A model generated the notes under the pieces. That model was not told the origin of the DNA. It saw only the letters and a list, made by a program, of their open reading frames with translations, and ran no database searches. Source: Streptomyces qinzhouensis (lineage in GTDB: Bacteria > Actinomycetota > Actinomycetes > Streptomycetales > Streptomycetaceae). Taken from it: 64,000 bases of DNA. Numbering within the stretch: the first letter of the stretch is position 1; every line of letters starts with the position of its first letter. Positions 1 to 64,000 of the stretch are shown here, piece after piece. The translations under genes were made by a program, and so were the position numbers. Location of the stretch: the NCBI RefSeq assembly GCF_007856155.1, contig NZ_CP042266.1:2852001-2916000 (forward strand). Reading direction: 5' to 3'.

Positions 1-198
1 CCCCGGTTCGCCCGGGGGTCCGAGCGTGACCCCGTACGGACCGAGCGGCTCGTACGGGACACGGTCGAGCGGCTCGGCTGGGGCGGGGACGTGTCGCTCG
101 GGCACTTTCTGGGCGGCACGCTCTTCCACTCCCTCGCCCTCGTCACCTGCTCCCCCAACCGCGCCCGGCCCGATCTGGGCTGTCCGCTCGCCCGGTGA
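1..198 (+). CDS. C-terminal end of an unrecognised protein (partial)
   Basis: An open frame enters from the left edge of the window and ends at a TGA at 196-198, giving about 65 residues. The end reads ...GGTLFHSLALVTCSPNRARP..., which I cannot assign to a family. GC-rich third positions fit a real Streptomyces coding frame. The next gene starts 111 bases later on the same strand. The start lies outside the window, so length and function cannot be judged. Confidence 0.5.
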   Translation, partial: PRFARGSERDPVRTERLVRDTVERLGWGGDVSLGHFLGGTLFHSLALVTCSPNRARPDLGCPLAR

Positions 199-309
199 GC
201 GAAGATCGACTCGCCGGGACCGATGAGTTTCTTCGCGGCCCCCGGTCAGAGATCATGACTGGCGCACCACCCGAGTGTGGGCCGGACCCGAGACACTGAG
301 GAACCACAG

Positions 310-879
310 ATGCGCACTCTGATCAGCTCCGCCTTCATTTCGCTCGACGGTGTCGTGGAGGCTCCGGGCGGCGAGCCCGGCTACCGGAACTCCGGCTGGA
401 CCTTCAACACCGATTTCCTGCCCGAGGCCTTCGCCATCAAGGGCCGGGAGCAGGGCGAGGCCACGGCGATACTGCTGGGCCGCACCAGCTACGAGGCCTT
501 CAGCCCGGTCTGGCCGACGATGGAGGAGTTCGCCGACTACAAGGAGATGCCGAAGTACGTCGTCTCCACCACCCTCGGCGAGGACGACCTGGTGTCCAAC
601 TGGGGCGAGACCACGATCCTGCGTTCGGTGGACGAGGTCGCCGCGCTGAAGGAGACCGAGGGCGGCCCGATCATCGTCCACGGCAGCGCCACCCTGAACC
701 ACGCCCTGTCGGACGCCGGTCTGATCGACCGCTACCACCTGCTGGTCTTCCCGCTGCTGCTGGGCGCGGGCAAGCGGCTCTTCAGCACCACGGACAAGGA
801 CGTCCAGAAGCTGAAGCTGGTCGAGCACGCGGCCTACGACAACGGCCTCCAGCTGAACGTCCTCGACGTCGTCCGCTGA
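310..879 (+). CDS. Dihydrofolate reductase / RibD C-terminal-fold family protein
   Basis: A 189-residue protein with the layout of the DHFR/RibD-C fold: an N-terminal MRTLISSAFISLDGVVEAP strand-loop, a central LLGRTSYEAF motif, and a C-terminal LLVFPLLLGAGKRLF segment. Such proteins are NAD(P)H-dependent reductases of unknown substrate and are widespread as paralogues in Streptomyces. I place the start at ATG 310 because a GAGG ribosome site lies just upstream; an in-frame codon 33 bases earlier lacks one. A degenerate copy of the last third of this gene lies at about 2723-2930. The general fold is secure, the substrate is unknown. Confidence 0.85.
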   Translation: MRTLISSAFISLDGVVEAPGGEPGYRNSGWTFNTDFLPEAFAIKGREQGEATAILLGRTSYEAFSPVWPTMEEFADYKEMPKYVVSTTLGEDDLVSNWGETTILRSVDEVAALKETEGGPIIVHGSATLNHALSDAGLIDRYHLLVFPLLLGAGKRLFSTTDKDVQKLKLVEHAAYDNGLQLNVLDVVR

Positions 880-906
880 CCGGGCGCCCCGCCCGCCGCA
901 GCACCG

Positions 907-944
907 GCGCCGCTGCCGGGCCCATGGCCGGAGCCCGGCGGCGC
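907..944 (+). terminator. Probable terminator after the DHFR-family gene
   Basis: GCGCCG-ctg-CCGGGC pairs with GCCCGGCGGCGC around an 11-base loop. It is a strong GC stem with no U run, as is usual for Streptomyces, 28 bases past the stop codon. Confidence 0.5.
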
Positions 945-1008
945 GGCTCCGGCCGTCTTGGACACCCGAGCCCCTCGGAAGACATCATTCGAAACAGGCC
1001 GACGAAGC

Positions 1009-1986
1009 CTATTGGCCTTTCTTGAGAACAGTGGCAGCAAGCTCGATGCGATCCCTCAGTTGCCGCCCGGCCGACTCAAGTGTCTTTCGATTGTCGCGGA
1101 TCAGGGCGCGCTGATATTCGCTTTGGATCGAATAATGAATGCCTGCGAAATCGACCCGCTCCTTGCACTTGACGTCCGCCACTGCCACCCTGACGGCCTC
1201 GGGACCGGATGAGTCCTCCTGACTGATCCCGAGATCTTTCATCGGATTTCGAGGGTTTCGTACGGAGAATCCGGCGTCCTTCATGCATGCGGACCAGCGC
1301 CCGTCGACCTTCACACCTCGCCCATCACTGACGCTTCGAGATTCCGCCTCCCTTTTCAGGGAAAATGTGAACATGATGTCAACAGTACCCGGGCGAGGTG
1401 CGTAAAGTTTCAAGAACGACTCTCTGGTGCACCCGCCGACGGGCGCCGCCCTTCCGTTGATCATTGGCCCGCCTCTCTTTCGTTCAGCCTCTTCCTGGCT
1501 TGCCGGAAGATCGCCGAGAGAAAGGTCGGGGGCGCCGACGAGAGCGGTACGCTCTGCCTCCGTACGAGCGGGTCGGACCTCGCCGCTCGAATTCTCTTCA
1601 GATTCCTTCTGGGGCCCGTACCCATATTTCGATGCGACGTTCAGGTCGAGGAGGCCAAAAACGCGGCTGTGCTTTTTATCGTCCGCCACCGGTGAAGGCT
1701 TCGGGGGAGTGTAATGGAACCCGAGGCGCGCCATGCATTCCTTCAGCAGGACGCCTTGGGCTTCGTCGAGGGTCTGCTGCTCCTGGGCTGTTGGTTCGTA
1801 GTCGTCCAGGGGAAACCTCAGATCCTGCACAGCGAGCGCGCCGGGCCGGCTGGTCGATCCTTCGACTACCTCCTCCCTTGCCTCCTCCGTGGCGTTGCTC
1901 TTTCCCGAGCACGCAGCAAGAGCGGCGACCAGACCGGCCACCATTGCCGCGACCAGCGGGCTATTGAGTTGACGGCGTGATCGCAT
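1009..1986 (-). CDS. Secreted lipoprotein, unrecognised
   Basis: A 325-residue protein with a lipoprotein signal: basic MRSRRQ, a hydrophobic stretch, and the lipobox LAAC at about residues 23-26. It should be lipid-anchored outside the membrane. The mature part has scattered Cys residues (KECMARLGF, GGCTRESF, WSACMKDAGF, VKCKER) resembling a family of Streptomyces lipoproteins with small Cys-containing repeats, but I know of no assigned function. The region is visibly less GC-rich than its neighbours and uses more A/T-ending codons, which together with the next gene suggests later acquisition. The start at ATG 1986 is supported by an upstream G-rich ribosome site. Confidence 0.75.
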   Translation of the reverse strand: MRSRRQLNSPLVAAMVAGLVAALAACSGKSNATEEAREEVVEGSTSRPGALAVQDLRFPLDDYEPTAQEQQTLDEAQGVLLKECMARLGFHYTPPKPSPVADDKKHSRVFGLLDLNVASKYGYGPQKESEENSSGEVRPARTEAERTALVGAPDLSLGDLPASQEEAERKRGGPMINGRAAPVGGCTRESFLKLYAPRPGTVDIMFTFSLKREAESRSVSDGRGVKVDGRWSACMKDAGFSVRNPRNPMKDLGISQEDSSGPEAVRVAVADVKCKERVDFAGIHYSIQSEYQRALIRDNRKTLESAGRQLRDRIELAATVLKKGQ

Positions 1987-2078
1987 GACAGCGCCCCCGC
2001 TTCTCGCATATTCGGCAGAATAACGTCACCGCCCCCCTGCGGGGCGGGGCGGTGGCTTAGAACTACCCGCGGTTGCCG

Positions 2079-2528
2079 TTACGGCTTCCAGATGTCCCGC
2101 ATGGTCTTGTTTCCGGCCGAGGACAGGGCATTCTTGTAGTTCGGAGAAGCGTTTCCGGAGTATCCGGCAGGTATCGACCCCTCCAAACCTCCACCCTTGT
2201 AACCGGTGAAGACGTAGAAGGTCCCGTGCGAGCGATTCCAGTACGAGGCGGCGTCGTTATCGACCAGCCTCCCTATTCCACTGCAATTCAGGAGAATCGA
2301 AGGCGACTTGAAATAGTTGTCGCGGAAGTCGGCATCCCCGACCCAGATGTCGAAGACGCAGCCGGCATTGTTGGAGTTGTAGTAGAGACCGAATTCGGTG
2401 TCCTCCAGCTTCCCGTCGTCCTCGGCGGCGTTTGCAGTACCGGCCATGGTCAGGGAAATGCAGACAGCCGCAGCTACCGAGAGCACCGATCGGCCGAAAC
2501 GCATCTTCAATGTTGACTCTGTCATCAC
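2079..2528 (-). CDS. Small secreted protein, possibly peptidase-inhibitor I36 / crystallin-like
   Basis: A 149-residue protein with an N-terminal signal peptide (basic MRFGRS, hydrophobic core, cleavage near ANAA). The mature part contains FGLYYNSNNAGCVFDIWVGD and several Gly/aromatic strands, typical of the small secreted peptidase-inhibitor I36 or beta/gamma-crystallin-like proteins of Streptomyces. A GGAG site sits 6 bases before a double ATG, so the start is 2528 or 2525. Like the lipoprotein downstream it is AT-richer than its surroundings and the two probably came together. The family call is tentative. Confidence 0.65.
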   Translation of the reverse strand: MMTESTLKMRFGRSVLSVAAAVCISLTMAGTANAAEDDGKLEDTEFGLYYNSNNAGCVFDIWVGDADFRDNYFKSPSILLNCSGIGRLVDNDAASYWNRSHGTFYVFTGYKGGGLEGSIPAGYSGNASPNYKNALSSAGNKTMRDIWKP

Positions 2529-2722
2529 TTACTCCGGAGTTCTGATGCCGCTGGCGGCATTGAGTTTCGACCTGGGGAAGGTTGAGCGCAGGGCCGCATA
2601 TGCGAGCGCCCGTCGTTGCCGAGCACATGACAGCGCGGCAACGCCGACCGGTCCCTGCGGACCTGGAAGAAACCTAGAACCTGGAGTGCACTTGAAATCA
2701 AGCATCGCGATACAACCTCGCC

Positions 2723-2930
2723 GGCCTGATCGACTGCCACCACCCGCCGGTCTCCCCGCAGCTCCTCGGCGCGGGCAAGCAGTTCGGGGACCACGGACAA
2801 GGACATCCGGAGGCTGAAGCCGGTCGGGCACGAGGTGTACGCCAACGGCCTCCGGCTCAACGTCTTCGACGCGGTCCGCCGACCGGGCGCCCTGCCCTCC
2901 GTATCAGCCGCGCGGCGCTGCCGACCCTCC
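2723..2930 (+). pseudogene. Decayed duplicate of the 3' end of the DHFR-family gene
   Basis: This stretch aligns with about 718-917, the last third of the DHFR-family gene and its downstream bases. Over the first 57 positions about 48 are identical, including GGCGCGGGCAAG, and similarity continues through CAACGGCCTCC and past the stop position. The copy has lost two bases near 2785, which breaks the frame, and its stop codon has become CGA. There is no start or N-terminal part. It lies on the same strand as the intact gene, with the two exported-protein genes between them. Confidence 0.75.
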
Positions 2931-3290
2931 GCCGGGCCGTGCAGCGCGGAGGGCGGCTCCGACTTCGGCCGCCATGGTCAGCGCCTCGGACGACAACGAC
3001 TCGGAGGCCTCGAAGGCGGTGAGGACCAGGCGCCCGGCGTCCCCGGTCCTGCGGACGTTGACCAGGATCTCGCTCCCTTCGTCGAAGCGGAGGGTGAAGA
3101 CCGGATCGAGGTCCATCAGGAAGTCGAAGCCCTCGCGATCCTCGTCCGAACGCGGCTCGGGCCCGAACGCCGCCTCACAGGCCCATTCGTCACCGGCGAC
3201 GCCGACCGTGACCTGGACTTCGTACCCTCCCAGGCGCAGGGAGCCATTGGCCCACCAGTCGAGCGTCGCTGTTCCCTGAAAGCTGTCCAT
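2904..3290 (-). CDS. Hypothetical protein, acidic
   Basis: A 128-residue soluble protein starting MDSFQGTATLDWWANGSLRL, with no signal peptide or transmembrane segment. It has alternating strand-like hydrophobics and an acidic DLDPVFTLRFDEGSEILV segment. The start at 3290 is chosen because the longer upstream frame would run into the end of the neighbouring gene, which stops at 3307. The 16-base gap suggests cotranscription with that gene. I do not recognise a family. Its 3' end overlaps the edge of the DHFR remnant on the other strand. Confidence 0.6.
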   Translation of the reverse strand: MDSFQGTATLDWWANGSLRLGGYEVQVTVGVAGDEWACEAAFGPEPRSDEDREGFDFLMDLDPVFTLRFDEGSEILVNVRRTGDAGRLVLTAFEASESLSSEALTMAAEVGAALRAARPGGGSAAPRG

Positions 3291-3306
3291 CGGCCCAGTA
3301 TCCGGG

Positions 3307-3753
3307 TCAGGTCCGCTTGCGGCTCGCGATCTCGTCGGAGAGCCGCTGCACGTCGGCGGGGTCCGCGTCCCGGGCAAGGGCGACGTAGTGGTCCATGACG
3401 GCCGGCCGGTAGCGCACGGGCAACGTCTGTCCTGGGGCGAGTCGGGTGAGCTCGGTGATCGTGAGGGCTTCGTCCGCGATACCGCGGAACGAGCTGCCGC
3501 CGGCGGTCTCCACGTCGAGCATCAGGACCACGCGTGGATTGCTATTGACCTCCCGCCAGTCGACGAGAACGCCGAGCGCGAGCGCCCCCGTACGCAGTTC
3601 CGCATCGCGCTTCCGCGCATCACCGCTCAGGAGCGGGTTCGGGGCGACGCCCGGGAAGTCGGGCCCGACGCCGAGCGATTCCCGACTCAGGTCGGGCCTG
3701 AGCTGCGCCATCATATCGTCGAGCTTCTTCTTCGATTTCTTCGAACCGAACAT
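3307..3753 (-). CDS. Hypothetical protein with basic N-terminus
   Basis: A 148-residue protein starting MFGSKKSKKKLDDMMAQL, a lysine-rich leader followed by a small beta-rich domain (ALALGVLVDWREVNSNPRVV, LPVRYRPAVMDHYVAL). The pattern resembles small Streptomyces proteins with an OB- or DUF3592-like strand set that cap off with a helical tail, but I cannot name the family. It is the first gene of a likely two-gene unit with the acidic protein downstream. Confidence 0.6.
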   Translation of the reverse strand: MFGSKKSKKKLDDMMAQLRPDLSRESLGVGPDFPGVAPNPLLSGDARKRDAELRTGALALGVLVDWREVNSNPRVVLMLDVETAGGSSFRGIADEALTITELTRLAPGQTLPVRYRPAVMDHYVALARDADPADVQRLSDEIASRKRT

Positions 3754-3928
3754 CCTGGCCCCTCCCTCACACCGGTGCCGGAATTCCGGCCCGGCGCTTC
3801 GCCCTCACTACGATGGTGCGTAACGGCCATTCTCGCGCAGTTGCGTTCCATCGTGGGCGCGGTGATGACCTTCGGCCCGTCCCGTGGCAAGACCGGGGTG
3901 CTGGTCTCGTACGGTGCCAGGCCGTGAA

Positions 3929-4153
3929 CTAGTACGCGTCCAGCGGGATCAGCCCGCCCGGCGCCACCGCGTCGGGCGCGTGCTCGCCCGGGGTCGGACC
4001 GGGCGGTGTCAGGGGTGCGCACTGGGGGCAGGCGTACCGTATGGCCCGCTCCACCCAGCGGACCGGCACCGGCGCGTAGGTCATCCGGCCGCACCGCAGG
4101 CAGTTCGCCGTCAGCGGGCACGGCGCGGGACCGGTGAGCGCGGTCGTGATCAC
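3929..4153 (-). CDS. Small zinc-ribbon protein
   Basis: A 74-residue protein starting at GTG 4153. It contains PCPLTANCLRCGRM and, 20 residues later, YACPQCAPL, so two CxxC knuckles can bind one zinc ion. Its GTG overlaps the TGA of the upstream ATPase gene in a GTGA arrangement, which implies translational coupling. Small Cys-rich proteins of this kind often sit beside anti-sigma-type ATPase genes in Streptomyces. The role is unknown. Confidence 0.65.
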   Translation of the reverse strand: MITTALTGPAPCPLTANCLRCGRMTYAPVPVRWVERAIRYACPQCAPLTPPGPTPGEHAPDAVAPGGLIPLDAY

Positions 4154-4572
4154 GGATAGGTCTCCGGGGGCACGGACAGCTCCGCCCATACGTATTTCCC
4201 CGGCCCCAACCGGCTCTCCACCCCCCACCGGTCGGCCAGCTCGCCCACCAGCCACAGCCCGCGCCCGCCCTCCGCGTCGGGCCCGGGGCGCGCCGGCCAC
4301 GGCCGCCCGTCGCCGGTGTCGTGCACCTCGATCCGCAGCCCGCCGCCGGGGGTGCGGGCGCATCGCGTCTCGATCTGCCGCCCGGGCGCCGCACTTCCGT
4401 GCCGCACGGCATTGGTGACCAGTTCGGAGAGTACGAGGGCGGCGGAGTGCTCGATACCGGAGAGCCCCCAGCCCGCGAGCGCCTTGCGCAAGCCGAGCCG
4501 TGCCCTGCCGACGCTCCGGGGATGCCGACTCCACCGGGCGATCCAAGTGCCGCCGTCGCAGGGACCGTTCAT
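4150..4572 (-). CDS. ATP-binding anti-sigma-factor-type regulator (HATPase_c)
   Basis: A 140-residue GHKL-fold ATPase of the RsbW/SpoIIAB-like group. The N box SELVTNAVRHG at about residues 49-59, the HDTGDGRPW segment near residue 84 and the glycine-rich GGRGLWLVGELADRWG near residue 101 form the ATP site. Such proteins act as serine kinases or sequester sigma factors, but most single-domain Streptomyces members have no known partner. It is divergent from the XRE gene at 4761, a pairing typical of the ATPase/XRE/DUF397 sets in this genus. Two palindromes lie in the shared upstream region. Confidence 0.8.
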   Translation of the reverse strand: MNGPCDGGTWIARWSRHPRSVGRARLGLRKALAGWGLSGIEHSAALVLSELVTNAVRHGSAAPGRQIETRCARTPGGGLRIEVHDTGDGRPWPARPGPDAEGGRGLWLVGELADRWGVESRLGPGKYVWAELSVPPETYP

Positions 4573-4638
4573 GTGTGCGCCGCTCCTCTGAGTACCCGCG
4601 CAAAAGCGGAGGATTCCCTATCAACTAACCGGAATCAT

Positions 4639-4658
4639 CTGATCCTTAGTCGGATCAG
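4639..4658. promoter_or_regulatory. Palindrome in the ATPase/XRE intergenic region
   Basis: CTGATCC and GGATCAG form a perfect 7-bp inverted repeat around TTAGTC, 67 bases from the ATPase start. This is a plausible operator for a dimeric regulator; the binder is unknown. Confidence 0.45.
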
Positions 4659-4725
4659 GTGAATTGCACTGCGGTTGATGGTTCCAGCATGGGGGTACGG
4701 CGTTAGCTTCAACAGGTCGGAAGCA

Positions 4726-4746
4726 GTGACACCAAGGGGGTGTCAC
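4726..4746. promoter_or_regulatory. Palindrome just upstream of the XRE gene
   Basis: GTGACACC and GGTGTCAC form a perfect 8-bp inverted repeat around AAGGG, ending two bases before the ribosome site of the XRE gene. It could be an autoregulatory operator or an RNA hairpin affecting translation. Confidence 0.5.
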
Positions 4747-4760
4747 GAGGGGAGACGGCC

Positions 4761-5705
4761 ATGGGGCGACGCAACGACAACTCCGGAGCAGCGGCAACCT
4801 CGGCGGCACTCTTCGGGGAACTGCTCAGACACCACCGCGAGCGCGCGAATCTCTCACAGGAGCAGCTCGCGGCCCAGATCCCGTGCGACCGGTCGCTGGT
4901 CACGAGGGTGGAGGCGGGGACTCGGGTACCTCAGCTCCCGTTCGTGAGCCGCTGCGACGAGCTACTGAATGCGGACGGGATGCTGGTGTCCCTGTGGTCA
5001 CGGGTGAACTGGTATCCGCAGGTGGACCATCCGGACTGGTTCCGTCGGCGAGCCGAGATGGACGCCCTGGCCGAGGCCGTGCACGTCTATCAGAGTCAGT
5101 TCATGCCAGGCCTGCTCCAGTCCGACGACTACGCCCACGCGCTGCTCTCACCGACGCTGGGCGCGAAGTTGGCCCAGGACTGGACGACAGCGCGACTGAG
5201 TCGGCAGCAGCGCTTCTTCGTCCCCGACGGCCCCTTGCTGTTCGTCGTTCTGGACGAGAGTGCGCTGCGAAACGTGGTCGGCAGCCCATCGATAATGCGT
5301 GATCAGTGTGCCTTCCTGTTGGCGGCAGGCAAACGACCGAACATTCGCATCCAAGTAGCCCCCGCCGAAAGCCCTCTGGACCTCCCGGCGGCATCCTTCT
5401 CGATGATCACATTGCCCGAAGGCGAGCGGTGGATCTACTCCGAGTCGCTGGACCGGGGGCACTTCAGCAACGATCCGGCCGTCCACACCCGTCACGCCCG
5501 AACCTATGATGTGCTCAGGGCCGACGCCCTCTCCGCGCTCGAATCCGCGGCTCTGATCACCAGCTTCATGGAAGGGTACTCAGGGGATGGACAACGGCTT
5601 CACCTCGGAAACCTGGGTCAAGAGCAGCTACAGCGGCCCCAACGGCGGCGACTGCGTCGAGGTGGCCCGCGCATCAGGGGACACCATCGCCGTCGCCGTA
5701 CGTGA
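4761..5705 (+). CDS. XRE-family helix-turn-helix regulator with DUF5753 domain
   Basis: A 314-residue regulator. Residues about 18-70 form an XRE helix-turn-helix (LSQEQLAAQI, SLVTRVEAGTRVP) and about 95-270 a DUF5753 ligand or partner domain (HVYQSQFMPGLLQSDDYAHA, RQQRFF). ATG 4761 follows a strong GAGGGGAG site; the upstream alternative lacks one. The expected end of the family is near FMEGYSGDG at about residue 274, but here the frame stays open for about 40 arginine-rich residues that are the out-of-frame reading of the DUF397 gene. A lost stop codon is likely. This family acts with DUF397 partners; bldB-like and abaA-like loci are built this way. Confidence 0.85.
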   Translation: MGRRNDNSGAAATSAALFGELLRHHRERANLSQEQLAAQIPCDRSLVTRVEAGTRVPQLPFVSRCDELLNADGMLVSLWSRVNWYPQVDHPDWFRRRAEMDALAEAVHVYQSQFMPGLLQSDDYAHALLSPTLGAKLAQDWTTARLSRQQRFFVPDGPLLFVVLDESALRNVVGSPSIMRDQCAFLLAAGKRPNIRIQVAPAESPLDLPAASFSMITLPEGERWIYSESLDRGHFSNDPAVHTRHARTYDVLRADALSALESAALITSFMEGYSGDGQRLHLGNLGQEQLQRPQRRRLRRGGPRIRGHHRRRRT

Positions 5706-5793
5706 CAGCAAGAACCCCACCGGTCCCCACCTCCACCTCACCCCCCGCGCCTTCGCCGGGCTCCTCACCTACGCCAGAGGTGCCTCACTCTGA
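5587..5793 (+). CDS. DUF397 domain protein
   Basis: A 68-residue protein with the full DUF397 signature: TWVKSSYSGPNGGDCVEVAR, then VAVRDSKNPTGPHLHLTPRAF. It starts inside the 3' end of the XRE frame and overlaps it by 119 bases in a different frame. DUF397 proteins are small partners of XRE/DUF5753 regulators in Streptomyces. The family assignment is firm; the biochemical role is unknown. Confidence 0.85.
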   Translation: MDNGFTSETWVKSSYSGPNGGDCVEVARASGDTIAVAVRDSKNPTGPHLHLTPRAFAGLLTYARGASL

Positions 5794-6426
5794 GGCTCGG
5801 GGCGTCTGCGACCGCGCGCTGTGGCCCAGTTCGCGGGCCAGGCCGAAGTAGTGGCGGAAGTTGTAGATCAGCGGGCTCCACGCGGCGGGCTCGATGTACT
5901 GGGTGCCGGGCACGGTGATGCCCGGGGCCGCGTGGACCCGCAGGACATGCGCCTCGACGATCAGGAACTCCCGCTCGGCGTCGTACCGCACCGCCGCCGC
6001 CCTCGCCTCCAGCTGGAGCGGGCACTCGGCGACGCGCGGGGGTCCGATCAGCTCCGAGGGGACGGGCGTGAGCCCGGCCGCGGTGAACTTGTCGGGCTCA
6101 TGGGTCACCGGGCCGCGTGAATCGCCCGGAAACGACGGGCGGCCGGTCAAGCCGCCCAGCAGCTCCACCTGCGGCCACAGCTCGGGGCCCGGCAGGCCGA
6201 CGGCCAGATCACGCCGTCCGGCCAACAGATTCTCGCCGGTCCGCCCGTCGGGACCGAGGCCGAGGACCAACGTCTGCCCCAGCGCCCAGGCCGAGGAGAT
6301 CGGTGCGAGATTGTCGGTGCCGTCCTCGTTCCGGGTGGTCAGCAGAGCGACAGGCGTGCCGAAGTAGAGGATGCTCGGTGTGATCGTCCGGGTCGTCGCG
6401 GACTCCGGGAGCGCGGTCATTTCCAT
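5785..6426 (-). CDS. Flavin reductase-like (FMN-binding split barrel) protein
   Basis: A 213-residue protein with the split-barrel flavin reductase layout: ILYFGTPVALLTTRNEDGTDNLAPISSAWALG near residues 19-50, ENLLAGRRDLAVGLP, and a C-terminal YIEPAAWSPLIYNFRHYFGL. The family binds FMN and reduces it or a related substrate with NAD(P)H. The start is ATG 6426 or ATG 6420; both are close to the shared operator with the divergent ArsR gene, which implies that this reductase is the regulated target. The stop overlaps the DUF397 stop region by nine bases on the opposite strand. Confidence 0.8.
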   Translation of the reverse strand: MEMTALPESATTRTITPSILYFGTPVALLTTRNEDGTDNLAPISSAWALGQTLVLGLGPDGRTGENLLAGRRDLAVGLPGPELWPQVELLGGLTGRPSFPGDSRGPVTHEPDKFTAAGLTPVPSELIGPPRVAECPLQLEARAAAVRYDAEREFLIVEAHVLRVHAAPGITVPGTQYIEPAAWSPLIYNFRHYFGLARELGHSARSQTPRASE

Positions 6427-6447
6427 GGCCAGAACCGTAGGCGGGCA

Positions 6448-6471
6448 ACGTTTCGGCGGGCGCCGAAACGT
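6448..6471. promoter_or_regulatory. Palindromic operator between reductase and ArsR genes
   Basis: ACGTTTCGGC and GCCGAAACGT form a perfect 10-bp inverted repeat around GGGC, midway between the two divergent start codons. The size and position fit a winged-helix ArsR dimer controlling both genes. Confidence 0.7.
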
Positions 6472-6491
6472 CGTGGCGGGACAATCGGGGT

Positions 6492-7205
6492 ATGGACATC
6501 CGGGAATCCGGCCGCGACCTCGCCGCCGTCGCCGCCCTGCTCGCCGACCCCACCCGGGCCGCGATCTGCCTGGCGCTGCTCGACGGGCGGTCCTGGTCCG
6601 CCGGGGAGCTGGCCCGGCATACGGGTGTGGCGCCGTCGACCGCCACCGGGCATCTCCACCTCCTGGTCGCCGCCGGGCTGCTGGCGGAGCAGCGCCAGGG
6701 GCGGCATCGGTACGTGGCCCTGGCGGGCCCGGACGTCGCGGACGTGGTGGAGACCCTGGCCGCGCTCGCCCCGCAGTCCCCGCGGCCCACGCCCCGGTCG
6801 CTGCGGTCCGCCCGCACATCCCGGGCCCTCGCCCGGGGCCGTACCTGCTACGACCACCTGGCGGGAGAACTCGGCATCGGCATCACCGACGCACTGGCCC
6901 GCCGGGGCCTGCTCGACGACCGCGGCGGTCTGGCACTGACCCCCGACGGCCGGGCATTCCTCACCGGCCTGGGCATCGACCTTCCGGTCACCCGCAGACC
7001 CGCGGTGCGGTCCTGTCTCGACCTCACCGAACGCCGTCCGCATCTCGCGGGCGCGGTCGGCGCCGCCCTCTGCCGTCATGCCTTCGACGAGGGCTGGATC
7101 ACCCGGATCGACTCGACCCGGGCCGTCGCCGTCACCGAGGTCGGCGCCCGGGAGTTCCGCCGCCACCTCGGGCTCGAAACGGCGAGCGCCCGTACGGCCG
7201 CCTGA
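6492..7205 (+). CDS. ArsR-family transcriptional regulator
   Basis: A 237-residue winged-helix regulator. Residues about 10-75 carry the ArsR DNA-binding domain (ALLADPTRAAICLALLDG, LARHTGVAPSTATGHLHLLV, GLLAEQRQGRHRYVAL). The C-terminal half (CYDHLAGELGIGITDAL, ITRIDSTRAVAVTEVG) is typical of longer ArsR members that sense small organic ligands rather than metals, and I see no clustered Cys metal site. It is divergent from the flavin reductase-like gene with a perfect palindrome between them, so autoregulation plus control of the reductase is the likely role. Confidence 0.85.
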   Translation: MDIRESGRDLAAVAALLADPTRAAICLALLDGRSWSAGELARHTGVAPSTATGHLHLLVAAGLLAEQRQGRHRYVALAGPDVADVVETLAALAPQSPRPTPRSLRSARTSRALARGRTCYDHLAGELGIGITDALARRGLLDDRGGLALTPDGRAFLTGLGIDLPVTRRPAVRSCLDLTERRPHLAGAVGAALCRHAFDEGWITRIDSTRAVAVTEVGAREFRRHLGLETASARTAA

Positions 7206-7228
7206 CGGGGACGGCCGTACGGGCGCTC
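7184..7228. terminator. Bidirectional terminator between ArsR and crystallin-like genes
   Basis: A perfect 17-bp stem, GAGCGCCCGTACGGCCG with its complement at 7212-7228, spans the ArsR stop codon and lies between two convergent genes, so it can serve both. Confidence 0.75.
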
Positions 7229-7235
7229 AGCGGCT

Positions 7236-7832
7236 TTACGTCAGGCCGAAGGAGCTGGCCTGGTCGTTCATCGCATTCCCGACATACGACGTGTCGGCGG
7301 TGTAGAACTGGCGCGCGCCCTGGAAATAGGCCGCCGAGAACAGTTCGACATAGCAGTTGCTCGCGGTCTTCAGCGAACTGGTTCGGTCATTGAAGTTGAC
7401 CTGGCTGAGGTTGTCGTGATGCCCGTTCCAGAAACCGTCGTCCCGGCATCCACCGGGGCCGTAGTTGATATAGGAACTGCCACCGTAGTTAGCGTCCTCG
7501 AAGAGGATGACGCGAATGTAGTTCGCCTGATTGGCGGCCCCGAATGAACCCTTCTTGGCGGCCGAGGACTTGATGGACGCGTTGAGCTTGTTGATGAACT
7601 GCTTGTCCTTGCCCGCCTTCGCCTGGGTCGGGACGTCGGCGACCCGGCTGCCGGTCACGGCTGCGACAGCCTCGCGGAAGGTGTCGTAACAAGTAGTCGT
7701 CTGCGTAGCGGAATTATTGATGCAGTGGGACTCTCGCTCCGCCTGGGGAGCCGCCACGGCCGTCGCCGGTGACATCAGAACGCCCGCGCACGCAGCGGCC
7801 ACCAGTCCGGTCACAGCAGTTCTTACTCTCAA
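7236..7832 (-). CDS. Secreted beta/gamma-crystallin-like (peptidase inhibitor I36-like) protein
   Basis: A 198-residue exported protein. Residues 1-27 are a signal peptide ending near AVAA. The C-terminal half carries crystallin-type strands: VILFEDANYGGSSYINYG, a Cys in GPGGCRDDGFW, and LFSAAYFQGARQFYTADTSY. The start is a TTG at 7832, chosen because a GAGG site sits six bases upstream and no ATG or GTG fits. This family includes Streptomyces metalloproteinase-inhibitor-like and calcium-binding proteins; the precise role here is unknown. The terminator at 7184-7228 follows the stop codon. Confidence 0.75.
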   Translation of the reverse strand: MRVRTAVTGLVAAACAGVLMSPATAVAAPQAERESHCINNSATQTTTCYDTFREAVAAVTGSRVADVPTQAKAGKDKQFINKLNASIKSSAAKKGSFGAANQANYIRVILFEDANYGGSSYINYGPGGCRDDGFWNGHHDNLSQVNFNDRTSSLKTASNCYVELFSAAYFQGARQFYTADTSYVGNAMNDQASSFGLT

Positions 7833-8195
7833 GGCTTCCTCATTTCTACAAAGGTGCGGCCAACACTCTTAACCGGTGCGGCCGTTCACCTGGCGGTCCT
7901 TTCGGAACAGGAGAGGGAGTCGCCGCCCGGAAGGTTGCCTCGTGGTGCGGGTATCCGCCTCACATCAGCATTCAGGGATCCGGGTTGACCCATTTCCATC
8001 GGACCGGAACCGAACCGGACTAGGCTGCATCCGCACCGCTCCGGACGCCCGTCCCGACCACCGCGAGCCGCGGCCGGAGCTGCCACGGCCCGACGGCACG
8101 GTGAAGGTGCCGACCAACCTCCCCCCGTAACGGACCGTTATGCGATGATCCGCTCATTCGTTCGTCTTGGAGTGCGGAAAACGGGGGTTCGCTCA
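7833..8195. other. Intergenic stretch, no gene seen
   Basis: 363 bases between two divergent genes. I see no convincing coding frame or RNA. It contains CGGACCGGAACCGAACCGGA near 8000 and presumably the promoters of both neighbours; no clear -10/-35 pair stands out. Confidence 0.4.
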
Positions 8196-9899
8196 ATGAC
8201 GGAGCTGCTGCGGGGTGCCATCTGCCCGGTCCCGGTCGCATCGCTGCGGATCGGTGTGATGCCGGAGATGGAAGTCGGCATCCAGCTGTCCAAGGACTAC
8301 GCGGCTGCCGGAAGCGACGCCGAGTGCATCGTCGATGACGAGCAGCCCGCGCATCCGTCCGGTGCCGTACGCCGGGTGGGGCCGCACGACGGAGCCCGCT
8401 GGTTTCAGGTCGACCTGCCGTACGTCGGGGACTGGGCCGACGACATCAATGTCGTCGCCATGCCCGGGCCGGACTTCACCGAAGCCGCCATCGGCGTCAT
8501 CGCCCCCGACGGCACTCTCCTCGCCCGGCATACGGTCACGACCGCCCCGGAGGGGCTTGGGCTTCTTCTGGGGCAGCTCATCCGGCGGGACGGTGTCTGG
8601 TCCTTCCGCGCTGTCGGGGATTGGCTGAAGCCGGACGACGCCACCGAAGCCGAGCCCTCCACTCCGCCGCCGGCGACCGGCGCGTCCTTCGAGCCGTACA
8701 CCGTGACGGGCCGGGGCAAGGACGTGATCACCGCGCCCGCCGGGCTGCCGCCGGGGCCCGTCATCGTGGAGCTCCAGGCGGACGACAACAAGGGGTACAC
8801 CAGCGTCCACGCCCTCGACCGGTCGAACAACAGGGCCAGGGGGCTGTTCAGCGACAGCAGTGGGCGGAAGGCCCGCCATCGGGCCATCGCCCGGATCCCC
8901 GTGCACGGACGGCTGCGGCTGCTCGTCGACGACGACCGGTCGTGGACGCTCCGGATCCTGCCGCTGTCCGCGGCCGAGCGGCTCGACGGCCTGCGAAAGG
9001 GCCGGGGCCACGAGGTCTATCTCTATGACGGCCCCCTCGCCGACCTGCGGTTCAGCGCCGAGGGCTACCACTGGATCCGCGTCTACGCGAACGCGGATAC
9101 GGGGAAGTACAAGAGCTTCAGCGGCGAGGACGAGGAGACGGCGCCGTTGCCGCCGGGGCGGCTGCTGGTGACGGTGGACTGCGAGAAGGAGTGGGAGATC
9201 GAGGCCGTCCCGGTCGAGGGTGCCGAGTCCGCCGGACCGGAGGCCGAGCCCGAAGCGGAGGAAGAGGAGGCTCCGCCGCCCCTCTACGCCGGTTCCGACG
9301 ACGTCTGGCCGTTCGCTCCCTTCGAGCCGTTCACCGCCGAACACCGGGGTGAGCAGGTCGTGACCGCCCCCGGCGGGCTTCCCAACGGGCCGGTGATGGT
9401 GGAGTTCGAGGCCTCCGGCAAGAAGTCCTACACGAAAATCTACTCCCTCAACCGGTGGCACCGGGACGACGAAAACCTCCTCAGCTCCGAGGTGAAGAAC
9501 CCCTGTCATCGCTTTCTCGCGGAGGAGCCCTCCATGCGGCGGCTCCGGATGCGGGTCAGCGATCACGAATACGAGACCGAGCCGCGTCCGTGGACCCTGC
9601 GGATCCTGCCGCTCACCGCCGCCCCGCGGCTCGGCGCCACGCCCCGGCACGGGCACGGCAACGCGGTCTTCCTCTACAGCGGCCCGCTCGCAGATCTGCG
9701 GCTGCGGACGACCGGGGGCGGCGACCAGTACGTCTATGTCCGGGCGTACGAGAACGGGGACACCAGTGAGTCCGGTACGTACCACGGTCTGATCAGCGGC
9801 GACGGCGGAGGAACCGCTCCGCTGCCCGCCTGCAAGGTGCTGCTGACGGTGAAGACCGACGCCCACTGGACGATCGAGGCCCGGCCCGTCGTCCTCTGA
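8196..9899 (+). CDS. TerD-domain protein with two copies of an unnamed C-terminal module
   Basis: A 567-residue protein. Residues 1 to about 148 are TerD-like (SGAVRRVGPHDGARWFQVDL, LGQLIRRDGVWSFRAVGDW). TerD domains bind calcium in tellurium-resistance and stress systems. Two copies of a roughly 180-residue module follow, at about 163-345 and 374-567, separated by an acidic linker (EAEPEAEEEEAPPP). Each copy reads VTAPxGLPxGPVxVE, then WTLRILPLxAA, then YxGPLADLR and a closing W(E/T)IEA(V/R)PV. ATG 8196 is chosen for its upstream GGGGG site; an in-frame start 51 bases earlier has none. A shorter paralogue follows in tandem. No Ter operon partners are nearby. Confidence 0.75.
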   Translation: MTELLRGAICPVPVASLRIGVMPEMEVGIQLSKDYAAAGSDAECIVDDEQPAHPSGAVRRVGPHDGARWFQVDLPYVGDWADDINVVAMPGPDFTEAAIGVIAPDGTLLARHTVTTAPEGLGLLLGQLIRRDGVWSFRAVGDWLKPDDATEAEPSTPPPATGASFEPYTVTGRGKDVITAPAGLPPGPVIVELQADDNKGYTSVHALDRSNNRARGLFSDSSGRKARHRAIARIPVHGRLRLLVDDDRSWTLRILPLSAAERLDGLRKGRGHEVYLYDGPLADLRFSAEGYHWIRVYANADTGKYKSFSGEDEETAPLPPGRLLVTVDCEKEWEIEAVPVEGAESAGPEAEPEAEEEEAPPPLYAGSDDVWPFAPFEPFTAEHRGEQVVTAPGGLPNGPVMVEFEASGKKSYTKIYSLNRWHRDDENLLSSEVKNPCHRFLAEEPSMRRLRMRVSDHEYETEPRPWTLRILPLTAAPRLGATPRHGHGNAVFLYSGPLADLRLRTTGGGDQYVYVRAYENGDTSESGTYHGLISGDGGGTAPLPACKVLLTVKTDAHWTIEARPVVL

Positions 9900-9954
9900 C
9901 ACGACGCGGCGCGATCCGGGCAGTACAGAACGTGGAGAGGTGGAGAAGCAGGAG

Positions 9955-11277
9955 ATGACGGACCTTCTCAAGGGAGCCAACTCCTTTGTACCGTCCGTGC
10001 CGTTGCGGGTCGGGGTCATGCGGGGGCTGGATGCCTCGGTGCTGCTGCTGACCGAGCAGGGGCGGGTCCGGGGCGATGCCGATCTGGTCTCCCGGGGGCG
10101 GCCCGTGCACCCGTCGGGCGCCGTACGCCATCTCGGGCCGCACGACGGCGCCGACTGGCTCCAAGTGGACCTGCCCGGTGTCGAGGCCGCGGTGGACCGG
10201 ATCGTGATCGCCGCCTCGTCCACGGGCGGACCGCTCGGCGCGGCCGGGCCCACGGTGGCGGCGTTCGCACCGGACGGCACGATGGTCGTCCGGTACGCGC
10301 TGATCGACACGACGACCGAGACCGCGTGTGTGCTGGGCGAGTTCTACCGGCGGGCCGGGGGCTGGAAGTTCCGTGCCGTGGGACAGGGCTGGGACAGCGG
10401 ACCGGCCGGGCTCGCCGCCGAATACGGGCTGGAGGTCGCCGGGACCGGAGCCCCGGGCCCCGCACCGGAACCCGCGCCCGCCTTCGCGCCCCCGGTGCCC
10501 GCACCCGCACCCCCGACGCCCTTCCCCGCACCCGCACCCCCGACGCCCTTCCCCGCGCCCGCCGCCCCCGCCTTCGCCGCGTACCCTCCGCACGCCCCGA
10601 AGGCCGGATACGCCCCCGTGGACCCTCAGGTGCAGCAGCTCCGCAGCGGGCCGGCCGCGCCCTATGTGCCCGCACCCGCGGTCCCCGCGGTGGCGCCGGG
10701 CGGCTGGAGCTTCGGCGCCGACTTCCCGGTCCACACCGTGCGGGAGCACGGCAGTCAGGTCGTCACGGCCCCGGGGAACGTGCCGCCGGGCCCGGTGCTC
10801 GTCGAGTTGGAGACCACCGGCGGCGGCTATCTGAGCGCCTACACCCTCGATGACCGGAACAAGGACGACAAACTCGTCTTCAACAGCGTCCTCAAGGATC
10901 CACGGCACCGCATGCTCGTCGTCGCCCCCGAGGGCCGCCGCCTCCGGATCAAGGTCTCCTGCGACCGCCGGTGGACCCTGAAGATCCTGCCGCTGAGCGC
11001 CGCCCCGCTGCTCGACGGCACCCTGGAGGGCCGCGGCGACGAGGTCGTCCGCTATACCGGCCCGCCGGCCGACCTGGTGTTCCGGGCCAAGGCGAGCGGC
11101 AACGTCACGGTGTACGGCTACGAGGTCGCCGACGCCGGGAACACGCTCCCGGACAACAGGACCCTGCTGGTCAACGAGATCGGCAAGGTTCGCACCAGCA
11201 GCCCGATGCCCCCGGGCCCGCTGCTGCTGCGGGCGCAGGTGGACGGGGCCTGGACCATGAAGGCCCGGCCCGTGTAG
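9955..11277 (+). CDS. TerD-domain protein with one C-terminal module and a Pro/Ala linker
   Basis: A 440-residue paralogue of the upstream gene. Residues 1 to about 145 are TerD-like and closer to the classical family end (TACVLGEFYRRAGGWKFRAV). A Pro/Ala linker at about 160-240 contains exact nine-residue repeats. One copy of the shared module lies at about 257-440 (VVTAPGNVPPGPVLVELE, RRWTLKILPLSAAPLLDG, WTMKARPV at the end). ATG 9955 follows GGAG with nine bases between; GTG 9940 is an alternative. It lies 55 bases after the first paralogue and is probably cotranscribed. Binding of calcium or a surface role are inferences only. Confidence 0.75.
   Translation: MTDLLKGANSFVPSVPLRVGVMRGLDASVLLLTEQGRVRGDADLVSRGRPVHPSGAVRHLGPHDGADWLQVDLPGVEAAVDRIVIAASSTGGPLGAAGPTVAAFAPDGTMVVRYALIDTTTETACVLGEFYRRAGGWKFRAVGQGWDSGPAGLAAEYGLEVAGTGAPGPAPEPAPAFAPPVPAPAPPTPFPAPAPPTPFPAPAAPAFAAYPPHAPKAGYAPVDPQVQQLRSGPAAPYVPAPAVPAVAPGGWSFGADFPVHTVREHGSQVVTAPGNVPPGPVLVELETTGGGYLSAYTLDDRNKDDKLVFNSVLKDPRHRMLVVAPEGRRLRIKVSCDRRWTLKILPLSAAPLLDGTLEGRGDEVVRYTGPPADLVFRAKASGNVTVYGYEVADAGNTLPDNRTLLVNEIGKVRTSSPMPPGPLLLRAQVDGAWTMKARPV
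10500..10553 (+). repeat. 27-bp tandem repeat in the Pro/Ala linker
   Basis: Two identical 27-base units encode PAPAPPTPF twice, followed by a degenerate third. This is an in-frame minisatellite whose copy number could vary the linker length. Confidence 0.75.
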
Positions 11278-11393
11278 CCCGGTCGGCCCCCGGGGCCGCG
11301 TCCGGACTGCGCGGGCGGCGATCGTCGCGGACACTGGCCCCGTACACCGTCGTACGCCCCCGTACTCCCACCCCGCCGGAAGGACCCGCCGTC

Positions 11394-12278
11394 ATGAGCA
11401 GCACCACCCCCGCCGATCCCGGCGCGCCCGTCATCGCCGTCACCGGGACCTCCGGGCGGGTGGGCGGCCGGGTCGCCCGGCGGCTGGCCGAGCACGGGGC
11501 GGCGGTCCGGCTGGTCGGGCGGAATCCGGAAGGGCCGGCCGGGGCCGGTAAGGCCCGGATCGGGTCGTACGGCGACGAGGAAGGCATGCGCCGGGCCTGT
11601 GACGGCGTCGGGACCCTGTTCCTGGTCTCCGGGCACGAGGACCCCGGCCGGGTGCGGGAGCACCAGATCGCGCTCGACTCGGCGGTCGCGGCCGGAGTCG
11701 AGCGGGTCGTGTATCTGTCGTTCCTGGGCGCCGCGCCCGAGGCGACGTTCACCTTCGCCCGCGACCACTGGTACACGGAGGAGTACATCCGCGCCTCGTC
11801 CCTGCGGTACACCTTCCTGCGGGACAGCCTCTACCAGGCGGGCATCGCCGCGATGGCGGGCGCCGACGGGGTGATCCGGGGTCCGGCCGGGCAGGGCCGG
11901 GTGTCGGCGGTGGCGCACGACGATGTGGCGGACGCGGCCGTCGCCGTACTCCTCGGCGAGGGCCACGACAGCGCCACGTACGACATCACAGGCCCTTCGG
12001 CGATCACCCTGGCGGAGGCGGCGGAGGAGCTGTCCCGGTTCGCGGGCCGGACCGTGACCTATGTTCCGGAGAGCCATGCGGAGGCCCTGGAATCGCGGGC
12101 CTCCTTCGGCGCCCCGGAGTGGGAGGTCACGGGCTGGGTCTCCTCCTACGAGGCGATCGCGTCCGGTGAGCTGGCGGTGGTCTCGGACGCCGTCGCGAGG
12201 CTGGCGGGGCGCCCGGCGCAGTCCTTCGCGGAGTATCTGCGGGCGCGTCCGGAGGCGTACGCCCAGCTGCGCTCCTGA
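11394..12278 (+). CDS. NmrA/SDR-family NAD(P)-binding protein
   Basis: A 294-residue protein with an atypical short-chain dehydrogenase fold of the NmrA or NADPH:quinone reductase (QOR2-like) type. The Rossmann motif VTGTSGRVGGRVARRL is at residues about 15-30, followed by RLVGRNPEG, a substrate-facing YLSFLGAAPEATFTFARDH segment and a C-terminal PEAYAQL tail. NmrA proteins bind NAD(P) and act as redox sensors or quinone reductases. ATG 11394 follows GGAAGGA. It stands alone between the TerD pair and a convergent acetyltransferase. Function beyond the fold cannot be fixed. Confidence 0.8.
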   Translation: MSSTTPADPGAPVIAVTGTSGRVGGRVARRLAEHGAAVRLVGRNPEGPAGAGKARIGSYGDEEGMRRACDGVGTLFLVSGHEDPGRVREHQIALDSAVAAGVERVVYLSFLGAAPEATFTFARDHWYTEEYIRASSLRYTFLRDSLYQAGIAAMAGADGVIRGPAGQGRVSAVAHDDVADAAVAVLLGEGHDSATYDITGPSAITLAEAAEELSRFAGRTVTYVPESHAEALESRASFGAPEWEVTGWVSSYEAIASGELAVVSDAVARLAGRPAQSFAEYLRARPEAYAQLRS

Positions 12279-12294
12279 CGCCCCGCCGGAGTGC

Positions 12295-13146
12295 TTACGT
12301 GAAGTTGTAGCCGTGCAGATCGGTAAGCCGGACATAGCCGAGGCGCTGGTAGAGCGCGTTGCTGGTGGGGTTGGCCGGGTCCGTGTAGAGGACGACGTCC
12401 GTGGCGCCTTCGGCCAGCGCGGCCGCACTGACCTCGGCCGTCACGGCCGCCGCGTAGCCGCGACCCCGGAGGTCGGCCGGGGTGTAGACGGGGTCCACCC
12501 GGACCAGCCCGGCGACCATCGTGGTCGCGGCGGCGACGGAGGCGAGGGTGCCGTCCGGGGTCTCCCAGAAGGTGAAGTTCCGGTCCGCGAACCGGGTCCC
12601 GGTCCAGTTCTCGGTGTTCGGTACGGGGGTCTCGCCGACGTTCTCACAGAATTCGGCGCACATGCGGATCACCTGGTCCAGGTCCTGCTCGCCCGCGCGC
12701 CGGCCTCGGCCCGCCGGGAACGGCTCCGGCGGCGCGAGCTCGCCGAGGCGGTAGAGGTGCCACCGCTGGTAGAGCGTCGCCGTCGCGCCGGTATGCCGCT
12801 GCCAGGCCGCGGTGAAGGCGTCGGCGGTCGTGTGCTCCGCGGTGATGCCGGTGAGCGTGATGCCGAGGCCGGCCAGCTGGGCGGCGAGGGCCTCGGCCTG
12901 CTCGGGGGTGACCGGGGTGAGGCCCAGTCGGCCGGTCGGCGGGCGGTAGAGGATCGCGCGGACCTCGCCGTCCGCCGTCTCCAGCCGGCCGAGGAGGGTG
13001 GGCTCGGTGCCGGATTCCGGTTTTCGCAGTTTCTCTATGGTCGTCAGTGGGGTGTTGTGGAGGGCGGGGCGGGACCGCAGGAAGTCCCCGGCCCGGTCCA
13101 GGAACGCTTCGACGTCTTCGGTGAGGTGCCACTCTTCCGATCGCAT
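12295..13146 (-). CDS. GNAT-family N-acetyltransferase
   Basis: A 283-residue protein with a GNAT domain in its C-terminal half: VRVDPVYTPADLRGRGYAAA carries the acetyl-CoA loop (RGRGYA), and YTDPANPTSNALYQRLGY is the conserved last strand-helix unit. The N-terminal half is a degenerate GNAT-like domain, as in many double-domain actinobacterial acetyltransferases. I start it at ATG 13146 (MRSEEWHLTED); the longer frame would extend into hutI. It follows hutI by 35 bases on the same strand and may be cotranscribed with the hut operon, though no metabolic link is obvious. Confidence 0.8.
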   Translation of the reverse strand: MRSEEWHLTEDVEAFLDRAGDFLRSRPALHNTPLTTIEKLRKPESGTEPTLLGRLETADGEVRAILYRPPTGRLGLTPVTPEQAEALAAQLAGLGITLTGITAEHTTADAFTAAWQRHTGATATLYQRWHLYRLGELAPPEPFPAGRGRRAGEQDLDQVIRMCAEFCENVGETPVPNTENWTGTRFADRNFTFWETPDGTLASVAAATTMVAGLVRVDPVYTPADLRGRGYAAAVTAEVSAAALAEGATDVVLYTDPANPTSNALYQRLGYVRLTDLHGYNFT

Positions 13147-13181
13147 GGCCTCATGATCGCCGAAGTGTGCTGTTCGGAGGG

Positions 13182-14381
13182 TCAGTTGCCGAAGTCGGCC
13201 CGGATGCCCGCCCGCCATACCTCCCGTACCAGCGGCACCCCCGGCCGGTAGGCGAGATGGACATGGCTGGGGGCGTCGAGCAGGGCGAGGTCGGCGCGGG
13301 CGCCGACGGAGATCCGGCCGATGTCGGTACGGCGCAGAGCGGCCGCCCCGCCCGCGGTGGCGGACCAGAGCGCCTCGTCGGGCGTCATCCCCATGTCCCG
13401 TACCGCCAGGGCGATGCAGAACGGCATGGACGAGGTGAACGACGAGCCGGGGTTGCAGTCCGTGGAGAGGGCGACCGTCGCGCCCGCGGCCAGCAGCCGG
13501 CGGGCGTCCGGCCAGTCCGCGCGAGTGGAGAACTCCGCGCCGGGCAGCAGCGTGGCCACCGTGGTGCCGTTGGCCAGGGCGTCGACGTCCGCGTCCGTGA
13601 GGTGGGTGCAGTGGTCGGCGCTGGCGGCGTTCAGTTCGACCGCGAGCTGTACGCCGGGGCCGTGGCCGAGCTGATTGGCGTGGACGCGCGGGACCAGTCC
13701 CCTGGCCGCTCCGGCGGTGAGGATCGCCCGCGCCTGGTCTCCGTCGAAGGCGCCCTTCTCGCAGAAGACGTCCACCCAGCGGGCGTGCGGGGCGCAGGCG
13801 TCCAGCATCGGGCCGGTGACGAGGTCGACGTATCCGGCGGGGTCGTCGGCGTATTCGGGGGCGACGATATGCGCGCCGAGGTAGGTCGTCTCGTCGGTGT
13901 GCCGGGCGGCGATCCGCAGGGCGCGGGCCTCGTCCTCGACGGTGAGGCCGTAGCCGGACTTGGTTTCGAAGGTGGTGGTGCCCTGCCGCAGCGCTTCCGT
14001 GAGGTAGCGGGTGATGTTGGCGTCGAGTTCGTCGTCGGTCGCGGCGCGGGTGGCGGCGACCGTGGTCCGGATGCCGCCCGCGCGGTAGGCGTGGCCGGAC
14101 ATCCGGGCGTTGAACTCGGCGGTGCGGTCGCCCGCGAAGACGAGGTGGGAGTGGGAGTCGACGAAGCCGGGGATAGCGGCCCGGCCCCCGGCGTCGTACC
14201 GCTCGTCGGCCTCGGGCGCCCTGGCCGCCGGTCCCGCCCAGACGAACCGGCCCCCGGCCATGACGACGGCGGCGTCGTGGAGGAGCCCGAGGGGGGTGGC
14301 GCAGTCGCCGGTGCCGGGGGTGTTGGTGACCAGGCTGCCGATGTTGGTGACGAGGGTGGTGGGGGCGGGGGTGGGGTTCAT
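13182..14381 (-). CDS. hutI: Imidazolonepropionase
   Basis: A 399-residue amidohydrolase that opens the ring of imidazolone-5-propionate to N-formimino-L-glutamate, the third step of histidine degradation, in the cytoplasm. The metal-site motif [12 protein letters not shown] is near residue 75, [13 protein letters not shown] near 141, the metal-binding HANQLG near 235, and STDCNPGSS near 309; these are diagnostic for HutI. Length matches the family. It is the last of four hut-linked genes reading leftward from hutU, 64 bases after hutF. Confidence 0.93.
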
Positions 14382-14445
14382 GGGGTGGCTCCGATCGTGG
14401 GGGACGGCGGTACGGGCCGCGGAGCGCGTACCGTTCGCGGCGGCG

Positions 14446-15831
14446 TCATGTGGTGACCGCCGCGATCGCCCGGGCCAGTTCCCCCGCCGGGTCCGGCACG
14501 GTCCGGTGGACTCCCCCGCCGACGACGGTACGGCCGCAGACCACCACGTCCCGGACGTCCGCCGCCGTCGCCGCGAAGACGACCGCTTCGGCCGCGAGCC
14601 CCGGCACGGGACCCGCCGTTCGTACGGTGTCGAGGGCGACGGTCGTGAAGTCGGCGGGCGCGCCGGGCTCCAGGCTGCCCGCGCCGGGGCGGCCGAGGGC
14701 GGTGTGCCCGTCCTCGCTTGCGGCCCGCAGCAGGGCGGCGGCGGTCCAGTGGCCGCGGGTGCGGGTCCGCAGCCGTTCGTCCAGCTCCATCGCGCGGGCC
14801 TCTTCGAGGAGGTCGATCACGGCATGGCTGTCGCTGCCGAGGCTGAGCGGGCTGCCCGCGCGCTGGAGCGCGGCGGCCGGGCCGATGCCGTCGGCGAGGT
14901 CGCGTTCGGTGGTGGGGCACATGCAGACGCCCGCGCCCGAGGCGCCGAGGATCCGGATGTCGTCGTCGGTGAGATGGGTGGCGTGGACGGCGGTGGTGGT
15001 GGGCTTCCAGAAGCCGTGGCGGTCGAGGAGTGCGGCGGGGGTGACCCCGTGGACCGCGAGGCAGGCCTCGTTCTCGGCGGGCTGTTCGGAGAGGTGGACA
15101 TGGACGGGGACACCGTCGGTGCGTTCGGCGAAGGCCGCGTATCCGTCGCGTTCGGCGAAGGCGCGGACCGAGTGGACGGCGGCGCCGACCGTGACACGGT
15201 CGCCGTCGGCCCGCTCCCGGAGCCGGGTCCACCGCTCGTACCAGGCGTCCGCGGAGCCGTCGCCGAACCGGATCTGGGGTCCTTCGAGGGGCTGGTGACC
15301 GTCGGCGGTGAGGCCGCCGTGGAGATAGACGGTGTCGAGGAGGGTGATCCGGATGCCCGCGTCCCGGGCGGCCTCGATCAGCGCCTCACCCATGGCGTTG
15401 GGGTCGGCGTACGGGGTGCCGTCGGGGCCGTGGTGGAGATAGTGGAACTCGCCGACGGCGGTGATACCGGCGAGCGCCATCTCGGCGTAGGCGGCGCGGG
15501 CGAGGGCGTGGTACGTGTCGGGGGTGAGCCGGGCCGCGACCCGGTACATGACCTCGCGCCAGGTCCAGAAGGTGCCGGCGCCGGTCTGGACGGTGCCGCG
15601 CAGGGCCCGGTGGAAGGCGTGGGAGTGGGCGTTGGCGAGCCCGGGGACGGTGAGCCCGCGCAGCGGTACGGCGCCGGGCGGCGGGGCGGCGACCCCGGTC
15701 CGTACGGCGGTGATCCGCCCGTCGGCTCCGGTGTCGAGGACCACGCCGGGTTCGACGTGGGTCCCCAGCCAGGCGTGCTCGGCCCAGAAGCTGGGGCCCT
15801 CCGGGCCGGAAACCGTCAGCGGGTCCCGCAT
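14446..15831 (-). CDS. hutF: Formimidoylglutamate deiminase
   Basis: A 461-residue amidohydrolase that removes ammonia from N-formimino-L-glutamate to give N-formyl-L-glutamate. Motifs seen are [13 protein letters not shown] near residue 75 (metal His pair), [13 protein letters not shown] near 245, HATHL near 280 and [14 protein letters not shown] near 330. Its presence shows that this organism uses the five-step histidine pathway through formylglutamate instead of the direct HutG formiminoglutamase route. It overlaps the upstream amidohydrolase gene by 16 bases, so they are translationally linked. Confidence 0.9.
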
Positions 15832-17048
15832 GCCAGTCCCTCCAGTACGTCCGCCAGGGCCAGGACTCCGGCCGTGCAGTCGTCCTCGGCCGCCGACTCG
15901 GCCGGGGAGTGGGAGACGCCCGTCGGGTTGCGGACGAAGAGCATCGCCGTCGGGACCGAGCCGGACAGGATGCCCGCGTCATGGCCCGCGCCGGTGCCGA
16001 GGACCGGGACGGAGCCGCCGAGCAGCCGGGCGAGTTCGTCGCGCAGGGTGTGGGCGAACTCGACGACGGGGGTGAAGGACTCCCGTACCACCGTCACTTC
16101 GACGCCGTCGTGCGCCGCCCGCTCCCGGGCGGCGGACTCGACGGCGGCCACCACCGCGTCCAGTACCTGCGGGTCGGCGGCGCGGGAGTCGAGCCAGCCG
16201 CGGACCAGCGACGGGATGGCGTTGACGCCGTTCGGCTCGACCGCGACCTTGCCGAAGGTGGCGACCGCGCCCGCGTCCTCGGCGGCCCGGCGGGCGGCGA
16301 GCACGGTCGCGGCGAAGCCCGGCATGGGATCGCGGCGGTCGGCGATCCGGGTGGTGCCCGCGTGGTTGGCCTCGCCCGCGAAGTCGAAGCGCCAGCGGCC
16401 GTGCGGCCAGATCGCGGAGGCGAGGCCGATCCGGTCGCCGGTGAGGTCGAGGGCGCGGCCCTGCTCGATGTGGAGTTCGACGAACGCGCCGATACGGGCC
16501 AGTCGTACGGGGTCGGGGCCGATGGCCCCGGGGTCGTAGCCGGCGTTCTCCATCGCCTCGGGCAGCGTGACGCCGTCCGCGTCCGTCAGCCGGTACGCGG
16601 CCTCCTGGGTGAGCGCCCCGGCGGTGAGGCGGGAGCCGACGCAGGCCAGGCCGAAGCGGGCGCCCTCCTCGTCGCCGAAGTTGACGATGCCGAGGGGCCG
16701 CCGGAAGGCGGCGCCCCGGGCCCGGAGTTCATCGAGGGCGGCGAAGGCGGAGACCACGCCGAGGGGCCCGTCGAAGGCGCCGCCGTCGGGTACGGAGTCG
16801 AGGTGCGAGCCGGTGACCACGGCGTCCCCGGCGGTGGGATCGCCCAGCCAGGCCCACTGGTTGCCGTTGCGGTCGGTCTCGTAGCCGAGTCCGCGGGCCT
16901 CGGCCTGTTCCTGGAACCAGGTACGGCAGTCGGCGTCCGCGCCGGTCCAGGCGTGGCGCCGGTAGCCGCCGGTGCGGGTGTCCCGGCCGATGGGGGCCAG
17001 CTCCTTCCACATGGTGTGGAAGGAGGGGCCGACGGGCGACGCCGTCAT
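15816..17048 (-). CDS. M20-family amidohydrolase (allantoate amidohydrolase-like) in the hut operon
   Basis: A 410-residue M20 metallopeptidase-fold hydrolase. Metal and catalytic motifs are [15 protein letters not shown] near residue 83, GDEEGARFG near 130, ELHIEQG near 191, and GTGAGHDAG near 355. By sequence it resembles allantoate amidohydrolase and N-carbamoyl-amino acid hydrolases. Its start overlaps the hutU stop (ATGA) and its end overlaps hutF, so it belongs to the histidine pathway. I infer that it performs the last step, hydrolysis of N-formylglutamate to glutamate and formate, because no separate deformylase is seen. The family name alone would mislead here. Confidence 0.85.
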
Positions 17049-18811
17049 CCCCGGCCCCCCTCGCCGGTCGCCGTACCGGATTCCCCTGCGTCGCGGTCCG
17101 CCGGGCCGGAGCCCGCGCCCGCGTCCGCCGCCCGCCCGGGGCCTTCGCGCATCGGGACCCGTACCCCCTTCTCCGCCGCAACCGTCTCCGCCGTCTCGTA
17201 TCCGGCGTCGACGTGCCGGATGACGCCCATCCCGGGGTCGTTGGTCAGCACTCGCCGGATCTTCTCCCCGGCCAGGGCCGTACCGTCGGCGACGGTGACC
17301 TGTCCGGCGTGGATGGAGCGTCCCATGCCGACGCCGCCGCCGTGGTGAAGGGAGACCCAGGACGCGCCGGAGGCCACATTGACCATGGCGTTCAGCAGCG
17401 GCCAGTCGGCGATGGCGTCGGAGCCGTCGAGCATCGCCTCGGTCTCTCGGTACGGGGAGGCCACCGAGCCGCAGTCGAGGTGATCGCGCCCGATGACGAC
17501 CGGCGCGGCCAGCTCCCCGCTCGCGACCATGTCGTTGAAGCGTTCACCGGCGCGGTCCCGCTCCCCGTACCCCAGCCAGCAGATCCGGGCCGGCAGCCCC
17601 TGGAAGCGGACGCGTTCGCCCGCGAGCCGGATCCACCGGGCGAGGGACTCGTTCTCCGGGAAGAGGTCGAGGACCGCCCGGTCGGTCTTGGCGATATCGG
17701 CGGGGTCGCCGGAGAGCGCGGCCCAGCGGAAGGGGCCCCTGCCCTCGCAGAACAGCGGCCGGATATAAGCCGGTACGAAGCCGGGGAAGGCGAACGCCCG
17801 GTCGTATCCGGCGAGTTTCGCCTCGCCCCGGATGGAGTTGCCGTAGTCGAAGACCTCGGCGCCCGCGTCCTGGAAGCCGACCATCGCCTCGACGTGCCGG
17901 GCCATGGACTGGCGGGCCCGGTCGGTGAATCCGGCCGGGTCCTTCGCGGCCGCCGTCGCCATATCGGCGAAGTCGACACCGGCGGGGAGATAGGCGAGGG
18001 GGTCGTGGGCGGAGGTCTGGTCGGTGACGATATCGACCGGGGCGCCCTCGGCGAGCAGCCTCGGCAGTATCTCGGCGGCGTTGCCGAGAAGCCCGATGGA
18101 GAGCGGGCGGCGGGCGTCGCGCGCTTCGACGGCGAGCCGCAGGGCGTGTGCGACGGAGTCGGCGCGGACATCGAGATAGCGGTGTTCGATCCGGCGTTCG
18201 ATGGCGCGTGGATCGCAGTCGATACAGATCGCGACGCCGTCGTTCATGGTGACGGCGAGCGGCTGGGCGCCGCCCATGCCGCCGAGTCCGGCGGTGAGGG
18301 TGATGGTCCCGGCGAGCGTGCCGCCGAAGCGTTTGGCGGCGACGGCGGCGAAGGTCTCGTAGGTGCCCTGGAGGATGCCCTGGGTGCCGATGTAGATCCA
18401 CGAGCCCGCGGTCATCTGGCCGTACATGGTGAGTCCGAGGGCTTCGAGGCGGCGGAACTCCTCCCAGTTGGCCCAGTCACCGACGAGGTTGGAGTTGGCG
18501 ATCAGGACCCGGGGGGCCCATTCGTGGGTCTGCATCACGCCGACCGGTCGGCCGGACTGGACGAGCATGGTCTCGTCGGCCTTGAGGGTGGTCAGGGTGC
18601 GGACCATGGCGTCGTAGGAGCGCCAGTCGCGGGCGGCCTTCCCGGTGCCGCCGTAGACGACGAGCCGGTCGGGGTGTTCGGCGACCTCGGGGTCCAGATT
18701 GTTCTGGAGCATGCGCAGGGCGGCCTCCTGCTGCCAGCCCCGGGTGGTCAGTTCCGTGCCGCGGGGGGCGCGAACGGGCCGGGGCCCGGGTCCGGGTGCG
18801 GCTCCTGACAT
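17045..18811 (-). CDS. hutU: Urocanate hydratase
   Basis: A 588-residue NAD-dependent urocanase, the second step of histidine breakdown (urocanate to imidazolonepropionate). The family body is clear: [66 protein letters not shown] with the active-site Cys, and [20 protein letters not shown] 18811 follows AGGAGG. The last 35 or so residues are a Gly/Ala/Asp-rich tail absent from standard urocanases, and may be an unstructured extension. It is the first gene of the operon; the histidase gene hutH is not in the window. An inverted repeat lies in its upstream region. Confidence 0.95.
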
Positions 18812-18894
18812 GGTGTGGCCTCCTGATTCCCGCTGGCGGTCCGGCGGTCCGGGCGGTGTCTGCGCCCGGGTTCCGCCACTCACCCCGACTCGAA

Positions 18895-18921
18895 CTATTC
18901 ACATCCTGATCCCATGAATAG
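18895..18921. promoter_or_regulatory. Inverted repeat between hutU and the decarboxylase gene
   Basis: CTATTCA and TGAATAG form a perfect 7-bp inverted repeat with a 13-bp spacer, 84 bases from the hutU start and 51 from the divergent start. It is AT-rich in a GC-rich setting and could be an operator or two back-to-back -10 regions. Confidence 0.5.
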
Positions 18922-18971
18922 GGCTAGTCAACACTCGCGTCCGGGCCGTACCGGATGGTTGGCTGGGCCAT

Positions 18972-20306
18972 ATGACTCTCGAAGGACATGAACGCGCCCG
19001 CCGCCGGGACGCGGCGGTGCGCGCCGCCGTTGAGCAGGGGCTGCTCGACGGGGACCAGCTGGTCGCCGCACTGCTCGACACCGCCGGAATACGTGCCTCC
19101 GCCGCTGCGCTGCGGGCCGCGTTCGCGGCCGTGACGGATGCGCCGGTGCTGCACGCCTTCGCCGTGAAGGCCGCGCCGCTCGTGCCCGTACTGACCCTGC
19201 TGCATGCCGAGGGCATCGGCGCGGAGGTGGCGAGCCCGGGTGAACTCGCCCTGGCCCGGGCGGCCGGGATCCCGCCGGAGCGGACCGTGCTGGACTCCCC
19301 CGCCAAGACCGTGGCCGAGCTGCGCGAGGCGCTGGCGCTGGGCATCGCGCTCAATGCCGACAACGCGCAGGAGGTGGCCCGGCTGGACGGTCTGGTGGCC
19401 GGGGCCACCGCCGTACCGCCGCTGGGTCTGCGGGTGAACGCACAGGTCGGCGGGGGCACCATCGGCGCGCTGTCGACGGCGACCGCGACCTCCAAATTCG
19501 GTTTCGCGCTGCGCGACGAGGGCGCGCGGAAGGCGCTCGTCGGGCTCTGCCTGGACCGGCCGTGGCTGACCCGGCTGCACACCCACTCCGGTTCGCAGGG
19601 CGTGCCGCTCGCCCGGATGGTGGCGGGCGTCCGGGAGGTGTACGAACTGGCCGAGGAGATCAACACGGCGGCCGGGCGGCAGCAGATCGACACCGTCGAC
19701 ATCGGCGGCGGGCTGCCGGTGAACTTCGGTTCGGACGAGGAGACGCCGTCGTACGAGGAGTACGCCCGGCTGCTGAAGGCGGAGGTCCCGGGGCTGCTGG
19801 ACGGGCGGTACGGGCTGGTCACCGAGTTCGGCCGGTCGCTGCTGGCCAAGCACGGGCTGATCCTGGCCCGGGTCGAGTACGCGAAGGTGTCCGGGGGCCG
19901 CCCGATCGCGCTGACCCACGCGGGGGTTCAGGTCGCCACCAGGACGGTGTACGACCCCGGCTCCTGGCCGCTGCGGATCGCCGCGTACGACGGCGCGGGC
20001 CTGCCGAAGACGGGTCCGGACGTGGTGCAGGACGTGGCGGGACCGGCGTGCTTCGCGGGCGATCTGCTGGCCCGGGAGCGGGCGCTGCCGCTGCTGGCGG
20101 CGGGTGACGTGGTCGCGGCGCTGGACACCGGCGCGTACTACTTCTCGAACCACTACGGCTACAACAGCCTGCCGCGGCCGGGGGTGTACGGCTTCCGGGA
20201 GACGGGTGCGGACGGGCAGGTGTCGTTCGCGACCGTACGGGAAGCCCAGACGGCGGCGGAGATCGTCGCGGAGTCGGGCGGCGCGCACCGGGACGCACTG
20301 CTGTAG
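18972..20306 (+). CDS. PLP-dependent fold-III decarboxylase (diaminopimelate decarboxylase-like)
   Basis: A 444-residue alanine-racemase-fold enzyme resembling diaminopimelate decarboxylase. HAFAVKAAPLVPVL near residue 61 carries the PLP lysine, HTHSGSQG near 200 and DIGGGLPVNF near 240 bind the cofactor, and a catalytic cysteine lies in PACFAGDLL. The terminal SNHYGYNSLPRP motif differs from housekeeping LysA. It may be a second lysA or an enzyme for another D-centred substrate. The gene is divergent from hutU with 160 bases between starts and has no lysine-pathway neighbours, so the substrate is open. Confidence 0.75.
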   Translation: MTLEGHERARRRDAAVRAAVEQGLLDGDQLVAALLDTAGIRASAAALRAAFAAVTDAPVLHAFAVKAAPLVPVLTLLHAEGIGAEVASPGELALARAAGIPPERTVLDSPAKTVAELREALALGIALNADNAQEVARLDGLVAGATAVPPLGLRVNAQVGGGTIGALSTATATSKFGFALRDEGARKALVGLCLDRPWLTRLHTHSGSQGVPLARMVAGVREVYELAEEINTAAGRQQIDTVDIGGGLPVNFGSDEETPSYEEYARLLKAEVPGLLDGRYGLVTEFGRSLLAKHGLILARVEYAKVSGGRPIALTHAGVQVATRTVYDPGSWPLRIAAYDGAGLPKTGPDVVQDVAGPACFAGDLLARERALPLLAAGDVVAALDTGAYYFSNHYGYNSLPRPGVYGFRETGADGQVSFATVREAQTAAEIVAESGGAHRDALL

Positions 20307-20457
20307 GCGGGCTCCCCGGGGGCGGGCACCCTACCGGTCCCCGGGCAAGTTCCGTTGGAAAATGCCACAACTACCGCCATGAGCCAACACGTTGCGTAGT
20401 CTTCTGGTCACTGTCGTGCCGTGGCGCGCGGACCCGCGCGCGGGGAGGAGACGACTG

Positions 20458-20847
20458 GTGGCGGCCGAGGAGAACGTACTCGACGAACTCAGACGGCTGA
20501 GACTGCGGATGCCCCAGCTCACGGGGGCCCTCGCGGCCGGTACCAACGGCCTGGTGCTCGGTGCCGACGCGGGGAACCCGGAGGGGGTGGCCGCACTGAC
20601 CGCCGCCGCGCTCGGGGTCTGTGTCCGGCTCACCGAGGCCGGTGGCCAGGGCAGATTCCAGGAGCTGCTGGTCCGCGGCGAGCGGGGGTACGTCGCCACC
20701 TACGCGGCGGGCTCGTCGGCGGTCCTGACCCTGCTGGCGGGGCCGCGCGTCAATATCGACCGCCTCCACCGGGAGGCCCGCCGCTCCGGCGCCCGCATCG
20801 GCGATCTGATCGACGGGCCCACGCGCCACCCGGGTCCGGGCTCATGA
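20458..20847 (+). CDS. Roadblock/LC7-domain protein
   Basis: A 129-residue protein with the roadblock fold: EENVLDELRRLRLRMPQLTGALAAGTNGLVLGADAG, then RGYVATYAAGSSAVLTLLAGPRVNI. Roadblock proteins regulate small Ras-like GTPases, but no GTPase or conservon partner lies next to it here, so it is an orphan. The start is GTG 20458 with GGGGAGGAG eight bases upstream; the longer frame lacks a site. A small CxxC protein follows in the same direction. Confidence 0.75.
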   Translation: MAAEENVLDELRRLRLRMPQLTGALAAGTNGLVLGADAGNPEGVAALTAAALGVCVRLTEAGGQGRFQELLVRGERGYVATYAAGSSAVLTLLAGPRVNIDRLHREARRSGARIGDLIDGPTRHPGPGS

Positions 20848-20875
20848 CGGTCCCCCGCCGCGGAAGGCGGCCCCG

Positions 20876-21085
20876 ATGACGGCGGGCGGCGGTCCGGCCG
20901 GCCGCCGCGCCGACTGGGTGGACCCCCGCTACGGCGAACTGGCGGAGCATGTGGACCGCGAGATCAGCCGCGCGTTCCGCCGCCAGGACCGGACACCGTG
21001 CTCCGCATGCGGGGCGCTGGGCGTGCACATCCTGCTGACGGAGGGCGTCCGGGGGCCGGTCTCGGTGCCGTGCCTGGCCTGCTGA
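20876..21085 (+). CDS. Small CxxC zinc-knuckle protein
   Basis: A 69-residue protein with TPCSACGALGVH near the middle and a terminal SVPCLAC, giving four Cys in two CxxC pairs for a probable zinc site. The rest is a helical segment (GELAEHVDREISRAFRRQ). It lies 28 bases after the roadblock gene, so the two are probably cotranscribed. Function unknown. Confidence 0.6.
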   Translation: MTAGGGPAGRRADWVDPRYGELAEHVDREISRAFRRQDRTPCSACGALGVHILLTEGVRGPVSVPCLAC

Positions 21086-21120
21086 TCCGGGCGCGCTCGG
21101 CCGGTGGCCGCCGGGCGCGC

Positions 21121-21702
21121 TCAGCGGTGCTTCGGGGCGGTGGGCCGGCGCCGGGCGCCGCCGGGGTACGCGTCGCCCGCGGCGATGCCCGTCGTACGGA
21201 AGCCCTTCACCCGCTTACCGGCCGGGCCCCGGTCCGTCCAGTCCGTCCGGACCCACAGCAGCGTCTCGGTATCGCGCTCCCGGCGGCCCAGCCAGAGCGC
21301 CTTCGCCCACAGCCCCGCGCCGACACCGGCCAGCAGCAGACCCAGCGCGCCGGGCAGTGCGAAGGAGCTGACGACCGCCGCGGCGAAGGCGCCGAGCAGC
21401 CACCAGCGCAGGGCCCGGCGGCGCAGCCTCAGCGTCACCGCGCGGTCCTGGAGCACATCGGAGCGCCCGGCGCGGGTCGCCGTGTCCGCGAAGTGGGTGT
21501 AGCGGCGGCGGCGGACGACGGAGGTGACCGCCAGGGCGACCAGGAACAGCGCGGCTCCGGACAGCAGCCCGATCCGGCGGCCCGTCAGCCCCGGCACCAG
21601 CGCGCCGACGGCCGCGCCGAGCAGCCCCAGCCACCACAGGGGCGCCGCCGCCGCCCGTACGACCACCGCCACTCGCGCCAGCGACTGCACTCCGCGCCCC
21701 AC
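21121..21702 (-). CDS. Membrane protein, unrecognised
   Basis: A 193-residue protein with about four membrane segments in two pairs: WWLGLLGAAVGALVPGL plus GLLSGAALFLVALAVTSVV, then WWLLGAFAAAVVSSFAL plus ALGLLLAGVGAGLWAKALWL. A basic cytoplasmic loop sits between the pairs and the C-terminal tail is soluble. It is convergent with the CxxC gene. I know of no named family. Confidence 0.65.
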   Translation of the reverse strand: MGRGVQSLARVAVVVRAAAAPLWWLGLLGAAVGALVPGLTGRRIGLLSGAALFLVALAVTSVVRRRRYTHFADTATRAGRSDVLQDRAVTLRLRRRALRWWLLGAFAAAVVSSFALPGALGLLLAGVGAGLWAKALWLGRRERDTETLLWVRTDWTDRGPAGKRVKGFRTTGIAAGDAYPGGARRRPTAPKHR

Positions 21703-21821
21703 TCCGTACCCCTTCCACCGCCGTGCCTCTGCCGTTGCTCTGCGGGGAGGTTAGCGGCGGTTTCTGAGCGCCGCCTGAGAACAGCGCTTTACCCCTTCTG
21801 TCCGGCCCTCTTCTGTCCGGC

Positions 21822-22658
21822 CTACTCGACGAAGAGGCCGCGGGCCGCCGCCCCGGAGTCGAACTCCTCCAGCCGCGCCTGGGCGTCCGGCAGCTCGTCG
21901 CACATCGCCTCCAGCAGCACCCGGCCGAGCAGCATGGGGGCGCAGGCGGTGTCGAAGGAGAGACCGGTGCCCACGGCGGCGGGGATCAGTACCTCGCTGA
22001 CCGCGGCGACCGGCGCGAAGGCGGAGTCCGCGACGGTGACGACGGTCAGCCCGGCGGCCCGGGCGTGCCGCAGGGCGTCCACCACCTCCCGGGGGTGGCG
22101 GGGCAGCGCGAAGCAGAGCAGGGTGGTGGCGCCCGCGCGGCGGGCGTGGTCGATCCGGTCGGTGAGCAGCGAACCGCCCTCGTCGAGGAGGCGGACATCG
22201 GGGTGGACCTTGGCCGCGAAGTACGCGAAGCCGCGGGCCTGTGCGGCGGCGGCCCGCAGGCCGAGTACGGGCAGCGGGCGGGAGGCCGCGAGGAGCCGGG
22301 CGGCGCGGAGCACGGGCGCCGGGTCGGCGAGCAGTTCGCCGAGGTGCCGCAGATTCTCGATCTCGGCGCGGACCGCCTGCTGGTACTCGTTGAGGTCGTC
22401 CCCGGCGGGCCCGGGGCCGGGCGGGACGACCTCCCGCAGATACTTGCGCAGTGCGGGGTAGCCGTCGAAGCCGAGCGCGACGGCGAACCGGGTGACGGAC
22501 GGCTGGCTGACCCCGGCGACCTCGGCCAGCTCCACACTGGACAGGAAGGGCACATCGGCGGCGCGGCGGACCATGCTGTGGGCGATCCGCCGCTGGGTGG
22601 GGGTGAGCCGGTGCCCCTCGAAGAGCTGCTGCAACCGCGCGGCGGGGCTGTCCGTCAT
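21822..22658 (-). CDS. RpiR/MurR-family transcriptional regulator
   Basis: A 278-residue regulator: an N-terminal helix-turn-helix (LTPTQRRIAHSMV, SSVELAEVAGVSQPSVTRFAVALGFDGYPALRKYL) followed by a SIS sugar-isomerase domain (residues about 115-250, LPVLGLRAAAAQARGFAYF). SIS domains in this family bind phosphosugars, but actinomycete members often regulate amino-acid or histidine catabolism. No sugar genes are adjacent; the hut operon and decarboxylase lie 3 kb away, so a role there is only a possibility. Confidence 0.85.
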   Translation of the reverse strand: MTDSPAARLQQLFEGHRLTPTQRRIAHSMVRRAADVPFLSSVELAEVAGVSQPSVTRFAVALGFDGYPALRKYLREVVPPGPGPAGDDLNEYQQAVRAEIENLRHLGELLADPAPVLRAARLLAASRPLPVLGLRAAAAQARGFAYFAAKVHPDVRLLDEGGSLLTDRIDHARRAGATTLLCFALPRHPREVVDALRHARAAGLTVVTVADSAFAPVAAVSEVLIPAAVGTGLSFDTACAPMLLGRVLLEAMCDELPDAQARLEEFDSGAAARGLFVE

Positions 22659-22908
22659 GCCGTGGTCCTCGTCTTCCGCTCGTCTCCTGGCGCGCGGACC
22701 GTCCCGGTGCCCGCCGCCGCAGTCACATCATGGGCCGCCGGGCGCCGCCGGCGGTGCCGTACGCCGGGATACGGGCTCCCGCTATTCAGCCACACCCCAC
22801 TCTGCATGACTATATGCAGCAGTCCTCGGGGGCCTTCCGGGCAGCCCGCCCGGAAAACGGGGGCTACCCCCACTGACGGGGGTGGCGCGGGACCGTAGCG
22901 TGGTGGGC

Positions 22909-23346
22909 ATGGAAGCCCGCGACCCAGAGCTGAAGAGAGAACTCGACGCGACGTTGCACGCGCGCCGCGAACTGGGCGAGGAGTACGAGTCCGCGCTCGT
23001 CGACTCCTTCCTGGAGAAGGTGGAGCAGCGTGTGGACGGCACGGTGGACCGGCGCGTCCGCAGACAGCTGGCGGAACAGCAGATGGTCGTGGCGCGCGGT
23101 GCCCGCCCTCAGCAGCCGGTCGACTCGAATTTCGGTGAGCGGTTCGGCTTCGGCATCATCTCGATGATCCTGGCGGTACCGCTGACGGCGATCGGCGTGG
23201 TCAATGCCGGGTTCAAGGGCCTGGTAGTGGCCTGGCTGGGCATTGTCGGGGTGAACTTCGTCCATGCGGCCCGGGGCTTCCCGTGGCTCCACCGGTCCCG
23301 GGCGGGCCGGGGCAAAGCCGGTGCGGGCTCCGGCTGGGAGGACTGA
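22909..23346 (+). CDS. Small membrane protein with N-terminal coiled region
   Basis: A 145-residue protein. Residues 1-65 are charged and helical (ELKRELDATLHARRELGEEY, FLEKVEQRVDGTVDRRVRRQ), and residues about 82-120 form two close membrane helices (FGIISMILAVPLTAIGVV, GLVVAWLGIVGVNFV). The tail is basic. ATG 22909 is preceded by GGTGGG. Homologues of this layout are common in Streptomyces as uncharacterised integral membrane proteins; the role is unknown. Confidence 0.65.
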   Translation: MEARDPELKRELDATLHARRELGEEYESALVDSFLEKVEQRVDGTVDRRVRRQLAEQQMVVARGARPQQPVDSNFGERFGFGIISMILAVPLTAIGVVNAGFKGLVVAWLGIVGVNFVHAARGFPWLHRSRAGRGKAGAGSGWED

Positions 23347-23864
23347 CCGGCACCCGCCCCCGCACTTCGGGTATGAGCGCCGCGCTGCCGGACACCGTTC
23401 GATGGAGGGCGGTACGGGAGTACGCGGGGGCCGCCGCACACCCCGGGCCGCCTGCCCGGGGGCGGGACGACGGCGGTCCCCGCGTAGGACGCGGCCGGAC
23501 CGAGCCGTCACCGGCCGGTCACCGCCGCGTCTGGCGTCTACGGGTCCGGGAGCCGCTCCGGAGAATCCAAGACGCCGGCTGAGCATCGGCGGGGCCTGCC
23601 TGGCCAGAGGCCCCGTGCCGACGGCTCCACTCTTCCCGATGCGTGTTAACCAAGTGCTGCGGTGGTGTGAAAGCCGTGTTCCAGCCCTGTGAACCGGCCC
23701 GGTGAAGCCCCGGGGGCGGCCGGAACCGGGCACAGGCACAGGCCCCGGGCACGACCCCACGACCCGAACCCAAACCCGGACCCAGCCCCGCCCCAGCCCC
23801 GCCCCGAACCCGGCCCCCGCCCCGGACCCGGTTGTGGAGCTACCCCTTCCGCTGCTCCCTCCGG
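23347..23864. other. Intergenic stretch, low-complexity
   Basis: 518 bases between two convergent genes. No frame looks real. The part at about 23750-23835 is C-rich low-complexity sequence built of repeated CCCGAACCC/CCAGCCCCGCC units, probably a slippage product. I see no RNA gene. Confidence 0.5.
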
Positions 23865-25265
23865 CTACTTCCCGCCGTCGGCGAGGAAGGAGAGCAGGTC
23901 CTGGCGGCTGACGACCCCCGTGGGCTTCCCTTCAACCAGGACGATCGCCGCGTCCGCCGCGCTGACGGCGTCGCCCAGGACGGCCATCAGATCCGATACC
24001 GGCTCACCGGAGCCGACCTGCGGCAGCGGAGCGCTCATATGCTTCTCCAGCGGGTCGCTGAGGGCGGCCCGCCCGGTGTAGAGGGCGCCCAGCAGTTCCC
24101 GCTCCACCACCGAGCCGATGACCTCGGCGGCCATCACATCCGGGTGCCCGGCGCCCGGCTTGACGATGGGCATCTGGGAGACCCCGTACTCCCGCAGCAC
24201 CTCGATCGCCTCGCCGACGGTCTCCTCCGGGTGCATATGGACCAGGCTGGGGATCTTCCCGCCCTCCTTGTGACGCAGGACGTCGCCGACGGAGGCGGCG
24301 GGCCCGGCCTCCTCCAGAAAGCCGTAGTCGGCCATCCACTCGTCGTTGAAGATCTTCGACAGATAGCCGCGTCCGCTGTCGGGCAGCAGGACGACCACCA
24401 CATCGTCCGGGCCGAGCCGCTCGGCGACCCGCAGCGCCGCGACGACCGCCATCCCGCAGGAGCCGCCGACCAGCAGTCCCTCCTCCTTGGCGAGGCGGCG
24501 GGTCATCTGGAAGGAGTCCTTGTCGGAGACGGCGACGATCTCGTCCGTCACGGTCGCGTCGTAGGCGGTCGGCCAGAAGTCCTCACCGACGCCCTCGACG
24601 AGATACGGACGGCCCGATCCGCCGCTGTAGACCGAGCCCTCGGGGTCGGCGCCCACGATCCGGACCCGGTCCTCGCTGATCTCCTTGAGATAGCGGCCGG
24701 TGCCGGAGATCGTTCCGCCGGTGCCGACACCCGCGACAAAATGGGTGATCTTTCCCTCGGTCTGTTCCCAGAGTTCGGGACCGGTGGTCTCGTAGTGCGA
24801 ACGGGGGTTGTTGGGATTGGAGTACTGGTCGGGCTTCCAGGCCCCGGGGGTCTCCCGGACCAGCCGGTCGGAGACGTTGTAATACGAATCCGGGTGCTCC
24901 GGGTCGACGGCGGTGGGGCAGACCACGACCTCGGCGCCATAGGCCCGCAGTACGTTGATCTTGTCGGTGGACACCTTGTCCGGGCAGACGAAGATGCACT
25001 TGTAGCCCTTCTGCTGGGCCACGATCGCCAGGCCGACCCCGGTGTTTCCGCTGGTCGGCTCCACGATCGTGCCCCCCGGGCGGAGGGCGCCGCTCTTCTC
25101 CGCCGCTTCGATCATGCGCAGGGCGATCCGGTCCTTGACCGAGCCGCCGGGGTTGAAGTACTCGACCTTGGCCAGGACGGTCGCCTGAATGCCCTCGGTC
25201 ACGCTGTTCAGCTTCACCAGCGGGGTGTTGCCGACCAGGCTGATCATCGAGTTGTGAAAGCGCAC
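23865..25265 (-). CDS. Cystathionine beta-synthase
   Basis: A 466-residue PLP enzyme that joins serine and homocysteine in reverse transsulfuration. The catalytic domain shows NPGGSVKDRIALRM near residue 38 (PLP lysine), EPTSGNTGVGLAI near 66, and GVGTGGTISGTGRYLKE near 175. Two C-terminal CBS repeats follow (VGEAIEVLREYGVSQMPIVK; ...VLVEGKPTGVVSRQDLLSFL), which sense adenosyl ligands in homologues. It therefore looks like full-length CBS, not plain CysK. GTG 25265 with GGAG seven bases upstream is the preferred start. The heme-binding N-terminus of animal CBS is absent, as usual in bacteria. Confidence 0.9.
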   Translation of the reverse strand: MRFHNSMISLVGNTPLVKLNSVTEGIQATVLAKVEYFNPGGSVKDRIALRMIEAAEKSGALRPGGTIVEPTSGNTGVGLAIVAQQKGYKCIFVCPDKVSTDKINVLRAYGAEVVVCPTAVDPEHPDSYYNVSDRLVRETPGAWKPDQYSNPNNPRSHYETTGPELWEQTEGKITHFVAGVGTGGTISGTGRYLKEISEDRVRIVGADPEGSVYSGGSGRPYLVEGVGEDFWPTAYDATVTDEIVAVSDKDSFQMTRRLAKEEGLLVGGSCGMAVVAALRVAERLGPDDVVVVLLPDSGRGYLSKIFNDEWMADYGFLEEAGPAASVGDVLRHKEGGKIPSLVHMHPEETVGEAIEVLREYGVSQMPIVKPGAGHPDVMAAEVIGSVVERELLGALYTGRAALSDPLEKHMSAPLPQVGSGEPVSDLMAVLGDAVSAADAAIVLVEGKPTGVVSRQDLLSFLADGGK

Positions 25266-25388
25266 AATTGTTCTCCGGGGTCTCCGACTGAGGGGTGCTA
25301 GAGGGTGCGCTAAAGCGTATGCGGACACGACCGTGATTGGGCGGTGCCGGTTACCGGGCAGTTAGCTCTTGACGACAGGAGGTGGGCG

Positions 25389-26453
25389 GTGTCGGGAGCG
25401 AGAGTGGCACGGCGGATCGCCGCGGGCGCGGCCTACGGCGGTGGCGGCGTCGGCCTGGTCGGTGTCGCGGCGGTGGGTGTGCTGCTGGCGGAGGTGCAAC
25501 TGGCGAAGCGCTCGGTCCTCGGCGGTATCGCCCCGCTGCCGCCGCGCGGCGACGGTCTGTACGGACTGGCCTTCGGCCGCTCCCAGCCGCTCTTCCTCGG
25601 GCTGCTCGGCGATTCCACGGCGGCCGGGCAGGGGGTGCGCCGGGCCGGCCAGACCCCGGCGGCGCTGCTGGCGTCCGGACTGGCCGCGGTCGCCGAGCGG
25701 CCGGTGGATGTGGTCAACGTCGCCCTTCCGGGGGCCCGCTCCGACGATCTCGACCGCCAGGTGAAGCTGCTGCTGTCGGACACCTCCCGGCTGCCCGACG
25801 TCTGCGTGATCATGATCGGGGCGAACGATGTCACCCACCGGATGCCGCCGACGGAGTCCGTCCGGCATCTCGCCGCGGCGGTCCGGCGGCTCCGTACGGC
25901 GGGTGCGGAGGTGGTCGTCGGCACCTGTCCCGATCTGGGCACCATCGAGCCGGTGTACCAGCCGCTGCGCTGGCTGGCCCGCCGGGTCTCGCGCCAGCTG
26001 GCGGCCGCCCAGACGATCGTGACGGTCGAGCAGGGCGGCCGGACGGTATCGCTGGGGGATCTGCTGGGACCGGAGTTCGCGGCGAATCCGCGCGAGATGT
26101 TCTCCATCGACAACTACCACCCCTCGGCGGAGGGGTACGCGACGGCGGCCATGGCGATGCTCCCCACCCTCTGCGCGTCCCTCGGGCTCTGGCCGGAGGC
26201 GGACCGGCCGGACGCGTCGCGGGACGAGAGCGTGCTCCCGGTCGCCCAGGCGGCGGCCACCGCGGCGAAGGAGGCGGGCACGGAGGTCACCCCGTCCCGC
26301 GCCCCCTGGGCCCTCCTCAAACACCGTCGCCGCCGTCGCCTCCCGGCGGAACCGCCCGCCGAGCCCCCGGCCGGGACGCCCGGGGAGGCGCCCGGGGACG
26401 CCCGCTCCAAGCCGGAGGCGCACCGGGCGCGTTTCCGGGCGCATCGCGGCTGA
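25389..26453 (+). CDS. SGNH/GDSL hydrolase, membrane-anchored
   Basis: A 354-residue esterase/lipase-type hydrolase. An N-terminal hydrophobic segment (GGGVGLVGVAAVGVLLAEVQL) is an uncleaved membrane anchor. The SGNH blocks follow: LGDSTAAGQGV with the nucleophile Ser near residue 83, the oxyanion Gly region NVALPGARSDDL, GANDVTH near 142, and DNYHPSAEGY near 240 with catalytic Asp and His. The C-terminal 80 residues are Pro/Ala/Arg-rich. GTG 25389 follows AGGAGG. It is divergent from the CBS gene. The substrate is unknown; cell-envelope lipids are likely for such anchored members. Confidence 0.85.
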   Translation: MSGARVARRIAAGAAYGGGGVGLVGVAAVGVLLAEVQLAKRSVLGGIAPLPPRGDGLYGLAFGRSQPLFLGLLGDSTAAGQGVRRAGQTPAALLASGLAAVAERPVDVVNVALPGARSDDLDRQVKLLLSDTSRLPDVCVIMIGANDVTHRMPPTESVRHLAAAVRRLRTAGAEVVVGTCPDLGTIEPVYQPLRWLARRVSRQLAAAQTIVTVEQGGRTVSLGDLLGPEFAANPREMFSIDNYHPSAEGYATAAMAMLPTLCASLGLWPEADRPDASRDESVLPVAQAAATAAKEAGTEVTPSRAPWALLKHRRRRRLPAEPPAEPPAGTPGEAPGDARSKPEAHRARFRAHRG

Positions 26454-26679
26454 AAGCGCCCTTTCCCTGGGAAATAGCCGGGAAAGGGCCGGGAAGGGCG
26501 AGCTCCGCGGCAATCCACCGGCGTACTGATCACGCCGCTCGTGGCGGGAAATACGGTTCCGGCCGACGACTTTCTGTGCAGCATTCCCTATCACCGCGTA
26601 ATCGCGGGCGCCAGGACCCGGCCGCGAGTAACGATGACCTCCGATTGGCCCGTACAACTACCTCCGGAGGAATCCCCCC

Positions 26680-27090
26680 ATGCGTACGACATCGATACTG
26701 GCTGCCGGCGCCGCGTTCCTCGCCTCCTTCGCCCTGGCCGCGCCCGCCGCGCAGGCCGGGACCGCGCCCGCGGCCAAGCCCGTACCCGTGGCCGTGGCGC
26801 CGGCTTCCTTCGGGGCCCTGGCGGAGCCCTTCAGCTGCAGCGTCGCCCCGGAGCGCCGGAACACCTTCAAGGCGATCGAGACCGTCCTGGTGAAGGACCG
26901 CCCGCGCAACAACGCGACCAACCTGGGACAGATCAACAGGAACGCGACCAAGATCGGCTGCAAGGGAACCACTCTCGGCGACACCTACACCGCCTGCGAC
27001 GTCACCAGCAATGGCTGGGTGACGGTCAACTGGAGCGGCCTGAAGGGTTACGTCAAGCAGACCTGCACGCAGGTCGTCGGCTCCTCCTGA
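26680..27090 (+). CDS. Secreted SH3-like domain protein
   Basis: A 136-residue exported protein: signal peptide to about residue 26 (ALAAPAAQAG), then a bacterial SH3-like domain with KAIETVLVKDRPRNNATNLG, DTYTACDVTSNGWVTVNWSG and GYVKQTCTQV. Cys residues are spaced to form two disulfides. Such domains bind cell-wall peptides. The ATG follows GGAGGAA. A strong terminator follows 28 bases after the stop, so the gene is monocistronic. Confidence 0.8.
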   Translation: MRTTSILAAGAAFLASFALAAPAAQAGTAPAAKPVPVAVAPASFGALAEPFSCSVAPERRNTFKAIETVLVKDRPRNNATNLGQINRNATKIGCKGTTLGDTYTACDVTSNGWVTVNWSGLKGYVKQTCTQVVGSS

Positions 27091-27117
27091 CGAATCCCCC
27101 TGGCGCGGGACCACCCG

Positions 27118-27153
27118 CCGGCCCCGGAGAGCCTCCCCGCTCTCCGGGGCCGG
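27118..27153 (+). terminator. Terminator after the SH3 gene
   Basis: CCGGCCCCGGAGAGC and GCTCTCCGGGGCCGG form a perfect 15-bp stem with a six-base loop (CTCCCC). Confidence 0.85.
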
Positions 27154-27319
27154 CGCATGCCCGGAGAGCGATGGCCGCACGAGACGGGGACTGCACGGCA
27201 CGGAGAAAAACCTGAGCGGGCGCTTAGAATTGAGGTGACCGTCACACTCCGGCACCCGTGACCCCGTGGCTACCTGGCGGTAGCTTCCATCCCGTCCGCC
27301 CTCTCCACCTGGAGCCGTG

Positions 27320-28540
27320 ATGCCCGAAGCCGTCATCGTTTCCGCCGCCCGCAGCCCGATCGGCCGGGCCTTCAAGGGCTCCCTGAAGGAGCTGAGGGCC
27401 GATGACCTGACCGCGACGATCATCGGGGCCGCCCTGGCGAAGGTGCCGGAGCTGGACCCCGCCGAGATCGACGATCTGATGCTCGGCTGCGGTCTGCCGG
27501 GTGGGGAGCAGGGCTACAACCTCGCCCGGATCGTCGCCGTCCGGATGGGCCTGGACCAGCTCCCCGGCTGCACCATCACCCGTTACTGCTCCTCCTCGCT
27601 CCAGACCTCCCGGATGGCGCTGCACGCCATCAAGGCCGGTGAGGGCGAGGTGTTCGTGTCGGCCGGGGTCGAGATGGTGTCGCGCTTCCAGAAGGGGTCG
27701 TCCGACGGGCTGCCCGACACCCAGAACCCGGTCTTCGCCGAGGCGCAGGCCCGGACCGCGCAGATCGCCGAGGGCGGCGCCGACGGCTGGCACGATCCGC
27801 GCGAGGACGGGCTCCTCCCCGACCCGTACATCGCGATGGGGCAGACCGCGGAGAATCTCGCCCGGCTCAAGGGCGTCACCCGCCGCGAGATGGACGAGTT
27901 CGGCGTACGGTCCCAGAACCTCGCGGAGGCGGCCATCGCGGCGGGCTTCTGGGAGCGCGAGATCACCCCGGTGACCACCCCGGACGGCACCGTCGTCAGC
28001 ACGGACGACGGCCCCCGCACGGGCGTCACCCTGGAGGGCGTCGAAAGCCTGAAGCCGGTGTTCCGGCCGGACGGTCTGATCACCGCCGGCAACTGCTGCC
28101 CGCTGAACGACGGCGCCGCCGCCCTGGTGATCATGAGCGACACCAAGGCGCGGCAGCTGGGGCTGACCCCGCTGGCACGGATCGTCTCCACGGGCGTTTC
28201 GGCGCTCTCCCCGGAGATCATGGGATACGGCCCGGTGGAGGCGTCGAAGCAGGCGCTGGGCCGTGCCGGGCTGACGATCGGCGATATCGACCTGGTCGAG
28301 ATCAACGAGGCCTTCGCCGCCCAGGTGATCCCCTCCTACCGGGACCTGGGGATCGACCTCGACCGGCTGAACGTCAACGGCGGCGCGATCGCGGTGGGCC
28401 ATCCGTACGGAATGACCGGCGCCCGGATCACCACCACCCTGATCAACAGCCTCCAGTTCCACGACAAGCAGTTCGCGCTGGAGACGATGTGCGTGGGTGG
28501 GGGACAGGGCATGGCCATGGTCCTGGAGCGGTTGAGCTGA
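27320..28540 (+). CDS. Acetyl-CoA C-acyltransferase (thiolase)
   Basis: A 406-residue thiolase. The acyl-accepting Cys is in [16 protein letters not shown] near residue 92, the catalytic His in [19 protein letters not shown] near 360, and the second Cys in [16 protein letters not shown] at the end. It condenses or cleaves 3-ketoacyl-CoA in fatty-acid degradation or acetoacetyl-CoA formation. GTG 27317 and ATG 27320 are adjacent; spacing from GGAG favours ATG. No beta-oxidation partner is next to it. The last five codons are part of the duplicated repeat that follows the gene. Confidence 0.9.
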
Positions 28541-28747
28541 GTGGGAGCGGAGGGTAGGGGTCGCCCGAGGAACGAGGGCGGCACCTGCCCGCAGCGGACG
28601 CGAAACTCAACCCGACCCAACCAACACGAGCGGTTGAGCTGAGTGGAAGCGGAGGGTAGGGGTCGCCCGAGGAACGAGGGCGGCACCTGCCCGCAGCGGA
28701 CGCGAAGCTCAACCCGACCCGACAACACCAGAGGTTGAGCTGAGCGA
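28526..28747. repeat. Tandem duplication of a 102-bp hairpin element
   Basis: Two nearly identical units of 102 bases begin GAGCGGTTGAGCTGAGTG at 28526 and 28628, and a truncated third starts GAGGTTGAGCTGAGCG at about 28731. Each unit holds nested dyads: an outer GGTTGAG/CTCAACC pair and an inner stem of GGGTAGGGGTCGCCC with GGGCGGCACCTGCCC (14 of 15 positions pairing, counting G-U) around GAGGAACGA. The first unit includes the thiolase stop codon. Confidence 0.85.
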
Positions 28748-29056
28748 AAGCCCGCAAAAGGCCCGCGGAAAGGGGTCCGGACCGGAACCCGGCAAGGGTC
28801 CGGTAAGGTCCGGACCCTGTGCGAGGCGGGAAAACGGCGGGAAAAGGGGCGCGTTCTCCAGCCGTGATAGAAACAGCCCCAGGCTGTGATCTAAGCCCTC
28901 CCTCTGCTACATTTCCGCAGGTCAGTGGCGTCTACACGATAAACCCCGGGCCGAAAGTCCTGTCCAATTCGTGACGTATTGCACTGACAGGACCGTCATC
29001 CCCCTTGCAAGCTGATGTAGGAAGTCGGGGGTGTCGACGAAACCGGGAGTACGTCA

Positions 29057-29959
29057 GTGAGCGCTCTGTCTCTTGCTCTGCTGCTGACCACGGCCGCTGC
29101 CACGGTCGTGGGCGCCGCGTCCCTGCACGCCGCCCGCGGGCTGCGCCGCCAGGTGATGGCGCTGCGCACCGAACTGTCCACCGCCACGATCGCCGCTCAG
29201 GCCACCGCCACGGCCGCCGCGACCGCCGCCGCCGCCGTGCCGCAGGCCCGGCACACCCCCGCCGCCGAGATACGCGCGGCCGTCGTCGAGGCCCTCGCCG
29301 AGGAGCGGGAGCGCGAGCTGGCCGAGGCCCGGGCGTTCTGGGCCGCACAGGAGGCGCGGGACGCCGCCGACGCGCCCGCACCGCTGGTGGGCGGGGTGTC
29401 GGCGCCCGGGTCGGCCGGCGCTCCCGGTGACGAGCTGCCCTTCTACGTACCTCGGCAGGCGGATCTCGTCGGACTGGAGGCCGTCGACTACGACATGGCC
29501 GAGGCGCTGGACGAGCTGTCGGACCTCGCCGATGCCGCGGGCGGGCACGATGCCCCCGAATACCCCGAGGACTCCCCGGAGCTGGCCGCCGCCCGCCGCC
29601 GGCACCCCTCGCACCCCGATTTCGTCCCGGCCCAGGCGCAGGCACAGTCGTCGGGGTTCACGGACCACGACCGCACGATGGACCGGCTGGAGGAGCTGGC
29701 CGACGGCAGGACCGAACTGGCCGATGTACGGCCCGGACCGCTCGGCACGCTCGATGTGTACGTCTTCGTGGACGGTACGACGCTCTGCATGACCCCGGGC
29801 CACCGGGAGACCGCCGAGCGGCTCGCCCGGGCGCTGCGCGACGGTGACGCGCCCTTCCTGCTGGGCGGCTCCGGGGTCTCCGGGGCCTACGCCCTGACCT
29901 TCCTCTGCGGCGAGGAGCCGGTCTACATCCTCGCGGACCGGGTCATCGCGTCCCTCTGA
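29057..29959 (+). CDS. Membrane-anchored hypothetical protein
   Basis: A 300-residue protein. The first 20 residues (SALSLALLLTTAAATVVGAA) form an N-terminal membrane helix, followed by an Ala-rich coiled segment (MALRTELSTATIAAQATATA) and charged helix (VVEALAEERERELAEARAFW). The C-terminal 100 residues fold as a small mixed domain (LGTLDVYVFVDGTTLCMTPG, AYALTFLCGEEPVYILADRV). GTG 29057 is the start. The 310-base upstream region holds repeated GGTCCGGACC-like sequence. No family is known to me. Confidence 0.7.
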   Translation: MSALSLALLLTTAAATVVGAASLHAARGLRRQVMALRTELSTATIAAQATATAAATAAAAVPQARHTPAAEIRAAVVEALAEERERELAEARAFWAAQEARDAADAPAPLVGGVSAPGSAGAPGDELPFYVPRQADLVGLEAVDYDMAEALDELSDLADAAGGHDAPEYPEDSPELAAARRRHPSHPDFVPAQAQAQSSGFTDHDRTMDRLEELADGRTELADVRPGPLGTLDVYVFVDGTTLCMTPGHRETAERLARALRDGDAPFLLGGSGVSGAYALTFLCGEEPVYILADRVIASL

Positions 29960-29971
29960 CCAGTCCCCCCG

Positions 29972-30310
29972 CTAGGGAAAAGCGCGGCGCTTCGCCGCGA
30001 CGATCAGCGCCACGGCCTCGTCCAGTTCCGCCGCCCCCGCGGCGGTCCCCGCGGACGGGGCCGTTCTCAGCGCCTCGGAGAAATCCGTTCCGGCCACGAG
30101 CAGTTGGTCCGCGACCGCGAACAGACCCGCGTCCGGCATGGTCCGCGGCGGCCGGGCGGGCTCCTCCAGGAGCTGGGCACGCCGTGCCAAATCCCTGGCC
30201 AGCCCGAGCCCTTCCGCCGCCGCACCGCGCGCGAGGCGGCTCTGCGGGGCCGCGCGCAGGGCGTCGGCGAACTGGTCGAGGGCGGCGAACAGAGGGGTCG
30301 TATCGAGCAC
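29972..30310 (-). CDS. Small helical hypothetical protein
   Basis: A 112-residue Ala/Leu-rich helical protein (VLDTTPLFAALDQFADALRA, GLARDLARRAQLLEEPARPP, ELDEAVALIVAAKRRAFP). The longer upstream frame crosses the likely promoter region, so I favour GTG 30310. It is convergent with the preceding gene. No family recognised. Confidence 0.5.
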   Translation of the reverse strand: MLDTTPLFAALDQFADALRAAPQSRLARGAAAEGLGLARDLARRAQLLEEPARPPRTMPDAGLFAVADQLLVAGTDFSEALRTAPSAGTAAGAAELDEAVALIVAAKRRAFP

Positions 30311-30408
30311 AGCGCAGCCTATGCACACCCCGGGGACTGTTGCCAATACGCGAACCCTCGGGCACCGTGTCGGGAAGGAGCACACGCGCAACGCGTCCGG
30401 AGGCGCCG

Positions 30409-30645
30409 ATGTCCCCAGCCCCTGTCTTCTCCGAGGAGACCCACCGTAATCTGCTCTCCCGTATTCCCCATTGCACCGGCCGTGAGATCGCGGAATGGCT
30501 GCACACCGTCGAGGAAGGCCCCTCTCTCTTCCGTTTCGAAGAGAAGGTGAGCTGGCTCCGGAGTGAGCACCAGCTGTCGTACGGCCATGCGAAGGCGATC
30601 ATCCACGAGTACGACCTGCGGCGGGCCGCGCGCAGACTCCTTTAG
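30409..30645 (+). CDS. DUF4287-type small protein
   Basis: A 78-residue protein, HRNLLSRIPHCTGREIAEWL, then SLFRFEEKVSWLRSEHQLSY and GHAKAIIHEYDLRR, matching the small DUF4287 helical domain that often accompanies DNA-binding or stress proteins. ATG 30409 has CGGAGG five bases upstream. Function unknown. Confidence 0.7.
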   Translation: MSPAPVFSEETHRNLLSRIPHCTGREIAEWLHTVEEGPSLFRFEEKVSWLRSEHQLSYGHAKAIIHEYDLRRAARRLL

Positions 30646-30793
30646 GGAGCGGCGCGGCGGAACGGGAAACGAAGCGAGACAACGGGGTCCAACGGGGAAA
30701 CGGGAAGGACCCGCAAGCGGGAAGCCTGCGGGCCCTTCGTCACCGGCCGGGTGGTGTACCCGGCCGGTCCGTCATTCGGGGATCAGCGGTGAA

Positions 30794-31705
30794 TCAGTCG
30801 TCGCCCTGGAGGATCGACAGCACCCGGAGCATCTCCAGGTAGATCCAGACCAGCGTCATGGTGAGACCGAAGGCGGCGAACCAGGCCTCCTTGCGCGGAG
30901 CGCCGTAGGTGATGCCGTCCTCGACCTGCTTGAAGTCGAGGGCGAGGAAGCAGGCGCCGAGGATGATGCCGATGACACCGAAGAGGATGCCGAGGCCACC
31001 GCTGCGCAGGCCCAGACCGTCGCCGCCGCCGATCACGGCGACGAGGAGGTTGACGGCCATGAGCAGCATGAAGCCGATCGCGGCACCGATCACAAAGCCG
31101 TAGAAGCGGCGGTTGACCCGGATCCAGCGCATCTTGTACGCGACCAGCACACCGGCGAAGACCGCCATCGTGCCGAGCACGGCCTGGGCGACGACGCCCG
31201 GGCTGATGTAGGTGCTGACGGCGCTGGAGATCACGCCGAGGAAGACGCCCTCGAAGGCCGCGTAGGCCAGGATCAGCGCCGGGACCGGCTTGGCCTTGAA
31301 GGACTGGACCATCGCGAGGACGAACGCCACCAGGGCGGCGCCGATCGCGATCCCGTACGACTTGTTGACGTTGCCCTCGTCGACCGGGAGCAGCATCCAC
31401 GCGAGCGCGGCGGCGACCACGACGGTGCCGAGCGTCATCGCGGTGCGCGATACGACGTCGTCGATCGTCATCGCACCGGAGCGCGTCTGCTGACCGCCGT
31501 CGAGCTGTGCGTCCGTCGGGGCGTACGGGTTGGTGTCGTACGGGTTGCCCGTGGTGGTGCCCTGGGCGTAGGGGTTACCGCCCTGGGCGGCGTACGGGCT
31601 GGTTCCTACGGCTGCGCCCCCGGCCTGCGGCTGCGCGTTGAAGCCCGCCGTGCCGTTGTCGCGGCTGAACCCCCGTCGCGAGAAGACCGGGTTACTGCTC
31701 CTCAT
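30794..31705 (-). CDS. Bax inhibitor-1/YccA family membrane protein
   Basis: A 303-residue integral membrane protein. After a Gly/Asn/Tyr-rich N-terminal tail of about 90 residues (AAQGGNPYAQGTTTGNPYDT), seven hydrophobic helices follow, such as LGTVVVAAALAWMLLPV, FVIGAAIGFMLLMAVNLLVAV and LGILFGVIGIILGACFLAL. The family forms pH-dependent ion-leak channels related to Bax inhibitor-1. The disordered tail is a feature of actinobacterial members. It stands alone with the repeat-bearing region upstream. Confidence 0.85.
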   Translation of the reverse strand: MRSSNPVFSRRGFSRDNGTAGFNAQPQAGGAAVGTSPYAAQGGNPYAQGTTTGNPYDTNPYAPTDAQLDGGQQTRSGAMTIDDVVSRTAMTLGTVVVAAALAWMLLPVDEGNVNKSYGIAIGAALVAFVLAMVQSFKAKPVPALILAYAAFEGVFLGVISSAVSTYISPGVVAQAVLGTMAVFAGVLVAYKMRWIRVNRRFYGFVIGAAIGFMLLMAVNLLVAVIGGGDGLGLRSGGLGILFGVIGIILGACFLALDFKQVEDGITYGAPRKEAWFAAFGLTMTLVWIYLEMLRVLSILQGDD

Positions 31706-31909
31706 TTCACTCCTCCATGGCCACGTTGCGCGGCCTTAGCGACAAGAGTAATCGGAGGGCAAAGATCAGGCCCTCGTGCCAACGGAGGATCTTTCCAGAT
31801 CGTGACCCTTTTCTCAGATCGTTTTGACCGGCCACGGGCCGTTTCCGGGTCCGCGCGGGCCGTTTCCGGAGCCCTGCGGACGCACTCCGCGCCGCCGGCT
31901 CTCGCGGAG

Positions 31910-31979
31910 GGACCTCGCAAACGGACCTCACGGACGGACCTCGCGGACGGACCTCGCGGACGGACCTCGCGGACGGACC
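31910..31979. repeat. 13-bp tandem repeats upstream of the BI-1 gene
   Basis: About five units of GGACCTCGCGGAC, the first two degenerate, lie about 200 bases upstream of the BI-1-family start. A second pair, GGGCCGTTTCCGG, repeats at about 31837-31875. The rest of the 31706-32106 gap shows no gene. Confidence 0.75.
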
Positions 31980-32106
31980 GGGGCGCGGTGATCGCGGTGA
32001 TCGCGCGGGTGGGGTCGCCGACGGCGGGGGAACGGCTCCGACCGGGTCCGGGACCCGGTTCACCGTTTGGATTTCAACGAAACTCGGGGTACCCCGAGGA
32101 GGGCAG

Positions 32107-32192
32107 TGCCCGGAGCCGGACTCGAACCGGCACGCCCTCTGAAGGGGCAGCGAGGTTTAAGCTCGCCGTGTCTACCGTTCCACCATCCGGGC
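32107..32192 (-). tRNA. bldA: tRNA-Leu (anticodon UAA), the bldA tRNA
   Basis: An 86-base tRNA on the minus strand. GCCCGGA pairs with TCCGGGC plus discriminator A; the T arm reads GCCGGTTCGAGTCCGGC; the anticodon arm is GCGAG-CTTAAAC-CTCGC, giving anticodon TAA; a long variable arm (TGCCCCTTCAGAGGGCG) marks a class II tRNA. In Streptomyces this tRNA-Leu reads the rare UUA codon and is bldA, whose late maturation controls aerial growth, antibiotic regulators and other TTA-bearing genes. CCA is not encoded. A putative promoter lies 29 bases upstream. A TTA-bearing gene is present in the transposon at 56.5 kb. Confidence 0.93.
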
Positions 32193-32220
32193 CTGGCGAG
32201 CGGCTTCGCTACGGGGGATG

Positions 32221-32248
32221 AGCCTAGCCTCGGACGACCCGTCAGCGA
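32221..32248 (-). promoter_or_regulatory. Putative bldA promoter
   Basis: On the minus strand, TCGCTG and TAGGCT are separated by 16 bases, with TAGGCT ending 29 bases before the tRNA 5' end. The -10 is good and the -35 weak. Confidence 0.35.
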
Positions 32249-32624
32249 CCGCGCCCTGGCCCGATGTTGTCTGATTTCATTACTGGCTGTGATCGCATCA
32301 TCGCAGGTCAGAGCCGTCTGCATGCACATGTCCCGACAGATGGCCACTCTCACGACTTCATGCGATTGACGGAAAGTCGACGCCCGTGCCCCTTACCGGC
32401 GCACAGCCGTCCGTACGGTGCCCCGAAAGTGCGCCGCGCGCCCCCCGTCCTCCGTCGGATGACAGACCGGCTCAGGGCCGGGGTCATACCCAAGGAGGAG
32501 ACCCGGGGCGCGGGGTGCGACCCAAGAGGGCCCCGGGAACGGGCACCGGGACTGACGTACAGGTACCTGGGCAGGCGAGACGATATTGACGTCCCCGATC
32601 GACACCCGACAGGAGCCTTCCCTC
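32249..32624. other. Intergenic stretch before the ABC transporter
   Basis: 376 bases with no credible gene. It contains the AT-richer segment 32262-32370 and must hold the promoter of the ABC operon, but I cannot pick a clear -10/-35 pair. Confidence 0.4.
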
Positions 32625-33395
32625 GTGACCACCATGCACCTCACCCACCGTGCGTCCGCCGTCGCCGCGCGCGCCACGGACCTGTCCAAGGTGTACGGAC
32701 AGGGCGAGACCCAGGTGGTCGCGCTGGACCACGTCACCATCGACTTCCGTCAGGCCGAGCTCACCGCGATCATGGGCCCCTCGGGGTCCGGCAAGTCCAC
32801 GCTGATGCACTGCGTGGCCGGCCTCGACACCTTCAGCTCCGGCTCCGTCCGGATCGGGGACACCGAGCTGGGCAGCCTCAAGGACAAGCAGCTCACCCAG
32901 TTGCGCCGGGACAAGATCGGCTTCATCTTCCAGGCCTTCAACCTGCTGCCGACGCTGACCGCGCTGGAGAACATCACGCTCCCGATGGACATCGCGGGCC
33001 GCAAGCCGGACCAGGCGTGGCTGGAGAACGTGATCAACATGGTCGGTCTGTCCGGGCGGCTCGGCCACCGGCCCACCCAGCTCTCCGGCGGCCAGCAGCA
33101 GCGCGTGGCCGTCGCCCGCGCCCTCGCCTCCCAGCCGGAGATCATCTTCGGTGACGAGCCCACCGGAAACCTCGACTCGCGCTCCGGCGCCGAGGTGCTG
33201 GGCTTCCTCCGCAACTCCGTCCGTGAGCTGGGCCAGACCGTGGTGATGGTGACCCACGACCCGGTGGCCGCCTCCTACGCGGACCGGGTCGTCTTCCTGG
33301 CCGACGGCCGGATCGTCGACGAGATGCTCAACCCCTCCGCGGACGGCGTCCTCGACCGTATGAAGGCCTTCGACGCCAAGGGCCGGACGAGCTGA
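32625..33395 (+). CDS. ABC transporter ATP-binding protein (MacB/LolD type)
   Basis: A 256-residue ATPase. Walker A MGPSGSGKSTLMH near residue 51, Q-loop IFQAFNLLPTLTALENI near 100, signature LSGGQQQRVAVARAL near 147, Walker B IIFGDEPTGNLDSRSG near 168 and switch His VTHDP near 201. The length and the PTGNLD sequence are typical of MacB/LolD ATPases that drive extrusion from the outer membrane leaflet, not classical import. GTG 32625 with GGAG nine bases upstream is preferred. The large permease follows 101 bases later and is its partner. Confidence 0.93.
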   Translation: MTTMHLTHRASAVAARATDLSKVYGQGETQVVALDHVTIDFRQAELTAIMGPSGSGKSTLMHCVAGLDTFSSGSVRIGDTELGSLKDKQLTQLRRDKIGFIFQAFNLLPTLTALENITLPMDIAGRKPDQAWLENVINMVGLSGRLGHRPTQLSGGQQQRVAVARALASQPEIIFGDEPTGNLDSRSGAEVLGFLRNSVRELGQTVVMVTHDPVAASYADRVVFLADGRIVDEMLNPSADGVLDRMKAFDAKGRTS

Positions 33396-33496
33396 CCCCG
33401 GCGTTCTCCGCCGGATCCGGCCGGCCTCGCGCCCGATCCGGCATCCGGCAGCAGAACCCCGGCCGCCTCCCCGCCCGGCTCTCACCACAGGACTGA

Positions 33497-36043
33497 ATGA
33501 CAATGCTCCGTACCGCACTGCGCAACGTTCTCGCGCACAAGGCCCGGCTGCTGATGACCGTGCTCGCCGTCATGCTCGGCGTGGCCTTCGTCTCCGGCAC
33601 CCTGGTCTTCACCGACACCCTCGGCAACGCCTTCCGCAAGCAGTCCGCGAAGGGCTTCGAGAAGATCGCCGTCCAGGTCGAAAGCCCCACCGTGGGCGAG
33701 GGCGACACCGAGACCGGCCTGCCCGCCGGCACGCTCGCGAAGATCCAGGGCCTGCCCCAGGTCGCCGAGGCCACCGGCCGGGTCACCGGCTTCGCCGGCG
33801 TCGCCGACCAGAAGGGCAAGCTGATCGGCAACGGCTGGTCCAACACCGGCAGCAACTTCGCCCCCGGCAAGGACGGCAAGGACCCCTCGTACGACTTCAC
33901 CGAGGGCAACGGCCCGGCGAGCGCCGGGGAGATCGCCCTCGACAAGGAGACCGCGAAGAAGGGCAAGTACAAGGTCGGTGACACCATCCGGGTCGCCACC
34001 AGCGGCCCCGTCGTCGAGTACACCCTCGCCGGTGTCTTCACCACCGACCTCGGCTCGGTGAGCGCGGGCGGCAGCATGGTGCTCTTCGACACCGCCGTCG
34101 CCCAGAAGCAGTATCTGAAGCCGGACCACTTCAGCACCTTCACCGTCACCGCGAAGGGCACCGCCTCCGACGAGCAGGTCCTCGCCGCGGTCAAGCCGCT
34201 GCTGCCGGCGGACGCCGACGCGGAGACCGGCACCAAGCTGGCCGACGACGAAGCCGACATGATCAAGCGCGAGATGAGCGGCCTGAGCACGATGCTGCTG
34301 GCCTTCGCCGGTATCGCGCTCTTCGTGGGCATCTTCCTGATCGCCAACACCTTCACCATGCTGGTCGCCCAGCGCACCCGTGAGCTGGCCCTGATGCGCG
34401 CCGTCGGCGCCTCCCGCCGCCAGGTCAAGCGTTCGGTGATCCTGGAGGCCGGTGTCGTCGGCATCCTCGCCTCCGTCGTCGGCTTCGGCCTCGGTCTCGG
34501 CCTCGCGGTCGGTCTGCGCTCGCTGATCGGCTCGATCGGCGCCAAGATCCCCAACGGTCCGCTGGTCATCTCCCCGACCGCGGTGCTCTCCGCCCTCACC
34601 GTCGGTGTGGTCGTCACCGTCCTGGCCGCCTGGCTGCCCGCCCGGCGCGCCGCGAAGATCCCGCCGGTCGCCGCGATGAGCAGCGTCCACGCGGTGGCCT
34701 CCGCCAAGTCGCTGCTGATCCGGAACATCATCGGCAGCATCCTCACCGCCGGCGGTCTGGCGCTGATCGCGGCCGGCGCCGGGTCGAGCGACGGCACCAG
34801 CGGCCGGATCCTGATCGCGGTGGGCGCGTTCTTCGCCCTCATCGGTGTGATCGTGCTGATCCCGCAGCTGTCCCATCCGCTGATCGCCATGGTCCGCCCG
34901 CTGATGGTCCGGGCCTTCGGAGTCTCCGGCAAGCTCGCCGCGCAGAACGCGGTCCGCAATCCGCGCCGTACCGGCGCCACCGCCTCCGCGCTGGCGATCG
35001 GGCTGACCCTGGTCACCGGTCTGACCGTGATCGGTGTGACCGTCGGCCAGGCCATCGACAAGATGACCACCGACAACATCCGCGCCGACTATCTGGTCTC
35101 CATGTCCAGCGGCACCTCGATGGACGTCTCCGCGGTGGACGCGCTGAGCAAGGCCAAGGGCGTGGAGGGCTTCTCCCGGAAGCAGATCGGCACCGCGGAG
35201 GTCAAGGGCTCCGAGCAGATGATCACCGGGGTCGACCCGGCGGGCTTCGACAAGGTCTTCAGCGTCAAGGCCGTCTCCGGCTCCCTGAACACCCTGGCCC
35301 AGGGCCAGATCGTGATCGAGGAGAAGACGGCGAAGAAGAAGAACTGGAAGGCCGGCGACCAGCTGCCGCTCGTCTTCGAGCGGGACGGCAAGAAGACCAC
35401 CAAGACCCTGACGGTCGGCGCGGTCATCGCCGAGAACGAGCTGTTCTCCTCCTACGTCGTCGACCAGAAGCTGCTCGACCCCTTCGAGGAGAAGCCCTAC
35501 CTCCCCGAGGTGTGGGTGAAGATGGCGGGCGGTGAGACCAAGGCCAACGAGCAGGCCCTGGTCGACTCCCTCGGCAACAACCCGGCCATGACCGTCATGG
35601 ACAAGCAGGACATCCGCAACTTCTTCGGCGGCATGATCAACACGATGTTGAACATCATGTACGGTCTGCTCGCCATGGCCCTGGTCATCGCGGTCCTCGG
35701 AGTCGTCAACACCCTGGCGATGTCGGTCTTCGAGCGTCAGCAGGAGATCGGCATGCTGCGGGCGATCGGCCTGGACCGGCGCCGGGTCAAGCGGATGATC
35801 CGTCTGGAGGCCGTGGTCATCTCGGTCTTCGGCGCGGTGGTCGGTGTCGGCCTCGGCTCCTTCCTCGGCTGGGCCATCGGCGAGACCTTCCGCGACTCCA
35901 TCCCCAACTACGAGCTGGTGATCCCGTACGGCCGGATCGGCGTCTTCCTGCTGCTGGCCGGAGTGGTCGGTGTGCTGGCCTCCCTGTGGCCCGCCCGCAG
36001 CGCGGCGAAGCTGAACATGCTGACGGCCATCAAGACCGAATAG
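33497..36043 (+). CDS. ABC transporter permease with two FtsX/MacB domains
   Basis: An 848-residue permease with ten or so membrane helices. It holds two FtsX-type units: an N-terminal helix (LRNVLAHKARLLMTVLAVML), a large extracellular domain at about residues 50-250, helices MLLAFAGIALFVGIFLIANTF and ...LASVVGFGLGLGL..., then a second unit (LAAQNAVRNPRRTGATASAL, extracellular about 520-710, MYGLLAMALVIAVLGVVNTL). The motif QRTRELALMRAVGASRRQVK appears in both halves (second: QQEIGMLRAIGLDRRRVKRM). It exports an unknown envelope substrate or peptide with the ATPase upstream. No two-component pair is adjacent. Confidence 0.9.
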   Translation: MTMLRTALRNVLAHKARLLMTVLAVMLGVAFVSGTLVFTDTLGNAFRKQSAKGFEKIAVQVESPTVGEGDTETGLPAGTLAKIQGLPQVAEATGRVTGFAGVADQKGKLIGNGWSNTGSNFAPGKDGKDPSYDFTEGNGPASAGEIALDKETAKKGKYKVGDTIRVATSGPVVEYTLAGVFTTDLGSVSAGGSMVLFDTAVAQKQYLKPDHFSTFTVTAKGTASDEQVLAAVKPLLPADADAETGTKLADDEADMIKREMSGLSTMLLAFAGIALFVGIFLIANTFTMLVAQRTRELALMRAVGASRRQVKRSVILEAGVVGILASVVGFGLGLGLAVGLRSLIGSIGAKIPNGPLVISPTAVLSALTVGVVVTVLAAWLPARRAAKIPPVAAMSSVHAVASAKSLLIRNIIGSILTAGGLALIAAGAGSSDGTSGRILIAVGAFFALIGVIVLIPQLSHPLIAMVRPLMVRAFGVSGKLAAQNAVRNPRRTGATASALAIGLTLVTGLTVIGVTVGQAIDKMTTDNIRADYLVSMSSGTSMDVSAVDALSKAKGVEGFSRKQIGTAEVKGSEQMITGVDPAGFDKVFSVKAVSGSLNTLAQGQIVIEEKTAKKKNWKAGDQLPLVFERDGKKTTKTLTVGAVIAENELFSSYVVDQKLLDPFEEKPYLPEVWVKMAGGETKANEQALVDSLGNNPAMTVMDKQDIRNFFGGMINTMLNIMYGLLAMALVIAVLGVVNTLAMSVFERQQEIGMLRAIGLDRRRVKRMIRLEAVVISVFGAVVGVGLGSFLGWAIGETFRDSIPNYELVIPYGRIGVFLLLAGVVGVLASLWPARSAAKLNMLTAIKTE

Positions 36044-36060
36044 CGGAACGGGCGGTACGG

Positions 36061-36104
36061 ACGGGAGCGGCCCCGGGATCCTGTGATCCCGGGGCCGCTC
36101 CCGT
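36061..36104 (+). terminator. Terminator after the ABC permease
   Basis: ACGGGAGCGGCCCCGGGATC pairs perfectly with 36085-36104 over 20 bp, loop CTGT. It also separates the convergent cyclopropane-synthase-like gene. Confidence 0.9.
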
Positions 36105-36140
36105 CCGGCGCGCGGTGGACGGTTCGGGTCACGCCCCCGG

Positions 36141-37448
36141 TCAGTTCCAGGTACGGGTCCGCAGCGGCAGGCCCGATGCGCCGCCGGCCGGGGTCCTGAC
36201 CGCGAGGACCTGGTTCACCCCGATCCGGTTCCGTTCGAAGGAGAGCGCCGACGCGGCCATGTAGAGCCGCCAGACCCGGGCCCGGCCGGGCGAGGTCAGC
36301 TCGGCCGCCCGCTCCGGTTCGGCCTCCAGCCGCGCCACCCAGCGGCGCAGCGTCAGCGCGTAGTGCTCCCGGATCGACTCCACGTCCCGTACCTCGAACC
36401 CGGCGGTCTCCAGCGCCGTCACGGTGGACCCCAGCGGGGACAGCTCGCCGTCCGGGAAGACATAGCGGTCGATGAACTCGTCCACGTGGTAGCCCGATTC
36501 GTCGGCCTCCGGGCGGCGGGCGATCTGATGGTTCAGCAGCCGTCCGCCGGGCTTCAGCAGTCCGTGCAGCCGGGCGGCGTATTCGCCGTAGCGGACCGCG
36601 CCGACATGCTCCGCCATCCCGATGGACGAGATCGCGTCGTACGGCCCGTCCGTGACGTCCCGGTAGTCCTGGACCCTGATCTCCACCCGGTCCGTCAGTC
36701 CGGCCTCCGCGATCCTCTTACGCGCGTAGGCGGCCTGCTCACGGGAGAGCGTGACACCGGTGACCCTCGCCCCGTACTCCCGGGCCGCGTGGATCGCCAT
36801 CGATCCCCAGCCGGAGCCGACGTCCAGCAGCCGGTCGCCCTCCCGCAGCCCGAGCTTCCTGGCGACCAGGTCGAGCTTGGCGTGCTGGGCCTCCTCCAGG
36901 GTGGTGACCCCGTCGCCCCAGTAGGCGCACGAATAGACCATGGACGGCCCCAGGACGAGCCGGTAGAAGTCGTTCCCCACGTCGTAGTGGTGGTGGACGG
37001 CCCGCCGGTCGCGGCGCCGGGTGTGCGAGTCGCCGCGCCGGTGCCGGTCCTCCTCCGGGGGCGGCGGCGGGGGCGGGAGGACCCCGCCGAGGCGGAACAG
37101 CTCCCGGACCGCGGACCGGACCCGGGGGTCGCGCACCTGCCGCAGCCCACTGCCCCGGGGAACGGCACCATCAGCGGGCGGCACGTCCCACACCACACCC
37201 GCGAGCCGGTCGAGCGCCGTGTAGAGATCGCCCTCGATGTCCAGCTCCCCCGCCACCCAGGCCCGGGCCGGCCCCAGCTCGCCCGGCCGCCACAGCAGCC
37301 GCCGCAGCGCCCGGCGATGCCGTACGACGAGGACCGGACCGTCCGGCGGCCCGGCCTCCGAACCGTCCCAGGCCCGGATCCGCAGCGGGAACGGGGCGCC
37401 CAGCAGGGCTTCGGCGAGGGCGGTCAGCTTCGGCGCGACCGGGGTCAT
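36141..37448 (-). CDS. Cyclopropane-fatty-acyl-phospholipid synthase-family methyltransferase
   Basis: A 435-residue SAM-dependent enzyme that acts on unsaturated phospholipid acyl chains. AVHHHYDVGNDFYRLVLGPSM near residue 148 binds lipid and bicarbonate, LLDVGSGWGSMAIHAAREYG near 200 is the SAM site, MAEHVGAVRYGEYAARLHG near 265 carries the catalytic Glu, and RRPEADESGYHVDEFIDRYVFPDGEL near 305 follows. A Pro-rich insertion (LPPPPPPPEEDRHRRGD) precedes the catalytic domain. ATG 37448 is chosen because GGAGG lies nine bases upstream; a longer frame to 37619 lacks a site. The product could be a cyclopropane or methyl-branched acyl chain. Confidence 0.88.
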   Translation of the reverse strand: MTPVAPKLTALAEALLGAPFPLRIRAWDGSEAGPPDGPVLVVRHRRALRRLLWRPGELGPARAWVAGELDIEGDLYTALDRLAGVVWDVPPADGAVPRGSGLRQVRDPRVRSAVRELFRLGGVLPPPPPPPEEDRHRRGDSHTRRRDRRAVHHHYDVGNDFYRLVLGPSMVYSCAYWGDGVTTLEEAQHAKLDLVARKLGLREGDRLLDVGSGWGSMAIHAAREYGARVTGVTLSREQAAYARKRIAEAGLTDRVEIRVQDYRDVTDGPYDAISSIGMAEHVGAVRYGEYAARLHGLLKPGGRLLNHQIARRPEADESGYHVDEFIDRYVFPDGELSPLGSTVTALETAGFEVRDVESIREHYALTLRRWVARLEAEPERAAELTSPGRARVWRLYMAASALSFERNRIGVNQVLAVRTPAGGASGLPLRTRTWN

Positions 37449-37763
37449 GGCTACACACCTCCGTGGGGTCCCGCGTCCGGTCTCATCGGACACGGGATTA
37501 CCGATTACCGGATTGCCGGGTTGTCGGCTTGCCGGATTGATGTCCGCCACAACAACCGGCCTACGGTGGGTGCTTCCCCGCTCGTGCGCCGAGCGACCGG
37601 AAAGAGGCCCGCAGGCCACCCCTCGGGCCGTGCCGAAACGTCCGCATGGCCGCTTACCGGGGGGCCATGCGGATGCTTCGCCAGGGCGGCGCGGCGCGCC
37701 CCGGCCCCGTACCCCGGGCTCCGTACCCCCGGCTCCACTGGGCGACGGCCCGCGGGCACGGCG

Positions 37764-37800
37764 AAGGGGCCGCCCGCACCACGGAGGCGGGCGGCCCCTT
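37764..37800. terminator. Terminator between ndh and the methyltransferase gene
   Basis: AAGGGGCCGCCCGC and GCGGGCGGCCCCTT form a perfect 14-bp stem, 33 bases after the ndh stop. The rest of the 37449-37832 gap has no gene. Confidence 0.85.
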
Positions 37801-37832
37801 TGCTCAGGGTGCCGAAGCGGAGGAGGCCGAAG

Positions 37833-39215
37833 TCAGGAAGCCTTGGCCTTCTCGGGGGCCGCGGCGGCGGCCGGCGCGGGCGTCGGCTTGGCCGCCTCGT
37901 AGAACTCCTCACGCGGGGTCTCCATCGCGCCGAGCGATACGACCTCGCGCTTGAGGAACATCTGGAGCGTCCAGTCCGCGAAGACCCGGATCTTCCGGTT
38001 CCAGGTCGGCATGGCCAGACCGTGGTAGCCACGGTGCATGTACCAGGCGAGACGGCCACGGAGCTTGATCTTCATCTTGCCCATGACGATCATCGCAACG
38101 CCCTTGTGGAGGCCGAGGCCGGCCACGGCGCCCTTGTTGGCGTGGCTGTACTCCTTCTGCGGGAAGCCCCGCATACCGGAGATCACATTGTCGCCGAGAA
38201 CCTTGGCCTGGCGCAGCGCGTGCTGGGCGTTCGGCGGGCACCAGGCGTTCTCCACCCCGGCCTTGCGGGCGGCCACGTCCGGAACCTGGGCGTTGTCGCC
38301 CGCGGCCCAGATGTAGTCGGTGCCCTGCACCTGGAGAGTGGTGGCGGTGTCCACATGGCCGCGGGGGCCGAGCGGCAGACCGTAGCGGGCGAGCGCCGGG
38401 TTCGGCTTCACACCGGCGGTCCACACGATGGTGTTGGAGTCGACTTCCAGGCCGTTCTTGAGCACCACATGGCCGTCGACGCAGGAGTCCAGCGACGTCG
38501 AGAGGTAGATCTCGATACCGCGGCCTTCCAGGTGCTCCTTGCCGTAGGCGCCGAGCTTGGGCCCGACCTCGGGAAGGATCTTGTCGGCGGCGTCGACGAG
38601 GATGAAGCGCATGTCCTCGCGCTTGACGCTGCGGTAGTACTTGGCCGCGTCCCTGGCCAGGTCCTCGACCTCACCGATGGTCTCGGCACCGGCGAAGCCG
38701 CCGCCGACGAATACGAAGGTCAGAGCCTTGCGGCGGACCTCCTCATCGGTGGTGGAGTCGGCCTTGTCCAGCTGCTCCAGGACGTGGTTGCGCAGGCCGA
38801 TGGCCTCCTCGACGCCCTTCATGCCGATGCCCTGCTCGGCGAGGCCGGGGATCGGGAAGGTACGGGAGACCGCGCCCAGCGCGACGACCAGATAGTCGAA
38901 GGGCAGCTCGTAGGCCTCGCCGACGAGCGGGGCGACCGTGGCGACCTTGCGGTCCTGGTCGATCGTGGTGACCCGACCGGTGAGCACCTCGGCCTTGGGC
39001 AGCACGCGTCGCAGCGGGACGACGACATGCCGGGGCGAGATGCTGCCGGCGGCGGCTTCGGGCAGGAAGGGCTGGTACGTCATGTACGAACGGGGGTCGA
39101 CGACCGTGACGGTCGCCTCGCCGTAGCGCATCTTCTTCTGAATGCGCCGGGCCGCGTACAGGCCAACGTACCCACCGCCTACGACGAGGATCCTGGGACG
39201 CTCCGTGGTGCTCAT
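37833..39215 (-). CDS. ndh: Type II NADH dehydrogenase
   Basis: A 460-residue FAD enzyme that passes electrons from NADH to menaquinone without pumping protons. The FAD Rossmann motif ILVVGGGYVGLYAARRIQKK is at residues 9-28, VTVVDPRSYMTYQPFLPEAA near 36 is diagnostic for NDH-2, TFVFVGGGFAGAETIGEVED near 168 binds NADH, and YIWAAGDNAQVPD near 305 closes on FAD. C-terminal amphipathic helix (WTLQMFLKREVVSLGAM) anchors it to the membrane. A Rex-like operator lies 35-52 bases before the start codon, so expression is probably set by the NADH/NAD+ ratio. Confidence 0.93.
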   Translation of the reverse strand: MSTTERPRILVVGGGYVGLYAARRIQKKMRYGEATVTVVDPRSYMTYQPFLPEAAAGSISPRHVVVPLRRVLPKAEVLTGRVTTIDQDRKVATVAPLVGEAYELPFDYLVVALGAVSRTFPIPGLAEQGIGMKGVEEAIGLRNHVLEQLDKADSTTDEEVRRKALTFVFVGGGFAGAETIGEVEDLARDAAKYYRSVKREDMRFILVDAADKILPEVGPKLGAYGKEHLEGRGIEIYLSTSLDSCVDGHVVLKNGLEVDSNTIVWTAGVKPNPALARYGLPLGPRGHVDTATTLQVQGTDYIWAAGDNAQVPDVAARKAGVENAWCPPNAQHALRQAKVLGDNVISGMRGFPQKEYSHANKGAVAGLGLHKGVAMIVMGKMKIKLRGRLAWYMHRGYHGLAMPTWNRKIRVFADWTLQMFLKREVVSLGAMETPREEFYEAAKPTPAPAAAAAPEKAKAS

Positions 39216-39249
39216 GCCATCGAGTATCCACCCCCTTCCGAGGGGGTGC

Positions 39250-39267
39250 TCGTGAGCCCCTTCACAA
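39250..39267. promoter_or_regulatory. Rex-like operator in the ndh promoter
   Basis: On the minus strand TTGTGAAGGGGCTCACGA fits the Rex consensus TTGTGAANNNNTTCACAA at all but two of the 14 specified positions. It is 35 bases from the ndh ATG. Between it and the start lies a GC hairpin, CACCCCC/GGGGGTG, in the leader. Confidence 0.65.
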
Positions 39268-39380
39268 GAACTCCTGGCACCTCTGCTACACTGCGCGGCC
39301 CTCGTGATCCAGATCGCACCACGAAGAGGGAACCCGACCGGTGGTCCAGTCGTTGGGAACCCGCCGTGAGCAGGACGCTT

Positions 39381-39521
39381 GGGCGTCGTCGAGGCGATTG
39401 CCCCCCATCTGGTTCACACGCCCGAAACAGGCTGAAGTCCCCTTTGTAAGGGTCCCGTCGGGCCCTTGGACCGGACGGAACGGGCCTTTCGACCCCCCAG
39501 GGCCCCCAGCAGGCCCTTTTT
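39381..39521 (+). ncRNA. Candidate 6C-type small RNA
   Basis: Two hairpins with C-rich loops match the 6C RNA plan of actinobacteria. The first pairs GGGCGT (39381-39386) with ACGCCC (39418-39423) and has CCCCCC in its loop at 39401-39406. The second pairs GGGCCT (39482-39487) with AGGCCC (39511-39516), has CCCCCC at 39493-39498 plus a further CCCCC, and ends in TTTTT like an intrinsic terminator. The sequence between can form smaller stems. A possible -10 TACACT lies at 39287-39292. Boundaries are approximate; the identity rests on memory of the 6C layout. Confidence 0.55.
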
Positions 39522-39523
39522 CC

Positions 39524-39542
39524 TTGTGAAGAACTTCACGAA
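39524..39542. promoter_or_regulatory. Second Rex-like palindrome
   Basis: TTGTGAAGAACTTCACGAA matches the Rex consensus with one change. It sits just past the 6C-like terminator and 309 bases from ndh, so it could be an auxiliary site or serve an unseen transcript. Confidence 0.5.
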
Positions 39543-39553
39543 GTTGATTTCCG

Positions 39554-39579
39554 ACCCCCCGCGCGGCGGCGCGGGGGGT
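39554..39579 (+). terminator. Terminator between the small RNA and ppx
   Basis: ACCCCCCGCGC and GCGCGGGGGGT form an 11-bp stem with loop GGCG followed by GGTTTTAT; it lies between converging units. Confidence 0.8.
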
Positions 39580-39605
39580 GGTTTTATACGGGCCTTATGT
39601 CGGAT

Positions 39606-40520
39606 TTATACGAGAGACCAGGCGATGCCGTCGAGGATGTCGTGCTCGCTGACGACGACCTCCCGGGCCCCCGTCCGCTCCATGATCCCGAGCAGCACCA
39701 GCGCGCCCGCGACGATCACGTCGACCCGGCCCGGGTGCATCACCGGAATCGCCGCGCGCTCGTCGTGCGTGGCCGCCGCGAGGGTACGGGTGATCCGGGC
39801 GACCGTCTCGTAGGAGATCCGCGAGTGGTGGATGGCCGCCCAGTCGTAGCGGTCGAGGCCCAGCGCGATCGCGGCGACCGTGGTCACCGATCCGGCCAGC
39901 CCGACCAGCGTGGCGGCGCCCCGCAGCGGAACGGTCTCCTCGGCCAGATCGAGGGCGGCCTCGACGTCCGCGCGGATCGCCGCCAGCTCGGCGGCGGCCG
40001 GCGGATCGCTGCGGATATGGCGCTCGGTCAGCCGTACACAGCCGATGTCGACGGAGCGGGCGGCCGCCACCTGCTCACGGCCGGTGACGAACTCGGTGGA
40101 ACCGCCGCCGATGTCCACCACCAGCCGCTCCTCGTGGCCGGGCAGCTCACGGGTCGCCCCGGTGAAGGAGAACTCCGCTTCCTGCGCCCCGGTCACCACC
40201 TCGGGCTCGACCCCGAGGATGTCGAGGACGCCCCGGACGAACTCGTCGCGGTTCTCGGCGTCGCGCGAGGCGGAGGTGGCCACGAAGCGCACCCGCTCGG
40301 CGCCCAGCTCCTTGATGACGGCGGCGTAGTCGCGGCAGGCGGCGAAGGTGCGCTCCAGCGCCTCGGGCGCCAGCCGGCCGGTGCGGTCCACGCCCTGGCC
40401 GAGCCGGACGATGACCATCCGCCGGTCCAGTTCGGTCAGCACCCCGGTCGCCGGGTCGAGATCGGCGACCAGCAGGCGGATGGAGTTCGTACCGCAGTCG
40501 ACGGCGGCGACCCGGGTCAT
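39606..40520 (-). CDS. ppx: Exopolyphosphatase (Ppx/GppA family)
   Basis: A 304-residue actin-fold phosphatase that releases phosphate from polyphosphate or hydrolyses pppGpp. AVDCGTNSIRLLVADLD at the N-terminus, VRFVATSASRDAENRDEFV near 85, EAEFSFTGATREL near 115 and VVDIGGGSTEFVTG near 135 are phosphate and nucleotide loops of the family. The short length without the C-terminal HD domain fits the Ppx1/2 form of actinobacteria. Its ATG overlaps the stop of the DUF501 gene (ATGA), so the two are translated together; this gene pair is conserved across Actinobacteria. Confidence 0.9.
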   Translation of the reverse strand: MTRVAAVDCGTNSIRLLVADLDPATGVLTELDRRMVIVRLGQGVDRTGRLAPEALERTFAACRDYAAVIKELGAERVRFVATSASRDAENRDEFVRGVLDILGVEPEVVTGAQEAEFSFTGATRELPGHEERLVVDIGGGSTEFVTGREQVAAARSVDIGCVRLTERHIRSDPPAAAELAAIRADVEAALDLAEETVPLRGAATLVGLAGSVTTVAAIALGLDRYDWAAIHHSRISYETVARITRTLAAATHDERAAIPVMHPGRVDVIVAGALVLLGIMERTGAREVVVSEHDILDGIAWSLV

Positions 40521-41074
40521 GCCGACTTCTCCGCGCTCTCCGCGGATGCCGCGTCCGGGGTGCACGGGGTCACGCACGGACCCTTGGCCCACCACTGCGG
40601 CAGCATCGCGATGGCCTCGTCGCCCAGCGGGTTCACCCCGGGGCCCGCGGCCAGCGAGTGGCCCACCAGAACGTGCAGACACTTCACCCGGTCGGGCATA
40701 CCACCGGCGCTCGGGAAGCCCTTGAGCTCCTCGATCGCGTCGCGGCGGGCGATGTAGTCCTCGTGCGCGGCCCGGTAGGCGGCGGCCAGCTCGGGATCGG
40801 TGGCCAGCCGCTCGCTCATCTCCTTCATCACGCCATTGGCCTCCAGCGTGCCGATCGCGGACGCGGCGCGCGGGCAGCTCAGGTAGTAGAGCGTGGGGAA
40901 GGGGGTGCCGTCGGGCAGCCGGGGCGCGGTCTCGACCACATCGGGCAGTCCGCAGGGGCAGCGGTGGGCGATCGCGCGCAGCCCGCGCGGCGGCCGCCCG
41001 AGCTGCTCCTCGAAGGCCGCGATGTCCGCGTCCGTGGGGGCGGTGTGCTCGGTGGTGGGAGGAGGGGTTTCCAT
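40517..41074 (-). CDS. DUF501 domain protein
   Basis: A 185-residue protein of the actinobacterial DUF501 family: EEQLGRPPRGLRAIAHRCPCGLPDVVETAP with a CPCG motif, then DGTPFPTLYYLSCPRAASAI and SAGGMPDRVKCLHVLVGHSL. The three Cys and terminal CVTPC suggest a metal or disulfide site. It always sits between an FtsB-like gene and ppx. No biochemical role is known. Confidence 0.85.
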   Translation of the reverse strand: METPPPTTEHTAPTDADIAAFEEQLGRPPRGLRAIAHRCPCGLPDVVETAPRLPDGTPFPTLYYLSCPRAASAIGTLEANGVMKEMSERLATDPELAAAYRAAHEDYIARRDAIEELKGFPSAGGMPDRVKCLHVLVGHSLAAGPGVNPLGDEAIAMLPQWWAKGPCVTPCTPDAASAESAEKSA

Positions 41075-41095
41075 GCCTGCCTTGGGTCCGGGTCG

Positions 41096-41152
41096 TTCCT
41101 GCTGGTGCTGCTGTTACTGCCGTTGTTACTGCTGTTGCTGTTGCTGTTGCCG
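41096..41152 (-). repeat. CAG/CAA trinucleotide tract
   Basis: About 19 triplets of CTG, TTG, TTA and related form (CAGCAACAG... on the minus strand) fill the gap between the FtsB-like and DUF501 genes. It is noncoding here and could vary in length by slippage. Confidence 0.7.
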
Positions 41153-41175
41153 GGGAGGGCGGGGTACGGGACGGT

Positions 41176-41658
41176 TCACTCGCGGTCCGCGGTGTCGACG
41201 CCCTCCCAGACGTTCGAGTACCAGGGCCGGTCGGCCGAGCCCTGGTCGGTGCGGCGCTGTTCGGCCGCCTCGGGGTCGATCATCGTATAGCCGGTCTCGC
41301 CGGGCGCCACGTAGTGCAGATGTTCCCGGGCCAGCTTGCGGATGTACATATCGTCCTGGAGCCGGGCCTTCTCGTCCCGCAACCTCTCCACCTGCTCCTC
41401 CGCCTCCTTCCGCCGCTCCTGCTGCTCGGCGATCTCGCCGCGCTGGGAGACGTACTGCCGCATCGGATAGGCGAGGGCGACGACGAGGGAGCAGACGATC
41501 AGGGCGAGGAAGGCGGCGCGGCCGGTCAGCCGGGAGCGACGGGCCTGCCGCTTGTTCTGGGAGCGGTAGACGCGGGCGGCGGTCTGCTCGCCGAGCAGAC
41601 GCAGCCTGGTCGCCGTGGAGAACCGGTCGCCGCCGGATCCGGCGTTCTTCCGGGCCAT
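41176..41658 (-). CDS. Septum formation initiator FtsB/DivIC-like protein
   Basis: A 160-residue single-pass membrane protein: basic cytoplasmic N-terminus, membrane helix AAFLALIVCSLVVALAYPM at about residues 47-65, then a coiled coil (YVSQRGEIAEQQERRKEAEE, QVERLRDEKARLQD) and REHLHYVAPGETGYTMIDPE, typical for DivIC. It joins the FtsQ-FtsL-FtsB division complex. It sits directly downstream of eno, a conserved actinobacterial order (eno, divIC, DUF501, ppx), and is probably in one operon with it. Confidence 0.88.
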   Translation of the reverse strand: MARKNAGSGGDRFSTATRLRLLGEQTAARVYRSQNKRQARRSRLTGRAAFLALIVCSLVVALAYPMRQYVSQRGEIAEQQERRKEAEEQVERLRDEKARLQDDMYIRKLAREHLHYVAPGETGYTMIDPEAAEQRRTDQGSADRPWYSNVWEGVDTADRE

Positions 41659-41810
41659 GCCGTCCGCCTCCCCTGCTCCTGCTCCGTATATACGTGCGCA
41701 CGTCCCCGGACACGGTACGGGACCGCGGCCGGGGACGTGGCGTACGACGGGCGGTGCTGCCCCCGGTTCGCCTTCAGGGCGGACCGGGCGGCAGCGGAGC
41801 CCCGCGGGGG

Positions 41811-44450
<2,640 letters not shown>

Positions 44451-44718
44451 GGCAGGATTCGGCGTGACGGTCAGTGGTGCCCGCTTTGGCGAGCGGTCCA
44501 GACCGTAGTCATAGGCGTCCCGCTTCTTCAAAGACGGAACATCGGGTGCAAAACGCCCATCCCACCCCTCCGGAAACCTGCGTTTCCGCAGGTGGCACAC
44601 GGAATGCAGGATTCCGGAAGGGCGGGGACGACGGCCGGAGCGAAGAGACTCATGTCTCACTTACACAGAAACGGACAAATAACTGCAAAATGGGGCGTCA
44701 ATTTCGGTGCGCCGGTGG

Positions 44719-45714
44719 CTACTTCGCCTGAAGATCAAGGCTCTGGCCAGGCAGGATGTGATCGGGATCAGCGCCGACCACCTTCTGGTTGGCCTCATAG
44801 AGCGCCGGCCAGCCGCCGGGGACCTTCTTCTCCTCGGCGATGGACCAGAGGTTGTCGCCGGAGCGGACCGTGTAGGTACCGGAAGACTGCCCGGCTTCGC
44901 CCGTACCGTCCGTGGTGCCGTCCTTGACCGGAGTGCCCGTACCACCCTGATCGCCCTGGTTCAGGGCGTCGGAACGGGTGGCGGTGTCGGAGCGGGAGGT
45001 CCGGTCGGGGCCGGAGGCGCGGGACGGGTCCGCGGCGTCCACGGGCGGGGTGCCGGGGTCCTTGGGGGCGCCCGTGCCGGTGTCCGCGGTACCCGACGGG
45101 GTCCCGGGGGCGGTCTCCTCCGCGGCGGGCGCGCCGCGGTGCTTCCCGACGCCGTCGGCGGGCTTGCCCGGCGACTCCTTCTTCCCCGCCGCTCCGGCGG
45201 GCGGGGCGGCGGCGTCCGGCGCCTTCTCCCCGGCCTTGCGCGGCTCGGCCGGGCCGGCGCCCTTGGCCGGGTCCGCCGAGCGTCCGGCGGCCGGGCCGCT
45301 CGGCACCGGGTCGGCGCCGCCCGGGTCGGCCGCGCCCGCGGCGGTCCCGAGGCCCGAGGCGGTCCCGCAGGACGGCCACGCCTTGGGCCCCTCGGCGGCG
45401 AGCACCTTCTCGGCCACGGCTATCTGCTGCGAGCGGCTGGCCAGATCGGGCCGGTCCGCGTACTCCCGGCCGCCGTACGCCGTCCAGGTCTCCTCGGAGA
45501 GCTGGAGTCCGCCGTAGTAGCCGTTGCCGTTGTTCACGGTCCACTGCCCGGCGCTCTCGCACTCCGCGACCCGGTCCCAGGCCGCGGAGTCCGCGGCGGA
45601 TGCCGAGGTGGCGCCCAGGAGCGGGATCGCGATCGCGGATCCCGTCACCCCCGCGGCGACGACCAGGGCCGGGGCCTGGCGAGGACGGCGATGTCGACCA
45701 TTCCCGGAGAGCAT
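44719..45714 (-). CDS. rpfC: Second Rpf-like secreted protein with LysM
   Basis: A 331-residue exported protein: signal peptide to about residue 40 (GATSASAADS), Rpf domain at about 42-112 (AAWDRVAECESAGQWTVNNG with catalytic Glu, GYYGGLQLSEETWTAYGG), a long Pro/Ala/Gly/Thr-rich linker of about 160 residues, and a C-terminal LysM (YTVRSGDNLWSIAEEKKVPG, HILPGQSLDLQAK). It is the tandem paralogue of rpfA. ATG 45714 is the start. Its leader of about 95 bases has no riboswitch. The rpfC name follows recalled S. coelicolor synteny. Confidence 0.85.
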   Translation of the reverse strand: MLSGNGRHRRPRQAPALVVAAGVTGSAIAIPLLGATSASAADSAAWDRVAECESAGQWTVNNGNGYYGGLQLSEETWTAYGGREYADRPDLASRSQQIAVAEKVLAAEGPKAWPSCGTASGLGTAAGAADPGGADPVPSGPAAGRSADPAKGAGPAEPRKAGEKAPDAAAPPAGAAGKKESPGKPADGVGKHRGAPAAEETAPGTPSGTADTGTGAPKDPGTPPVDAADPSRASGPDRTSRSDTATRSDALNQGDQGGTGTPVKDGTTDGTGEAGQSSGTYTVRSGDNLWSIAEEKKVPGGWPALYEANQKVVGADPDHILPGQSLDLQAK

Positions 45715-45808
45715 GCGGTGTGCCTTTCGCGTGACGGCTGAGACGGGGGTGAACGTAGCCGCACTCGAACGTCTGTCACAAGTCGATGCAGCGGAGATCA
45801 CGCGCACA

Positions 45809-47107
45809 TCACGAATATGACGGATCGTCAATTTCGGCCGGGGTGAACTCCACCGGAAGGGTGCGCAGTCCACGCATGATCAGGCCGCCGCGCCACCGCA
45901 AATCGTGATGATCCACCGCCAGTCGCAGGTCGGGAAGGCGGCGCAACAGAGTCGCGATCGCGGTCTGTCCCTCCAGCCGGGCCAGCGGTGCGCCCAGGCA
46001 GTAGTGGATGCCGTGCCCGTACCCGAGGTGCTGATTGTCACGCCGCGCGAGGTCCAGAACCTCCGGCTGATCGAACCGCTCCGGGTCCCGGTCGGCCGCC
46101 GCGAGGACCACCAGCACCGGATCGCCCGCCGCGATCTCCTGGCCGCCGATGGTCAGCGTTTCGGTGGCGTACCGCCAGGTCGCCATCTCCACCGGGCCGT
46201 CGTAGCGGAGCAGCTCCTCCACGGCCGTCGCCAGCGGTCCGGTCTCCCCCGCGGCGAGCGACTCCTGGAGCCGGGCGCGCTGCTCCGGGTGGCACATCAG
46301 GGCGTAGAGCCCATTGCCGACCAGATTGATGGTCGTCTCGAACCCCGCGAAGAGGAGTACGAAACACATCGCGACGACCTCGTTCTCGGTGAGGTGCTCG
46401 CCGTGGTCGCTGGCCCGGATCAGACCGGAGATCAGATCGTCGTCGGCGCCCTCGGCGCCGAGGTTCTCCCGCTTGCGGTGGATCAGCTCGGCGAGATAGC
46501 CGCGGATCCGCTTCACCGCGCGGGCCACACCGCCGCGGGGGCCACCGCCGTGACGGATCATCATGCCCGCCCAGTCCCGGAGATCGTCCTGGTCCTCCGG
46601 GGGCACCCCGAGCAGATCACAGATCGCGTAGATGGGGAGCGGGAAGGCGAACTCGTGGATCAGATCCGCGCTGCCCCGGGCCGCGAAGCCGTCGATCAGC
46701 CGGTCCGTCAGCTCCTGCACGCGCGGTTCGAAGGCGGCGACCCGGCGCGGGGTGAACGCCTTCGCCACGAGCCGGCGCAGCCGGGTGTGGTCGGGCGGGT
46801 CGATGTTCAGCAGATGCGTCATCAGCCCGGCGCTGCGCTCGCCGGGGATCCCGGTCTTGCCGCGGGCGTGCGCGGGCTCGTCGTGGTGCACGGGATTCTT
46901 CGACAGCCGGGCGTCCGCGAGCGCCTGCCGGGCGTCGGCGTACCGGGTCACCAGCCAGGCGTCGACCCCGCTGGGGAGGGTGGTGCGGTGCACGGGCGCG
47001 TGTTGGCGGAGCCAGGCGTAGGCGGGGTAGGGGTCGGTGGCGAACTCCCAGGTGAAGAGTTCAGGCGCGGGTCCCGGGCCACCGGGTGTATGGAGATTGA
47101 CGCTCAC
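45809..47107 (-). CDS. Cytochrome P450
   Basis: A 432-residue soluble P450 of the bacterial CYP107/CYP105-like group. I-helix LLFAGFETTINLVGNGLYAL near residue 247 (oxygen-binding AGxET), K-helix EELLRYDGPVEMATWR near 290 (ExxR), and the heme loop LGYGHGIHYCLGAPLARLEG near 350 with the thiolate Cys are intact. It needs ferredoxin and reductase partners not seen here. The substrate is unknown. It lies upstream of rpfC on the same strand with 94 bases between. Confidence 0.93.
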   Translation of the reverse strand: MSVNLHTPGGPGPAPELFTWEFATDPYPAYAWLRQHAPVHRTTLPSGVDAWLVTRYADARQALADARLSKNPVHHDEPAHARGKTGIPGERSAGLMTHLLNIDPPDHTRLRRLVAKAFTPRRVAAFEPRVQELTDRLIDGFAARGSADLIHEFAFPLPIYAICDLLGVPPEDQDDLRDWAGMMIRHGGGPRGGVARAVKRIRGYLAELIHRKRENLGAEGADDDLISGLIRASDHGEHLTENEVVAMCFVLLFAGFETTINLVGNGLYALMCHPEQRARLQESLAAGETGPLATAVEELLRYDGPVEMATWRYATETLTIGGQEIAAGDPVLVVLAAADRDPERFDQPEVLDLARRDNQHLGYGHGIHYCLGAPLARLEGQTAIATLLRRLPDLRLAVDHHDLRWRGGLIMRGLRTLPVEFTPAEIDDPSYS

Positions 47108-47170
47108 TCCTTGACGCTATCCCCTGACGGGGCGCCGGGCCGAGTCGGACCTCGCCTCCCGCCCCGGGGG

Positions 47171-47280
47171 CGGACCCGCCTCCCGCGAGGAGCTTGGGGA
47201 GAGCACCCCGGGTAGGCCGCACCCTGCTGAAAGCTCGGGTGAGAGGACCCAGGGGCCGGACCCGCCTCCCACGAGGAGCT
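47171..47280. repeat. 24-bp direct repeat, 86-bp period
   Basis: CGGACCCGCCTCCCGCGAGG-AGCT at 47171-47194 recurs at 47257-47280 with one change. It precedes the inverted-repeat element in the same gap. Confidence 0.8.
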
Positions 47281-47292
47281 CAGGCCGGACCA

Positions 47293-47479
47293 CCCAGGGG
47301 CGCGGGGAACTGCGCGACAAGCCACGGACGGCCCGCGGCCGACCGCGCAACCGCACCTTTACGGTCTTCCTGAAAGGAAGCTGTCTGCGCCGCGGGCGCG
47401 GAGAGACCGTTGTCGGCACGGCCGTGCCGTCGGCCGCGGACCGTGAACGGTTGCTCGCGCAGTTCCCCGCGCCCCTGGG
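47293..47479. repeat. Intergenic palindromic element with 25-bp perfect ends
   Basis: The arm at 47293-47317 (begins CCCAGGGGCGCGGGGAACTG) and its exact complement at 47455-47479 are separated by 137 bases. Inner segments ACGGCCCGCGGCCGAC and GTCGGCCGCGGACCGT are near-complementary too, so the whole unit can fold as one long hairpin. The GGCGCGGGGAACTGCGCGA motif is, as I recall, a widely dispersed Streptomyces intergenic repeat. No gene lies in the 47108-47543 gap. Confidence 0.85.
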
Positions 47480-47543
47480 TGCCTCCAGCTGAGCCTCCTG
47501 GTGGGAGACGGGCCCGCGGGCCCAGGGGCATCGGCTCGGCGCC

Positions 47544-48527
47544 CTAGCGAGGGGCAGCCTGCTCCGTGGCGCGGATCGCCGCATGGTACGCGCGGGCCGC
47601 CGCCCGCAACGCCGCCTCCGGGTCCGCGCCCGCGCCCTCCGCGGCGACCGCGAGGGCGAGCAGCTCGTACCCGACGCCCTCCCCCCTCGGCAGCGGGACG
47701 TCCAGACCGGCGGTACGGACCCGGGACGCCAGCTTCGCCGCCAGCGCCAGGCCCGGCTGCCCGAGCGGGATGCCGTCGGTGACCGAGTCCCGCTGCTTCT
47801 CCTCCGCCTTGGTGCGCAGCCAGATCCGCCGTACGTCCTCCGGGGTCGCCGCCTCCTCGTCGCCGAAGACATGCGGATGCCGGTGGATCAGCTTCTCCAC
47901 GATCGCCGCGGCGACATCGTCGACGGAGAACGGCTCGTCCGGGTCCTCCTGGGCGATCCGCGCATGGAAGACGACCTGGAGCAGGACGTCGCCCAGCTCC
48001 TCCCGCAGTTCGTCGCGGTCGTCGCGTTCGATCGCCTCGACCAGTTCGTACGCCTCCTCGATGGCGTACCGGGCGAGGTCCTTATGGGTCGGTACGGCGG
48101 ACCACGGGCACTCGTCGCGGATCCGGTCCATGATCTGGACGACGTCGAGGAGCCGGGCGCCGGGCAGATCGTACGAGCCGGGGAGCAGCTCCAGGTCGGG
48201 CATGCCGCCGCGGCCGGATCCGGCGAGCCGGGCGAGGCCGTCGGTCAGCGCCCGGTCGCCCTCGCCGGAGACGAGGACGACGACGGTCGTCCCGCCGGCG
48301 CAGAGCTCCACCAGTGTGCGCGCGTCCGGGTCGGCGATGCCGACGTTCACCCCGGCGTCGCGCAGATACGGCAGCTGGGGGTGGCCGGGGTCGGCGCACA
48401 GCACCCGGCCGGCCTCCCGCAGGGTGCGCCACGCGGGCCAGGACAGCAGCCCGGGGGCGACCCGGTGGCTCGTGGTGAGCAGGACGATGCGCCCGGCGGG
48501 GTCGGCGGTGGGGGTGGTGGTGGTCAC
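47544..48527 (-). CDS. mazG: Nucleoside triphosphate pyrophosphohydrolase MazG
   Basis: A 327-residue protein of the actinobacterial MazG type that hydrolyses dNTPs/NTPs to monophosphates for housecleaning. The MazG core near residues 135-230 shows RDECPWSAVPTHKDLARYAI, EEAYELVEAIERDD and EELGDVLLQVVFHARIAQED with the EExxE and ExxD metal ligands, then HRHPHVFGDEEA. The N-terminal 120 residues (IVLLTTSHRVAPGLLSWPAW, VVVLVSGEGDRAL) are a degenerate tetrapyrrole-methylase-like domain. Length fits the mycobacterial and Streptomyces form. Confidence 0.92.
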   Translation of the reverse strand: MTTTTPTADPAGRIVLLTTSHRVAPGLLSWPAWRTLREAGRVLCADPGHPQLPYLRDAGVNVGIADPDARTLVELCAGGTTVVVLVSGEGDRALTDGLARLAGSGRGGMPDLELLPGSYDLPGARLLDVVQIMDRIRDECPWSAVPTHKDLARYAIEEAYELVEAIERDDRDELREELGDVLLQVVFHARIAQEDPDEPFSVDDVAAAIVEKLIHRHPHVFGDEEAATPEDVRRIWLRTKAEEKQRDSVTDGIPLGQPGLALAAKLASRVRTAGLDVPLPRGEGVGYELLALAVAAEGAGADPEAALRAAARAYHAAIRATEQAAPR

Positions 48528-48583
48528 CGCTCGAACCTACCCCGGGCGGGATCAGGCGCCCGGGCAGGTCCCGTCCGCTGTGG

Positions 48584-49243
48584 TCAGGCCGTCGGCACGG
48601 TGGCCTCGGCGGGCGGCGCCGGCTTGGTGAGCTGGGTGATCCACGGCGCCCGGTAGTCGCCCAGTACCAGCTTCTTGTTGTCCCAGGTCCCGTAGCGGGG
48701 GTTCACATCGATGTCGAGGGACTTCGCGGCGGCGGTGAAGACCGCGTTCAGCTTCTGCTGCCCGTCCGGGGTGTTGGCGGCGCCGATGGACTCGGCCAGC
48801 TTGCCGATCAGCACCTCGCGTTCGACGACCCCGCCGACCTGGTCGGGGGCGACCCCGCGCTGCTGGAGGAAGGTCGCGGCGAGGGCCTGCTCGCCGCCCG
48901 CCTGCTGGGCGTAGGCGGCCTGGGCCTGCTGGAGCTCCTTGCGGGTGACCGTGACACCCGCGTCGGCGGCGGCCTTCTTCACGACCTTGTCGACGATCAG
49001 GTCGAAGAGCTTGGCCCGGCCGAGCTGTCCGGTGTCCGCGATCATCTGCTGCCCCTGGGGCGCCTTCGCCTGGGCGGCGCGGACGTCCGCGACCTGGGCC
49101 TGCAGCGTGGACACCTCGACCCGCTGGCCGCCGATGACGGCGGCGGCGCCCGGGTGGGCTTCGCTGCCGCAGGCGGTGAGAAGGGGGGCGGCGGCGAGCA
49201 GTACGGCGGAGACGGAGATCGCGGTGCGACGACGGCGGTGCAA
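48584..49243 (-). CDS. SurA N-terminal-like lipoprotein
   Basis: A 219-residue lipoprotein: signal and lipobox LLTACG (Cys near residue 25), then a SurA_N chaperone-like helical domain (AAVIGGQRVEVSTLQAQVADVR, KLFDLIVDKVVKKAAADAGV, VTRKELQQAQAAYAQQ) and a short tail ending TVPTA. A peptidyl-prolyl isomerase domain is absent. It probably aids folding of exported proteins at the membrane. It lies upstream of mazG in the same direction, a conserved pair in Streptomyces. Confidence 0.85.
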   Translation of the reverse strand: MHRRRRTAISVSAVLLAAAPLLTACGSEAHPGAAAVIGGQRVEVSTLQAQVADVRAAQAKAPQGQQMIADTGQLGRAKLFDLIVDKVVKKAAADAGVTVTRKELQQAQAAYAQQAGGEQALAATFLQQRGVAPDQVGGVVEREVLIGKLAESIGAANTPDGQQKLNAVFTAAAKSLDIDVNPRYGTWDNKKLVLGDYRAPWITQLTKPAPPAEATVPTA

Positions 49244-49468
49244 AGGAGCCTCCAGACGAGGTTTGTGCGACGAGTCACAAAGTCCTGCGGTGACCGATGG
49301 TAGGCAGTCGGCGGGGCGGGGGCCACTACTTCACCGCGACTGTTTTGGTCCAACGAGGCGCCCGATGCGGGAGATACGGATGATGCCTACTCCCACCGGA
49401 CTCGCACCGGACTCGCACCCGCGTCCGCACTCGCGTCCGTACCCGGGTCCGAACCCGCGCCCGTCGCC

Positions 49469-50005
49469 TCAGCGGCGTTCCGCTGAACCCACCGGTTCGG
49501 ACGGCTGTGCCTTGTCGCGCTCGCCCGGCTCCGGGCGGAGCATGATCGTGCGGGAGACCACGAAGGTGACCGGGATCGCCGCGGCGGCCGCGATCAGCGG
49601 TGCGTACCGGTCGTCGAACCCGAGCACGTCAACGAGCAGATAGACGCCGCTGGTGGTGACCACGAAGTTGGTCAGATTGGAGAGCGGGAAGAGCAGGAAC
49701 TTCCGCCAGGTCGGCCGGGTCCGGTAGGTGAAGTACGTGGTGAGGAAGAACGAGCCGATCATGCTGAGCACAAAGGCCACGATGTGCGCGGCGACATACG
49801 GCAGCACGTTCAGCAGCAGCAGGTACAGGCCGTAGTAGGTGCCGGTATTGACCACACCCACGAGGGCGAATCGGACCAACTGGCCGCGGATCGTCGTCTT
49901 CTCGCCGGTCACTCGGTCTCTCGGTCTCTCGGGCACGGGGGCTGCTCCGCCGGCCGACGGGGGCCGGGGCGGGCGTGGCCGCCCGTCCCGGGAAGCGTAC
50001 GGCAT
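49469..50005 (-). CDS. GtrA-family membrane protein
   Basis: A 178-residue protein with four membrane helices: VRFALVGVVNTGTYYGLYLLL, LPYVAAHIVAFVLSMIGSFFL, LLFPLSNLTNFVVTTSGVYLL and YAPLIAAAAAIPVTFVVSRTI. GtrA proteins flip or present lipid-linked sugars in cell-wall glycosylation. The basic, Pro-rich first 30 residues may not be translated: GTG 49912 (VTGEKTTIRG) is an alternative start. Upstream, 49380-49468 carries low-complexity CCGGACTCGCACC-type repeats on the other side of the stop. Confidence 0.82.
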   Translation of the reverse strand: MPYASRDGRPRPPRPPSAGGAAPVPERPRDRVTGEKTTIRGQLVRFALVGVVNTGTYYGLYLLLLNVLPYVAAHIVAFVLSMIGSFFLTTYFTYRTRPTWRKFLLFPLSNLTNFVVTTSGVYLLVDVLGFDDRYAPLIAAAAAIPVTFVVSRTIMLRPEPGERDKAQPSEPVGSAERR

Positions 50006-50083
50006 ACGGGGGCGGCGGCCCGGGGACCACGACCGGGCCGACCGCGGGTCGAGCGGGTCAGCGGGTCAAACAGGTCGAGCGGG

Positions 50084-51607
50084 TCAGCGGTTGAACTGGC
50101 GCTGGCGTTCGAGGACCCGGCGCAGCTCGACGGGGAGCCGGTGGTACGGCCCGTGGACCCGCTCGGTGTCGTAGAGCAGCGCCTGGAGCTGGTGCCGGGC
50201 CCCGGCGTGGTCGCCGACGGCGAGCAGCAGGTTCCCGATGCGCTGCCGGACGTCGAAGGCCCGGCCGGTGTCCCCGGCGTTCTCGTAGTACGGGAGGACC
50301 GCGCGGTACTCGGCGATGGCCGCGGCCGCCTCGCCGAGCTGCTCCAGGCATTGGGCCGCGTCATGGCGGAACTGGAGGGTCTGGGGGTCGGCGGGCCCCG
50401 CCTCGGCGGCCCGGTCGTCGGCGAGCCGCCGCAGCTCGGGCAGGGCGCGGCGGTACTGGCCGTCGTCCATCAGCGTGGTCGCGTACTGCTTGCGCAGGAT
50501 GCGGACGACCGGGGAGCGCTCGCCGTGTTCGGCGGCGGCGGCCGGGAGGATGCCGCCGAGGATGTCCACGGCGCGGGTGATGCTGCCCTCGCCGAGCGCC
50601 TTCTTGACCTCGTCGACGGCGGCGGCCACATCGGGCCCCCGGCCGCCGGGCGCGGCCGTGGGCGGCCGGGGCGGGGGCGGCGGTGCCGCGGCGGCCCCGG
50701 CGCGGTCGGGCCAGGGGGCGTGCGGGCGCAGGAAGGGCCGGGTGGGGTCGAGCGGCCCGCCGGGGTTGCCGCGCCGGGGCAGCAGCGGGGCCAGCGACTC
50801 GTACACCTCCTGCGCTCCGGACGGCCGGTGCTGGGGGTCCTTGGCGAGCAGCCGGAGCACGAGGCCCTCCAGCGGTTCGGGGATGTCGGGGCGGACCCGG
50901 CCGACCGGCAGCGGGGGCTCGTAGAGATGGCGGTGGAGGACGCCGAGGGCGGTGGAGCCCGCGAAGGGGACGTTTCCGCTGAGGAGTTCGTGCATCAGCA
51001 CACCGAGCGCGTACAGATCGGTGTACGGGCCGACGGTGCCGCCCATGGCCTGTTCGGGGGCCATGTAGGCGGGGCTGCCGATGGGCGAGCCGGTGTGGGT
51101 GAGGCGGGTGGTGTCGGTGTCGATGACGGAGGCGACGCCGAGGTCGAGGACGGTGACCGTGCCGTCGGGCTTGATCATCACATTCCGCGGTTTGAGGTCG
51201 CGGTGGACGATCGGTACGGCGTGGACGGCGGCGAGCACGGCGCAGATCTGGGCGGCGACGCTGACGGTCCACTGCCAGGGGTACGGCTCGTGCTCGGCGA
51301 GGTGGTCGGCGAGGTCGGCGCCGTCGACGTACTGCATCACCAGATAGAGGTCGTCGCCGTCGCTGCCCGCGTCGTGGACGGTGACCAGACCGGGGTGGGT
51401 GACCTGGGCGGTGACCCGGCACTCGCGGACGAAGCGGCGGCGCATCTCGTCGGCGCCGGTGCCCTTGGTCATATGGTCGGGGCGGAGGAGCTTGACCGCG
51501 ACCCGGCGGTCGAGGCGGCCGTCGTAGGCGGTCCAGACCTGGCCCATGCCGCCCTGGCCGATGACGGTGGAGAGTTCGTAGCGGTCCGCGATGACGCGTC
51601 CGTTCAC
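50084..51607 (-). CDS. Serine/threonine protein kinase with TPR-like C-terminus
   Basis: A 507-residue Hanks-type kinase. Residues about 8-275 hold the kinase: IGQGGMGQVWTAYDGRL (P-loop), VAVKLL with the ATP lysine near residue 38, IVHRDLKPRNVMIK with the catalytic Asp near 130, VLDLGVA in place of the usual DFG near 150, and YMAPEQAMGG. A Pro-rich linker follows and the last 170 residues are tetratricopeptide-like helices (AALPEYYE-style repeats, RRALPELRRLADDRAAEAG, LEQLGEAAAAIAEYRAVLPY). No PASTA or membrane segment is seen. GTG 51607 overlaps the stop of the membrane-protein gene upstream (GTGA). Confidence 0.92.
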   Translation of the reverse strand: MNGRVIADRYELSTVIGQGGMGQVWTAYDGRLDRRVAVKLLRPDHMTKGTGADEMRRRFVRECRVTAQVTHPGLVTVHDAGSDGDDLYLVMQYVDGADLADHLAEHEPYPWQWTVSVAAQICAVLAAVHAVPIVHRDLKPRNVMIKPDGTVTVLDLGVASVIDTDTTRLTHTGSPIGSPAYMAPEQAMGGTVGPYTDLYALGVLMHELLSGNVPFAGSTALGVLHRHLYEPPLPVGRVRPDIPEPLEGLVLRLLAKDPQHRPSGAQEVYESLAPLLPRRGNPGGPLDPTRPFLRPHAPWPDRAGAAAAPPPPPRPPTAAPGGRGPDVAAAVDEVKKALGEGSITRAVDILGGILPAAAAEHGERSPVVRILRKQYATTLMDDGQYRRALPELRRLADDRAAEAGPADPQTLQFRHDAAQCLEQLGEAAAAIAEYRAVLPYYENAGDTGRAFDVRQRIGNLLLAVGDHAGARHQLQALLYDTERVHGPYHRLPVELRRVLERQRQFNR

Positions 51608-52272
51608 CGGTCCCGCTCCTCGCGGTCCTTGCGGAGGTAGTCGCTCAGCTCGTCCAGTTCGGCGCGCACTTGGTCGATCCTGGGCCCGGTGGCGGGCGGC
51701 TGATGGTGGGTGGGCGGTGCGGCGGGCGGCGGGGGTACGGGCGCGGGCGCGGGGTTCACCGGGGGATATCCGTAGCCGGGGCGCTGGGGCGGATAGCCGT
51801 AGCCGGGGACGGTGGGGGCCTGGCCCGGGCCCTGCGGGGCCGGGCCGAAGCCGAAGCCGGAGCCTGCCACCGGGGCCCGGTAGGGCCGCGGTGACTGCCA
51901 CTGCCGCCGCAGCTCCTGCTGGAAACGCACGTCGACGACGAGGTAGTAGAAGGCGACGACGAGGGCGACGACGAGGAGTCCGAGGCCGGTCAGCAAGTCG
52001 ACGTTGTTGCCCTCCTCCGTGTCCGGGTCGGAGCCCCAGAAGCCGACCATGATGAACAGGCCCATGGTCACCAGGCAGCACAGGACGAACAGCAGCCAGT
52101 CGGTCCTCTTCCGCCGCATGACGGCGATCCGCAGCATGGTGAGCCAGGCGAAGATGCCCCAGGATCCGATGGCGAGCAGCACAAAGAGGATGCGCAGCGT
52201 CACGACCTCCGCGGTCGAACGCGGCTTCGCGCGCGGTGGGCCGTAGCCGGGGCCGTAGCCGGGGCCGTGCAT
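51604..52272 (-). CDS. Membrane protein coupled to the kinase gene
   Basis: A 222-residue protein with three or so membrane helices (TLRILFVLLAIGSWGIFAWL, LLFVLCCLVTMGLFIMVGFW, LLTGLGLLVVALVVAFYYLV), a charged coiled end (RIDQVRAELDELSDYLRKDR), and Pro/Gly/Tyr-rich tails (PGYGYPPQRPGYGYPP). ATG 52272 follows AGGAG. It precedes and overlaps the kinase, so it may be its substrate or membrane tether; that is inference. No family name is known to me. Confidence 0.75.
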   Translation of the reverse strand: MHGPGYGPGYGPPRAKPRSTAEVVTLRILFVLLAIGSWGIFAWLTMLRIAVMRRKRTDWLLFVLCCLVTMGLFIMVGFWGSDPDTEEGNNVDLLTGLGLLVVALVVAFYYLVVDVRFQQELRRQWQSPRPYRAPVAGSGFGFGPAPQGPGQAPTVPGYGYPPQRPGYGYPPVNPAPAPVPPPPAAPPTHHQPPATGPRIDQVRAELDELSDYLRKDREERDR

Positions 52273-52422
52273 TCCTGCTCCTGGGGACGAGGGCCTGGTA
52301 CGGACGAGGGTATACACCGGCGGCGGCACCGTCCCGGGGTATCGGGGGACGGAGTGCCGGGCCGGGCCCGCGCTACCGGTTCCGGTTGGCCGCGCGGGCG
52401 CCGGGGGCGGGCCCGGCGGAGG

Positions 52423-54543
52423 TCATGGCCCGCGTTCCGGTTCGACCGTGCCGTCGGTGAGTCCGTCGTACAGGCCCTGGACGAGTTGTTCGCCGAGCCG
52501 GCCGGCGAGCCGCAGCGCGTCCTCGAACGCGGCCAGCGCGCGGAACCGTTCGCCGTAGCGGCGCTGGTCGGCGAGGGGGACCCGGGGCAGTTGCAGCCGG
52601 CGTACGTCGAGCCGGGTCGCGGTGGAGGCGTAGCTGCTGGCCTGCCGGGTGTTGGCGGTACCGCGGAGGAACCCGGCGAGGAACCAGGAGTCCAGGGCTT
52701 CCGGTGCGGGGCGCAGCAGCTGGAGGTTGCGGCCGAGGACGGCACCGGCGGCGGTCTCGTCGACGACCCGGACGACGGAGGCGCCGCCGAGTACCGGGAC
52801 GACGATGTCTCCGGCCTGGATACGGACGGGCTCGTCGTCGGTGGTGTCGGGCAGGACGCCGGTGGGCGGGGTCCCGGCGAGCACGTCGTGTTCGGTGAGG
52901 ACGGTGCCCCGGCCGCCCTGCGGGGTGCGGCCGGGGTGGCCGCCGCCGGGTACGGCGGAGCCGGCTCCGGCGCGGATGGTGAGGGCGCCCGCGCGGGCCA
53001 GTTCGCCGACGGTGGTGGAGGGCCAGGGCGCCGGGTGGGTGGGGGCGGCGGGCGCCGGGGTCAGCTCGCCGGTGAGGCGCAGGGTGTCGCTGAGCCGTTC
53101 CCGTACCCGCTCCAGCTCGTCGGCGTCGCCGCCGGTGGCGGCGGGCGGCACATGGCGGGCGGGGGCCAGGTCGACATCGTCGTCGAGGAGTTCGATGACG
53201 GGGACGGCGCGGCTGATTCCGGCCCGGTCGGCGCTGCCGCCGCCGCTGCCGTGCTCGTCGAAGGGCTGCCAGATATCGAGGACCGCGTTGTGCACGGCCT
53301 GCCAGTCGACCCGGTCACGGCCGCCGCCGGCGCCGCCGATCTCGACGGTGTCGACGACGAGGAGTTCCGCGGGGGGCAGCCGGCCGGGTTCGGGCCTGCG
53401 CAGCACCCAGAGGTGGAGCGGGATGCCGTACGGCGGGGCGGCGCCCGCGGGCAGGGCGATGACGGCTCGCAGGGCGCCCCGGCGCAGCAGTCCGGCGCGG
53501 ATCCGGCGGCCGGAGCGGCGGGAGGCGGCGGCGGGCGGCATCAGGAGAACGGCGGTGCCGCCGGGTCGCAGCCGGGCGAGCGCGTGCTGGACCCAGGCCA
53601 GTTCGGATTCGGTACGGGCCGGGAAGCCGTACTCCCAGCGGGGGTCGTAGCCCAGCTCGTCGTGGCCCCAGTTGCGCTCGTTGAACGGCGGATGGCAGAG
53701 CACGGCGTCGGCGTGGGTGTCGGGGAAGGCGTCGGCGCGCAGGGTGTCCCCGGCGCGCGCCGCGACGGTCACCGAGGGGTCGCGGTGCAGGGCCAGCCGG
53801 AGCGCGGTCAGCGCGGTGAGGGCGGGGTCGCTGTCCTGGGCGAGCAGGGCGGCGGGGCGCTCCACGGCGCGCAGCAGGGTGCCGGTCCCGGCGGCCGGGT
53901 CGAGCACGGTCGCGCCGCGGGCGGTGTCGGGGGGCGCGGCGATGGCGGCCATCAGGGCGGCGGGGCCCGGCGGGGTCGGCGTGTACTGGCGGATGTTGGC
54001 GTCGAGGAAGCGGCCGAGGAGGAACTCGTACGTCTGGCGCGGCCCGAGCTCGGCGGCGAGTTCACCGACGGAGCGCAGGAAGGGCATGGCGGCGGGGGCG
54101 AGTGTCCGGCCGCCGCGCAGGGCCGGGGTGAGCGTTTCGAGCCGGTCGTCGCCGAAGCGCTGGGCCAGGAGCTGTTCCACGGCGATGGGCAGCAGCTCGG
54201 CCATCCGCGGGTCGTCGCCGGAGACCAGGTCCCGCCAGACGGCGGACCGGTCGCGGACCAGGAGGAGGGCGATGCCCGCGCCGGTGAGATCGGCGGCGGC
54301 GGTCGCGGGATGGTCGGCCAACTGCTGCCAGACCCGTTCGCGGAGCGGGACTTCGGCGAGTTTTCCCTGGTCGCGCAGCCAGCGTTCGACGTCGGCGAGC
54401 GCGAAGGCGGGGCTGGTCTCGGTGCCGCCCACCGGCTTGGGGAAATCGGGGTGGCGGCGGCGCCAGTTGCTGACGGCGGCCCGTCCCACCCCCGCGAGCC
54501 GGGCGATTCCGGCCGCGGTGACTTCGCTTGCGCTCTCGGGCAC
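52423..54543 (-). CDS. HTH plus N6-adenine-methylase-like protein with altered catalytic motif
   Basis: A 706-residue protein in three parts. Residues about 6-60 form a helix-turn-helix (GIARLAGVGRAAVSNWRRRH). About 180-420 is a type I-like N6 methylase domain: ATVLDPAAGTGTLLRAVER is the SAM-binding motif, but the catalytic (N/D)PP(Y/F) is replaced by CHPPFN, losing the key Asn. The C-terminal third (VRIQAGDIVVPVLGGASVVR, SSYASTATRLDVRRLQLPRV) resembles a type I specificity subunit. No restriction subunit is near. GTG 54543 with GGAGG seven bases upstream is the preferred start; an earlier GTG at 54600 lacks one. A DNA-binding regulator is a fair alternative to a methylase. Confidence 0.8.
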   Translation of the reverse strand: MPESASEVTAAGIARLAGVGRAAVSNWRRRHPDFPKPVGGTETSPAFALADVERWLRDQGKLAEVPLRERVWQQLADHPATAAADLTGAGIALLLVRDRSAVWRDLVSGDDPRMAELLPIAVEQLLAQRFGDDRLETLTPALRGGRTLAPAAMPFLRSVGELAAELGPRQTYEFLLGRFLDANIRQYTPTPPGPAALMAAIAAPPDTARGATVLDPAAGTGTLLRAVERPAALLAQDSDPALTALTALRLALHRDPSVTVAARAGDTLRADAFPDTHADAVLCHPPFNERNWGHDELGYDPRWEYGFPARTESELAWVQHALARLRPGGTAVLLMPPAAASRRSGRRIRAGLLRRGALRAVIALPAGAAPPYGIPLHLWVLRRPEPGRLPPAELLVVDTVEIGGAGGGRDRVDWQAVHNAVLDIWQPFDEHGSGGGSADRAGISRAVPVIELLDDDVDLAPARHVPPAATGGDADELERVRERLSDTLRLTGELTPAPAAPTHPAPWPSTTVGELARAGALTIRAGAGSAVPGGGHPGRTPQGGRGTVLTEHDVLAGTPPTGVLPDTTDDEPVRIQAGDIVVPVLGGASVVRVVDETAAGAVLGRNLQLLRPAPEALDSWFLAGFLRGTANTRQASSYASTATRLDVRRLQLPRVPLADQRRYGERFRALAAFEDALRLAGRLGEQLVQGLYDGLTDGTVEPERGP

Positions 54544-54810
54544 CTGACGGCCTCCGTGATGATCCGTTCCGACGGTCCTCGGAACCGGCTGTTGTGTCAC
54601 CGATCATACCGATCTTCATGCGAGAGACCCCTTCACATGGGGCAAAACTTCACCCATCGGTTTTCATGTTGACTCCGTTCACAGCCTCTGTTCTTATTGA
54701 CCCGGCGCTTCACGGACTGCTCGACCGTCCCGAACGCGGCGTGAACACCCTGGTGAACGCCCTGGTGTTCATCCGTCCCCGCCACCGCCTCCACCCGGAA
54801 GGGCATACCC
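54544..54810. other. Divergent intergenic region after the methylase-like gene
   Basis: No gene. It contains the AT-rich stretch 54596-54705 (CATGTTGACTCC..., TTCTTATTGACC) where promoters for the flanking units are likely, but I cannot fix a pair. Confidence 0.35.
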
Positions 54811-54951
54811 ATGCCGCACGACGCACAGCAGGCACCGCTCGGCTCGACGGTCCGTGCGGCCCGCTCCACCGCCGGCCCCGACTGGGAGCCGGGAACGGAG
54901 CCGGACCCGGGATGGGGCAGCGTTTCGCGCCCGGCCACGGCCGTTCGGTGA
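54811..54951 (+). CDS. Possible small ORF, 46 residues
   Basis: ATG 54811 has GGAAGG seven bases upstream and opens a 46-residue frame (MPHDAQQAPLGSTVRAARST...) rich in Ala, Pro and Arg. There is no homology I know and composition is like random high-GC frame, so it may be noncoding leader. Confidence 0.25.
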   Translation: MPHDAQQAPLGSTVRAARSTAGPDWEPGTEPDPGWGSVSRPATAVR

Positions 54952-55055
54952 AGCACGGCCGGAAGGTTCGGCGGGTACGGGGGTCCCGCCGCCCCTCCGG
55001 CCCCGCCATACCCCTCAACACCACCCTCACTCGCACCAGGATCGGGAGAACCACC

Positions 55056-55880
55056 ATGCCGTTCATGCCCCGCCACTACCGCCGCCCGATCGCGGTGGCC
55101 GCGCTCGCCTCGGCGCTCGCGCTGACCGCGACCGGCTGCCTCGGCGGCGACGACAAGGCGAAGGGCCCCTTCGACGGCAAGTCGGACCAGGAGATCGTCA
55201 AGGCCGCGACCACGGCCACCAAGGCCGCCACGTCCCTGACCATGACCATCGAGGGAACGATGGCGATGGACCGGACGAAGAAGCTGTCGCGGATGACGGC
55301 GCGCATGGCCCTCCACAACGACGGCCGGTGCACCGGGGTGTTGTCGGTCGTCGGCCAGGGCCGGGTGGAGATCGTCGTGACCGGCAAGGACCTCTACATG
55401 CGTCCCGATGAAACGTTCATGCGCTCTCAGCTGAAGGTGCCGGACGAGACCGGACCGGCCATGTCGGCGGCCGAGATCGAAGGCGTCGTCCGCCTGACGA
55501 AGGGCAAGTGGCTCAAGGAGGACGCCACCTCCGCCGACTCGAAGGAAGTCGCCGATTTCTGCGATCTCGACAACGCGCTGAAGGACCTCGGCACCGAGGG
55601 CACCGCCGGGATCGAGCGGGTCGGGGAGACCACGGTGAACAAGCAGAAGGCGCTGAAGTTCACCAAGCCCTCGGCGGTCAAGGCCAAGAAGGGCACGACG
55701 GTCCGGGAAGAACTGTACGTCGCCACCGAGGGCGAGCCCTATGTACTCAAGATCACCGGTACGCCCGAGAAGGAGGCGGACGGCGGGCTGATGACGGCCG
55801 TGCTGTCCGACTTCAACAAGGCCCCGCTGCCGAAGATCCCGGCCCCGGCCGAGGTCATGGACCCGGAGAAGATGGGCTGA
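55056..55880 (+). CDS. Lipoprotein of LppX/LprAFG-like type
   Basis: A 274-residue lipoprotein: lipobox ALTATGC with Cys near residue 28, then a fold of the LppX/LprG type (SDQEIVKAATTATKAATSLT, TMTIEGTMAMDRTKKLSRMT, GRVEIVVTGKDLYMRPDETF, ...YVATEGEPYVLKITGT). Family members carry lipids or glycolipids across the periplasm-like space. ATG 55056 follows GGGAG. Two hairpins follow the stop codon (55892-55909 and 55918-55965). Confidence 0.8.
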   Translation: MPFMPRHYRRPIAVAALASALALTATGCLGGDDKAKGPFDGKSDQEIVKAATTATKAATSLTMTIEGTMAMDRTKKLSRMTARMALHNDGRCTGVLSVVGQGRVEIVVTGKDLYMRPDETFMRSQLKVPDETGPAMSAAEIEGVVRLTKGKWLKEDATSADSKEVADFCDLDNALKDLGTEGTAGIERVGETTVNKQKALKFTKPSAVKAKKGTTVREELYVATEGEPYVLKITGTPEKEADGGLMTAVLSDFNKAPLPKIPAPAEVMDPEKMG

Positions 55881-55917
55881 GCGGAGCCGTACGAGACCAC
55901 GGGGTCTCGCCATGAAC

Positions 55918-55965
55918 GGGAGCGGGGCGGACACCGACGGGGAGGTCGGCATCCACCCCGCTCCC
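55918..55965. terminator. Terminator after the lipoprotein / HNH gene end
   Basis: GGGAGCGGGG and CCCCGCTCCC (10 bp) enclose an inner CCGAC/GTCGG stem, followed by TTTGC; a smaller stem CGAGACC/GGTCTCG lies at 55892-55909. The gene on the other strand ends at 55971, so it serves both. Confidence 0.7.
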
Positions 55966-55970
55966 TTTGC

Positions 55971-56387
55971 TCAGGAAGCGCACTGTTTCAGCATCGTGTT
56001 CCGGTCGGGGGCCGTGACGGGCAGCTCGTACTTCCGCGCCACCTGCGCGAACCGCACGGCGTACGCACAGCGGACCGGCTTGTTCGGCGGGAGCCAGGAC
56101 GCCGGGCCGGAGTCGCGTTTGGCCTGGTTGGCCGGGCCGTCGACCGGGAGCAGATTGAGCGCGTCATTGGCGAATCGTTCCCGCTGGTCCGAGGTCCAGC
56201 GCGCGGCACCCATCCGCCAGGCGTACGCCAGCGGCACGACATGGTCTATCTGCACCTCGGCGGCCTTCGTCTTCTTCCAGACGATGTCCTTGCCGGTGTA
56301 CGGATCGGCGAGGGTCATCGCCACCACGACACAGTCCGAACCGTCCCGGAACCGCAGTTCGCGGCCGTCGCGGCGGATGAGGTCGTT
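55971..56387 (-). pseudogene. C-terminal half of the HNH-nuclease gene split by the transposon
   Basis: Read on the minus strand from 56387, this piece encodes 138 residues starting NDLIRRDGRELRFRDGSDCV and including the HNH core VQIDHVVPLAYAWRMG and NLLPVDGPANQAKRDSGPAS with PNKPVRC. It is the C-terminal part of a secreted DUF1524-type endonuclease. Upstream codons (MCIEARREIEITR) come from transposon sequence and give a fortuitous short frame. The N-terminal half is at 62690-63052. Joining them at GCGGGT restores an intact 259-residue protein that aligns from end to end with the paralogue at 61837-62607. Confidence 0.9.
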
Positions 56388-56402
56388 GCGGGTTATCTCT
56401 AT
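56388..56402 (+). repeat. Left end of the transposon: core plus inverted repeat
   Basis: GCGGGTTATCTCTAT. The first six bases are the repeated core; TTATCTCTAT is the inverted copy of ATAGAGATAA at the right end. Confidence 0.9.
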
Positions 56403-56423
56403 CTCTCTCCTAGCCTCGATGCA

Positions 56424-56493
56424 CATGAGGCACAGCCGTAACCCCTTCTTGTCCCTCGCAGTTATCAGTCATGCCATGAGGCACATGAGTGAC
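56424..56493 (+). repeat. Left subterminal repeats
   Basis: CATGAGGCACA occurs at 56424-56434 and again at 56475-56485; the second copy extends to GAGGCACATGAGTGAC (56478-56493). GAGGCACATGAGT is found inverted at 62602-62614 near the other end, at a similar distance from its tip. Confidence 0.8.
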
Positions 56494-56516
56494 ATCGGAG
56501 ACAGGAAGCAGATCCC

Positions 56517-57638
56517 GTGACGTTACGTGCAGAGAAGGCCGTGTCGCCTACCACCGGCGGGATCACCTGGCTTCTGGTCGACGAGGAGACTTACGCGCCT
56601 CACCCCGAGGCCAGCGAGTTCTCCCTGTACCTGCGCGGAGCCGGGCGGTCACCGCAGACCCAGCGCGCGTACATCCCCAGAATCGGCCGCTTCCTCAACT
56701 GGTGCGCAGAGCGGGGTACCGACTGGAGGACCGTCCGGCTCGGGGACATGAGCCTGTTCAAGTTCCACGTCGAGCGGACACCGACCCAGTACGGGCGGCC
56801 TCCGTCCGGCAAGACGGTCAACGCCACGCTCACTGCGGTGTGTGAGTTCCTCCGCTTCTGCGCGGTTCAGGGACATGTGGGTCACGAAGTCGCCGCGCGT
56901 CTCAGCGAGCCGCGCTTCCTCGCCCACGCTCCGGCCGGCTTCGATCCCGGCGAGGGCGGCCAACACCTGATGGTCAAAGCCCGCGCCCTGAAGGCGCCGG
57001 AGATCGAGCGGGCACCGCAGACGCTCACCCGAGCCCAAACGGATCAGATCCTCAACGCTGCTCGCACCGCGCGTGACCGGCTGCTGCTGACCGTCCTTCT
57101 GGAAGCCGGCCTCCGCATCGGCGAAGCCCTCGGACTCCGGCGTGAGGACATGCACCTGCTCCCCGACTCCACACACCTGGGCTGCCGAACCGGTGGCGCG
57201 CACCTGCACGTCAGGCCTCGGCAGGACAACGTCAACGGGGCACGGGCCAAGGCCGGGCGCCCTCGCATGGTTCCGCTGACGCCAGAGGTGGTGCATCGGT
57301 ATCGCGATCATCTCGCCGAGCGTGAACAGGTGGCCAGCTCCGCCGCCTGTGACTACGTCTTCGTCAATCTCGTCGGCGTGCACGCGGGACGGCCCCTGTC
57401 GTACTCCAACGCCAAGCAAGTGGTCGAACGGATCGGGCGACGCTGCGGTCTGACCGCCCGGCCGCACATGATGCGGCACACAGCCGCCACCCGCTGGATT
57501 CGCAACGGGGTCGCTCCGGACGTCGTGCAGACGCTCCTGGGCCATGCCTCGTCGGCGAGCACAGCCGTGTACGTGCACGCCCAGGACGAGGATCTCCGCG
57601 CGGCCGTCGACAGCCTCGCTTCGGAGCTACTGCGATGA
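56517..57638 (+). CDS. tnpA: Tyrosine recombinase TnpA
   Basis: A 373-residue integrase. An N-terminal SAM-like core-binding domain ([38 protein letters not shown]) precedes the catalytic domain: Arg in [12 protein letters not shown] near residue 200, [15 protein letters not shown] near 317 with the HxxR pair, [16 protein letters not shown] near 340 with the nucleophile Tyr. GTG 56517 follows AGGAAG. Codon 3 is TTA (56523-56525), which requires the bldA tRNA. The stop overlaps tnpB by four bases. It is the first of two recombinases that act together in Tn554-type transposition. Confidence 0.93.
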
Positions 57639-59839
57639 CCATCGCACCTCTCCGCTCGGCTGTCGTTGCCTCCCACTCAGTTGAATCGCATTGGCCGTCA
57701 TGGCTCGCGGCGCGCCTTCCGTCGGGCTGGCGGGCAGACGAGTGGGACCCCGTTCAGGCACTCTTCACTGCCGATCCTGGTAACCCGACGACCAGCGTGT
57801 TCGTCTGCTCCGTGGCCTCCTGCACCACCCATGTGGCGAGCAACGGCTCCCGCTGCGACGCCTGCCGGAAAGTCCGATACCTCCTGGGGAACCCTGCGGA
57901 CTTCGACACCACGCACACCCCGGATCCGTCCCGCCGCAGGCCCAACGCCTCTGCGAACGGGGCGATGCCCGGCGTCTCCCAGCTCTCGCTCGCGGGTGTG
58001 CGCCCCGCGGTCCGCCAGGAGCACTTGTACGGGCTCCAGCAGCGCGACGACGCCGGAATCAGCCTGGTCCCCCAGCGGGTACGCCGCATCGTGGCCGGCC
58101 TCCCCGCCGGACTCGGCTCGCTCCTCGACCTGGACGCCTCCTTCCCCTCAGGGCTTCCAGCCGCGACCTCCGGCGTCCTGAACGGTGTTCTCCAGCACGT
58201 CCGACGCGCACGCATCGAGTTCGAGGGCACCGATCCGACCTCGGGCGACGTCTGGGAGTGCGCTCTCATCGGGCTGACCGCAGGGCGCGGTCGCAAGTAC
58301 ACCGCTGTCCACGGCGACATCGACTTCCGACCGGTACGGCAAAGTTGGCTGCGGGAACTGGTCAAGGAGTACGGACGCACGGCACGCCCCAACGTCATGG
58401 ACCTACGGCAGACCGTCTACGCGGCGACCATCGCGTCCTCCGCGCTGGCAGGCCGCCCCCACGGGGATGAGCCGGGGCGCCTCGCCATGGCCGACATGAA
58501 CGCCGTAGTGGACCTGCTCCGGATCACCAAGCGTCCCGAGGACGGTCACGACTACTCCACCAGCCACCGCAGAGCCCTGCTCCGGCACTGGCGCACGTTC
58601 CTGGACTACGCCCGTCAGGCCGGATTGATGGACCACGTGCCCGGCGGATTCGCGCTCAACCCCCGTTTCCACAGCATCGCCGCCGTGGAAGTGACCGAAG
58701 ACGATCTCGGCCGTGCGATCCCCGAGCACGTCATCGCCCAGCTCGACGTGCACCTCGGTCTACTGGGCACCTCGACGGGGTATGCGAGCGGCGGCTGGAC
58801 GGCCGCCGACTTCGCGCGGATGTACCAAGTCGTCTACGCGGTCCTCCGGGACACCGGCCGCCGGCCGGGCGAGGTCACCAGCCTGCGCCGCGACTGCCTG
58901 GAGCGGGTCGACGGCAAACCGACGCTGATCTACGACAACCACAAACGGCGACGCCACGGCCGTCGGCTGCCGATCTCGGAGAGCACCGCCCAGCTGATCG
59001 AATCCTGGCAGAAGGAGCTCGATGCGCTACCGGCCGTACCGGCCTGCGCCCAGTGGCTGTTTCCCTCGCCCGGACAGCGCAACCGTGCGCGCCGCGGGCA
59101 TCTGAACACTTCGCACTTCTGCAACCGGATCTTCCGGAACTGGATCGACGAACTGATCCCAGACCTTGTGGACGACCGGCTCGACGAGGACGGCGCCCCG
59201 CTCGCCTACGACCGGACCCAGGTCGTCCCGTACGGCTTCCGCCACGCTTACGCCCAGCGCCATGCGGACGCGGGCACTCGCCCCGACGTCCTGCGGGAAC
59301 TCATGGACCACCGTTCACTGGACGTGACCATGGGGTACTACAAAGTCTCCCTCAGCCGAAAGCAGGAGGCCGTACGCACGGTCGCGGCACTCGCCGTCGA
59401 CCGGCACGGAGCAGCCCGCGGATTCGGCGATGCCCTCGCCTACGAGGTGGAAGGCGTCGGGGTTCCCTACGGCGGCTGCACCGAGCCGAGCAACGTCAAG
59501 GCCGGCGGCGGGCACTGCCGCATCCGCTTCCAGTGCGCCGGATGCGACTTCTACCGCCCCGATCCCTCCTACCTCCCCGCCCTGGAACAGCAGGTCGCGG
59601 ACCTGCGAGCCGACAAGGAAGCCGCCCTCGCGATGGAGGCCGCCGACTGGGTCGTACGCAATCTCGATGACCAGATCCGCGCCTACTCGAAGTCAGCCGG
59701 CGAGATGCGGCGGAAACTCGACGCCCTGCCCGCCGAGGAGCGGGCCGCCGTCGAATCCGCCTCACGCGAGCTGCGCAAGGCACGTTCGGCAGCGGCCTTC
59801 ATTCCGCTGCAGGCGCTGACGACACGGAGCTCCGAATGA
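57635..59839 (+). CDS. tnpB: Tyrosine recombinase TnpB
   Basis: A 734-residue recombinase. The N-terminus holds a Cys cluster ([22 protein letters not shown]), the catalytic part shows [17 protein letters not shown] near residue 405, [17 protein letters not shown] near 530 and [20 protein letters not shown] near 555 with the Tyr, and a second Cys region ([20 protein letters not shown]) is followed by a charged coiled coil. This long layout is that of Tn554 TnpB. ATG 57635 overlaps the tnpA stop and its own stop overlaps tnpC, so all three are coupled. Confidence 0.92.
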
Positions 59840-60435
59840 GAATCCCTGCTGCTTCCGGCGGCAACGACCGAAACGCCCGGGTCGAGCGCCTGCGCGTCAG
59901 CCGTGCCAAGGACAGTGAAGACAAGACCAAGCGTGCACTCGAAGTCGTGGACGGTCTTCTCCGCTCGGGACGACGGATCACCGTCGCCCAAGTGGCACGG
60001 GAAGCCTCGGTGTCCACGTGGTTCGTCTACAACCGGCCTCAGGTGCACCTGGCCGTTCAGGACGGCATCACCGCCCAGCGAACGCAAGGTCGCCAGAACT
60101 CCCGCACTCCAGAAGCGTCCCAGGTGTCTCCGGCCGGGTTGCGGACGGACCTTGCACTGGCCCGCGAAGAGATCAAGGACCTCAAGAAGGAGCGCGATCG
60201 GCTCCGTAACCGGGTCAGACTGTCTCTCGGCGCCGAATTGGAGGGCGTGAACCAGCACGAGCTGATCGAGCGGGTACAGCAGATCGAGCGGCGGAATACC
60301 GCACTGGAGCAAACGCTGTCAGAGGCCGGGGTTCGGATCGCCGCCCTGGAGGGCCAACTGCGTGAGGCGGAGGACGACCTCACCGCCGCGCGAGCCAGTC
60401 TGCGTCGTGCCATGCGGGCTGTTCCGTCCTCGTAG
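59836..60435 (+). CDS. tnpC: Accessory protein TnpC (DUF6262-like)
   Basis: A 199-residue basic protein with a helix-turn-helix-like part (RITVAQVAREASVSTWFVYN) and a long C-terminal coiled coil (LALAREEIKDLKKERDRLRN, RVQQIERRNTALEQTLSEAG). Its size and order match TnpC, which in Tn554 sets orientation and efficiency of insertion. The start overlaps the tnpB stop by four bases. Confidence 0.87.
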   Translation: MRIPAASGGNDRNARVERLRVSRAKDSEDKTKRALEVVDGLLRSGRRITVAQVAREASVSTWFVYNRPQVHLAVQDGITAQRTQGRQNSRTPEASQVSPAGLRTDLALAREEIKDLKKERDRLRNRVRLSLGAELEGVNQHELIERVQQIERRNTALEQTLSEAGVRIAALEGQLREAEDDLTAARASLRRAMRAVPSS

Positions 60436-60505
60436 CTCGCGTTCTGCCGCCACCCGCGGCTGTCCGGTTTGAGTGTCGTCTGCCGGACAGCCGTGAGAGG
60501 CGGAA

Positions 60506-61763
60506 TCAGAATGGAGGATCGTTGAAGAGCGAGCCGGTCCAGACAGGTGAGACAGGCTCGGAATCGCACCGCTGAAGGACTACGACAGCGTCGTTGACGC
60601 GCCCCAGGCCGATGAGGTGGCCGGCCAGGTCGTTGCTGTTCGCCGGGGCGTGCTGTTCGAGAACGGCAACAGCCTCCTCGGTGCGTCCGGCGCCGGCGAG
60701 CAGCTCGGCGATGTGCGGCGCCGCGTAAGAGGTGGATCCCTCGGGGTGGGAACAGGCCTGTGCGACCGCTACGTCGACGCCGTCGCGGGCGGCAATCAGC
60801 GGCAACCGTATCCAGTACAGATCCCAGTCCTCCTCACCCCCGCGGGCAGCGGCGAGGGCATCGAGGTGCGCCAGGCCGTCCTCCGGGCGGCCTTGTGCGA
60901 GGCACAGGTTGGACCACGTATGCAGGATCCAGTCGTCCCCGTTGTGGGCCTCGGTCAGGACCCGCATCACATCGACCGCTTCGCTCCCTCGGCCATGCTG
61001 TGCCAGGAGCTCCGCCAGTCGCACTGTGCCGTGGCACCGGAAGTCCTGCGAGTCGCCCGACTGCCGGTACACGGCGATCGCGCCTTCCACGTCACCCGCG
61101 CTCCTCCAGTACCTCAGCCAGACACTGCGCGGCGTGACCGAGACGATCGGTCACCACGTACGCGCGCAGTTCCTCGACCCGACCGTGTCTCGCCTACAGG
61201 TCGGCCAGCTGATCCCGGTTGTTGACCGAGGTGATGTGCCGGGTGCGCAGCAGGGCGATCGCTTCGTCGACGCGGCCCTGGCGTTCGCGGATCGTGGCAA
61301 GAAGCCCGATGGCGTCGTCGGGGTCGAGACCGCGGCAGCACCATGGACTGTCACACCGGTGCTGGTCCGGGATGCGGGTGGCCAGCAGCCCGGCGACGTC
61401 TTCGTCCCGACCTGCTCCTTCGGCGATGTCGACCAGAGCGGCGGCGAGAAGCCGGTCTTCGATTCCGGCGCTCAGCCGAGTAACCGCCTCGTCCGTATGT
61501 CCGTGCCGCGCCAACAGGCGCGCGAAGTACTCCAACGGGAGCCCTCCCGTGCTCGCGTACGGCAGGGCCAGCGCAATCGCTTCCTCTGCCCGCCCTCAGC
61601 TTTCCAGCAGCTGCGCCCAGGCCCGCGCGCAGAACCATTCCCCGCGACGGGCTTGGGCCTCCACCTCTTCACTGTGGCCGAGCTCAAGAAGCCGGGAGAC
61701 CAGGAGTGGAGAAATACAACCGGACAAGGTCCGGGCCTGACGGTCCAGATCGAAGGCGTCCAT
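60506..61763 (-). pseudogene. Decayed tetratricopeptide-type cargo gene
   Basis: One TPR-like gene reading leftward from ATG 61763 (MDAFDLDRQARTLSGCISPL) broken three times. A TGA interrupts AWAQLLES-*-GRAEEAIALALPY near 61597, a TAG follows RDQLADL near 61200, and an extra base near 61090 shifts the frame between LAEVLEERG and DVEGAIAVYRQSG. The frames on each side are otherwise continuous and of the same style (helical repeats GRVDEAIALL, GRTEEAVAVLEQHA). The intact protein would have been about 415 residues. Such proteins appear widely in Streptomyces without known role. Confidence 0.85.
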
Positions 61764-61836
61764 GACTGCGCACCTTAGCCACCACGGCCGAGAGGGACCC
61801 CGCAACGCCGAGGCCGGGACAGCCATGGGGATGCTG

Positions 61837-62607
61837 TCAGCCCTGGCACTGCTTCAACATCGTCGCCCTGTCCGCAGCCGTCACCGCAAGGTCGTACTTG
61901 AGGGCCACCTGCGCGAACCGCACTGCGTACGAGCACCGGATCGACTTGTTCGGCGGCAGCCAGGACGCCGGACCGGAGTCGCGTTTGGCGGAGTTCGTGG
62001 AGCCCGAGACCGGCAGAAGATTCAGCACGTCGTTGGCCAGCTGCTGCCGCTTCTCCTTGCTCCAACGCGAGGCACCCATCTGCCAGGCGTACGACAACGG
62101 CACCACGTGGTCTATCTGCACCTCGGCGGCCTTGGCCTTTTTCCAGGCGATGTCCTTGCCGGTGTACGGGTCGTACAGGTCCATCGACACGACCACGCAG
62201 TCGGAACCCCTACGGAACTCGACGTCCTGTCCATGGAGTTTCAGCAAGTCGTTCCGGGTGTCACAACCGTTCCTCGCCAGCGGCACCCCATCCGCCGTGT
62301 CCATCCACGCATAGCCGAACTTGTCCCGTTCGTAGCCCGTCTTCGACCCACGCCCCTTAACTGTGAGTTCTTCGACGAGCTTACGCGCGTTCGCCTTGTC
62401 CGCCTCCGACGCGAGGGCGCCGAGCCCCGGCTTCGTTCCGTCCGGATTCGTCAGCGGGCTCGCCGCCCGCCCGGCAGCTGCGTCCGGTCCGGATCCCGCG
62501 GAGCTTCCGCCCGGCTCCAGACCATTACAGCCTGCGACGAGCGCGGCGGCAACGGTGACCGTAAGGACGACCCTCTTCCCGCGCGTGCACAGCGGCCTGT
62601 GACTCAT
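61837..62607 (-). CDS. Intact secreted HNH-endonuclease-like protein carried by the transposon
   Basis: A 256-residue lipoprotein-type protein: signal VVLTVTVAAALVAGC with Cys near residue 27, a linker, then KARKLVEEL-like helices, GYERDKFGYAWMDTADGVPL, ARNGCDTRNDLLKLHG, GSDCVVVSMDLYDPYTGKDI and the HNH core VQIDHVVPLSYAWQMGA, NDVLNLLPVSGSTNSAKRDS, PNKSIRC. DUF1524-type secreted nucleases cleave extracellular DNA. ATG 62607 follows GAGAGG. It is colinear with the disrupted host copy and includes its own version of the insertion site sequence, GCDTRNDL. Whether it is active is unknown; the metal His and Asn are present. Confidence 0.88.
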   Translation of the reverse strand: MSHRPLCTRGKRVVLTVTVAAALVAGCNGLEPGGSSAGSGPDAAAGRAASPLTNPDGTKPGLGALASEADKANARKLVEELTVKGRGSKTGYERDKFGYAWMDTADGVPLARNGCDTRNDLLKLHGQDVEFRRGSDCVVVSMDLYDPYTGKDIAWKKAKAAEVQIDHVVPLSYAWQMGASRWSKEKRQQLANDVLNLLPVSGSTNSAKRDSGPASWLPPNKSIRCSYAVRFAQVALKYDLAVTAADRATMLKQCQG

Positions 62608-62614
62608 GTGCCTC
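62602..62614 (-). repeat. Right subterminal inverted repeat
   Basis: ACTCATGTGCCTC is the exact complement of GAGGCACATGAGT at 56478-56490. It overlaps the start codon of the carried HNH gene. Confidence 0.8.
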
Positions 62615-62678
62615 TCACTACGCATCGGCGACCACACCCTGCATACGCTGCGAGAACAACCCCACCACAGCGCGAACC

Positions 62679-62695
62679 ATAGAGATAATGCGGGT
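62679..62695 (-). repeat. Right end of the transposon: inverted repeat plus core
   Basis: ATAGAGATAA-T-GCGGGT. The last six bases repeat the core found at 56388-56393. Confidence 0.9.
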
Positions 62696-63052
62696 GTCGC
62701 AGCCGTTCCGGGCCAGGGGCACCCCGTCCGTACTGTCGCTCCAGGCGCGCCCGAACCTCTTCCGCTCATAACCGGTCCCGGGGCCCCGGCCCTTGGTGGA
62801 CAGCGACCCGATCAGCTTCCGGGCCGCCGCCCGGTCCCCGCCGGCGACGGGCGCGAGGCCGGGGCGGACGCCGTCGGGATTGGCGAGCGGACCGACCGCG
62901 CCGGGCCCGCTCCCCCGCGCGCCCGCCGCCTCCGGCGTCCCCTCGCTCTCGCACCCGGTGAGCGCGATAACGAAAAGGGCGATCGCATACGTTATGGGGG
63001 CCTTGCGACTGTTCTTCACCTCCGCAGCGTACTGACGGCGACGAACGCGCAC
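62690..63052 (-). pseudogene. N-terminal half of the HNH-nuclease gene split by the transposon
   Basis: 121 residues starting at GTG 63052 (or GTG 63019), with lipoprotein signal APITYAIALFVIALTGC, a Gly/Ala linker, AARKLIGSLSTKGRGPGTGY, FGRAWSDSTDGVPLARNGCD-TR. After the junction the frame enters transposon sequence (IISMVRAVVGL...) and stops at 62618. A truncated lipoprotein could still be made but it lacks the nuclease core. It continues at 55971-56387. Confidence 0.9.
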
Positions 63053-63162
63053 CGCCCCTGGCGGGAGCGTTGTCGGTGCCGCGTGTCACGATCGGGGCGA
63101 GCACACAACAGGGGCGGTGCGGGCGCGGCGACGCGCCCGGCACCTATGGGAGGGACGGCACG

Positions 63163-63588
63163 ATGGGCGCCTGGGACATTGGACCCTTCGACAACGACAC
63201 GGCGGCGGACTTCTCCGGCCACCTCGACGACAGGGAGCCGGAGCAGCGCGAGCACCTGATCCGCACCGTCCTCACCGAGGCCGCGGACACCCCCGCGGTG
63301 GATTACCTCGACAGCTACGAGGGCAACCGCGCGGTGGCCGCGGCCGCCCTGGTGGCCGCGCAGTGCCCGGACGGCGAGACGGTGGACCCGAGCTACGGCC
63401 CGAAGAAGCCCGTCCCGGTCCTCTCCCCCGACCTCCGCCCCCTGGCGGTCGCCGCCCTGGACCGCATCATGGCCCCGGGGTCGGAGTCCGCGGAGCTGTG
63501 GGAGGGCGAGGACGCGGTGGAGTGGCAGAAGCGGGTCGGCCGGATCCGAGCGGTCCTCACGGCGACCGGACCGACCCAGCAGCCGTAG
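63163..63588 (+). CDS. DUF4259 domain protein
   Basis: A 141-residue soluble protein with the DUF4259 signature MGAWDIGPFDNDTAADFSGH, then YLDSYEGNRAVAAAALVAAQ and AELWEGEDAVEWQKRVGRI. Members are common in Streptomyces and are sometimes placed near toxin or immunity genes. ATG 63163 with GGGAGG nine bases upstream is the start. It is divergent from the disrupted HNH gene. Confidence 0.8.
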   Translation: MGAWDIGPFDNDTAADFSGHLDDREPEQREHLIRTVLTEAADTPAVDYLDSYEGNRAVAAAALVAAQCPDGETVDPSYGPKKPVPVLSPDLRPLAVAALDRIMAPGSESAELWEGEDAVEWQKRVGRIRAVLTATGPTQQP

Positions 63589-63657
63589 CACCCCGGCCGT
63601 CAGCGTCGCTCACGGTCATGTGCTGCGCGGGGCGAGCAGGTCAAGGTCGCGATCACC

Positions 63658-63807
63658 AAGCGCCGTTGGTGGCGACGGCGCCGACGAGGAGGTCGGTGGT
63701 GGTCACGGGGCGGGAAGAACACCACCGGGCCCGGCCTCGTCCTCCCCGTGAGGGCATTCTCGGCCTTCGTCGTGGGTGTCAAGCGCGGGGAGTTCCGGGT
63801 CGGCTGA
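63658..63807 (+). pseudogene. Remnant of a DUF397 gene
   Basis: The end, KNTTGPGLVLPVRAF then SAFVVGVKRGEFRVG and TGA at 63805, matches the C-terminus of DUF397 proteins. The upstream part aligns only after a frame change (SAVGGDGADEEV for the SGANGGDCVEV region) and has no start. It looks like a frameshifted relic without an XRE partner. Confidence 0.5.
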
Positions 63808-63864
63808 CCCGGAACCGTACCGCAGTGACACGGCCCCGCCGCTCCGGTGGACGGAGCGGCGGGG
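63792..63864. terminator. Two stacked hairpins before the right-edge gene
   Basis: GTTCCGGGTC/GACCCGGAAC at 63792-63815 and CCCCGCCGCTCC/GGAGCGGCGGGG at 63834-63864. The second lies 11 bases past the stop of the minus-strand gene and is its probable terminator. Confidence 0.7.
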
Positions 63865-63874
63865 GCGCTCGGTG

Positions 63875-64000
63875 TCAGTCGATGATGATCTCGAAGGAGA
63901 CGCGGGCCTCCTGGTCCTCGGTGGCGGCCGTCACCAGGAACGCGCCCTGGGCACTGCCCGCCGTGAGGGCGGGAGCGACGGCCCGGCCGTCGGCGTCGGT
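63875..64000 (-). CDS. C-terminal end of an Ig-like/adhesin-type protein (partial)
   Basis: The last 41 residues of a minus-strand gene whose start lies beyond the window. TDADGRAVAPALTAGSAQGA then FLVTAATEDQEARVSFEIII fits the closing strands of a bacterial Ig-like (Big) repeat, as in surface or sugar-binding proteins. Only this strand pair is visible, so the family is a suggestion. Confidence 0.55.
   Translation of the reverse strand, partial: TDADGRAVAPALTAGSAQGAFLVTAATEDQEARVSFEIIID

What the first reader, a model, noticed from the sequence alone, without database searches (positions are those of the whole stretch)
56388..62695. Transposon splits an HNH-nuclease gene and its clean excision would restore the frame
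The two halves of one secreted HNH-nuclease gene lie at 62690-63052 and 55971-56387 with a complete tnpABC element between. GCGGGT occurs once at each junction and TTATCTCTAT/ATAGAGATAA are inverted just inside. Removing one repeat and the DNA between joins ...NGCDTR to NDL..., giving an uninterrupted 259-residue protein colinear with the intact paralogue. This defines element, target and core to the base, and suggests a reversible gene switch if excision occurs.
Basis: seen in the sequence. Interest (0 to 1): 0.9.

Follow-up and report, generated by a model that had tools for sequence, protein, structure and literature searches.

The report
Transposon replaces the gene it breaks
In Streptomyces, a Tn554-like transposon that cuts into a secreted-nuclease gene carries its own complete, slightly recoded copy of such a gene, placed right behind the broken half, and other kinds of mobile element have arrived at the same arrangement.

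Summary
In detail: a tnpABC element (56387-62695) splits a secreted HNH-nuclease gene. The repeat is 7 bp, best read as a 6-bp core TGCGGG between arms TTATCTCTAT. The predicted empty site is real: its pattern occurs in 140 of 295 Streptomyces genomes.

The interpretation misses the main point: the "intact paralogue" is inside the element. All 14 distinct genomes with a close relative have the element at the same codon with a complete HNH gene inside the end that meets the broken 5' half. The fused half stays open 23-24 codons and stops 7-10 nt before the likely cargo start in 18 of 18 loci. In 14 of 14 carrier genomes searched the cargo is the only intact close HNH gene; cargo copies lack the target core in 22 of 22.

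A different four-gene element hits the same gene about 75 codons on and does the same (3 intact loci, 1 decayed); a third does so in a DnaQ-like exonuclease gene (3 loci).

Best reading: self-replacing transposons, with the Vibrio recA mobile element as precedent. A reversible switch is not shown.

The parts
62690..63052 (-). 5' half of the interrupted HNH lipoprotein gene (121 codons, ends GCDTR)
   Evidence: same half in relatives
55971..56387 (-). 3' half of the interrupted HNH gene (138 codons plus stop; GmrSD_C/HNH_4)
   Evidence: same half in relatives
56387..56393 (+). left copy of the 7-bp repeat TGCGGGT (6-bp core TGCGGG at 56387-56392)
62689..62695 (+). right copy of the 7-bp repeat TGCGGGT (6-bp core 62689-62694)
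56393..56402 (+). left terminal arm TTATCTCTAT
   Evidence: similar in relatives
62679..62688 (+). right terminal arm ATAGAGATAA (inverted)
   Evidence: conserved in relatives
56517..57638 (+). tnpA, tyrosine recombinase (PF00589, PF02899)
57635..59839 (+). tnpB, large tyrosine recombinase (PF00589), overlaps tnpA
59836..60435 (+). tnpC-like (DUF6262), overlaps tnpB
60506..61535 (-). broken TPR-repeat cargo gene (two ORF pieces)
61837..62607 (-). complete HNH lipoprotein gene carried by the element (replacement copy; lipobox and HNH motif kept); start codon at 62607 is my choice among in-frame starts
62618..62689 (-). in-frame extension of the broken 5' half into the element end, closed by TAG at 62618-62620, 10 nt before the cargo start
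62611..62616 (-). GAGAGG, ribosome-binding-like sequence between that stop and the cargo ATG at 62607

Best explanation
A Tn554-related transposon with three mobility genes inserts site-specifically into the HNH-nuclease lipoprotein gene of its Streptomyces host and supplies a whole replacement gene. The cargo gene lies just inside the end that meets the host gene's promoter-proximal half, in the same orientation. The host promoter and the truncated reading frame lead straight into it: the fused frame is open and ends at a stop right before the cargo start, so ribosomes that finish the broken half can start the cargo (translational coupling). The cargo is recoded at the insertion site, so the element should not target itself and the occupied genome has no such target left. 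The result is allele replacement rather than gene loss. Shown from sequence: anatomy, conservation, only intact close copy, purifying selection, missing core. Inferred: transcription from the host promoter, coupling in the cell, functional equivalence and present mobility.
For: 14 of 14 distinct genomes with a close relative (window included) have the element at the same codon of an HNH gene with a complete HNH cargo at the N-half end (in L047 the other flank is off the contig). The fused frame stops 7-10 nt before a start at a fixed +82 nt in 18 of 18 type-1 loci, four of them remnants. With the other types, the stop lies between -16 and +2 of the cargo start in 25 of 25 loci in the gene's frame, 0 of 25 and 15 of 25 in the other two. 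The cargo is the only intact close HNH gene in 14 of 14 carrier genomes; other full-length paralogues are at most 41% identical. dN/dS is 0.12-0.38 over 12 cargo pairs. Cargo lacks the core in 22 of 22, while 61 of 108 listed clade-I host genes have the site pattern (rows). Three decayed copies (L131, L132, L133) keep the cargo with no tnp match in the fetched 16-17 kb. Two other element types show the same layout.
Against: In 8 of 13 loci the target is a different HNH clade (about 45% identical) from the cargo, so it is a divergent substitute. The +82 start was chosen by me for its conserved MSH/MRH beginning; other in-frame starts lie upstream (+52, +64) and would overlap the stop. The 18 loci are related, and one control frame also has a stop at +1, inside ATGA (15 of 25). 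The extension shows only a weak third-position excess (0.35 against 0.23 and 0.28), and random sequence of that composition would be open about 60% of the time. Cargo-core loss is not 22 independent events, and of the 16 host genes most like the cargo only 4 have the CGC codon and 2 the strict core. G198 is 81% complete, so its count of HNH genes is weaker. No expression or function data were found for this HNH family.
Confidence: 0.75

Rival explanations
1. Reversible gene switch: the element excises precisely in some cells, restoring the host gene.
For: Clean 7-bp repeats and symmetric arms; the Vibrio cholerae recA element was reported to excise, with a faint empty-site product (PMC4405046, passages).
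Against: The element already supplies an intact HNH gene. PMC10214605 (passages) reports no empty site for strand-biased elements and no test for Tn554-like ones. Remnants L131-L133 stay in the broken gene.
Confidence: 0.09
2. The HNH gene is ordinary accessory cargo that benefits host or element (for example a nuclease against foreign DNA), and its likeness to the target is secondary.
For: Target and cargo are often different clades, and type-1 and type-2 cargos intermix in the tree as a shared cargo pool would.
Against: It does not predict that the two HNH-targeting types carry HNH and the exonuclease-targeting type carries an exonuclease, at the N-half end, on the same strand and with the stop at the start codon. 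An automatic search flags no such layout in 36 more distant tnpABC loci.
Confidence: 0.12
3. The cargo HNH is a nuclease that promotes mobility, like a homing endonuclease cutting the empty target.
For: Cargo and target are both HNH proteins; homing genes often sit in the gene they cut (general knowledge).
Against: 21 of 22 cargos show a lipobox-like motif in the first 45 residues, so they are predicted to leave the cytoplasm. The mobility genes are tyrosine recombinases, and the third type carries an exonuclease matching its own target instead.
Confidence: 0.03

Closest known systems
recA mobile element (RME) of Vibrio cholerae S24 and the like insert of V. parahaemolyticus 090-96 (PMC4405046, PMC4334540; passages read)
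   Same: A site-specific element splits a conserved gene and carries a complete divergent copy of it (at one end in V. cholerae). The two recA fragments in V. parahaemolyticus overlap by 6 bp, and an integrase gene lies among the inserted genes.
   Different: About 30-33 kb, recA, and LexA-type regulation of the carried recA; excision and function of the carried recA were shown there for V. cholerae, not here. Here the element is 6.3 kb, has three mobility genes, sits in a nuclease gene, and has the host frame running into the cargo.
Tn554 family (tnpA, tnpB, tnpC)
   Same: Three overlapping genes, two of them tyrosine recombinases, a small third gene; one specific target gene; 6-bp core; imperfect terminal repeats (PMC10214605, passages).
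   Different: Tn554 (recalled) sits in radC, carries resistance genes and no copy of its target. A 1984 paper title seen in a reference list says Tn554 makes no target duplication; here both core copies are equal in every locus read.
Strand-biased circularizing elements (SEs) and GInts (PMC10214605; passages)
   Same: Four-gene layout like types 2 and 3, 6-bp spacer, insertion in a few chosen places.
   Different: In SEs the 6 bp at the right end come from the donor; here 19 of 19 loci have equal copies. The passages I read mention no replacement gene.
Islands in tRNA genes that restore the split gene (Islander, PMC4383910; abstract start in listing)
   Same: Integration leaves the host gene functional.
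   Different: There island sequence regenerates the target itself; here a whole separate gene stands beside the broken one.
Clostridium difficile thymidylate synthase insert (Knetsch et al. 2011, known only as cited in PMC4405046)
   Same: An insert disrupts a gene and brings another version of it.
   Different: Paper not seen; ends and mechanism unknown to me.

Membership tests
Tn554-related elements | tnpA-tnpB-tnpC order, two tyrosine recombinases, the second large | tested here: met
   PF00589 in TnpA and TnpB (373 and 734 aa), overlapping ORFs
Tn554-related elements | TnpC-like third gene | tested here: inconclusive
   199-aa DUF6262 protein in the right place; not compared directly with Tn554 TnpC
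Tn554-related elements | site-specific insertion with a 6-bp core | tested here: met
   same codon, arms symmetric round 6 bp, in 13 of 13 loci with both ends readable
Tn554-related elements | no target duplication; one flanking 6-mer comes from the donor | tested here: inconclusive
   both copies equal in 13 of 13 type-1, 3 of 3 type-2 and 3 of 3 type-3 loci, over ten core sequences; indirect, no transposition was watched
Tn554 itself | target radC (recalled) | tested here: not met
   target is an HNH lipoprotein gene; related elements may have other targets
target-replacing element (RME type) | complete divergent copy of the disrupted gene at one end | tested here: met
   14 of 14 genomes
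target-replacing element (RME type) | carried copy is functional | not testable with these tools
   only dN/dS below 0.4 and kept motifs
target-replacing element (RME type) | excises as a circle | not testable with these tools
   no reads available
reversible gene switch by excision | empty site coexists with the inserted form in one strain | not testable with these tools
   single assembly; empty-site pattern absent from G000

The most novel reading that the evidence does not exclude
Elements of the Tn554/SE recombinase group have repeatedly evolved to replace the gene they break: the host promoter and reading frame run into a recoded, insertion-proof copy. The element thereby drives its own allele into the host locus, removes the last target site (immunity to a second insertion) and takes the cost out of its own insertion. 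Two distinct recombinase modules found this at two codons of one nuclease gene, a third did so in a DnaQ-like gene, and the Vibrio recA elements would be a fourth.
Probability: 0.48. Interest if true: 0.75.

Novelty: new variant of a known kind. Interest (0 to 1): 0.63.

Why it matters
It shows how a site-specific transposon can live in a conserved gene with little harm to the host, and that this solution seems to have arisen more than once. It gives a way to find such elements from sequence alone (split gene, matching full copy, stop next to start), explains how a gene can be swapped for a divergent version at one locus, and makes the open question of how Tn554-type elements move (empty site or not, source of the core) testable on natural elements with many core variants.

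Tried and rejected
The switch idea could not be tested: no excised form can be seen in one assembly. A tandem host duplication as source of the second HNH gene was rejected: the full copy lies inside the element's arms in the loci read. That clade differences refute replacement was weighed and softened: carrier genomes hold no other intact close HNH gene, and the same lipoprotein gene neighbours clade I and clade II genes in some loci. The third paralogue is not clade II: six copies checked are 40-55% identical to clade II C-domains. Empty site in the same neighbourhood: a DNA search with the right flank (120 genomes, 97 with some match, most weak) found no listed relative match, own genome aside, holding the gene half and its right neighbour together, so the empty site is shown in orthologous genes, not in shared flanking DNA. 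Same layout elsewhere: an automatic detector flagged 0 of 36 tnpABC-type and 2 of 27 four-gene-type loci. It missed L175, found by eye, and L043; on known positives it found 11 of 12 type 1 and 3 of 3 type 2. Fetched stretches were at most 19.5 kb and some end at contig ends, so more may be missed. The fragment in G117 (72% over 140 residues) was not fetched. Plasmids: 76 records with TnpB relatives, all under 60% identity. Papers: listings of searches showed the Vibrio precedent and nothing on this Streptomyces layout; several listings were cut at 10-15 titles and the library lacks most subscription papers. The search for the HNH family's function listed nothing I could use. A promoter scan, protein folding and the large protein database were not run.
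Full report
Setting. The window lies in an 8.15-Mb single-contig genome (G000, C1:2852001-2916000). That it is a Streptomyces follows from the named relatives.

Anatomy. Along the plus strand: 3' half of an HNH-nuclease lipoprotein gene (55971-56387, minus), core TGCGGG and arm TTATCTCTAT (56387-56402), tnpA, tnpB and tnpC overlapping by a few bases (56517-60435), a broken TPR-repeat gene (60506-61535, minus), a complete HNH lipoprotein gene (61837-62607, minus), arm ATAGAGATAA and core (62679-62694), and the 5' half of the interrupted gene (62690-63052, minus).

The site is real. The pattern TGYGRCACNCGCRACGAY, which spans the predicted junction, occurs in 140 of 295 Streptomyces genomes; read backwards as a control it occurs in 11. 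It is absent from G000 and from the five other type-1 carriers among those genomes (G029, G110, G125, G267, G277). All 30 fetched matches lie in a locus with an HNH gene of this family, L183 more distant. The family has a match at E up to 1e-20 in 390 of 392 genomes.

The cargo is the finding. In 392 genomes, 62 have a TnpB relative at E up to 1e-50. The seven full-length ones at 77% identity or more (own included) are in the HNH gene with an HNH cargo. Of 14 named loci, ten show both (L047 lacks one flank); L048 is a remnant with cargo and broken half; L049-L051 are partial recombinase matches without HNH. Sixteen more distant tnpABC loci (TnpB 63% or less) have no HNH match.

Coupling. In 18 of 18 type-1 loci (14 plus the remnants L048, L131, L132, L133) the broken 5' half reads on through the element end for 23 or 24 codons and stops 10 or 7 nt before a start codon at +82, with a GAGAGG-like stretch between. 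I chose that start because it is shared and begins MSH or MRH in most; further in-frame starts lie upstream. In the second type the stop abuts the start (TAGATG) in 3 of 3 intact loci and lies 4 nt before it in a decayed one. In the third type stop and start overlap (TGATG) in 3 of 3, although one extension has another length. Overall 25 of 25 first stops fall between -16 and +2 of the cargo start in the gene's own frame, 0 of 25 in frame +1 and 15 of 25 in frame +2, all 15 being the TGA inside ATGA (or GTGA) in type 1. That the host promoter drives the cargo is inference.

Replacement. In the 14 carrier genomes searched (7 type 1, 3 type 2, 4 with decayed elements) the cargo is the only intact close member; other full-length paralogues are at most 41% identical. 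One of the genomes (G198) is 81% complete. Cargo pairs have dN/dS 0.12-0.38 (12 pairs). The Asn-Lys-Trp motif is found in 22 of 22; the IDHV[VI]PL motif in 20 (L042 and L047 differ) and a lipobox in 21. Targets belong to clade I (5 of 13) or clade II (8 of 13); cargos group with clade I, type-1 and type-2 cargos are mixed, and host genes fall among them. Cargo was therefore captured or exchanged more than once, and replacement is often by a divergent relative.

Protection of the cargo. The Arg codon in the core is CGC in 13 of 13 targets with both junctions readable (the one junction of L047 shows CGG) and CGG or CGA in 22 of 22 cargos, although CGC makes up 79 of 229 other Arg codons there. 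Of 108 clade-I host genes listed in genomes also covered, 61 have the site pattern. Against this, of the 16 fetched host genes most like the cargo only 4 have CGC there and 2 the strict core. For the type-2 site, 0 of 14 readable cargos and 3 of 13 readable host genes match. Type-3 cargos differ from their targets at the site in 3 of 3. The events are not independent, so this is suggestive.

Core copies. Both copies are equal in 13 of 13 type-1, 3 of 3 type-2 and 3 of 3 type-3 loci, over five, two and three different sequences. On the TnpA+TnpB tree the type-1 core changes at least four times (read by eye; some forks are open). The rule reported for SEs and noted for Tn554, one copy from the donor (PMC10214605), predicts unequal pairs after such changes; none was seen. 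I have no settled explanation.

Other element types. Type 2 (L135, L136, L137; decayed L134) has a 509-aa tyrosine recombinase, two large proteins without a Pfam match and a 183-aa protein, sits at about residue 193 of the HNH gene with core ACGAC[AC] and arms TTATGTYGGC, and carries an HNH copy. The window's TnpA, TnpB and TnpC find nothing there at E up to 1e-3, though both kinds hold a PF00589 recombinase. Its nearest relatives without HNH are 63-64% identical in IntA (L172, L173). Type 3 (L174, L175, L176) has a related module (40-42% in IntA) in an RNase_T/DnaQ-like exonuclease gene (Pfam run on L174 only), with arms TTATCCACGCA, and carries a full exonuclease copy. An automatic search for a split gene plus matching full copy flagged 0 of 36 other tnpABC loci and 2 of 27 four-gene loci (L174, L176), missing L175; on known positives it found 11 of 12 type 1 and 3 of 3 type 2. 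So the layout is no background effect and arose at least twice, more likely three times.

Known background. The Vibrio recA elements carry a complete divergent recA, so the kind is known. New here, as far as I found: the Tn554-type platform, Streptomyces, one gene hit at two codons by two modules, stop-to-start coupling and recoded cores. Tn554-like elements in Actinobacteria, Streptomyces included, are noted in PMC3414803 (passages). The listings of searches showed no report of this layout.

Verdict. Observation confirmed; excision switch not supported; most likely a self-replacing transposon.

Noticed in passing
window 60506-61535 (minus): A TPR-repeat gene between tnpC and the HNH cargo is broken in the window; relatives of its pieces (53-94% identical) lie in 5 of 15 type-1 loci searched, L038, L040, L043, L044 and L054.
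   Followed up: partly
L174, L175, L176: Elements in a DnaQ-like exonuclease gene carrying a full exonuclease copy with overlapping stop and start.
   Followed up: partly
L136 7674-9653: The type-2 element in G272 carries a 659-aa HEAT-repeat gene between recombinase genes and HNH cargo, in the place where type 1 has a TPR gene.
   Followed up: no
L131, L132, L133, L134: Decayed elements that keep the broken half and the carried HNH gene, so the replacement can outlive the transposon.
   Followed up: partly
PMC4334540 Table 3 (passage): The V. parahaemolyticus recA insert has four adjacent genes of about 435, 243, 674 and 650 codons and a 6-bp overlap, which resembles the SE/GInt four-gene layout; the link is my inference.
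   Followed up: no
G273 C1:4766-6568 and C1:8158176-8159978: Two equal-scoring distant TnpB relatives lie near the two ends of the chromosome on opposite strands, as terminal inverted repeats would give.
   Followed up: no
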